This document shows positions 1 through 32,033 of a stretch of DNA of 32,033 nt, piece by piece (positions within the stretch are counted from its first letter, which is position 1; each line of letters opens with the position of its first letter). The DNA lies in NCBI GenBank assembly GCA_024681775.1, contig JAILAF010000001.1, positions 1 to 32,033 on the forward strand, given 5' to 3'. The position numbers were made by a program, and so were the translations under genes. The stretch is from Lachnospiraceae bacterium. GTDB lineage: Bacteria; Bacillota; Clostridia; Lachnospirales; Lachnospiraceae. The notes below the pieces were generated by a model. It saw only the letters and a program-made list of their open reading frames with translations, was not told where the DNA came from and made no database searches.

Positions 1-137
1 GGCCAAGGGTTTGCCTACAGCTTCCTTCAGATTCCACCTCACGATGGACACCCTTGCTGTTCAGCTATGTACTTCGTCGTTGCCTACGCGTACTCGGGAC
101 TTTCACCCGTTAGAGCGCGCCCATGGCGCGCAAACAC
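1..137 (-). mobile_element. Group IIC intron, 5' part of domain I (runs off the window)
   Basis: Read on the minus strand from 137, the sequence starts GTGTTTGCGCGCC, then has CATGGGCGCGCTCTAACGGG, GAAAGTCCCG, CAAGGGTGTCC, GGTGGAATCTGAAGGAAGC and GGCAAACC in that order. This order and spacing match, from memory, the start of the Oceanobacillus iheyensis group IIC intron (GUGUGCC, CAUGGGUGC, GGGUGAGAGUCCCG, CAAGGGUGUCC, GGAAUCUGAAGGAAGC, GGCAAACC). The likely 5' splice site is at 137/138, immediately after the T run of the guaB terminator. IIC introns are known to insert behind terminator hairpins. The remaining domains and any maturase gene lie outside the window, so completeness cannot be judged. 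Confidence 0.78.
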
Positions 138-166
138 AAAAACGGGAGACGTTTTGACGTCTCCCG
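138..166 (-). terminator. Rho-independent terminator of guaB, also the intron target
   Basis: The arms 143-152 and 157-166 form a perfect 10-bp stem with a 4-nt loop. On the minus strand the hairpin is followed by TTTTT (142-138). It lies about 40 bases after the guaB stop codon. The T run ends exactly where the group IIC intron begins, so this hairpin is both terminator and insertion site. Confidence 0.88.
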
Positions 167-207
167 CTCCTTGCATTTTTTTGTATCCCTCCGGGGAAAA
201 ATCGGAT

Positions 208-1692
<1,485 letters not shown>

Positions 1693-1731
1693 TCAATGAT
1701 CGGGTCGAAATTTTATTAAAAATTTCTAACT

Positions 1732-1760
1732 AAATTACCAACTATTTCGGGCAATGTCAA
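1732..1760 (-). promoter_or_regulatory. Probable sigmaA promoter of guaB
   Basis: On the minus strand a perfect TTGACA (1760-1755) is followed after 17 bases by TAATTT (1737-1732). The -35 box is consensus and the -10 box is weak. The predicted transcript would have a leader of roughly 60 bases before the guaB ribosome binding site. Confidence 0.5.
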
Positions 1761-1820
1761 GGGCATTTTTCCTGCATAAATATTGAGCAAAAATACTTCC
1801 AAAGGGATCTGCACTCTCCC

Positions 1821-2318
1821 TTAGTCCGTAAAGACCTTTCTGGGAGACGCATTTTTCATGGCCTTGACCATGGCCTCGTTGGGGGAAAAGAGGATCTGCT
1901 TGTTCCCTTCGTAGTACATGATGTAACGCAGATCGGGCTTGTCCTCATAGCCGATGCTGTAATCCGTGGGCTTTGCCTGCTTTGCACCGAACTTCTCCAG
2001 CTGGTAAGAGTGCACGGGGGCAAAAACCTCCATCTTGTCCAGCTTGAAGGTGGCGACTCTCTTTCTCCGGGACTTGTTGTAGACCTTGTCCACGGTGACT
2101 TCCTTGTCCAGGTAGAGATATTCATACTCCACATCCGTAAACATGCTGACGATGTAGGCCCCGGTGCCTGTCAGGACCGCCAGGATCATGGCCCAGGTCC
2201 CCAGCCACATGCTGCCGATGAAAAAGAGGGCAGCCAGGGCGATGAGGAGCACCTTGCCGATCTTTGCCAGATAATTCGGTCTGCCCTTCACCAGACATTC
2301 CACATAACCTTCGTTCAT
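1821..2318 (-). CDS. Small membrane protein of unknown function
   Basis: The 165-residue product has two adjacent hydrophobic segments at about residues 19-60 (KVLLIALAALFFIGSMWLG and the following stretch), so it is probably a membrane hairpin. A hydrophilic C-terminal region of roughly 100 residues follows. That part is rich in charged beta-like stretches (EYEYLYLDKEVTVDKVYNKS), which could resemble a PH-like fold, but this is only an impression. It recalls an uncharacterised Lachnospiraceae family (possibly DUF6106), named from memory and not checked. The start has a clear GGAGGTACTTT before the ATG. It lies 32 bases behind the upstream membrane-protein gene and is probably co-transcribed with it. 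Confidence 0.7.
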   Translation of the reverse strand: MNEGYVECLVKGRPNYLAKIGKVLLIALAALFFIGSMWLGTWAMILAVLTGTGAYIVSMFTDVEYEYLYLDKEVTVDKVYNKSRRKRVATFKLDKMEVFAPVHSYQLEKFGAKQAKPTDYSIGYEDKPDLRYIMYYEGNKQILFSPNEAMVKAMKNASPRKVFTD

Positions 2319-2350
2319 AAAGTACCTCCAATGATTTCATATTTATTCAT

Positions 2351-3112
2351 TTATTCATTCAGATCCCGCAAAAGAAAAGCAACAAACTCCTCTGCCATAT
2401 CAGACCGTTTGGAAGTGGCCAGGACCCCCACATACAAAGGTCCCTCCTCCCGGAAGACTACGGCGCCGTCCAGGGTCTTACACTCCTTCAGTGCCAGTCC
2501 CGCAGCCACCGGCTCCTGCATCTTCGAAGGATCCAAAGGATCCGGCATCTCCTCCGCAGGGACCTCTTCTCCCTGCTCCGACGCCTCCTTGGACCTGCGC
2601 AGGAAAGCCAGGTCGATGTAATAGATCTGCCCGGTGGAGACCAGCTCCTCATATACCGCAGGATCCAGATATTCCGCGGGATCCACGCAGACCTCCTGAT
2701 AGGCATAGGCAGCAAAATAATCATTTTTCGAGATCAGCACGTCCAGATCTCCGGAGTAGATCAGCGCAGCCATCTTCTGGACGCCCACCATGGTCTCCTC
2801 GCTCTGTTCGCTCATGCTCAGGTAGATTGTATCGTCAAATTGAAAAGCTTCCTTCTTCAGGTCCGTGCCGGTCAGCGCCGCAAAGGGTTCCGTCAGCACC
2901 GCATCCTTGCCGTCCAGCAGGGTGGCATTCACAAAGGCGGTGTAGAGGACCGTAGTCTTCAGGGTCGCAAAATGGTGGATCAGGGAAATGACGGTGATCA
3001 GCGCTACGACAACAGCGAAGGCGTGCCATTTGTAATAACCGAAGTAATACGCAAAACGTTCTTTAAAAGGGCGGTTTTTGATCTCCTCCCGCTCCTCTTT
3101 GAATTCATCCAT
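2351..3112 (-). CDS. Single-pass membrane protein of unknown function
   Basis: The product is about 253 residues: a charged N-terminus (MDEFKEEREEIKNRPFKERF), one hydrophobic segment near residues 27-47 (AVVVALITVISLIHH) and a long domain probably outside the membrane. The soluble part resembles the periplasmic-binding-like proteins often annotated as hypothetical in Lachnospiraceae, but I do not recognise a family. The reading frame extends upstream to 3196, but a good promoter at 3165-3193 makes that start impossible. ATG 3112 is 17 bases from GGAGG. An in-frame TTG at 3121 has better spacing (8 bases) and may be the true start. It is the first gene of a pair with 1821-2318. Confidence 0.68.
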   Translation of the reverse strand: MDEFKEEREEIKNRPFKERFAYYFGYYKWHAFAVVVALITVISLIHHFATLKTTVLYTAFVNATLLDGKDAVLTEPFAALTGTDLKKEAFQFDDTIYLSMSEQSEETMVGVQKMAALIYSGDLDVLISKNDYFAAYAYQEVCVDPAEYLDPAVYEELVSTGQIYYIDLAFLRRSKEASEQGEEVPAEEMPDPLDPSKMQEPVAAGLALKECKTLDGAVVFREEGPLYVGVLATSKRSDMAEEFVAFLLRDLNE

Positions 3113-3164
3113 CAAAGCCAAAACAAGTACCTCCGAAGGCCGTTTCGGAACGACCTTTCCCCGT

Positions 3165-3193
3165 ATTATATCAGTTTTCGAAAGGGGAGTGAA
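3165..3193 (-). promoter_or_regulatory. Extended -10 promoter for the 3112-1821 gene pair
   Basis: On the minus strand TTCACT (3193-3188) is followed after 17 bases by TATAAT (3170-3165), and the -10 box carries the TGA extension (TGATATAAT). Transcription would start near 3158, which limits the start codon of the downstream gene to about 3121 or 3112. Confidence 0.65.
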
Positions 3194-3222
3194 CAACTAT
3201 TTTCGCCGCCTTCTCCCCGGTG

Positions 3223-3228
3223 TATAAT
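3223..3228 (+). promoter_or_regulatory. Possible -10 box of the first Nudix gene
   Basis: A consensus TATAAT lies 38 bases before the start codon of the Nudix gene. No convincing -35 box is seen 17 bases upstream (TTTTCG). It would form a divergent promoter pair with the minus-strand promoter at 3165-3193. Confidence 0.35.
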
Positions 3229-3265
3229 GGTAAGTGACAGCGCATCTGCCGGGAAAGGAATGCCT

Positions 3266-3829
3266 ATGGAACAGCAGAAAGATCCTCTCGCCTGGGAGGA
3301 GATCGAAACGGAGCACATCGTACAGGATCAGTGGATCGACTTCCGCAGAACCACCTACCGGTATCCGGACGGACGGGTCTTTGCCCCCTTCTACAGCTAC
3401 ACCAAAAGGGACTACGTCGTCATCGTCGCCTCGGACGAAGCAGGGCGTTATCTCTGCGTGCGCCAGTTCCGTCAGGGCATCCGCGCCGTCACCACGGAAT
3501 TCCCCGCAGGGGGCATAGAAAAGGACGCGGAGGGGCATTCCGAGGATATCCTGGAAGCAGCCAGGCGGGAGCTCCTGGAGGAGACCGGATACGCATCCGA
3601 TGAATGGAAGCATCTCCTGAGCATCCCCTCGCACCCCACCATCTCCGACAATTACGCCCATTTCTTCGTGGCCCGGAACTGCCGGAAGGTGGCGGACCAG
3701 TCCCTGGACGAGACGGAGGTGTTAAACATCCTGCACTATACCGCCGCCCAGATCGAGGACCTCATCGCCCGGGGAGACTTCCAGCAGCCGGATCATGTGG
3801 CGGCCTGGCTCCTGTCCTTACGCAGATAA
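3266..3829 (+). CDS. Nudix hydrolase, ADP-ribose pyrophosphatase type
   Basis: Nudix enzymes of this type hydrolyse ADP-ribose or related nucleotide-sugar diphosphates to AMP and a sugar phosphate. The 187-residue product has the Nudix core EAARRELLEETGY at about residues 97-109, preceded by PAGGIEK as in ADP-ribose pyrophosphatases. The spacing between the Gly and the first Glu is about four residues longer than the GX5EX7REUXEEXGU consensus (GGIEKDAEGHSED), a small loop insertion. The start is chosen at 3266 because AAAGGA sits six bases upstream; an ATG at 3260 in the same frame overlaps that site. It is a single plus-strand gene with its own terminator. Confidence 0.85.
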   Translation: MEQQKDPLAWEEIETEHIVQDQWIDFRRTTYRYPDGRVFAPFYSYTKRDYVVIVASDEAGRYLCVRQFRQGIRAVTTEFPAGGIEKDAEGHSEDILEAARRELLEETGYASDEWKHLLSIPSHPTISDNYAHFFVARNCRKVADQSLDETEVLNILHYTAAQIEDLIARGDFQQPDHVAAWLLSLRR

Positions 3830-3874
3830 ACCTGCGGTGGGGCAGCGCGCGGACAAGCCCCTTACAAACGCAAG

Positions 3875-3911
3875 GAAGCAGCTCCGGAATCCTCCGGAAC
3901 TGCTTCTTTTT
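3875..3911 (+). terminator. Rho-independent terminator of the first Nudix gene
   Basis: The arms 3875-3888 and 3893-3906 (GAAGCAGCTCCGGA against TCCGGAACTGCTTC) form a 14-bp stem with one imperfect pair and a 4-nt loop. It runs into a T tract up to 3911 on the plus strand. It separates the plus-strand Nudix gene from the convergent fsa gene. Confidence 0.85.
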
Positions 3912-3979
3912 GGTTAGCTTTCGGGTTTTTTCTTTGATCTTTCCGTTCTTGAGAAATCTTCTCAGTTCAGATCCCGGAA

Positions 3980-4633
3980 TCACTCACCGAAAACAGCCTT
4001 GTAATCCTTCTGGAACTTCTCGATGCCGGCATCGGTCAGAGGGTGACCTATCATCTGCTTGATGACACCGAAGGGAACGGTTGCGATGTCAGCGCCTGCC
4101 AGTGCACAGTCGGTCACATGGATGGGATTGCGGACGGATGCGCTGATGATCTGGGTATCGATATCGCTGACAGCGAAGATATCGGAGATCTCACGGATCA
4201 GATCCACACCTCTCTGGGAGATGTCATCCAGTCTGCCCAGGAAGGGAGATACGTAGGTAGCACCTGCTCTTGCAGCCAGAAGTGCCTGGTTTGCGGTGAA
4301 GATCAGGGTGACATTGACCTTGATGCCTTCGGAGGTCAGGACCTTGGTAGCCTTCAGGCCTTCTGCGGTCATGGGGATCTTAACGACCATGTTGGGATGG
4401 ATCTTGGCGATCTCGCGGCCTTCCTTGATCATACCTTCCGCATCCACGGTGGTCGCCTTGACTTCGCCGCTGATGGGGCCGTCAACGATGGAGGTGATCT
4501 CCTTGATGACCTCGCCAAAATCTCTGCCGGACTTTGCGATCAGGGAGGGATTGGTGGTAACGCCACAGATCACGCCCATGTCGTTTGCTTCCCGGATCTC
4601 GTCTACATTAGCTGTGTCGATGAAAAAACGCAT
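3980..4633 (-). CDS. fsa: Fructose-6-phosphate aldolase / small transaldolase
   Basis: The 217-residue product belongs to the short transaldolase subfamily (TalC/MipB/Fsa), which either transfers dihydroxyacetone units in the pentose phosphate pathway or cleaves fructose 6-phosphate. The start [13 protein letters not shown], the TTNPSL motif at residues 26-31 and VVKIPMT with the Schiff-base Lys85 are all typical. [11 protein letters not shown] follows near 127. Length and motifs fit the family, but sequence alone does not separate aldolase from transaldolase. The start at 4633 is supported by AAAAGGAGAATCTG upstream; the longer frame to 4753 runs into the promoter. The gene follows the kinase gene but has its own promoter. 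Confidence 0.9.
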
Positions 4634-4668
4634 ATCAGATTCTCCTTTTCCAAATACGCCGCCTCTTC

Positions 4669-4700
4669 GTTTGGCGATGCTTCCTTTACGACCGCCAAAC
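4669..4700 (-). other. Stem-loop in the fsa leader
   Basis: GTTTGGCG (4669-4676) and CGCCAAAC (4693-4700) form a perfect 8-bp stem with a 16-nt loop. It lies between the predicted transcription start (near 4718) and the fsa ribosome binding site. There is no T run behind it. It could affect mRNA stability or translation; the role is unknown. Confidence 0.4.
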
Positions 4701-4724
4701 CCGGACGTTTCCATTTCAGATAAC

Positions 4725-4753
4725 AGTATAGTCACAGGATCGCATTTTGACAA
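4725..4753 (-). promoter_or_regulatory. Probable sigmaA promoter of fsa
   Basis: On the minus strand TTGTCA (4753-4748) is followed after exactly 17 bases by TATACT (4730-4725). Each box has five of six consensus positions. It lies just behind the stop codon of the kinase gene, so fsa can be transcribed independently of the long upstream operon. Confidence 0.68.
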
Positions 4754-4765
4754 ATCAAAAAATCT

Positions 4766-5611
4766 TCACAATTTCACATTTTTTGTGTACAAAATGTCTC
4801 CCTCCAGTCCGTACCGCCCCGCCAGCTCCTTCGAAGCCGCCTTTTCCATGCGGCGGTAAGCCCCGGGAGATGCGGTGACGATGTCCATGAGCCGCTGCAG
4901 GACGCCCAGCATGTCCGGGATCCGCTCCTCCCCCGCGGGCCGCAGGCAGTCCTCGATGAGGAGCTCTAAGCAGGCGCTGCAGGAAGGATCCACGCTCCGG
5001 AGGCTCTCCGGCTCTCCGCCCAGGGGATTTTCCCCCGTCAGCAGGTAGTGGAGCAGCAGGCCGAAGGCGTAGACATCGCTGTAGGCACCGGCCGTCTCCG
5101 GGGCTGAGAACTGCTCCGGCGCACTGGCGCCCGGGGTCCCGGCCCTGCTTCTCCCCGCTTCGCTTAAGAAGCAGGCGCTGCCCAGGTCTGTGAGGCGCAC
5201 GTTTCCGTCGGGCTGCAGGATCAGATTCTCCGCCTTCAGATCCCGGAAGAGGACCGTGCCGTCCTTCTCCTGGAGCCAGGCCAGCCCGTCTGCGATCTGC
5301 AATGCCAGCCGCACGGCGTCCGTCTGTCCGAAGCCCCGGCGGTCATCCAGCACCACATCCAGGGGCGTGCCGTAGAGGTACTCCATCAGGATGTAATATT
5401 TCCCGTCCTCCTCACCGCTCTCTTCCGGTTTCGGGAAGAGGGGGTGGTCCGCCAGCTGCAGGAACCTGCATTCCTTCTCCCAGACGCTGCGGTTCTCCAT
5501 CACCTTCAGTGCGTAATTTACGCCGGTTTTTTTCTCCTTCAGCCGGTACACCTTCCCGAAGGCACCTTCGCCTGCGGGGACCGGCGCTTCAAAGCGATCC
5601 TCGAAATTCAT
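4766..5611 (-). CDS. Serine/threonine protein kinase (Hanks type), cytosolic
   Basis: The 281-residue product is a compact eukaryotic-like kinase domain. The glycine loop AGEGAFGKV is at 13-21, the ATP lysine is in YALK (Lys36), and the alpha-C glutamate is probably Glu45 or Glu47. The catalytic loop FRDLKAEN has Asp124, Lys126 and Asn129, with Phe in place of the usual His. The metal-binding loop is DLG (142-144) instead of DFG, and the APE motif is at 164-166. All catalytic residues needed for activity are present. There is no transmembrane helix and there are no PASTA repeats, so it is not a PrkC/Stk1-type lipid II sensor. The start at 5611 is fixed by CAGGAGGAAAG. It follows the PP2C-like gene by about 75 bases, suggesting a working pair. 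Confidence 0.88.
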   Translation of the reverse strand: MNFEDRFEAPVPAGEGAFGKVYRLKEKKTGVNYALKVMENRSVWEKECRFLQLADHPLFPKPEESGEEDGKYYILMEYLYGTPLDVVLDDRRGFGQTDAVRLALQIADGLAWLQEKDGTVLFRDLKAENLILQPDGNVRLTDLGSACFLSEAGRSRAGTPGASAPEQFSAPETAGAYSDVYAFGLLLHYLLTGENPLGGEPESLRSVDPSCSACLELLIEDCLRPAGEERIPDMLGVLQRLMDIVTASPGAYRRMEKAASKELAGRYGLEGDILYTKNVKL

Positions 5612-5686
5612 CTTTCCTCCTGTGTCTGCTTTCCGGGGATGCGGCAAGGCTGCCGCCCTTCCTCCGCGCGGAATGCAGTGTTTTCT

Positions 5687-6253
5687 TCAGCGGGCGGTGA
5701 ACGCCAGGATCCGTCCGGAGCCTGCCGCATTTTCCTCTCCGCTGACCAGCGTTTTTGCCAGCGCTTCCGCCAGCTTCTCCAGGGCTTCCGCGCTCTCCGG
5801 CGCCGGGCCCTCGAGCAGTGCCTGCACCCTCTCCCGTTCCGTCAGGTCTCCCTCGCAGACAAAGAGCAGGTTATCGCTCTCCGCAAGGCAGCTCAGCTCT
5901 CCCCCGCCGGACAGCAGGCAGGCGGGACGCCTTTTTCCGAAGACCCGCTGCACCTGGTACAGGGAAAAACCCTCCCCGCAGAAAAGGTACAGCGCCTCTC
6001 CGGCGCACAAAAATCCTGCGGACGCTGCGGGAAGCAGCTCCCGGAAGGCGTCTGCCAGGGCAGGCAGGCGCGATGCTCCTCCCTCGGATAAGGCAGGCAC
6101 CATTTTCCCTGCGAAAAATGCGGAAAGCGCCGCACTCCTGGGGCCCTCCTTCCAGAGGACACCCAGCGCTGCGGGCAGATCCATGCTTTTGATCCGGGCC
6201 TGCTGCAGCAGCAAGTGCTGCGCCCCGGGATTCCATGCGGTGAAATATTCCAT
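5687..6253 (-). CDS. Degenerate PP2C-like protein, possible partner of the kinase
   Basis: I do not recognise the 188-residue product with certainty. Its C-terminal half (GGGELSCLAESDNLLFVCEG, then DLTERERVQALL, then an alanine-rich helix and a final GSGRILAFTAR) follows the layout of the end of PP2C phosphatases, which usually reads LLLCSDGLT, a helical stretch, then DNITVIVV. The metal-binding aspartate motifs (DGMGG and the final DN) are missing, so if it is a PP2C relative it is probably a pseudophosphatase. There is no signal peptide or membrane segment. The start at 6253 is chosen because the frame above it overlaps rseP. No strong ribosome binding site is visible, so coupling to rseP, which ends 25 bases upstream, is likely. 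The gene lies directly before a Ser/Thr kinase. Confidence 0.55.
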   Translation of the reverse strand: MEYFTAWNPGAQHLLLQQARIKSMDLPAALGVLWKEGPRSAALSAFFAGKMVPALSEGGASRLPALADAFRELLPAASAGFLCAGEALYLFCGEGFSLYQVQRVFGKRRPACLLSGGGELSCLAESDNLLFVCEGDLTERERVQALLEGPAPESAEALEKLAEALAKTLVSGEENAAGSGRILAFTAR

Positions 6254-6278
6254 AGACTTTCTGACGGCCGGAGACGGA

Positions 6279-7337
6279 TCACCAGCCGAAGATGTTGCGC
6301 AGATCGTTAAAGAAAACAATGACGACCAAAACCATAAAAAACATCATGCCGATAAAGTGGACCATGCCCTCCTTTTCCGGCGGTACGGGCTTGCCGCGGA
6401 GGATCTCCAGAAGGATGAAAACGAGACGCCCCCCGTCCAGCGCAGGGATGGGAAGGAGATTTAAGATCCCCAGGTTGATGGTCAGCATCAGGGCGATGTT
6501 CAGCATGTTGACCACGACAGTGCTCATGCCGTAGGCGGAGGCTTCCTCGTAGGTCTTCCCCACCACGTTCACGGCGATGCCCACGGGGCCCGCCACATCC
6601 TGCCGTTCTACTTTGCCGTGGAACAGCATCCGCAGGCTGGCGTAGGTGGCCTTGAAATTGTACCGCACCTCGTACCAGGCGTACTTGAAATAATCGGTGC
6701 CCTTCAGCTCCACGAAATCCGCATTGGAGATCCCCAGCATGTACCTGCCGTACTGCGGATCGTATTTCGGCGTGATGGTAGTGACCTGACGGACCCCGTC
6801 CCTTTCGTAGGCCAGGAGGATCTCCCCGCCGTCGGAGGTCAGGTTGTAGAGGGTGATGTCCTCATAAAGGCAGACCCGGTTGCCGTTCATTGCCAGGATC
6901 CGGTCTCCCGCCTGCAGTCCCGCCTCCTCCGCGGCGCTGCCGGGGAGGACTTCCGTAGCCACGGGGTCACGGACCGCGATCTGACAGATCATGAGGAAGG
7001 CCAGCAGAAAGCCCAGGATCACATTAAACAGCGGGCCTGCCAGCACAGTGGCCAGACGGCTCCAGGGACTCGCCTTCAGGAAGGAGCCTTCACCGGGCTC
7101 CTCTCCCGCCTCCAGGGCCAGGCCGTCCTGTCCCTCAAAGACACAGGCGCCCCCCAGAGGGAGCAGCTTCCAGGAGTATTTGGTACCGCCCTTCTCAAAA
7201 TGAAACAGGGTAGGGCCGAAGCCCACGTAGAATTCCAGCACGTGGATCCCGGAAGCCCTGGCGATGATGTAATGCCCGAACTCGTGGGAAATGACCACAA
7301 CGCTGAAGATCAGCAAAAACCAGATCAAGCTTGCCAT
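6279..7337 (-). CDS. rseP: RseP-family site-2 intramembrane metalloprotease
   Basis: This membrane zinc protease cuts transmembrane substrates such as anti-sigma factors or remnant signal peptides. The 352-residue product has the zinc motif HEFGH at residues 18-22 within the first membrane helix. A PDZ domain lies at about 124-200 (LPGSAAEEAGLQAGDRILAMNG), and the second metal motif NLLPIPALDGG has Asp301. A C-terminal membrane segment ends the protein. The gene overlaps the end of dxr by 13 bases, as is usual for the dxr-rseP pair, and belongs to the pyrH-to-rseP operon. Confidence 0.95.
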   Translation of the reverse strand: MASLIWFLLIFSVVVISHEFGHYIIARASGIHVLEFYVGFGPTLFHFEKGGTKYSWKLLPLGGACVFEGQDGLALEAGEEPGEGSFLKASPWSRLATVLAGPLFNVILGFLLAFLMICQIAVRDPVATEVLPGSAAEEAGLQAGDRILAMNGNRVCLYEDITLYNLTSDGGEILLAYERDGVRQVTTITPKYDPQYGRYMLGISNADFVELKGTDYFKYAWYEVRYNFKATYASLRMLFHGKVERQDVAGPVGIAVNVVGKTYEEASAYGMSTVVVNMLNIALMLTINLGILNLLPIPALDGGRLVFILLEILRGKPVPPEKEGMVHFIGMMFFMVLVVIVFFNDLRNIFGW

Positions 7338-8515
7338 AAAGACTTTACCTCTTCCTCCGCCGCAAGGATCTGCGAAACGGTAGGATTTTCAATTTTTTTA
7401 TGCCGCTCCATGGAGCGACGGATCCTCTCATAGATCTGGAGGAATCCGATCCTGTGATCCAGGAAATCCGCCACTGCCAGCTCGTTCGCCGCATTGAAAA
7501 CGGTGGGCATGCTGCCGCCCTCTTTGCCGGCGCGCAGGGCCAGGGCCAGTCCCTCGAAGGTCTCGGGGTCGGGCCGCTCAAAGGTGAGACTCTGCACCGC
7601 AAAAAGGTCCAGCTTCGGCGTATCCATGGGTCTGCGGTCGGGATAGAAAAGCGCGTACTCGATGGGAAGCTTCATGTCGGGGGTCCCCATCTGTCCGATG
7701 ACGGCGCCGTCCACGAACTCCACCGCGGAATGCAGGATGCTCTGGGGATGGACCAGCACGGTGATGCGGTCCAGGGGCACGTCAAAAAGCCACCCGGCCT
7801 CCATCACTTCCAGTCCCTTGTTGACCAGGGTGGCGGAGTCGATGGTGATCTTCCGGCCCATGTTCCAGTTGGGATGCTTTAAGGCATCCTCCGGCTGCTT
7901 CTCCGCGAGCTGTATTTTCGTCATGCCGCGGAAGGGGCCGCCGGATGCGGTGAGGAGCACCCGGGAGATCCGGGACTTGGAAATCCCGGTGGGCACACCG
8001 CTCTCGGTCCCGGCAAGGGCTGCGTGGTCGCCGCCCTGCAGGCTCTGGAAAATGGCGGAATGCTCACTGTCCACAGGCAGGATCCGCACGCCCCGCTCTC
8101 TGGCCAGCGGCATGATGATATGCCCGGCACAGACCAGAGTCTCCTTGTTGGCCAGGGCGATGTCCTTGCCGCTCTCGATGGCGGCGATGGTGGGACGGAT
8201 ACCGATCATGCCCACAATGGCGGTGACCAGGGTATCATACCCCTCCAGAGATGCCATCTCCAGAAGGCCGTCCATACCGGAAAGGATCCGGACCGGGAGA
8301 TCGGAGACTCTGCTCCGCAGATCGGCTGCCGCCGCATCATCATACATGGCAGCCACCGAAGGGTGGAATTCCCGGATCTGTTTTTCCATGAGATCCGTGC
8401 TGGTGCCCGCAGCCAGAGCAACGACCTCCAACTCCGCGGGATTGGCCCGGACCACATCCAATGTCTGGGTACCGATGGAACCGGTGGAACCCAGGATCGC
8501 GATTTTTTTCTGCAT
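7325..8515 (-). CDS. dxr: 1-deoxy-D-xylulose 5-phosphate reductoisomerase
   Basis: This enzyme converts DXP to methylerythritol 4-phosphate with NADPH, the second step of the MEP isoprenoid pathway. The 396-residue product starts with the NADPH-binding loop GSTGSIG at residues 9-15. It has LANKETLV, the metal-binding VDSEHSA, the mobile loop GRKITIDSATLVNKGLE and HPQSILHS. Length is normal. The product feeds undecaprenyl phosphate synthesis by uppS in the same operon. The ATG at 8515 has only a weak purine-rich site (GAGAGACAGA). Confidence 0.97.
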   Translation of the reverse strand: MQKKIAILGSTGSIGTQTLDVVRANPAELEVVALAAGTSTDLMEKQIREFHPSVAAMYDDAAAADLRSRVSDLPVRILSGMDGLLEMASLEGYDTLVTAIVGMIGIRPTIAAIESGKDIALANKETLVCAGHIIMPLARERGVRILPVDSEHSAIFQSLQGGDHAALAGTESGVPTGISKSRISRVLLTASGGPFRGMTKIQLAEKQPEDALKHPNWNMGRKITIDSATLVNKGLEVMEAGWLFDVPLDRITVLVHPQSILHSAVEFVDGAVIGQMGTPDMKLPIEYALFYPDRRPMDTPKLDLFAVQSLTFERPDPETFEGLALALRAGKEGGSMPTVFNAANELAVADFLDHRIGFLQIYERIRRSMERHKKIENPTVSQILAAEEEVKSLWQA

Positions 8516-8593
8516 ATTCTGTCTCTCGTTCTGATCTGCTGATCAATTGATACTACGGAGGGCTTCCATTTTTGACTTTTGCCCCGGTATCAT

Positions 8594-9451
8594 CTACTTC
8601 ACAAAGAGCATGCACAGGATAAAGGTGGCAGGGGCCGTCATCAGAATGCTGTCAAAGCGGTCCATGATGCCCCCGTGTCCCGGGATCAGATGTCCGTAAT
8701 CCTTGATGCCGTGCTCCCGCTTTAAGGCGGATGCCGCCAGATCCCCCACCATGCTCATCACCGCCGCCACGGCGGCCACCAGGGAAAGGAGCAGCGGGAT
8801 CCGCAGGGAGGTCTGTCCCTCCACCACATTCACGTAAAAATACCCGTAGAGGAAGGCGAGGATCGAAGCCCCCAGGACGCCGCCGATGCAGCCCTCCAGG
8901 GACTTTTTGGGGCTCAGGACCGGGAAGATCTTGTGCTTTCCGATGAGCTTGCCCACGCAGTAGGCGCAGGTATCACATCCCCAGGCGCTGATGAGGATCA
9001 TCCAGACCATGGTCCGGTTCAGCTCTCTGGACATGAAGACGAAGCTCAGGAGCATGGGACAGTAGAAGAAGGAAAAAACGGTGGCGGACAGCTCCGCCAG
9101 CTTCACCTTCGGGAAGTTCACCACATAGATGGTAAGCATGGCCATCATGAACGCGCCGGTAACGATGACGGAGGGCACGATGTCCCCCGGGAAAAATCCC
9201 ATGACGGCATAGTAGCAGACAGTCGCCAGGATTCCGAAGAATTCCGGCTGGCTCAAAGCGCATTTGTGCATGGGCAGAAAGCTGCCGTCCGCCGCCAGCT
9301 TCCCTTCCGGATGGATGGTCCTGGTGAGCTCCAGAAAACCCACCAGCGCCGCAAAAAGGAGCAGCGCCAGCAAAAACCAGCCGCCCAGGACGAAGCCCGC
9401 CACCAGGAGCACCAGCAGTACGATGCCGCTCATCAGTCTGTTTAAAAACAT
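8594..9451 (-). CDS. cdsA: Phosphatidate cytidylyltransferase
   Basis: This membrane enzyme makes CDP-diacylglycerol from phosphatidic acid and CTP, the branch point of phospholipid synthesis. The 285-residue product is mostly hydrophobic with about seven or eight membrane segments. It ends with the CdsA signature (KDYGHLIPGHGGIMDRFDS, residues about 251-269). SPKKSLEGCIGG, a conserved motif before it, is also present. TTGGAGGGGAGACC precedes the ATG. It sits between uppS and dxr as in most Firmicutes. Confidence 0.96.
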   Translation of the reverse strand: MFLNRLMSGIVLLVLLVAGFVLGGWFLLALLLFAALVGFLELTRTIHPEGKLAADGSFLPMHKCALSQPEFFGILATVCYYAVMGFFPGDIVPSVIVTGAFMMAMLTIYVVNFPKVKLAELSATVFSFFYCPMLLSFVFMSRELNRTMVWMILISAWGCDTCAYCVGKLIGKHKIFPVLSPKKSLEGCIGGVLGASILAFLYGYFYVNVVEGQTSLRIPLLLSLVAAVAAVMSMVGDLAASALKREHGIKDYGHLIPGHGGIMDRFDSILMTAPATFILCMLFVK

Positions 9452-9470
9452 GGTCTCCCCTCCAAATTAA

Positions 9471-9490
9471 GAGGTCGCGCAGCGAACCTC
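9471..9490 (-). repeat. Small hairpin between uppS and cdsA
   Basis: GAGGT (9471-9475) and ACCTC (9486-9490) flank CGCGCAGCGA. With one bulged base the stem extends to eight pairs. The hairpin overlaps the uppS stop codon. Its loop resembles the GCGAAGCG cores of the hairpins at 15189-15210 and 22883-23026. Confidence 0.5.
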
Positions 9491-10205
9491 AGGTATCTTT
9501 CAGTCCCCCGTAGCGCCGCTCTCTGCCGGCGTAAGCATCCAGGGCTTTCTCCAGCTCGGCTTCCGTGAAATCGGGCCAGGGCACCGGCGTAAAATAAAAC
9601 TCGGTGTAGGCCAGCTGCCACAGCAGGAAATTGGAGATCCGCTGCTCCCCGCAGGTACGGATCAGAAGGTCGGGATCCGGAAGCCCCGCAGTATCCAGGT
9701 GTGCGTCGATCGCCTGCGCAGTGATGTCCTCCGGCTTTGCCGCCGGGTTTTCCTCCAGGACGCGCTTTACGGCTCTTGCGATCTCATCCCGCCCGCCGTA
9801 ATTGATGGCGATCTGGAAATGGAGGCCGGTGTTGCCCGCAGTCTCCCGCTCCAGTTTTGCAATGCTCTCCTGCAGATCCGGGGCCAGGGCGCTCTTGTCG
9901 CCGATGACCCGCACGCACATGTTGTTTTTCATGGCGCGCTTGATGCTGTTTTGCATGTATTTTCTGAGCAGGTCCATCAGGGCGGCCACTTCGTCGTCCG
10001 GTCTGCTCCAGTTCTCCGTGGAAAAGGCATAGACGGTAAAATAGGAGATCCCGTGGTTCCAGACGATCTCGCACATATCCTCCACCACGGATGCTCCCTT
10101 CACATGACCGGCGTTCCGGGGCAGGCCCTTGGCCTTGGCCCAGCGGCCGTTCCCGTCCAGAATGACGGCCAGATGATCCGGCACGGATTTTTTCTCTTTC
10201 GGCAT
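9489..10205 (-). CDS. uppS: Isoprenyl transferase (undecaprenyl diphosphate synthase)
   Basis: This cis-prenyltransferase elongates farnesyl diphosphate to undecaprenyl diphosphate, the lipid carrier for peptidoglycan precursors. The 238-residue product has the FPP-binding motif HLAVILDGNGRWAK with Asp17, and the conserved end motif RTCGEQRISNFLLWQLAY followed by EFYFTPVPWPDF. Length is normal. A strong AAAGGAGG precedes the ATG. It is part of the pyrH-to-rseP operon, although a terminator-like hairpin lies upstream of it, behind frr. Confidence 0.97.
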   Translation of the reverse strand: MPKEKKSVPDHLAVILDGNGRWAKAKGLPRNAGHVKGASVVEDMCEIVWNHGISYFTVYAFSTENWSRPDDEVAALMDLLRKYMQNSIKRAMKNNMCVRVIGDKSALAPDLQESIAKLERETAGNTGLHFQIAINYGGRDEIARAVKRVLEENPAAKPEDITAQAIDAHLDTAGLPDPDLLIRTCGEQRISNFLLWQLAYTEFYFTPVPWPDFTEAELEKALDAYAGRERRYGGLKDT

Positions 10206-10302
10206 ATGGATGCCTCCTTTCCAAACCTTGCAGGCTGACGCCTTTCCGGTCCCGCACGGGCAGCTTTACGCACCGCGCTCCGCCGGCCGGTGCAGCAGAT
10301 GG

Positions 10303-10333
10303 AAAAGGCGGAGGAGCGCAGAGCCCCTCCGCC
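10303..10333 (-). terminator. Terminator-like hairpin behind frr
   Basis: GGCGGAGG (10307-10314) and CCTCCGCC (10326-10333) form a perfect 8-bp stem with an 11-nt loop, followed on the minus strand by TTTT (10306-10303). It lies between frr and uppS. It may give partial termination, so that frr and pyrH are expressed more strongly than the lipid genes downstream. Confidence 0.65.
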
Positions 10334-10347
10334 GTATTGGTGGCAGA

Positions 10348-10899
10348 TCAGACAGTCATCAGCTCTTTGGTCTTCTCTTCCATTGCCTTGTCCATCTCGG
10401 CAATGAAGCGATCCGTCAGCTTCTGGAGCTCGTCCTCCAGCTGCTTGATCTCGTCCTCGGAGATCTCCGTCTTGGCCAGCTTCTTGAAAGCATCGTTGCC
10501 GTCCCTGCGGATGTTGCGGACTGCGACCTTGCCTTCTTCGGTCTTTTTCTTGACCTCTTTGACCAGCTCTTTTCTGCGATCCTCGGTAAGCTCGGGGAAT
10601 ACCAGGCGGATCACGCTGCCGTCGTTGGTGGGATTGATGCCCAGGTCGGACATCTGGATGGCCTTCTCCACCTCCTTCAGCATATTCTTCTCCCAGGGAG
10701 CGATCTGGATGATGCGGGCCTCGGGAACGGTGACATTACCCACCTGCTGAATGGGGGTGGGAGTTCCGTAATAATCCACGCGGATCTTGTCCAGAACGTG
10801 GGGATTGGCGCGTCCGGCACGGATGGAAGCAAAGTCGGAATTCAAGAAATCCAGTGCCTTGGTCATTTTTTCTTCATAGGGCTTTAATCTGGCATCCAT
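10348..10899 (-). CDS. frr: Ribosome recycling factor
   Basis: RRF, with EF-G, splits the post-termination ribosome. The 183-residue product has the typical length and composition. It has the N-terminal helix followed by SIRAGRANPHVLDKIRVDYYGTPTP-type sequence (about residues 25-50), the INPTNDGSVIRLVFPELTEDRR region, and two long charged helices rich in Lys and Glu to the end. AGAAAGGATCTATT precedes the ATG at 10899. It follows pyrH by 27 bases. Confidence 0.98.
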   Translation of the reverse strand: MDARLKPYEEKMTKALDFLNSDFASIRAGRANPHVLDKIRVDYYGTPTPIQQVGNVTVPEARIIQIAPWEKNMLKEVEKAIQMSDLGINPTNDGSVIRLVFPELTEDRRKELVKEVKKKTEEGKVAVRNIRRDGNDAFKKLAKTEISEDEIKQLEDELQKLTDRFIAEMDKAMEEKTKELMTV

Positions 10900-10926
10900 A
10901 ATAGATCCTTTCTGCGTTCCCGCCGG

Positions 10927-11628
10927 TTACTTGTCAGATACGGTGACCTTGGTGCCGTTAAAATCTCCGCGCACCGTGTTCACGATGGAATTCTCCTCGT
11001 TCAGGGAGAATACCCACATGGGCATGTGATTGTCTCTCGCCAGGATGGAAGCGGTCATGTCCACCACCTGGAGATTCCGGGCGATGACCTCGTCGATGGT
11101 GATCTCGTCGAAGCGTTTCGCCGCAGGGTTCACGGCAGGATCGCTGTCGTAAACGCCGTCGATGGACTTGGCCAGGAGCACCACATCCGCATCCACCTCA
11201 ATGGCTCTCAAAAGGACGCCCGTGTCGGTGGAGAAGTAAGGATGTCCGGTACCGCCGGCGAAAAAGACCACCTGGCCGTGAGCAAAGTACTTGTTGGCAC
11301 GGTCCTTGGAGAAGAGCTTCGTAAAGGAGCCCACCTCAAAGGGAGTCAGGATATTGGTCATCATGCCTACGCTGCGGAAGATCTCGGACACGTAGATGCA
11401 GTTCATCACGGTGGCCAGCATGCCGATCTGGTCGGCTTTGGTACGGTCGATGTTCTCGCTGGAACGGCCCCGCCAGAAATTGCCTCCGCCGATGACGATG
11501 CCCACCTCGGTGCCCTCATCCACCAGGGTCTTGACCTGGAGCGCCACCTTGCGGACGGTCTCCTCGTCAAATCCGGTCTTCTTGGGGCCCGCAAGGGCTT
11601 CACCGCTGAGCTTTAACAGTATTCTCAT
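10927..11628 (-). CDS. pyrH: UMP kinase
   Basis: This bacterial UMP kinase, of the amino acid kinase fold, phosphorylates UMP to UDP and is usually controlled by GTP and UTP. The 233-residue product starts MRILLKLSGEALAG, has GIVIGGGNFWRGR near residues 43-55 and the DADVVLLAKSIDGVYDSDP region. The N-terminus is a few residues shorter than in many homologues but complete. GAAGAGGAACAAACT precedes the ATG. It starts 23 bases after the bactofilin gene. rpsB and tsf, often found in front of pyrH, are not in this window. Confidence 0.97.
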   Translation of the reverse strand: MRILLKLSGEALAGPKKTGFDEETVRKVALQVKTLVDEGTEVGIVIGGGNFWRGRSSENIDRTKADQIGMLATVMNCIYVSEIFRSVGMMTNILTPFEVGSFTKLFSKDRANKYFAHGQVVFFAGGTGHPYFSTDTGVLLRAIEVDADVVLLAKSIDGVYDSDPAVNPAAKRFDEITIDEVIARNLQVVDMTASILARDNHMPMWVFSLNEENSIVNTVRGDFNGTKVTVSDK

Positions 11629-11651
11629 AGTTTGTTCCTCTTCGTGGGAGC

Positions 11652-12830
11652 TTATTTGTCTGCCTTATCGGCCTTCTTCTTCTCGGGCTTGTACTCGTCA
11701 AAGAAGGAAGTAGGGCTGACATCCGCATAGCACTGGGAGCAGTTGCCTTCCAGAGTCGCACCGTTGTTGATCTGGACGGACTTGGACTTGATGTTGCCCA
11801 TGACGATGGCGGTGGCATCCAGGATGACGGGGCCGTGCACATCGATGTCACCCTTGACAGCGCCTGCGATGGCTGCGCTCAGAGCGGTGATATTACCGAT
11901 GATGACAGTGCCGGAGCCGATCTTCACGGAGCTCTCGCTGGTGAGGTCGCCGCTGATCTTGGCATTCTCTGCGTAGATCTCTCTTGCCTTGGAATTGCCG
12001 CAGATGGAGCCGGTGACATTGAGCTTGCCGCCCACGACCAGGTCGCCGTTCACGCCGCCCAGCAGGTCCAGGGAGCCCTGGGTGTTCAGGTTACCGTCAA
12101 TCTTCATGCCTCCCGTGATCACGGAAGTCTCTTCGGAATAATCCTTCTCGTCTAAAGAATCCATAATAATCTCTGCTCCTTTGCTCGTATTTTCATTCTC
12201 CGCGGACAGATCCGCGTTGGGTTCGGTTTCAAAACTCTCTGCCGCCGGATCCTCGTCCGTGACATATTCCTCGCCACTCTCCATGGAGGCGAAGGCTTCG
12301 TCGATGGCATCTCCCATGACCTGTACCGCTGCCAGATCCCGGGCTGCGTCCTCGGGGGCGAAGGTATCAACATCTGCCTGGGTCGGAATCTCCTCGGAGA
12401 CGGCTTCCTCTGCGGGAACCTCTTCCGGGAAAGCCTCCTCTGCGGGGGCCTCCTCTGCCACTGCTTCCGCAGCAAGGTCATCTGCCAGGGCGCTCAGATC
12501 GATCTCCGGCTCTGCATCCGTTCCTTCTGCGGGGATCTCCTCCGGGAAGGACTCTCCTGCGGGGATCTCCTCCGGGAAGGACTCTCCTGCGGGAATCTCC
12601 TCCTCAGGACCGTCGGGCAGATTCCCCAGGGCCTCCTCCAGCAATGCATTCAGGTCGATCGACTCGTCTGCGGGGATCTCCTCCGAGACGGCGGCATCCG
12701 CCGGTACAACGGCTTCCTCCCCCGCGTTAGAAACTTCCTCGGGAATCCCCTCTCCGGACTCTGCTCCCTCCGGCAGAAGCTCTTCCACCGCCTGGGACAG
12801 ATCCTGCTTCAGATCTCCGAAAAATCCCAT
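11652..12830 (-). CDS. Bactofilin with long acidic N-terminal region
   Basis: Bactofilins form nucleotide-free cytoskeletal filaments that organise cell-wall enzymes. The product is about 392 residues. The beta-helical bactofilin domain lies at about 235-375, with repeating turns such as GGMKIDGNLNTQGSLDLLGG, GKLNVTGSICGN and SKSVQINNGATLEGN. The C-terminal tail is lysine-rich. The first 220 residues are very acidic and of low complexity, with repeats of EEIPAGESFP. The start MGFFGDLKQDL is set by CAGGAGGAAGAT; the longer frame to 13052 overlaps the deacetylase gene. A second ATG at 12164, behind AAAGGAG, could give a short form of 170 residues with only the filament domain. It lies between a NodB-type deacetylase and pyrH. 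Confidence 0.85.
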   Translation of the reverse strand: MGFFGDLKQDLSQAVEELLPEGAESGEGIPEEVSNAGEEAVVPADAAVSEEIPADESIDLNALLEEALGNLPDGPEEEIPAGESFPEEIPAGESFPEEIPAEGTDAEPEIDLSALADDLAAEAVAEEAPAEEAFPEEVPAEEAVSEEIPTQADVDTFAPEDAARDLAAVQVMGDAIDEAFASMESGEEYVTDEDPAAESFETEPNADLSAENENTSKGAEIIMDSLDEKDYSEETSVITGGMKIDGNLNTQGSLDLLGGVNGDLVVGGKLNVTGSICGNSKAREIYAENAKISGDLTSESSVKIGSGTVIIGNITALSAAIAGAVKGDIDVHGPVILDATAIVMGNIKSKSVQINNGATLEGNCSQCYADVSPTSFFDEYKPEKKKADKADK

Positions 12831-12903
12831 ATCTTCCTCCTGTGTTTTGATTTCCGATGAAACGGATCGCTTCGGTTCCCCGAAACGCTCACATTTTTCA
12901 TCT

Positions 12904-14022
12904 TTATTCCGGACTCCGCTGCCGGATATCCGGCACATCCTCCGGGTCAAGCGGCAAAAGGACCGTATCGCTTCTGTCCAGGATCTGTTCGATGATCTCC
13001 GGCAGAGCCAGTACCGTCGAGTACTTGTCGCCTGCGTCATGCATGAGAACAACGGCGGTGGACTTGCCCTCCAGGCCGCCCATCACATTGCTGACGATCT
13101 GTCTGCGGGACACCGTGCCGCCGTCCGCATCTCCGGCAGAGACGTTCCAGTCGACATAAGATATCCCCTTCCCTTTAAGATACGCCGCAAAGAGCCTCAT
13201 GTCCAGCCCGCTGACGGAATTTCCGCTGCCGCCGGGGAACCGGTAGATCTGCGGGGAAACGCCCGCAGCGTCCTCCAGCAGCGTCTCCAGGGCCGTAAAG
13301 TCCTCCTCGAACGCATCCAGGGATTTGTAGATGGTGCTGTATTTGTGGGAATAGGAATGCATTCCCAGGGTATGTCCCTCCTCGGCGATCCTGCGGTACA
13401 TGGCCAGGGAATCCTCGTCGGTCTTGCCCACCACGAAGAAGGTAGCCTTCACATCGTACTCCGCCAGAATGTCCAGGATGTCATCGGTATAGGTGCTGGG
13501 CCCGTCATCAAAGGTCAGATAGATCCGGGTCACTTCATCGTCGTAGGGCCCGGACTCCTCAGAGCTTTCGGAAAGCTCTGCCAGGAAAGCCGCCTCGTCA
13601 AAGCCCGTCCCCTCCCCGGAAAAGGAGCCGGGAACGGCCTGACTGCCATTGCTGACCGCTTCGGTCATCTCCTCCGGAAGCGCTGCTCCGTCCGGGCTTT
13701 CTCCCTTCCCGGAGGCGCCGTAATGGGCTGCCAGATACTTGGGATCCGGACCTGCCGCAGCCTTCATCAGGTCACCGGTGATCCGGGGCTCCAGCGCCAG
13801 GCCGAAGGGATCCTCCAGGTCGATCCGGAGATCTGCCTCGGTGAGTACTGCCAGCCGCAGGGTGTCCTCGGTGATGCGCACGTTCTCCGTCAGGAAGGAA
13901 AGCTCCCTGTCATAGGCCTCCATCCTGTCGTTCACCCGCATGAGATAGCAGGCGGTGATGATGGCCCCCACGCACAGGACGATCAGAAATGAAATTAGGT
14001 AAAATCGTAATTGTTTATTCAC
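12904..14022 (-). CDS. Membrane-anchored polysaccharide deacetylase (NodB, CE4)
   Basis: CE4 deacetylases remove N- or O-acetyl groups from peptidoglycan or other glycans with a metal Asp-His-His triad. The 372-residue product has one N-terminal membrane anchor (residues about 8-28) and a spacer rich in Ser, Gly and Glu. The NodB domain starts near 165 and has TFDDGPS, HSYSHK, RFPGGSGN, DWN and VVLMHD, so all five motifs are intact. It should act outside the cytoplasmic membrane. The start is GTG at 14022, overlapping the end of the DAHP synthase gene by 8 bases with no good ribosome binding site, so it probably depends on coupling. The bactofilin gene follows. Confidence 0.88.
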   Translation of the reverse strand: MNKQLRFYLISFLIVLCVGAIITACYLMRVNDRMEAYDRELSFLTENVRITEDTLRLAVLTEADLRIDLEDPFGLALEPRITGDLMKAAAGPDPKYLAAHYGASGKGESPDGAALPEEMTEAVSNGSQAVPGSFSGEGTGFDEAAFLAELSESSEESGPYDDEVTRIYLTFDDGPSTYTDDILDILAEYDVKATFFVVGKTDEDSLAMYRRIAEEGHTLGMHSYSHKYSTIYKSLDAFEEDFTALETLLEDAAGVSPQIYRFPGGSGNSVSGLDMRLFAAYLKGKGISYVDWNVSAGDADGGTVSRRQIVSNVMGGLEGKSTAVVLMHDAGDKYSTVLALPEIIEQILDRSDTVLLPLDPEDVPDIRQRSPE

Positions 14023-15043
14023 TGTCGGCGATATCGTAGATCAACTGTTCCGAAGCCGGCCATCCCAGGCAGGGATCGGTGATGGACTTGCCGTAGATCC
14101 CGCCGCCGACCTTCTGATTGCCTTCCTCGATGTAGCTCTCCACCATGACGCCCTTCACAAGGCGGTGGATATCGGGATTCAGCTTGCGGTTGTGCAGGAT
14201 CTCCTTAACGATGCGGATCTGCTGCTCAAACTGCTTGTTGGAGTTGGAATGGTTGGCATCCACCACACAGGCGGGATTGAGCAGATCCATCTTGCTGTAC
14301 ATATCCATCAGACGAACCAGATCTTCGTAATGGTAATTGGGGGTGTTGTTTCCGTGCTTGTTGGTGGCACCGCGGAGCACCGCATGGGCCAGATCGTTGC
14401 CGGAGGTATTGACCTCCCATCCGCGATAGATGAAGGAATGGGGGTGCTGTGCGGCGTAGATGGAGTTGATCATGACGGAAAAATCGCCGCTGGTAGGATT
14501 TTTCATGCCGGCAGGCACATCGAAACCACTGACGGTGAGTCTGTGCTGCTGATCCTCCACGGAACGGGCGCCGATGGCCACATAGGAAAGCAGGTCGGAG
14601 ACATATCTCCAGTTCTCGGGATACAGCATCTCGTCCGCAGAGGTGAGACCGCTTTCCAACGCGGCGCGGATGTGCATATGGCGCATTGCCATGAGACCCG
14701 CCTTAAAATCTGTGGATTTCTGGGGATCGGGCTGATGCACGATACCCTTGTAGCCCTCGCCGGTGGTGCGGGGCTTGTTGGTGTAGATCCTGGGGATCAG
14801 GATCAGGCGGTCCTTCACCTGCTCGTTCACTCTGGACAGGCGGTTTACATAATCACAAACCGCCTCCTCGTTGTCTGCGGAACAGGGGCCGATGATCACC
14901 AGGAACTTATCGCTCTTTCCCGTCAGGACATCGCGGATCTCGGCATCTCTCGCCTTCTTGATCTCGCGCACCTTCTCGGGTACGGGCAGCTCCTCCCGGA
15001 CCTCGTCGGGGGTGGGAAGCTTTCTGACAAATTCGAAACTCAT
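14015..15043 (-). CDS. aroF: 3-deoxy-7-phosphoheptulonate (DAHP) synthase, class I
   Basis: This enzyme condenses phosphoenolpyruvate and erythrose 4-phosphate in the first step of the shikimate pathway. The 342-residue product is of the AroF/G/H type (I-alpha). It has IIGPCSADNEEAV near residues 49-61, PRIYTNKPRTTGEGYKG, ATNKHGNNTP and DANHSNSNKQFEQQ, and ends with GGGIYGKSITDPCLGW. Length and N-terminal extension fit feedback-regulated members, but which amino acid inhibits it cannot be read. GAGGTTAGATTC precedes the ATG. No T-box leader is seen. It is the first gene of the long minus-strand block. Confidence 0.95.
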   Translation of the reverse strand: MSFEFVRKLPTPDEVREELPVPEKVREIKKARDAEIRDVLTGKSDKFLVIIGPCSADNEEAVCDYVNRLSRVNEQVKDRLILIPRIYTNKPRTTGEGYKGIVHQPDPQKSTDFKAGLMAMRHMHIRAALESGLTSADEMLYPENWRYVSDLLSYVAIGARSVEDQQHRLTVSGFDVPAGMKNPTSGDFSVMINSIYAAQHPHSFIYRGWEVNTSGNDLAHAVLRGATNKHGNNTPNYHYEDLVRLMDMYSKMDLLNPACVVDANHSNSNKQFEQQIRIVKEILHNRKLNPDIHRLVKGVMVESYIEEGNQKVGGGIYGKSITDPCLGWPASEQLIYDIADSE

Positions 15044-15100
15044 GAATCTAACCTCATTTCATGTCTTTTACTGACTTCCATAAGCAGAAGCCAACAAATT

Positions 15101-15129
15101 ATTTTACCTTATTTTGCGGTATTAGGCAA
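15101..15129 (-). promoter_or_regulatory. Probable promoter of the aroF-led operon
   Basis: On the minus strand TTGCCT (15129-15124) is followed after 17 bases by TAAAAT (15106-15101). The boxes match four and five of six consensus positions. It lies about 58 bases before the DAHP synthase start. Confidence 0.5.
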
Positions 15130-15188
15130 ACCGTTTAGCCGCCACCACTAAGTCTGAAGACGCATCTTTGTATGGCGGCGGGTAGTGT

Positions 15189-15210
15189 TTCACGAAGCGA
15201 AGCGCGTGAA
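15189..15210 (-). repeat. Small hairpin behind the XerD-like gene
   Basis: TTCACG (15189-15194) and CGTGAA (15205-15210) flank AAGCGAAGCG. It lies four bases beyond the recombinase stop codon on the minus strand, with no T run. The loop contains the GCGAAGCG core that also occurs in the four tandem hairpins at 22883-23026. Confidence 0.5.
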
Positions 15211-15213
15211 CCG

Positions 15214-16083
15214 TTAGGTTCTGGGATGTGCCGCCTCATAGGCGGTGCGCAGATTGTTCTGCCCCAGCTTCGCATAGATCTGGGTGGTGGAGATATCGGA
15301 ATGCCCCAGCATCTGGGAGACCACACGGATGTCGGCGCCCCCTGCCATCATGTGGGCGGCAAAGGAATGCCGCAGGGTGTGGGGCGTGATATCGGTCTCG
15401 ATCCCCGCCTGTCTGCCGTAATTTTTCAGGATCTTCCAGAAGCCCTGGCGGCTCATGGGCTCGCCCAGGCAGCTGGGAAAGAGCACATCGGATTCCTTCC
15501 CCTTCAGGAGCTGGCCTCTGCCCTCCTCCAGATAGCGGATCAGCGCCGCTCTGGCGTGGAGTCCGTAGGGAATGGTGCGCTCGCCGCAGGTCAGCAGGTC
15601 GTGGCCCCGGTCCAGGGCGTCCACCTTCAGCCCGATGAGCTCGGACACACGGATCCCGGTGGCATAGAGGAGCTCTAACATCGCCTTGTCCCGCAATTCC
15701 TTGGGATCGTCGCCGGAGGGCTGATCCAGCAGGCGGGTCACCTGCTCCACGGTCAGTACCTCAGGGGGCTTTTTCTCAATCTTCGGGGCCTGCAGGCACT
15801 CGGAGACATCCTCCTCTACCATGTGTTCCTTGTACAGATAATGAAAAAAGCTGTGAATGGTAGCCACATTTCTGGAAATGGTGGCTGCTTTGAAATTCCC
15901 TTCTTCCAGATAGACCAGATAAGCCTTCAGATTGGATGCCGAGATCTGGGTCGGCTCCGTGATGGAGAGAGAACGGCAGAAATACTCCAGCTTCTGCAGA
16001 TCTCTGCGGTAAGAAAGTAACGTATTTTCCGATACTTTTTTCTCATCGGCCAAATACGAAAAGAAAGTGTCCATTGCGTTCAT
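15214..16083 (-). CDS. xerD: Tyrosine recombinase, XerD-like
   Basis: XerC/XerD recombinases resolve chromosome dimers at dif. The 289-residue product has the N-terminal SAM-like core-binding domain (about 1-95) and the catalytic domain with Arg145 (ATGIRVSEL), His236 and Arg239 (HTLRHS), His261 (LGHSD) and the nucleophile Tyr270. The beta-hairpin that normally reads GKGxKxR is shortened to TCGERTIPYG, so the usual catalytic lysine seems to be missing. The start is at 16083, with GGGGGGTT upstream; the longer frame to 16227 runs through the promoter. It is probably the housekeeping Xer protein, since no phage or integron genes are near. Activity may still be altered. Confidence 0.85.
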   Translation of the reverse strand: MNAMDTFFSYLADEKKVSENTLLSYRRDLQKLEYFCRSLSITEPTQISASNLKAYLVYLEEGNFKAATISRNVATIHSFFHYLYKEHMVEEDVSECLQAPKIEKKPPEVLTVEQVTRLLDQPSGDDPKELRDKAMLELLYATGIRVSELIGLKVDALDRGHDLLTCGERTIPYGLHARAALIRYLEEGRGQLLKGKESDVLFPSCLGEPMSRQGFWKILKNYGRQAGIETDITPHTLRHSFAAHMMAGGADIRVVSQMLGHSDISTTQIYAKLGQNNLRTAYEAAHPRT

Positions 16084-16116
16084 AAGAGAACCCCCCGCGT
16101 TTGATCTTGCCGAGGT

Positions 16117-16181
16117 AAAGAGATCCCTTTTTCCAAGGAGCAAAAACTGACTGTGTCGAACAGGTGACATAAAATCTCTTT
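16117..16181 (-). other. Structured leader of the XerD-like gene
   Basis: AAAGAGAT (16117-16124) pairs with ATCTCTTT (16174-16181) in the predicted untranslated leader, enclosing a small TGTC/GACA stem. The leader from the promoter to the start codon is about 105 bases. No known riboswitch class was recognised. Confidence 0.35.
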
Positions 16182-16198
16182 TTTTGACGGCAAATAGC

Positions 16199-16227
16199 AT
16201 TATAAGTTGCCCCTTTTTGAAATTCAA
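16199..16227 (-). promoter_or_regulatory. Probable sigmaA promoter of the XerD-like gene
   Basis: On the minus strand TTGAAT (16227-16222) is followed after 17 bases by a consensus TATAAT (16204-16199). A second perfect TTGACA (16235-16230) lies just upstream at a spacing that does not fit the same -10 box. The position supports the start codon at 16083. Confidence 0.65.
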
Positions 16228-16296
16228 GTTGTCAAATTGTCCTATATTTTATGAAAATTTTATGCTCTTTTTGGGAAACACAAGATGTAGGTAGAC

Positions 16297-16332
16297 ATAA
16301 AAAATCAGCCCCCAAAATGTGGTGGGCTGATT
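16297..16332 (-). terminator. Rho-independent terminator of the second Nudix gene
   Basis: AATCAGCCC (16303-16311) and GGGCTGATT (16324-16332) form a perfect 9-bp stem with a 12-nt loop. On the minus strand a run of T follows (16303-16298). It lies about 45 bases after the Nudix stop codon and ends the aminotransferase-Nudix transcript. Confidence 0.88.
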
Positions 16333-16377
16333 GATGTATTTTATGGTCCCGGCAATTAAAAATCGATTGTTTTTTAA

Positions 16378-16935
16378 TTATTTTCCCTCCTGGATCCGGT
16401 CCGCGTAGGCCAGAATGGCTGCCACGGTTTTGGAGTCCTGAATTTTGCACTGAAAGATCATTTCCTTCAGCTCTTCCAGGGAAAAATCCCGGTATTCCAC
16501 ATACTCTTCCTCGTCCAGGTGCTGGGCACCGGGATCGTGGAGGCCGGTGGCCAGGTAAATGTCGACCTTCTCATTGCAGTAAGCAGGCGCGGAGTAGATG
16601 GAAATGAGGAGCTCCGCATCCCCGGTCTCATATCCGGTCTCCTCCTTCAGTTCCCGGATGGCAGCCTGTTTCGTGGGCTCCACGGAACCGTCCGAAAGCA
16701 GGTTCAGACCTCCCGCGGGGATCTCCCAGGTCTCGCGCTCAATGGAGTTCCGGTACTGGCGCACCAGAACGATGCGGCCGTCCCTGCGCACGGGAACGAT
16801 AGCTGCCGCTCCGCGATGCTCCACATGGTCGTAAAATACGATGCCGCCGCCGGGAAGCCGCATAGTATCCTTGTAATAGGTGGTGATGCCGCCTCTCGAA
16901 ACAACCTCTCTTTTCAGTCTGCGAATCTCGTCCAT
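16378..16935 (-). CDS. Nudix hydrolase, ADP-ribose pyrophosphatase type
   Basis: The 185-residue product resembles the NudF-type ADP-ribose pyrophosphatases of Firmicutes. It has the beta strand AAAIVPVRRDGRIVLVRQYR, then WEIPAGGLN and the Nudix helix KQAAIRELKEETGYE at about residues 89-103, with SIYSAPAYCNEKVDIYLA behind it, a typical substrate-domain sequence. A loop of seven to eight residues (LLSDGSVEP) replaces the shorter standard loop before the helix. It is a second, distinct member beside the gene at 3266. It follows the aminotransferase gene by 31 bases and is probably in the same operon. Confidence 0.88.
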   Translation of the reverse strand: MDEIRRLKREVVSRGGITTYYKDTMRLPGGGIVFYDHVEHRGAAAIVPVRRDGRIVLVRQYRNSIERETWEIPAGGLNLLSDGSVEPTKQAAIRELKEETGYETGDAELLISIYSAPAYCNEKVDIYLATGLHDPGAQHLDEEEYVEYRDFSLEELKEMIFQCKIQDSKTVAAILAYADRIQEGK

Positions 16936-16966
16936 GATTCTAAGCTCACTTCTTTTCCGGAATAAT

Positions 16967-18274
16967 TTATGCGGTCTTCTCCGCAGCTTCCTCCAGAAGC
17001 TTCTCTACGGTCACCAGCTTGACGCACAGGACAAAGAGATCCGTAGCCTGCGCCATCTCCTCGGGGGAGGGGAAGGAAGGAGCGATGCGGATGTTGCTGT
17101 CCTGCGGATCCTTCTTGTAAGGGAAGGTAGCGCCGGCGCCGGTGAGGATCACCCCCGCCTCCTTGCATTTTGCAACGATGGCTTTCGCACAGCCCTCGCA
17201 GGCGTCAAAGGAAATAAAATAGCCGCCGTTGGGCTTCGTCCAGGAGCCGATCTCCAGGCCGCCCAGCTCTCTTTCCAGCACTTCTTCCACCGCCTCAAAC
17301 TTCGGCCGCAGGAGCTGCGCATGCTTTTTCATATGCTCCGCTACCCCTGCCGCATTCTTGAAATAGCGGACATGGCGGAGCTGGTTGATCTTGTCGTAAC
17401 CGATGGTCTGGATGGTCATGGACTTGCGGATCCACTCCAGATTCTTCGCAGAGGAGGCGACGGCAGCGATGCCGGAACCTGCCATGCTGATCTTGGAGGT
17501 GGAGCAGAATTCAAAGACCATATCGGGATGGCCCGCATTGTTGCACTCGGAGAGGATCTCCAGAAGGTGATCCTGTCTGTCCGTCTCATCGTAGAGATGG
17601 TGCACCGCATAGGCATTGTCCCAGTAAATGCGGAAGTCCTCCGCTGCGGGCTGCAGCGCCGCAAATCTGCGCACGGTCTCGTCACTGTAGGTGTAGCCCT
17701 GGGGATTGGAATACTTGGGGACGCACCAGATTCCCTTCACGGCAGGGTCTGTGGAGACGTATTTTTCCACCAGATCCATGTCGGGCCCCTCGGGGCTCAT
17801 GGGGATGGTGATCATCTCGATGCCGAAATACTCGGTGATGGCAAAATGGCGGTCGTAGCCGGGGGCAGGGCAGAGGAACTTTACCTTGTCCAGCTTGCAC
17901 CAGGGAGTGCTGCCACAGACGCCGTGGGTCATGGAACGGGAAATATTATCGAACATAATGGGCAGGGAAGCGTTTCCGCAGACGATGACATTGGCAGCGG
18001 ACACGCCGATGAGCTCTGCCATGAGGCGCTTTGCCTCGGGGATGCCGTCCACGATACCGTAGTTGCGGGTATCCACGCCATCCTCGGTCTTCATGTTGCT
18101 GTCGTGGCAAAGCACGTTCATCAGATCCTGGGAGATCTCCAGCTGTGCGGGGCTGGGCTTACCGCGGGACATATCCAGCTTCAGGCCCTTGCCTTTGGCG
18201 TCCTCATACTGCTTCACCAGATCCCCGTGCAGGGCCTCCAGCTCCTGTCTGCTCATCTCACGAAATTTTTTCAT
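16967..18274 (-). CDS. PLP-dependent aminotransferase, aspartate aminotransferase-like (PF12897 type)
   Basis: The 435-residue product belongs to the class I/II PLP aminotransferases. Its sequence (LDMSRGKPSPAQLEIS near residue 33, CPAPGYDRHF, SNPQGYT, WDNAY) fits the group once labelled MocR-type aminotransferase, whose characterised members act on aspartate. The PLP lysine is Lys261 in STSKISMAGSG; Asn190 and Asp219 contact the cofactor. No DNA-binding GntR domain is present. The start at 18274 follows GAGGAACAGGGAAA; the upstream extension to 18385 is not supported. Substrate is inferred from the family. Confidence 0.85.
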   Translation of the reverse strand: MKKFREMSRQELEALHGDLVKQYEDAKGKGLKLDMSRGKPSPAQLEISQDLMNVLCHDSNMKTEDGVDTRNYGIVDGIPEAKRLMAELIGVSAANVIVCGNASLPIMFDNISRSMTHGVCGSTPWCKLDKVKFLCPAPGYDRHFAITEYFGIEMITIPMSPEGPDMDLVEKYVSTDPAVKGIWCVPKYSNPQGYTYSDETVRRFAALQPAAEDFRIYWDNAYAVHHLYDETDRQDHLLEILSECNNAGHPDMVFEFCSTSKISMAGSGIAAVASSAKNLEWIRKSMTIQTIGYDKINQLRHVRYFKNAAGVAEHMKKHAQLLRPKFEAVEEVLERELGGLEIGSWTKPNGGYFISFDACEGCAKAIVAKCKEAGVILTGAGATFPYKKDPQDSNIRIAPSFPSPEEMAQATDLFVLCVKLVTVEKLLEEAAEKTA

Positions 18275-18396
18275 TTTCCCTGTTCCTCGTTCTTCTTCAT
18301 GGATTTGCTTCCGATCGATGCAAAAATCCGGAAAACCCACTGTTTTCGCACTTTTCGCGCTTGCTGGATAATTGCATACAATCATACATCTCGAAT

Positions 18397-18425
18397 ATAG
18401 TACACGATAAACGCGGGATAGACAA
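18397..18425 (-). promoter_or_regulatory. Probable promoter of the aminotransferase gene
   Basis: On the minus strand TTGTCT (18425-18420) is followed after 17 bases by TACTAT (18402-18397). Both boxes have four of six consensus positions. The leader would be roughly 115 bases. The rest of this divergent intergenic region shows no clear element besides a TACAAT (18492-18497) that may be the -10 box of rqcH. Confidence 0.45.
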
Positions 18426-18565
18426 GTAGGAAAACCCTACAAAAGAATAAGGAATTTTGCGTTTTTTCTGTGCAGAGGTACTTTGAGATGGTACAATAAC
18501 ACGGAACCTGCGGCGGCCGAAGGGCAAAACCGTGGTTCCAAGACTATCATTTACGGAGTATCCCT

Positions 18566-20320
18566 ATGGCATTTGACGGAATTACCGTGGCGGCCATGGC
18601 GAAGAGTCTCTCGGAGGAGCTGACGGGAGGGCGCATCAGCAAGATCGCCCAGCCCGAAGCCGACGAGCTGATCCTCACCATCAAGGCCGGCGGAGAAAAC
18701 AAAAGACTGCTGTTGTCGGCGGACCCTTCCCTGCCCCTGGTCTACCTGACGGAGGAGAATAAGCAGAGCCCCATGACGGCGCCGAATTTCTGCATGCTGC
18801 TGCGAAAGCATCTCTCAAGCGGCCGCATCGTCTCCATCACCCAGCCGGGGCTGGAACGGGCGCTGCGTTTCGAGATCGAGCACCTGGACGAGATGGGGGA
18901 CCTTTGCCGGAAGTACCTGATCCTGGAGCTCATGGGAAAGCACAGCAACCTGATCTTTACCGATGACCGGGATGTGATCATCGACAGCATCCACCGGGTC
19001 AGCGCCATGATGAGCTCTGTCCGTGAAGTCCTCCCCGGAAAGCCCTATTTTCTCCCCGGGATCCAGGAAAAAGCGGACATTCTGACGGAAAACCAAGAGG
19101 GCTTTCTCTCCTGCATCCGGAGCAAGGCAAAGCCCGTCTACAAAGCCCTCTACGAAAGCTATACGGGGCTCTCTCCCGTCATGGCCCAGGAGCTCTGCTA
19201 TGAAGCCGGGGTCGAGAGCGACCTGCCCGCCGGAAGTCTGGAGGAGGGGGCTCTGCAGGCCCTCGCGGATGCGGTGTTTGCCATGACGGCGCGGGTAAAG
19301 GCCGGGGATTTTGCCCCCGTGCTGATATATCAAAACGGTGCTCCCACGGAGTACGCTGCCCTGCCCCTGCGGATCTATGCGGACTTCCCGGACCGCTTTA
19401 CAGCGGAGCAGGTCCCTGACATCTCTCAGGTACTCTTCCGCTACTATCAGGAGAAAAACATCATCACCAGGATCCGGCAGCGTTCCGCGGACCTGCGGCA
19501 CATCGTGCAGACCGCTCTGGAGCGTACGGTGAAAAAATACGATCTGCAGCTAAAGCAGCTGAAGGACACGGAGAAGCGGGACGAATACCGGATCTACGGA
19601 GAGCTGCTGAACACCTACGGCTACAGTGCGGCCCCGGGGGCAAAGTCCCTCACCTGCCAGAACTATTACACCGGCGAGGACGTGACCATCCCCCTGGATC
19701 CGGATCTGTCCGCCACGGAAAATGCCAAGCGGTATTTTGACCGCTACGGGAAGCTGAAGCGGACCTACGAAGCCCTGAGCGAACTGACGGTGACCTCCGC
19801 TGAGCAGATCCAGCACTTAGAGTCCATCCTGGAAAGTCTGGACATCGCCCGGAGCGAGGAGGATCTGGCCCAGATCCGGCAGGAGCTCTTTGAGAGCGGC
19901 TACATCAAAAAAGCGCCGGAAAAGCGCAAGGGAAGGGTCCTTTCCAAGCCCTTCCACTATGTGAGCTCCGACGGCTACGATATCTATGTGGGCAAAAACA
20001 ACCTGCAAAACGATGAGCTGACCTTCAAGGTGGCCAAGGGCGGCGACTGGTGGTTCCACGCCAAGAAGATCCCCGGCTCCCATGTGATCCTGAAGGTGAA
20101 GGGGACGGAGGAAGTGCCGGACCGCGCCTTCGAGGAGGCAGCCCGGCTGGCTGCCTACTACTCCAAGGGCAGAGAGCAGGAAAAGGTGGAGATCGACTAT
20201 GTCCTCCGGAAGGAGGTTAAGAAGCCCGCAGGGGCCAAGCCGGGCTTCGTGGTGTACTACACCAATTATTCCATGGCCATTCCGGGGGATATCTCCGGGA
20301 TCCGGGAAGTGAAGGATTAA
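18566..20320 (+). CDS. rqcH: RqcH, ribosome quality control alanine-tailing factor (NFACT family)
   Basis: RqcH binds obstructed 50S subunits and recruits tRNA-Ala to add C-terminal alanine tails that mark stalled peptides for degradation. Older annotation calls it fibronectin-binding protein. The 584-residue product has the NFACT-N domain from MAFDGITVAAMAKSL, helix-hairpin-helix and coiled-coil parts in the middle (about 300-440), and the NFACT-R domain near 465-560 (HYVSSDGYDIYVGKNN, GGDWWFHAKKIPGSHV). The functional Asp-Arg pair near residue 97 reads Glu97-Arg98 here (PGLER). ACGGAG precedes the ATG. It stands alone on the plus strand with its own terminator. Confidence 0.95.
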   Translation: MAFDGITVAAMAKSLSEELTGGRISKIAQPEADELILTIKAGGENKRLLLSADPSLPLVYLTEENKQSPMTAPNFCMLLRKHLSSGRIVSITQPGLERALRFEIEHLDEMGDLCRKYLILELMGKHSNLIFTDDRDVIIDSIHRVSAMMSSVREVLPGKPYFLPGIQEKADILTENQEGFLSCIRSKAKPVYKALYESYTGLSPVMAQELCYEAGVESDLPAGSLEEGALQALADAVFAMTARVKAGDFAPVLIYQNGAPTEYAALPLRIYADFPDRFTAEQVPDISQVLFRYYQEKNIITRIRQRSADLRHIVQTALERTVKKYDLQLKQLKDTEKRDEYRIYGELLNTYGYSAAPGAKSLTCQNYYTGEDVTIPLDPDLSATENAKRYFDRYGKLKRTYEALSELTVTSAEQIQHLESILESLDIARSEEDLAQIRQELFESGYIKKAPEKRKGRVLSKPFHYVSSDGYDIYVGKNNLQNDELTFKVAKGGDWWFHAKKIPGSHVILKVKGTEEVPDRAFEEAARLAAYYSKGREQEKVEIDYVLRKEVKKPAGAKPGFVVYYTNYSMAIPGDISGIREVKD

Positions 20321-20339
20321 AGAAGAATGCAAAAAAGTA

Positions 20340-20380
20340 CCCCGAAGAATGGGCCGAAATGGCTGTTCTTCGGGGTTTTA
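20340..20380 (+). terminator. Rho-independent terminator of rqcH
   Basis: CCCCGAAGAA (20340-20349) and TTCTTCGGGG (20366-20375) form a perfect 10-bp stem closing a 16-nt loop that can itself pair (GGCC with GGCT), followed by TTTTA. It begins 19 bases after the rqcH stop codon. An A run before it may allow weaker function on the minus strand. Confidence 0.85.
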
Positions 20381-20396
20381 CATGGAAAGACTATTT

Positions 20397-20432
20397 CAAA
20401 GTCTACTGCAAAGTCTATTTCAAAGTCTACTT
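20397..20432. repeat. 12-bp tandem repeat
   Basis: Three adjoining 12-bp units (CAAAGTCTACTG, CAAAGTCTATTT, CAAAGTCTACTT) are preceded by a degenerate fourth copy at about 20386-20396. They lie in the 400-bp gap between rqcH and the flippase gene. The frame on the plus strand reads through them from 20327 but includes the terminator, so no gene is called. Confidence 0.75.
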
Positions 20433-20493
20433 TGCTATGGTTTGACTGTCCCGGGCTCCGTGTATCTGTAATCCCCTCATATCAGACCAAATC

Positions 20494-20680
20494 GGGGATC
20501 ACAGATCACGGAGCCCTTTGGATGCCACCTCTTGCAGGAGATCTCCATTCGTTTGCAAACAGGATGCCGCGCTTCAAAAACTGTAGGGGCCGATTTAGCA
20601 AATGAGGCAACTGCGGTTTTTGAAGTGTGGGATCCGTAAGCGGAGCAGGGATCACAGATCACGGATCCTTTTGGATCCAT
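20494..20680. repeat. Direct repeat pair with internal inverted repeats
   Basis: An 18-bp sequence GGGATCACAGATCACGGA occurs at 20495-20512 and 20648-20665, a shift of 153 bases. Each copy is followed by a similar stretch ending in TTTGGAT. Between them CTTCAAAAAC (20571-20580) and GTTTTTGAAG form an inverted pair. Before the first copy, ATCTGTAATCCCC (20464-20476) is an imperfect inverted copy of GGGGATCACAGAT. Together with 20397-20432 this fills the gap between rqcH and the flippase; no gene is seen there. Confidence 0.7.
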
Positions 20681-20722
20681 GGTGTTACAAAAGGTGTTCA
20701 CTGTAAAGGCAAGCGCATCCAC

Positions 20723-22468
20723 TCACTCCGAAGGCTCCTGCACTTTCAGCAAACGCAGCTTCTTCGCGACTTTCACGATGAAGGCGCCCTTGGGCAGGGC
20801 CAGGAGTTCATGCTCTCCCACCGCCTGTAAGAGCAGCAGGAAGATAAAGTACAAAACCGCCGCCAGAGCGATGGCGGGGATCACGCTGATCCGGGGAGAC
20901 TTCGTCACTTCCAGGAGCACGCGGTAGAAGCCGTAGGCTCCCATCCCCATCATGAGGGATGCCACGAAGGGCAGGAAAAAGGTCCTGCGCACCTCCTGGG
21001 AATAGCGGACCGCTTTGTGGACGGAACGCTGGTTCAGGTAAGCAATGAGACCGGAGTACACCGTATTTGCCACGGCGATGCTGTACACATCCAGGGGCGT
21101 AAAGGCCAGAAGCAGGAAAGCAAGGATCGTCTGCGCGATGAGAGCGATGCCCGCGTTCCACATGGGGGTATTGACCTTCCCCAGGCCCTGCAAAATAGAG
21201 CTGTTCAGGGTGGAAACGGAGTAAAAGATCACGGACAGTGCCAGCGCCATCAAGGAATGCTGGGGCACTGCCAGGTTCCCGGCAGAGCTGGGGAAGAGCA
21301 GCAGCGTGATGGGGCCGGAGAACACAAAGAGGCCCACGGCACAGGGAATGGCGATGAGCATGGTAACCTTCATGGCCAGGCGGATCTTACTCCTGCACTC
21401 TCTCCGTTCTCCTGCCGCAGCCAGCTGGGCGATGGAGGGGATCATAGCAGATGCCATGGCGGAAGCAAAGCGGATGGGGATGTTGGAAATGATCTGGGCC
21501 TTGGAGGAAAATGCGCCCCAACGCTCCATGAGACTGATGTGGTCCGTGGGGAGGAGCCGTATTTTCCCCAGAAAGCCCTCCATATATCCCGCCTTTTCAA
21601 AGTGCTCCAGAAGGGTGGGGAACAGGTCGGTGTAGAGCTTGGTATTGATGGATGCGGACAGATTGTAGATGGCGGTGCTCAGAATAAAGGGGGTCACCGT
21701 CAGGGTGATGGTGCGGAAGATCAGTCCGTAGCCTTCCATCCGCTCATGGGTGTCGGCTGCCACCCGGTCCAGGATCTCCTGCCTGCTCACATAGTAAGCG
21801 ATAAGCATGAAGATCAGCGCTACCAGCACGCCGGCGCCGGTACCAAGGGCGCTGCCCATGGCGCCGTACACGGCTCTGGTGATCTGGCCGCCTTCATCTG
21901 CCGGCACCTCCATGGTACCCATGAAATGCTTGATGAGGAGAATGGCCGCACCTACGGAAACGAAAGCATTTGCCACCTGCTCGATGATCTGGGAGACAGA
22001 GGTCTGCATCATGGAGCGGTGTGCCTGGAAATAGCCCCGGAGGACGCCCAAAATGCCGTAGAAAAAGATGGTGGGAGCAAAGACCCGCAGCACGGGAACG
22101 GCGGTATCCTTCACAAAAATCCCTGCTCCGAAGAAGAGCAGGAGGCTGGCCAGAAGGCCCACCACCAGGACATAGTAGAGGGAACCCATAAACATCTTAT
22201 GGGCGTTCCGGTACTCCTTCACCGCAAGACGCTGGGCGATGACCTTGGAAATGGCCGAGGGGATGCTGTAGGACGAGATCAGCAGGATGATGGTGTAGAA
22301 GGTGTAGGCTGACTGGTAATACCCCAGACCCAGGTCCCCGATGACACCGGACAAAGGCCCCCTGTAGAGGAGTCCGATGACGCTGCTGATGATCCCGGCT
22401 GCTGCCAGGATCCCCGCCTGAAATATGAAATTTCTGTTTTTGCCTTCCGTCAGGCCTCTGCGCGGCAT
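20723..22468 (-). CDS. MOP-superfamily flippase, MurJ (YtgP) / SpoVB type
   Basis: The 581-residue product is very hydrophobic with about 14 membrane segments. It belongs to the polysaccharide transporter branch of the MOP superfamily. In Bacillus subtilis, YtgP in this branch is a MurJ-type lipid II flippase, and SpoVB is its sporulation relative. The N-terminal sequence FIFQAGILAAAGIISSVIGLLYRGPL and the YYQSAYTFYTIILLISSYSIPSAISK region fit this group. Which of the two roles applies cannot be told from sequence. CACGGAGCATAGAGC precedes the ATG. The gene is single, with repeat-rich intergenic DNA on both sides. Confidence 0.88.
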   Translation of the reverse strand: MPRRGLTEGKNRNFIFQAGILAAAGIISSVIGLLYRGPLSGVIGDLGLGYYQSAYTFYTIILLISSYSIPSAISKVIAQRLAVKEYRNAHKMFMGSLYYVLVVGLLASLLLFFGAGIFVKDTAVPVLRVFAPTIFFYGILGVLRGYFQAHRSMMQTSVSQIIEQVANAFVSVGAAILLIKHFMGTMEVPADEGGQITRAVYGAMGSALGTGAGVLVALIFMLIAYYVSRQEILDRVAADTHERMEGYGLIFRTITLTVTPFILSTAIYNLSASINTKLYTDLFPTLLEHFEKAGYMEGFLGKIRLLPTDHISLMERWGAFSSKAQIISNIPIRFASAMASAMIPSIAQLAAAGERRECRSKIRLAMKVTMLIAIPCAVGLFVFSGPITLLLFPSSAGNLAVPQHSLMALALSVIFYSVSTLNSSILQGLGKVNTPMWNAGIALIAQTILAFLLLAFTPLDVYSIAVANTVYSGLIAYLNQRSVHKAVRYSQEVRRTFFLPFVASLMMGMGAYGFYRVLLEVTKSPRISVIPAIALAAVLYFIFLLLLQAVGEHELLALPKGAFIVKVAKKLRLLKVQEPSE

Positions 22469-22633
22469 GCTCTATGCTCCGTGTCCTTTGATTTTTCCGA
22501 TCTGCGGTGGTAGCACCGCATCTTTCATCATCTCACGCAAAGGGCGATTTTGTAAAGAGGAAAGGGACAGGGGCTTGCTTCTTGCGCAGGCCCGGGGCTG
22601 GCTCGCGGCAGGCCGGGAGGTTGCGCGGGGCGG

Positions 22634-22860
22634 GACGAAAGGCATCAATTTGTGTGGATTTGGGGAGTTTTGATGCCGGAGGGGTTCGCTGGGCGACCAA
22701 AAGGCTCCTCGGGCCGAGACGAAAGGCATCAATTTGTGTGGATTTGGGGATTTTTGATGCCGGAGGGAGCCGCCGGGCGACCAAAAGGCTCCTCGGGGCG
22801 GGACGAAAGGCATCAAATTTTGGGGATTTGGGGTGTTTTGATGCCTTTGGGGATTTGTGT
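22634..22860. repeat. 84-bp tandem repeat, two full units and a diverged third
   Basis: Units start with GACGAAAGGCATCAA at 22634, 22718 and 22802, an exact 84-bp period. Units 1 and 2 are nearly identical; unit 3 keeps the first half only. Each contains GGCATCAA and TTGATGCC as inverted arms around a G-rich loop (22641-22677 in unit 1). Unit 2 also has GAGCC/GGCTC arms. Because 84 is a multiple of three, open frames run through on both strands, but none has codon use or a start that convinces. The 590-bp gap 22469-23058 upstream of the flippase is filled by this and the next repeat. Confidence 0.85.
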
Positions 22861-22882
22861 GGTGCCTTTGGGGGCCACAGGC

Positions 22883-23026
22883 TCTCTTATTGACTCGCTT
22901 CGCTCCTCAATAAGCATCTCTCTTATTGACTCGCTTCGCTCCTCAATAAGCATCTCTCTTATTGACTCGCTCCGCTCCTCAATAAGCATCTCTCTTATTG
23001 ACTCGCTCCGCTCCTCAATAAGCATC
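22883..23026. repeat. 36-bp tandem hairpin repeat, four units without spacers
   Basis: Four contiguous 36-bp units begin at 22883, 22919, 22955 and 22991. Each contains CTTATTGA and TCAATAAG as inverted arms around a 13-nt loop. Units 1 and 2 read CGCTTCGCT in the loop and units 3 and 4 CGCTCCGCT, so a two-unit block may have been duplicated or partly converted. A minus-strand frame reads repeats of MLIEERSESIRE, probably by chance because 36 is a multiple of three. Confidence 0.9.
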
Positions 23027-23057
23027 GCATGAAGAAGCCCGAGGGGCTTCTTCATGC
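23027..23057 (-). terminator. Strong perfect hairpin behind the aldo/keto reductase gene
   Basis: GCATGAAGAAGCCC (23027-23040) and GGGCTTCTTCATGC (23044-23057) form a perfect 14-bp stem with a 3-nt loop, one base beyond the reductase stop codon. No T run follows on the minus strand, so it may be an mRNA 3'-end protector or a terminator that acts with the four hairpins next to it. Confidence 0.6.
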
Positions 23058-23058
23058 T

Positions 23059-24096
23059 CTATTGTACTTTGCGATTTCCCGCCAGGACCTCCCGGTAGTC
23101 CTCATAGTTTTTCTTAAGGAGGCCGGGAATGTCCAGGCCGTAGGGGCACTTGGGCAGGCAGGCGCCGCACTCAATGCACTCCTTCGTCCGCTCCATCTCC
23201 TGCTGCCAATGCTCGCTCAGCCAGCCCTGGCTGGGGGCACGGCGCAGCATCAGGGACATGCGGTTGCACTGGTTGATCTGGATCCCCATGGTACAGGGCA
23301 TGCAATACCCGCAACCGCGGCAGAATTCTCCCTTCAGCTCCTCCTGCTCGGAAGCGATGAAGGCACTGATCTCCCCGTCCATCACCGGGGTCTCTGTCAT
23401 GTAGGAGAGCCACTCCTCCAGCTCCGTCTCCTTCTGGATCCCCCAGATGGGCACGATGCCGTCATACTGCGTGATGAAGGCCATAGCCGCTTTGGAATTG
23501 GTGATGAGTCCACCGGCGAGTCCCTTCATGGCGATAACGCCCACATTTTTCTCATTGCACAAACGGATGAGCTCCAGCTCCTTCTCGTCTGCCAGATAAC
23601 TGATCGGGTACTGGAGAGTGTCATAAAGGCCGGACTCCGCGATCTCCCTGGCCACTCCCAGCTTGTGGGCGGTGCCGCCGATGAAACGGATCTTCCCCTG
23701 CTCCCTTGCCTGCAGCATGCACTCGTACATGCCGTTCTCCTGGCCGGGCTTCCAGCACTCTCCCATCATGTGGAACTGGTAGATGTCGATATAGTCGGTC
23801 TTCAGGTTCCGCAGAGAGGTCTCCAGATCCTTCCAAAAGTCCTCGGGCGTCTTGGCCGCCGTCTTAGTGGCGATCGTGATATCCTCACGCTTTAAGTACC
23901 CGTCGCCAAAGGCCAGTCCCAGTTTCTCCTCGCTGTCGCTGTAGGCTCTGGCGGTGTCGAAAAAGCGCATGCCGCCCTCATATGCCTTCCGCAGGATGCC
24001 TGCCGCCTCCTGCGCGGGGATGCGCTGGATGGGCAGTGCGCCGAAGCCGTTTTGTGGGACCGTGATCCCGGTTCTTCCCAATGTAATGTTTTTCAT
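23059..24096 (-). CDS. Aldo/keto reductase with C-terminal 4Fe-4S domain
   Basis: The 345-residue product has the aldo/keto reductase barrel (residues about 1-260) with FDTARAYSDSEEKLG (catalytic Asp and Tyr), the lysine in IATKTA and the histidine in YQFHMMGE. The C-terminal part has the cysteine clusters CRGCGYCMPC and CIECGACLPKCPYG, which can bind 4Fe-4S clusters. This group is common in anaerobic Firmicutes and its substrates are mostly unknown. The start at 24096 is fixed by ACGGAGGATTTTGC. It follows the GNAT gene by 20 bases. Confidence 0.92.
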   Translation of the reverse strand: MKNITLGRTGITVPQNGFGALPIQRIPAQEAAGILRKAYEGGMRFFDTARAYSDSEEKLGLAFGDGYLKREDITIATKTAAKTPEDFWKDLETSLRNLKTDYIDIYQFHMMGECWKPGQENGMYECMLQAREQGKIRFIGGTAHKLGVAREIAESGLYDTLQYPISYLADEKELELIRLCNEKNVGVIAMKGLAGGLITNSKAAMAFITQYDGIVPIWGIQKETELEEWLSYMTETPVMDGEISAFIASEQEELKGEFCRGCGYCMPCTMGIQINQCNRMSLMLRRAPSQGWLSEHWQQEMERTKECIECGACLPKCPYGLDIPGLLKKNYEDYREVLAGNRKVQ

Positions 24097-24116
24097 GCAA
24101 AATCCTCCGTTTTCCC

Positions 24117-24593
24117 CTAAAGTTCCTTGAGATAAAAACGGTCCATAGCGGAATGGACCACGGCAGCGGGCTTTTCGATCTCCCGGTAGCCGCATTTTTC
24201 GTAGAGGTGGATGGCGGCTTCCAGACAGGAGGTCGTCTCCAGATACATACGTTTGTAGCCCAGGGCCCGGGCGCTGTCCTCGATGCGCGCCATCAGTTCA
24301 TAGCCGTGCCCGCCGCCCTTTGCAGCATCTGTCAGGTAGAGCTTCTGCAGCTCGGCGCAGTCCTCGAAAAAGGAGAGCTCCGCCAGTCCCACACCTCCTG
24401 CCACGGCGCCCTCCTCCTCCGCAATAAGGTAATAGCGCTTGGCGGGATCTGCCAGGTAGTACGTGCTTAAATGATCCAGGTGCGGGTCAAAATAGGCGGT
24501 GCCGGGGATGTCCAGATGATGGGCTTTTAAATTGGTCCGGATGATGGATGCGATCGATGCGTCATCCGCAGGAGTGATCTCTCGGTAGTTCAT
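24117..24593 (-). CDS. GNAT-family N-acetyltransferase
   Basis: The 158-residue product has the GNAT fold. Motif A (ELQKLYLTDAAKGGGHGYELM, about residues 80-100) has the acetyl-CoA pyrophosphate loop, written GGGHG where Q/RxxGxG/A is usual. The end motif AIHLYEKCGYRE is the classical GNAT closing strand. Substrate unknown. The ATG at 24593 has a modest site (GAGGATCGG). It is the first gene of a pair with the aldo/keto reductase. Confidence 0.85.
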   Translation of the reverse strand: MNYREITPADDASIASIIRTNLKAHHLDIPGTAYFDPHLDHLSTYYLADPAKRYYLIAEEEGAVAGGVGLAELSFFEDCAELQKLYLTDAAKGGGHGYELMARIEDSARALGYKRMYLETTSCLEAAIHLYEKCGYREIEKPAAVVHSAMDRFYLKEL

Positions 24594-24752
24594 TTTTCCG
24601 ATCCTCTCATTAGAATGATTGTCTTGCCGGCGCGCCGTCAGCGCCTGCTTCGGAGCCCGTGCGATTTTCTTATGAATCTGTCCCCTGAAAATGGTATGAT
24701 AGAGGTCGTGGACCGGCCTGCCGGACCAAAATCCCGGGGAAGGAATGAACCT

Positions 24753-25304
24753 ATGAGACCCGTTTTTTTCAAATCAAGGCCCTGGAACCTGTTCCGGGAT
24801 TACATGGAATATTTCCTGACCTACTGCCTCTTCGGCTGGGTCTATGAGTCCGTATGGTGCTGCATGATCTACCACCGCAGAGGCTTCATCAACCGGGGCT
24901 TTCTCTTCGGCCCCTGGCTGCCCATCTACGGCATCGGATTTTTCATCATCCTGGGCGTATTTACCCTGCTGAAGATCAAGCGCCCGCTGCTCGTGTTCCT
25001 GGCGGGCGGCGCCATCGCCACCGCGGCCGAACTCGTCGCCAGCTACATCATCGAGGCCACCGGCGGAGCCCCCATGTGGGATTATACCGGATACTTCCTG
25101 AACTTTGACGGGCGCATCGCACTGGTGCCGGGGCTCATGTTCGGCCTTCTGATCTGGGTAGCCATCTGCCTGATCCAGCCCGCCATCATAAAGCTCCAGG
25201 AAAAATACCGGGATTCCGGGGTGCACAACATCTGCTTCCTCATCGTGGCGGCCCTGTTTTTCATTGACCTCTTGGCCCGTATCCCTCTGGGGAGCAACAT
25301 CTGA
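24753..25304 (+). CDS. Putative ABC transporter type IV membrane protein (PF06541-like)
   Basis: The 183-residue product has about five hydrophobic segments. LTYCLFGWVYESVWCCM near residues 22-38, INRGFLFGPWLPIYGIG and the E-rich turn in AELVASYIIEATGGAPMWDYTG are typical of the PF06541 family, named as putative ABC transporter permease but without proven function. The start at 24753 follows GGGGAAGGAATGAACCT; the longer frame to 24615 lacks support. It is divergent from the GNAT gene and converges on the glycosidase gene with only 11 bases between stop codons. Confidence 0.75.
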   Translation: MRPVFFKSRPWNLFRDYMEYFLTYCLFGWVYESVWCCMIYHRRGFINRGFLFGPWLPIYGIGFFIILGVFTLLKIKRPLLVFLAGGAIATAAELVASYIIEATGGAPMWDYTGYFLNFDGRIALVPGLMFGLLIWVAICLIQPAIIKLQEKYRDSGVHNICFLIVAALFFIDLLARIPLGSNI

Positions 25305-25315
25305 TCTTCCGCGTA

Positions 25316-27286
25316 TCATTCCCCCACGTAAAAGACAGCCGTCAGGTCTCGATTCCCCGCATAGGCATACATCCCGACCATTGCGCCGGTGAAACGCTTG
25401 CCCTTTTTCAAGCCTTCATCGCAGAGGTAGTATACATTATGCAAAGCAGCGAATTCCACAGTTTTCGTATCGCCTGCGGAAGTTTCCGCGCCATCCTTCG
25501 GATAATCGTAGGACAACCGTCGTGATAAATGATCGGTATCCATAACCAAACGGATCCGGGGAACAGACGCAGGAATCGGAACTTCCGCGATCTGTCTGCG
25601 ATCCTCCTCACCCACATGCTCATTTACATAGAGATACCTCTGTCCATCACGGCCCATAACCCCGAACTCCAGAAACGTGTTCTCGTCATAGTACCCGGTA
25701 ATGCCGGCGGACTGTCCCTCGGACAGCTCCGGGATCTCCAGGATCACCGCATAGTGAAATACGAATTCCGTCTGCCGCTTCAGGACGATGTTCCGGCTGT
25801 CCACGGAAGAAAGCGGGGCTTTGCTGCCGCGGATCCGGAAGCTTCCGGACTGCGCATCGTAGGTGATGTCACCGGGTGCAAAAGGTCTGGGCGTCATGTA
25901 CTCCAGAGGCAGACCGCAAGGAGAAAGCACTGTTTTCCGCTCCGGGATCACATCCGCAAAAGGCTTCAGCTGCATGGCGGAGGGACCTTTCAGCCCGTTT
26001 ACGATGGGCCAGCCGTCCGGCGTCCAGGTCACCGGATCCAGCGCCGTCTCTCTCCCCAGGATGCTGTATCCGTCACCGATGGTGCGCCCGCAGAGGTAGA
26101 CCATATACCAGCGACCGTCAGGGGTTTCCACCAGATCCCCGTGGCCGCATCTCTGGATGGCTGCTTCCGGATCGTTCTGCCGCAGGATGGGATTGTAGGG
26201 GCAGGGCTCATAATTGCCGAAGAGCTCCCGGGATCTGGATACGGTCACACGATGACCGAGCCCCGTACCACCCTCCGCTTCCAGCAGATAATAGTAGCCG
26301 TCCTTTTTGTACAGATGAGGGCCTTCCGGAGCACGCTTGTGATCCCCGTAAAAAAGCAGCGTCGCCTCTGAGATCTGCTTCGTGCCGGACCTGTCCAGCT
26401 CCAGGATCCTGGCGCCTCTGTTGAGCAGCATGTACCGCTTCCCGTCATCGTCATTAAAAATGCTGGGATCGATGCCGTCTTCGTCGATAAACACCGGCTC
26501 CGTGTAAGGGCCTTCCGGCCGCTCCGAGGATACCACGATCTGCCTCCGATAGGTAGGCGGCACATCATTCAGGCGATAGGTTGCCGTGATATAAAAGCGA
26601 CCCTCGTAATATGAAATATCCGGGGCCCAATAGCCTCTCCCGCCTTCCAGATCATCCAGATGAGCCCACTCCGGGTTCGTGATGGCATGCCCGATGATCT
26701 CCCAGTGGACCAGGTCCCGGGAGTGAGAGATGGGAATGCATGGGAAGAAGATGAAAGAGGAGTTGACCATGTAGTAGTCCTCTCCAACTCTGCAAATGGA
26801 AGGATCCGGGAAAAAACCGGTCCGGATGGGGTTCCTGTAGAAGCACTCGTAGGGGTGGCCGTATTTTTCCTGCAGATAAGCATCAATCTCCTCTGCAGCC
26901 GCTTCATGCACAATATCCCAGGGCGTCACCAGATTTCGGTCGCCGCCCAAAGGATCCATGCCGCATTTTTCCACCAGGTAACGAAATACTGAGAGATCAC
27001 CGGACTCTGCGGCATAATGCAGCACGTTCCGATGACGATCATCGTACTCGTTCAAACTGATCCTGGAGTACTCCACCAGATATTTCAGGATCTGCAGATC
27101 CCCCTTACGCGCAGCGAGAAACAGCGCTTCTCTGCTGACAATCGCAGGATCCCTGACCAGAATTTCCTTAACGGACGATAATTCGCCCAATTCAATTGTC
27201 TGAAGCAAATGCACATCACTGACCATTCGTTCCCGTTTCCTCTTCAAATCGCGATAGATACGCCTGCAGTCCTTTCTCCGCATCAT
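25316..27286 (-). CDS. Ankyrin repeat - GH43 glycosidase fusion
   Basis: The 656-residue product joins two domains rarely seen together. Residues about 25-145 hold four ankyrin-like repeats (EALFLAARKGDLQILKYLVE, NVLHYAAESGDLSVFRYLVE). Residues about 152-440 form a GH43 five-bladed propeller with Asp161 (FFPDPS), Asp273 (DGIDPS) and Glu321 (APEGPH) as the probable catalytic triad, all present. Residues about 470-656 look like the C-terminal beta-sandwich of beta-xylosidases. There is no signal peptide, so it should act on imported oligosaccharides in the cytoplasm; beta-xylosidase or arabinofuranosidase activity is inferred. ATG 27286 lacks a ribosome binding site but overlaps the stop of a 6-codon ORF; Met21 (27226) is another possible start. 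No sugar transporter or regulator gene is adjacent. Confidence 0.85.
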   Translation of the reverse strand: MMRRKDCRRIYRDLKRKRERMVSDVHLLQTIELGELSSVKEILVRDPAIVSREALFLAARKGDLQILKYLVEYSRISLNEYDDRHRNVLHYAAESGDLSVFRYLVEKCGMDPLGGDRNLVTPWDIVHEAAAEEIDAYLQEKYGHPYECFYRNPIRTGFFPDPSICRVGEDYYMVNSSFIFFPCIPISHSRDLVHWEIIGHAITNPEWAHLDDLEGGRGYWAPDISYYEGRFYITATYRLNDVPPTYRRQIVVSSERPEGPYTEPVFIDEDGIDPSIFNDDDGKRYMLLNRGARILELDRSGTKQISEATLLFYGDHKRAPEGPHLYKKDGYYYLLEAEGGTGLGHRVTVSRSRELFGNYEPCPYNPILRQNDPEAAIQRCGHGDLVETPDGRWYMVYLCGRTIGDGYSILGRETALDPVTWTPDGWPIVNGLKGPSAMQLKPFADVIPERKTVLSPCGLPLEYMTPRPFAPGDITYDAQSGSFRIRGSKAPLSSVDSRNIVLKRQTEFVFHYAVILEIPELSEGQSAGITGYYDENTFLEFGVMGRDGQRYLYVNEHVGEEDRRQIAEVPIPASVPRIRLVMDTDHLSRRLSYDYPKDGAETSAGDTKTVEFAALHNVYYLCDEGLKKGKRFTGAMVGMYAYAGNRDLTAVFYVGE

Positions 27287-27303
27287 AGGGATACTTCAGG
27301 CAT
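27283..27303 (-). CDS. Six-codon leader ORF (MPEVSL) coupled to the ankyrin-GH43 gene
   Basis: On the minus strand GGAGGGGACATC stands before an ATG at 27303, which opens a frame of six codons ending in TGA. The stop overlaps the ATG of the fusion gene in an ATGA junction. The leader has the good ribosome binding site that the large gene lacks. It may act by translational coupling; alternatively it is the old start of the large gene after a small indel. Confidence 0.4.
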   Translation of the reverse strand: MPEVSL

Positions 27304-27458
27304 GATGTCCCCTCCGGACAAGCGAATGCAGGTGTCTGCACGCCTCTAGCGTACCATCACATAAAACGTAATTTCAAGGGATTTTGAACTGGAAGAGCCC
27401 GCCCCCGAATGGGAACAGGCCCATATTTTTCAAAAGATACAAATTTTGTGCGAAAACT

Positions 27459-27917
27459 TCACAGCCGGGATAGCACTGAGCAGATGGCTTTGCCTTCCGG
27501 GCTGTCAGGATCGACGGAATAAGATTTTTCCCGCAGTGCTTCGACTCCGTCATATTTTTTCAGGCAAGGCAGTAGCGGCGCCATGTCCGAGTACCCGCGT
27601 TTTTGAAAAGAGTCCCAGATAAAGTCCTCGGCTTCCTCCCGCTCCCAGTCTTCCAGTCCATCCAGAAGTGTCGGAGAAAATCCCTGATAGGAACGTAAGT
27701 ATCCGGAATCAGCGATCCGCATCAGCTCCCGGAAGGAATTGCTGTGCCTTGCATTTTGCTGCTCTTCCTTGAAATATCGAAGAAACATAAGCAGATTGCA
27801 AACGACGCCCACCGCACAGATAACGCCCAACGGAATACTTTTCAAAAAGAACGCCAAAGCAAACGCCGGCACGAACAGAATCGTTGTGATCAGATAATAT
27901 TGTTTTCCTCGTCTCAT
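27459..27917 (-). CDS. Small membrane protein of unknown function
   Basis: The 152-residue product has two hydrophobic segments (about residues 8-24 and 26-45) and a charged cytoplasmic C-terminal half with Trp- and Glu-rich helices (DGLEDWEREEAEDFIWDSF). No family recognised. The start MRRGKQYY at 27917 lies four bases behind the lipoprotein stop codon, so translation is probably coupled. It is the last gene of a four-gene operon. A 170-bp gap to the glycosidase gene shows no clear terminator. Confidence 0.65.
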   Translation of the reverse strand: MRRGKQYYLITTILFVPAFALAFFLKSIPLGVICAVGVVCNLLMFLRYFKEEQQNARHSNSFRELMRIADSGYLRSYQGFSPTLLDGLEDWEREEAEDFIWDSFQKRGYSDMAPLLPCLKKYDGVEALREKSYSVDPDSPEGKAICSVLSRL

Positions 27918-27921
27918 AGAT

Positions 27922-28965
27922 CTATTTCCAGGTGTATTCACAATACACTTCTTCGTAAGGGATGTAATCCCCCATCTGACTGCTGAGCATTCCGTGTTCC
28001 AGGTCTTCCCATGTGACACTGTTGTCATTTACGAGCACATATTTATCATAAGCGCTGAACAGTGAAAACTCATAAGGTGCCTCACCCGCATAGTGCATCA
28101 GATACTTCCACTCCGTCATCGGATTATCATATCCGGGAAGGTAAGAGATGGTGTATTCATTCCCGTCATAGTGCACGGGACTGACCTGATAGACTGCGCC
28201 ATCAAAACTCAGTTCCGTGATAAAGATGGAAGGATAATCGGCTTTGACTGCTTCGTAATATTCCGGAGAGCATCGCTCGGGATCCAGGGTATGGATCTTC
28301 GCAATCCTGACGGTTGCGGATTTCCCGGAGGAAGCCTTTTCGTAAAAATCCGTCCAAACGTCTTCCCCACCGGTCACGCTGCCATCTTCCAGGATCAAAT
28401 ATCCACTCTTTGCGATCCTGTCCAGATCTTCTGTGGATACACCAATCGCAGGGCTGTATTCGATGTAGATTTCATTCAGGAGATTGCCTTCAGAATCTCT
28501 GCATTCGTCATACAACAGTTCGTGGTTCGGATACTCCTCAAGGGCATAGACGGAATGGGGATATTTCTCCGTGATGCTTTCCTCAATGCACTCGTAAAGC
28601 AATTCCCCTTTTGTGAGTCCCTCGTAGTGATCGGATGCAGGATAGAACCGATAGATTTCTTCGCCCAGAGGAATGAAGATATATCCTCCGTAAACACCTG
28701 CTGTTTCGGTATCGTAGGGGATCATGCCGACGTCTTCTCCACTCTCATAGAGAGGGATCTGTATGTCCGCTTTGTCGGGACTCCCCGAGATCACCGGGCT
28801 CTGTGTATCAGCGTCGTCAGGGCTCTCTGCGATTGCCTGGCTTTGCAGATTGGATGTGCTCCCCGGTGTATTGCCGGGTGTGGTTACATCAACTTCCTGC
28901 GCACTCCCACAACCCGCCAGGCAGAGCACAAGGAGCAGCCCTGTTATGATTATTCCGTTTCTCAT
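27922..28965 (-). CDS. Lipoprotein of unknown function
   Basis: The 347-residue product has a type II signal peptide: MRNGIIITGLLLVLCLAGCGS, with the lipobox LAGC and Cys19 as lipidation site. A low-complexity linker follows, with two copies of SPDDAD/SPDKAD-like sequence (about 38-60). The remaining 280 residues are acidic and rich in Tyr, without a recognised domain. It should be anchored to the outer face of the membrane. GGAGGCAATC fixes the start. It stands between a YwaF-like gene and a small membrane protein. Confidence 0.75.
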   Translation of the reverse strand: MRNGIIITGLLLVLCLAGCGSAQEVDVTTPGNTPGSTSNLQSQAIAESPDDADTQSPVISGSPDKADIQIPLYESGEDVGMIPYDTETAGVYGGYIFIPLGEEIYRFYPASDHYEGLTKGELLYECIEESITEKYPHSVYALEEYPNHELLYDECRDSEGNLLNEIYIEYSPAIGVSTEDLDRIAKSGYLILEDGSVTGGEDVWTDFYEKASSGKSATVRIAKIHTLDPERCSPEYYEAVKADYPSIFITELSFDGAVYQVSPVHYDGNEYTISYLPGYDNPMTEWKYLMHYAGEAPYEFSLFSAYDKYVLVNDNSVTWEDLEHGMLSSQMGDYIPYEEVYCEYTWK

Positions 28966-29002
28966 GATTGCCTCCGGAAAATGTATAGCCATCAAATCAT
29001 CC

Positions 29003-29767
29003 CTATTCCGGTCTACCGGAATCCTTCCGAAATCGCATCACCAAATAGAGCACTCCGTAGACCAGCAGCATCACCGCAATCGCCAAAAGTGCATATCCGA
29101 TCAGATACCCCGGATTCCCCAGAAAGCCCGCCATCCACTCCAGGGGAGTGCCGGGCTCCGGACGGTTCACAAAGAAATAATTGCAATGAAAATGTTTGTC
29201 AAAAGCGTAGATCGGAGGAACCACCACGCACAAAAACAGGATTTCGTACCAGCTGTGTTTTAAGGAAGGACGAACCTCCCCACACATCAGCAGCAGCATC
29301 GGGTAGAGCACCAACAGCCCATGCCATAGAAAGCTGTGCAGATTGAAGAAGTTCAGAACCGGGTACAAAACCGTCCAATCGGGAAAGATCAAAGCAGTAA
29401 GCGCGCTTGGCATGATCAGGATCACACTGATCTCTCCGAAGAATGCTTTCCACGCATCGGAGGGAAGGAGCTCCCGCAGCAAAAATACAAAGATTCCGAT
29501 GCTGCAGATATGCAGCGGCAGATAGCCCACCCCAAATTTTTGTATGGAGACCAGAAACAGATCCTTCCAAGCCTCCAACAGGATCATCAAAACAGGAATC
29601 CCTTTCAGCACCCTGCGCTTTGTTTTGTCCTCTGCTCTGCGAAATAAAGCAGTCAGCAAAACGGCTGCAGCCAGTGTCACGCAGGTGCTGATGATATGTT
29701 CTTTTCCGAAAAGAGGATACCCCATGTCGGATGGGATATCATCCTGCTGATACCAGAAGTATTCCAT
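29003..29767 (-). CDS. YwaF/TMEM164-type integral membrane protein
   Basis: The 254-residue product has about seven hydrophobic segments. The motif YLPLHICSIGIFVFLL near residues 82-97, the conserved WHGLLVLYPMLLLMCGEVRP and the late NYFFVNRPEPGTPLEWM fit the YwaF family (TIGR02206). The function of bacterial members is not established. It begins six bases after the preceding small membrane protein gene, and GATGAGGT lies directly before the ATG. It shares an operon with the lipoprotein. Confidence 0.75.
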   Translation of the reverse strand: MEYFWYQQDDIPSDMGYPLFGKEHIISTCVTLAAAVLLTALFRRAEDKTKRRVLKGIPVLMILLEAWKDLFLVSIQKFGVGYLPLHICSIGIFVFLLRELLPSDAWKAFFGEISVILIMPSALTALIFPDWTVLYPVLNFFNLHSFLWHGLLVLYPMLLLMCGEVRPSLKHSWYEILFLCVVVPPIYAFDKHFHCNYFFVNRPEPGTPLEWMAGFLGNPGYLIGYALLAIAVMLLVYGVLYLVMRFRKDSGRPE

Positions 29768-29773
29768 ACCTCA

Positions 29774-30094
29774 TCACTTCCGACGATATTTTTCCAGGAT
29801 AAAATTGTATGCCACCACAAATGCAATGGTGCAGAAAACAGTTCCCAGGATCAGAAAGACAAATCCCGCGGAGTTCTGTTTCAGAAACATGAGGGGGACA
29901 CCGCAAAGTTCAAAGACACCCGCATAAACAAACCACAGGATTCCGACAGAATGGTTGTATTTTACCGTATCAGTTACTTCCGGAGGCTTGACTCCCGAGT
30001 AAAATCCTGCAGGCGTTTTGGAATTCCACGAAATGATCCCAATCACGACGAGAACGACGCAGACGATACTCCAGATGATAAATCCCATGATCAT
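29774..30094 (-). CDS. Small membrane protein, three helices, unknown function
   Basis: The 106-residue product has three hydrophobic segments (about 2-22, 48-70 and 76-98). The short loop NSKTPAGFYSGVKPPEVTD between the first two recalls DUF3784- or SdpI-like membrane proteins, but this is not certain. GGAGGTGGTCAT precedes the ATG. It is the first gene of the four-gene operon ending at 27459. Confidence 0.65.
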   Translation of the reverse strand: MIMGFIIWSIVCVVLVVIGIISWNSKTPAGFYSGVKPPEVTDTVKYNHSVGILWFVYAGVFELCGVPLMFLKQNSAGFVFLILGTVFCTIAFVVAYNFILEKYRRK

Positions 30095-30140
30095 ATGACC
30101 ACCTCCAAACAGTTTTCAGATCAGTTCCTATTCCATGACC

Positions 30141-30146
30141 ATTATA
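30141..30146 (-). promoter_or_regulatory. Possible -10 box of the small membrane protein operon
   Basis: A consensus TATAAT reads on the minus strand about 47 bases before the ATG at 30094. The best -35 candidate (TTGTAT) is at a 19-base spacing, so the promoter is only tentative. Confidence 0.35.
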
Positions 30147-30169
30147 CAATATCTCCCTATCAGATATAC

Positions 30170-30201
30170 AAAAATCCCGAGAGTATTCCTCTCGGGATTT
30201 T
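30170..30201 (-). terminator. Bidirectional rho-independent terminator
   Basis: AAAATCCCGAGAG (30171-30183) and CTCTCGGGATTTT (30189-30201) form a perfect 13-bp stem with a 5-nt loop, with A and T runs on the two sides. It lies 25 bases behind the nitroreductase stop codon and ends the flavodoxin-nitroreductase transcript. Confidence 0.9.
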
Positions 30202-30226
30202 CCATTTCTTATCATGGCGACGGTTC

Positions 30227-30898
30227 TCAGGGCTTACAGCTTACCCCGGATCCCACCTCAAAATGATACCGCACGATTCCCAGATCCACCTGACCCAGGA
30301 GTTTCGTGTTGTCGATGAAGTCCACGGAACTGTCTGCGTTCAGACGGATCAGGAACTTCTGCTGGTTCACAGCGGTAGGTGCCAGCAGCGCCAGCTCCAC
30401 GCCTTTCTCGAACCATTCGGGGCGGTCTCCGGCGGCTTCACTGACCTGGTCCGCCGATTTTGATCTGTGGGGATTCCCCTGATCCTCTCCGTATCCGATG
30501 GCGATGGAGATCACGAGGCGCTCCTCTTCTCCGTATTCGCCGCCGATATTCTTGCGGTTAAAGGTACCTGCCCAGCAGGTGTTCAGCCCCAGCTTCTGCG
30601 CATAGAGCACCAGCTGCTCCCCGTAGTAGCCCACTCTCTGATCCAGATTCTCCGAATCCTTGCCGATGCAAGCGATGACGCTGGGTGCGGAGCTCAGGCC
30701 CATGGCCCGGTTCAGGAGCCTGTTATAGGTGCTTCCCGCGTTCTCGATGAGCTGCAGATGCAGATCTCCTGCCGCGTTCAGCTCCTCGATCTTTGCCTTG
30801 AGAAGCGCCAGGGTCTCGGGTGCGATTGCTTCCGGCTTGTAATTGCGCACGGAATGTCTGGCCCGGATGGCCTCGATATCACTCATTGTAATGTCCAC
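30227..30898 (-). CDS. Nitroreductase family protein (TM1586-like)
   Basis: This FMN-dependent fold reduces nitro compounds, quinones or other substrates; the true one is unknown. The product of 223 residues has ARHSVRNYKPEAI at the start (FMN phosphate contact), GYYGEQLVLYAQKLGLNTCW near residue 95 and LALLAPTAVNQQKF in the second half. It fits the TM1586-type group made of two half-domains in one chain. The likely start is a GTG at 30898, seven bases behind GGAGG; the ATG at 30886 is too far from it. The gene follows the flavodoxin gene almost directly, suggesting an electron donor and acceptor pair. Confidence 0.85.
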   Translation of the reverse strand: MDITMSDIEAIRARHSVRNYKPEAIAPETLALLKAKIEELNAAGDLHLQLIENAGSTYNRLLNRAMGLSSAPSVIACIGKDSENLDQRVGYYGEQLVLYAQKLGLNTCWAGTFNRKNIGGEYGEEERLVISIAIGYGEDQGNPHRSKSADQVSEAAGDRPEWFEKGVELALLAPTAVNQQKFLIRLNADSSVDFIDNTKLLGQVDLGIVRYHFEVGSGVSCKP

Positions 30899-30912
30899 GA
30901 TCCTGCCTCCGA

Positions 30913-31320
30913 TCACTTGTACTGTGCAGCGAATGCGATTGCATCCTTCAGATCATCCTCGTTGGGTCTGCCCTTGTGCAACCCCTTAAACTCGCCCTTG
31001 CAGTGGAACTCCTTCTCATCCATGGGGATCCCCACCTTATCCGCCTCAGCCTTGATCTTCTTGTAGGTGGAATTCAGCATGGCAGCGGAACCGAAGTTAA
31101 CGATCCTGCCGACCTTCGCCTTATCCAGGGAAGCCACAAAGCTTCTCACCTCCGGATCGATGGTGAAAGCATAGTAGGAATTTCCCAGGAAAAGAGCATC
31201 TACGGGCTCCTTCACGGGTTCAGTGATGGGAAGTGCCTCCACCCCCAGCTCCTTCGCAATGGCCTCCGCAAGCCTCTTGGTGTTTCCGGTTTTGGTGTAA
31301 TATCTGACTGCAAATGTCAT
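30913..31320 (-). CDS. Flavodoxin-like protein
   Basis: The 135-residue product starts MTFAVRYYTKTGNTKRLAEAI, with the FMN phosphate loop YTKTGNT at residues 8-14, and continues with the alternating flavodoxin fold (DALFLGNSYYAF, GRIVNFGSAAML). It probably carries electrons. AAAGGAGG stands seven bases before the ATG at 31320. It is the first gene behind a perfect promoter and is followed by the nitroreductase. Confidence 0.88.
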   Translation of the reverse strand: MTFAVRYYTKTGNTKRLAEAIAKELGVEALPITEPVKEPVDALFLGNSYYAFTIDPEVRSFVASLDKAKVGRIVNFGSAAMLNSTYKKIKAEADKVGIPMDEKEFHCKGEFKGLHKGRPNEDDLKDAIAFAAQYK

Positions 31321-31366
31321 GTTCAAACCTCCTTTATGACGGGTATCCGATTTTGCATTTTTCCAT

Positions 31367-31395
31367 ATTATATTTTATAAAATATATATTGTCAA
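31367..31395 (-). promoter_or_regulatory. Perfect consensus sigmaA promoter of the flavodoxin operon
   Basis: On the minus strand TTGACA (31395-31390) and TATAAT (31372-31367) match the consensus in all twelve positions with the optimal 17-base spacer. The spacer and flanks are almost pure A and T. The leader would be about 38 bases. Confidence 0.88.
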
Positions 31396-31402
31396 GAGGA
31401 AC

Positions 31403-31431
31403 GCCTGCGGAATATATCACATCCCGCAGGC
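31403..31431 (-). terminator. Terminator-like hairpin behind the JAMM peptidase gene
   Basis: GCCTGCGG (31403-31410) and CCGCAGGC (31424-31431) form a perfect 8-bp stem with a 13-nt loop. On the minus strand only a weak T-rich stretch (GTTCCTCTTG) follows; on the plus strand TTCCATTTTT follows. It lies between the peptidase stop codon and the flavodoxin promoter. Confidence 0.5.
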
Positions 31432-31452
31432 TTCCATTTTTCCTCACACTCC

Positions 31453-31887
31453 TTATACATCCTCCAGGATGACCAGATCTTCCTTCTCGGATACTCTCCC
31501 GTCCTCGGGACCTTCCACATGAAAGGAATTCAGCACGGGGGTTCCCTCCTCTGCCAGGGACAGGATCAGATAACTGGCCTTGCTGTCGTTGGCCAGGCGC
31601 TTATCCTCCTCCGAAGGGCGGGATGGCGTCTCCGGATGCGAATGCCAGTTACCCAGGGGCTGCAGTCCGTTGGCACGCATATCCTTCACTGATGCCAGAT
31701 GTTCTCTGGGATCGATGGAAAAATGCTCATTGGTATGATCGATGTTGGTCAGAAGGTACACCTTCTCAATGTGCCTAGCCCCCTCCTCTTCCCTTCCGGC
31801 GATGAGCCCGCAGGCCTCCTCCGGCCGCTTGGAAAGAGCATATTCGTACATTTTCTCAAAATCCGATCTTTTGATGGTGATCTGCAT
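31453..31887 (-). CDS. JAMM/MPN metalloprotease (Mec-like M67)
   Basis: The 144-residue product has the JAMM zinc motif NWHSHPETPSRPSEED near residues 79-94, with the upstream glutamate in RPEEACGLIAG. Bacterial members such as mycobacterial Mec cleave an amino acid from the C-terminus of an ubiquitin-like sulfur carrier. The start MQITIKRSDF at 31887 follows GGGAGAAAAATAA and lies one base behind the stop codon of a ThiF/MoeB-type gene. The pair fits sulfur-carrier-dependent biosynthesis, for example of cysteine; the exact product is not known. Confidence 0.85.
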   Translation of the reverse strand: MQITIKRSDFEKMYEYALSKRPEEACGLIAGREEEGARHIEKVYLLTNIDHTNEHFSIDPREHLASVKDMRANGLQPLGNWHSHPETPSRPSEEDKRLANDSKASYLILSLAEEGTPVLNSFHVEGPEDGRVSEKEDLVILEDV

Positions 31888-31888
31888 T

Positions 31889-32033
31889 TTATTTTTCTCC
31901 CGGATGCAGGTCGCAGACTGCCTGCTCATAATCGATCAGTTCGGTGATGGTGGGCTCGTCGGAGCAGACCGCACATCCCTTTCCTCTGGGGGGCAGCTTG
32001 ATCTTATGGAATTCCATCTTCAGGGCATCGTAG
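31889..32033 (-). CDS. ThiF/MoeB/HesA-type E1 enzyme, C-terminal end (partial)
   Basis: Only the last 48 residues are in the window; the start lies beyond the right edge. The end reads YDALKMEFHKIKLPPRGKGC, followed by AVCSDEPTITELIDYEQ and a short tail. Both elements, the late beta strands and the C-x-x-C with PTIxxLxDYE, are typical of the C-terminus of MoeB- and ThiF-like adenylyltransferases that activate sulfur carrier proteins. The two cysteines are the second pair of the usual zinc site. The JAMM peptidase gene follows after one base. Confidence 0.8.
   Translation of the reverse strand, partial: YDALKMEFHKIKLPPRGKGCAVCSDEPTITELIDYEQAVCDLHPGEK

Follow-up and report, generated by a model that had tools for sequence, protein, structure and literature searches.

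The window, by which we mean the whole analysed stretch of 32,033 nucleotides of Lachnospiraceae DNA, encodes on its minus strand a GH43 glycosidase with N-terminal ankyrin repeats (ANK-GH43). The gene and its features are as follows.

25316..27286, minus strand: ANK-GH43-GH43_C2 gene of 656 codons and a stop codon, with Met21 (codon 27226-27224) as the likely start of translation
26861..27217, minus strand: four ankyrin repeats, residues about 24-142 (Pfam, AlphaFold2, Foldseek), with helix pairs at residues 24-33/36-45, 52-61/64-73, 88-95/98-107 and 122-128/132-142 (AlphaFold2)
27050..27073, minus strand: loop of the EYSRxSxN type that separates repeats 2 and 3, residues 72-79 (alignment of 76 proteins)
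26006..26839, minus strand: GH43 catalytic domain, residues 150-427 (Pfam)
26804..26806, minus strand: Asp161 (141 counted from Met21), invariant in 76/76 proteins
26468..26470, minus strand: Asp273 (253 counted from Met21), invariant in 76/76 proteins
26324..26326, minus strand: Glu321 (301 counted from Met21), invariant in 76/76 proteins
25355..25912, minus strand: GH43_C2 (X19) beta-sandwich, residues 459-644 (Pfam)

Genes were taken by script as the longest open reading frames; starts may be misplaced, and at least one real gene was missed (the partner gene on contig C116 described below, which lies under an antisense frame). Direct reading marks Met21 at 27226 as the better start of the ANK-GH43 frame, with the purine-rich GAGGAAACGGGA in front of it, and translation probably begins there rather than at residue 1 of the frame. 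From general knowledge of GH43 enzymes, we take Asp161 to be the catalytic base, Asp273 the pKa modulator and Glu321 the catalytic acid.

The Pfam scan matched Ank_2 to residues 32-112 (E 3e-11, 44.2 bits against a cut-off of 27.3), with Ank_4, Ank_3 and Ank also matching, Glyco_hydro_43 (PF04616) to residues 150-427 (E 5e-86, 289 bits against a cut-off of 32.2), and GH43_C2 (PF17851), the C-terminal domain of type III GH43 members, to residues 459-644 (E 2e-23). The original prediction of an intact GH43 domain with a C-terminal beta-sandwich was thus borne out, and the three catalytic residues that it had named align with the catalytic Asp, Asp and Glu of the solved structure 6MS3.

The prediction had also placed four ankyrin repeats at residues about 25-145, and had set structure prediction of this part as the check that could overturn the assignment. 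AlphaFold2, run from Met21 with an alignment of 76 proteins (the window protein and 75 relatives; L008, L010, L059 and L065 were left out by eye as near-copies), placed four helix pairs before the propeller (pLDDT 90.5, pTM 0.90). In blocks of 10 residues, pLDDT was 92-99 up to model residue 130 and 87 over residues 131-140, and there was no low-confidence linker. Folded alone, the repeat part again gave four stacked helix pairs, an ankyrin fold, at a pLDDT of 96.4. The best 50 PDB matches that Foldseek returned for this part were, by title, ankyrin proteins, DARPins or similar designed repeats, and their complexes. The lowest E was 3.7e-6, and TM to query was 0.54-0.83 in these best 50 of 527 matches at E <= 0.001. 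Together, the Pfam scores and the Foldseek matches exclude a chance ankyrin match.

Mean column conservation was 0.55 in the repeat part, 0.75 in the catalytic domain and 0.52 in C2. The N-terminal repeat is variable, and repeat 1 is absent in 7 of the 76 aligned proteins. Residues 72-79 form a loop that does not follow the ankyrin consensus and is conserved like catalytic-domain columns: E72 and Y73 occur in 76/76 proteins, S77 in 74/76, S74 and R75 in 73/76 each, and N79 in 69/76. At the motif positions, the window protein reads E, Y, S, R, S and N. By sequence reading, the motif is absent from diverged members such as L100 and L101.

In line with the original claim for the window protein, a 15-residue hydropathy screen, cruder than SignalP, showed nothing resembling a signal peptide among the first 45 residues of the 76 proteins (highest value 1.71, in L081; next 1.07). 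Dockerin was not among the families matched by the Pfam scan of the window protein, which therefore appears to have neither the signal peptide nor the dockerin of a cellulosomal enzyme. A cytosolic location is what we infer.

Neither the GH43 nor the ankyrin part is new. The nearest solved structure, BlXynB of Bacillus licheniformis (6MS2, 6MS3), shares the GH43 domain and the sandwich behind it, aligning in Foldseek at 42% identity with a TM-score to target of 0.90, but has no ankyrin repeats; its 538-residue chain aligns from residue 27. The same order of propeller and sandwich is found in type III GH43 beta-xylosidases and arabinofuranosidases with X19 (1YRZ, 5Z5D and BoGH43A, 5JOW), whose chains of 516-543 residues align from residue 3-6 and have no front module. 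Judged from these nearest relatives, the window enzyme would be of the xylosidase or arabinofuranosidase type. According to an excerpt of PMC6887791, removal of X19 abolished activity in two type III enzymes, and an X19 loop enters the active site. The GH43-esterases Xsa43H (Butyrivibrio proteoclasticus) and 6MLY (Bacteroides eggerthii) are likewise multi-domain GH43 proteins with a second activity in one chain; there the second module is an esterase, whereas in ANK-GH43 it is ankyrin, joined in three genomes by a second GH43. An excerpt of PMC5217386 places Xsa43H in the Butyrivibrio proteoclasticus cytosol and describes a cytosolic oligosaccharide-degrading proteome of this species that includes GH43.

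Recurrence of the fusion and its phylogeny

In a scan that took one genome for each species, 252 encoded relatives came up. The best 80 of these 252 were examined, and in all of them the match extends into the repeats (the query aligns from residue 54 or before). Since L028 comes from the same metagenome-assembled genome (MAG) as L027, they represent 79 loci, which is a lower bound. By record title, Lachnospiraceae predominate among the carriers in these best 80 (Butyrivibrio, Roseburia, Anaerocolumna, MAGs); a few others belong to Erysipelotrichaceae/Solobacterium, Eubacterium and Cellulosilyticum. Two MAG contigs are labelled “Bacillus” and “Alistipes”, perhaps because they were wrongly binned or named. 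Isolates with the fusion include Butyrivibrio sp. CB08, B. proteoclasticus P18 and Anaerocolumna aminovalerica DSM 1283. Recurrence in at least 79 related loci, isolates included, excludes an error of assembly or gene joining, which the original prediction had named as a second possible refutation. The fusion is confirmed as real and conserved, a cytoplasmic-looking enzyme with a protein-binding type of repeat.

In a family sample of 299 genomes from 298 genera, which shares some genomes with the 79 loci, ANK-GH43 was found in 21, including one in which it is split over two contigs. Ank_2 matched in 64 of the 299 genomes, among them all 21 with ANK-GH43, and the sole Ank_2 place found in the window genome is the ANK-GH43 gene. 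Seven other ankyrin open reading frames of the family were scanned with Pfam, and none had a glycosidase domain; other fusions are possible, and ankyrin might still be a more general tag of carbohydrate-active enzymes. One of the seven joins ankyrin to an M48 peptidase (L135:562-1944) and one to a formyltransferase (L141:1417-2616). Small ankyrin-like frames lie beside Rhs-like frames in G127 (L159:7300-7996, minus strand) and may encode immunity proteins. The stand-alone ankyrin frame of G127, which lies near a gene for the partner enzyme described below, was dropped as a lead after its translated neighbours were read as Rhs-like.

GH43 enzymes of the same type without repeats (ANK-less; L102-L104, L106-L109) formed a separate branch beside the ANK group in a tree of 86 of 166 rows, a quick search that carried a long-branch warning. 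The repeat state needs two changes on this tree, the second of them due to a long-branch ANK-less sequence (L110, genome G039) inside the ANK group.

In searches of the open-licence PMC literature, no description of an ankyrin-GH43 protein was recognised; nor were the combination, the operon, the steady partner or the covalent forms described below. In the consulted part of PMC6801697, GH43 and ankyrin are separate proteins.

Gene neighbourhood and the second GH43 enzyme

On one side of ANK-GH43, the window encodes a membrane protein matching PF06541, a GNAT acetyltransferase and an aldo/keto reductase (Pfam), and on the other side two open reading frames without Pfam match. The original prediction that no sugar transporter is adjacent holds for sugar importers in the window; it must be qualified for transporters at large, as the next gene (24615-25304, plus strand) is the PF06541 match, a family named “putative ABC-transporter type IV”. 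No importer, SGNH esterase, partner GH43, GH105 or GH28 adjoins ANK-GH43 in the window, and operon-type importer, exporter or MATE cluster genes are absent from the window and from the stretches of its relatives L002-L004. Further along, at 29003-29767 (minus strand), the window encodes a membrane protein of the TMEM164 family (E 3e-38), which is named after a eukaryotic protein.

The relatives often show one operon order: a solute-binding protein, two permeases, an SGNH/GDSL esterase, a second GH43-C2 enzyme, ANK-GH43, and then an ABC-exporter-type or MATE protein, sometimes with GH105 and GH28. Among the 79 loci from the best 80 of 252 relatives, where genes beyond the ends of cut-off contigs count as absent, an importer gene occurs in 60, an SGNH esterase in 50, GH105 in 24 and GH28 in 17 (either of the two in 27). 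An ABC-exporter-type gene is present in 21/79 and a MATE gene in 22/79, never both together (0/79), and one or the other is the very next gene after ANK-GH43 in 34 (14 and 20, respectively). This slot, seen in L006, L007, L023, L045 and others, is filled from two unrelated efflux families. An efflux protein in a sugar-import operon perhaps removes a non-sugar product, e.g. an aromatic acid freed from the oligosaccharide. From translations rather than a family search, uxaC was read in six of these 79 loci and uxaB in six. Because the operon combines an importer, an SGNH esterase, a second GH43, a pump and sometimes GH105 or GH28, it may be a cytosolic pathway for imported pectic oligosaccharides.

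The steadiest companion of ANK-GH43 among these neighbours is the second GH43-C2 enzyme, here called the partner. It has about 540 residues and a sequence distinct from that of ANK-GH43, and its best PDB matches are 6MLY and BoGH43A. Among the same 79 loci, it lies within the locus stretch in 52, contig-edge fragments counted; 43 have it as the next gene upstream, in the same orientation, across a median gap of 18 nt. For the other 27 loci, two genome searches found it elsewhere in the genome in 26 (19/19 and 7/8); L050's genome was the one in which it was not found. L040's genome was searched along with those 19, its partner already lying in its own stretch. Most of the non-adjacent partners from the first of these searches share 44-57% identity with the operon partner of L007; the one in L002's genome shares 76%.

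In the window genome, the partner is a GH43 with a C2 domain on a different contig (G000:C116:20715-21788). GH28, GH105 and SGNH lie together on the 7.6-kb contig C85 (L119, G000:C85:1-7606), separate from both GH43 genes. For the partner that the original prediction had supposed to be encoded elsewhere, this genome thus offers a specific candidate; in relatives, the partner is often next door or, in three genomes, fused in front of the repeats.

Within the 299-genome sample, a partner was found in 19 of the 21 genomes with ANK-GH43 (not in G253 and G277) versus 18 of the 278 without it (Fisher p 6.5e-18, a rough guide as the genomes are related). Only four candidates per genome were scored, so that G041's partner was missed, and partners in further genomes without ANK-GH43 may have been overlooked too. 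GH88/GH105 was present in all 39 of the genomes concerned, the 21 with ANK-GH43 and the 18 with only the partner. Among the 94 GH88/GH105-positive genomes, the partner was found in 19/21 with ANK-GH43 versus 18/73 without (p 6e-8, again a rough guide), which argues for more than a shared pectin lifestyle.

All seven genomes of the ANK-less sister branch (G022, G047, G061, G114, G135, G196, G212) have the partner, and in G196 (L107) it adjoins the ANK-less enzyme. The pairing does not need the repeats, therefore, and is likely older than they are. G039, with the long-branch ANK-less L110, gave no partner match at E <= 1e-60 and is an ANK-less case without partner. On the tree, the partner of the window genome groups at a support of 99 with that of L107, which adjoins the ANK-less enzyme. 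The partners of L046, L073 and L091 lie nearby, and the branch with most operon neighbours and the fused modules is a different one.

In three genomes, G271 (a single-contig genome), G045 and G194, the partner GH43-C2, ankyrin repeats and GH43-C2 follow each other in one intact reading frame, which from stop to stop counts 1131, 1142 and 1189 codons, respectively. These proteins lack repeat 1, and the partner's C2 meets repeat 2 after a short stretch. The same GH43-ANK-GH43 order occurs in G093 (L125:7006-10450, minus strand), split in two frames within the first GH43-C2 part, a break that may be real or a sequencing error. The fused proteins branch near the base of the ANK group with moderate support (84-93), and not all together, which would suggest either several fusions, or one fusion and later splits.

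Possible roles of the ankyrin repeats

Ankyrin repeats normally bind proteins, and the original prediction had offered a transporter, a partner enzyme or a regulator in the cytoplasm as their target. The linkage to a second GH43 favors the partner enzyme. We tentatively propose that ANK-GH43 takes part in trimming imported plant oligosaccharides in the cytosol, pectic ones in all likelihood, and that its N-terminal repeats dock the second, different GH43-C2 enzyme there, a reading that we hold to be plausible, though short of probable. The docked pair would work as one unit, with the partner encoded just upstream in many relatives and on another contig in the window genome, and in a few species the link would have become covalent as a GH43-ANK-GH43 chain. 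We place the partner first because it is the most constant companion and because the fusions put it exactly where the repeats begin. Adjacency, co-occurrence, the fused chains and the near-invariant, non-consensus loop 72-79 count in favor of docking. Against it count that the ANK-less sister enzyme keeps the same company, that the partner of the window genome lies in the branch of the sister enzyme's partners, that repeat 1 is missing from 7/76 proteins, and that no partner was found in G253, G277 and L050's genome. Fusion and adjacency, moreover, indicate functional linkage, not contact. A further step, that the two enzymes form a GH43/GH43 unit, mostly non-covalent and covalent in a few species, and pass partly trimmed oligosaccharides between their active sites, seems rather doubtful to us.

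The repeats could instead act within their own chain, packing on GH43 or C2 to stabilise the enzyme, fix how it oligomerises or shape the entrance to its active site, without binding any other protein. The full-length model, with its pTM of 0.90 and continuous confidence, would equally allow such packing, and the repeats are kept in the 75 aligned relatives, including those without a neighbouring partner. The sister branch shows, however, that the same GH43 type persists without repeats, and intramolecular packing leaves the recurrent fusion at exactly the N-terminal end unaccounted for. We regard it as a serious rival to docking, conceivable but on the doubtful side. Alternatively, the repeats might be an addition with a regulatory role, such as binding a regulator, or with none at all, and the partner might co-occur through a shared pectin diet and operon inheritance. 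Such a reading would agree with the ubiquity of GH88/GH105 in genomes with either gene and with the pairing of ANK-less forms; it is unlikely in view of the association that holds within GH105-positive genomes, and of a loop conserved to a degree unexpected for a neutral part. Tethering of the enzyme to a membrane protein encoded beside it, on the cytosolic face of either the importer or the ABC-exporter or MATE pump, is less likely again, frequent as these genes are in the operon, since the pump varies among species while the repeats are constant, and since the window and the L002-L004 stretches have no such gene, the PF06541 neighbour belonging to another family.

Docking of the partner by the repeats would resemble the cellulosome, an extracellular assembly built on cohesin-dockerin contacts, in that a non-catalytic protein-protein module holds plant-sugar enzymes together; it would differ in its cytosolic setting and in using neither dockerin nor cohesin, which were absent from the Pfam scan of the window protein. 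What is known of how plant-fibre breakdown is organised in space comes mainly from outside the cell, as in cellulosomes. If the docking proposal is correct, gut Bacillota may organise cytosolic oligosaccharide breakdown by protein docking, which is directly testable with the named candidate partner, and ANK-GH43 would be a case from nature of metabolic enzymes linked by ankyrin repeats.
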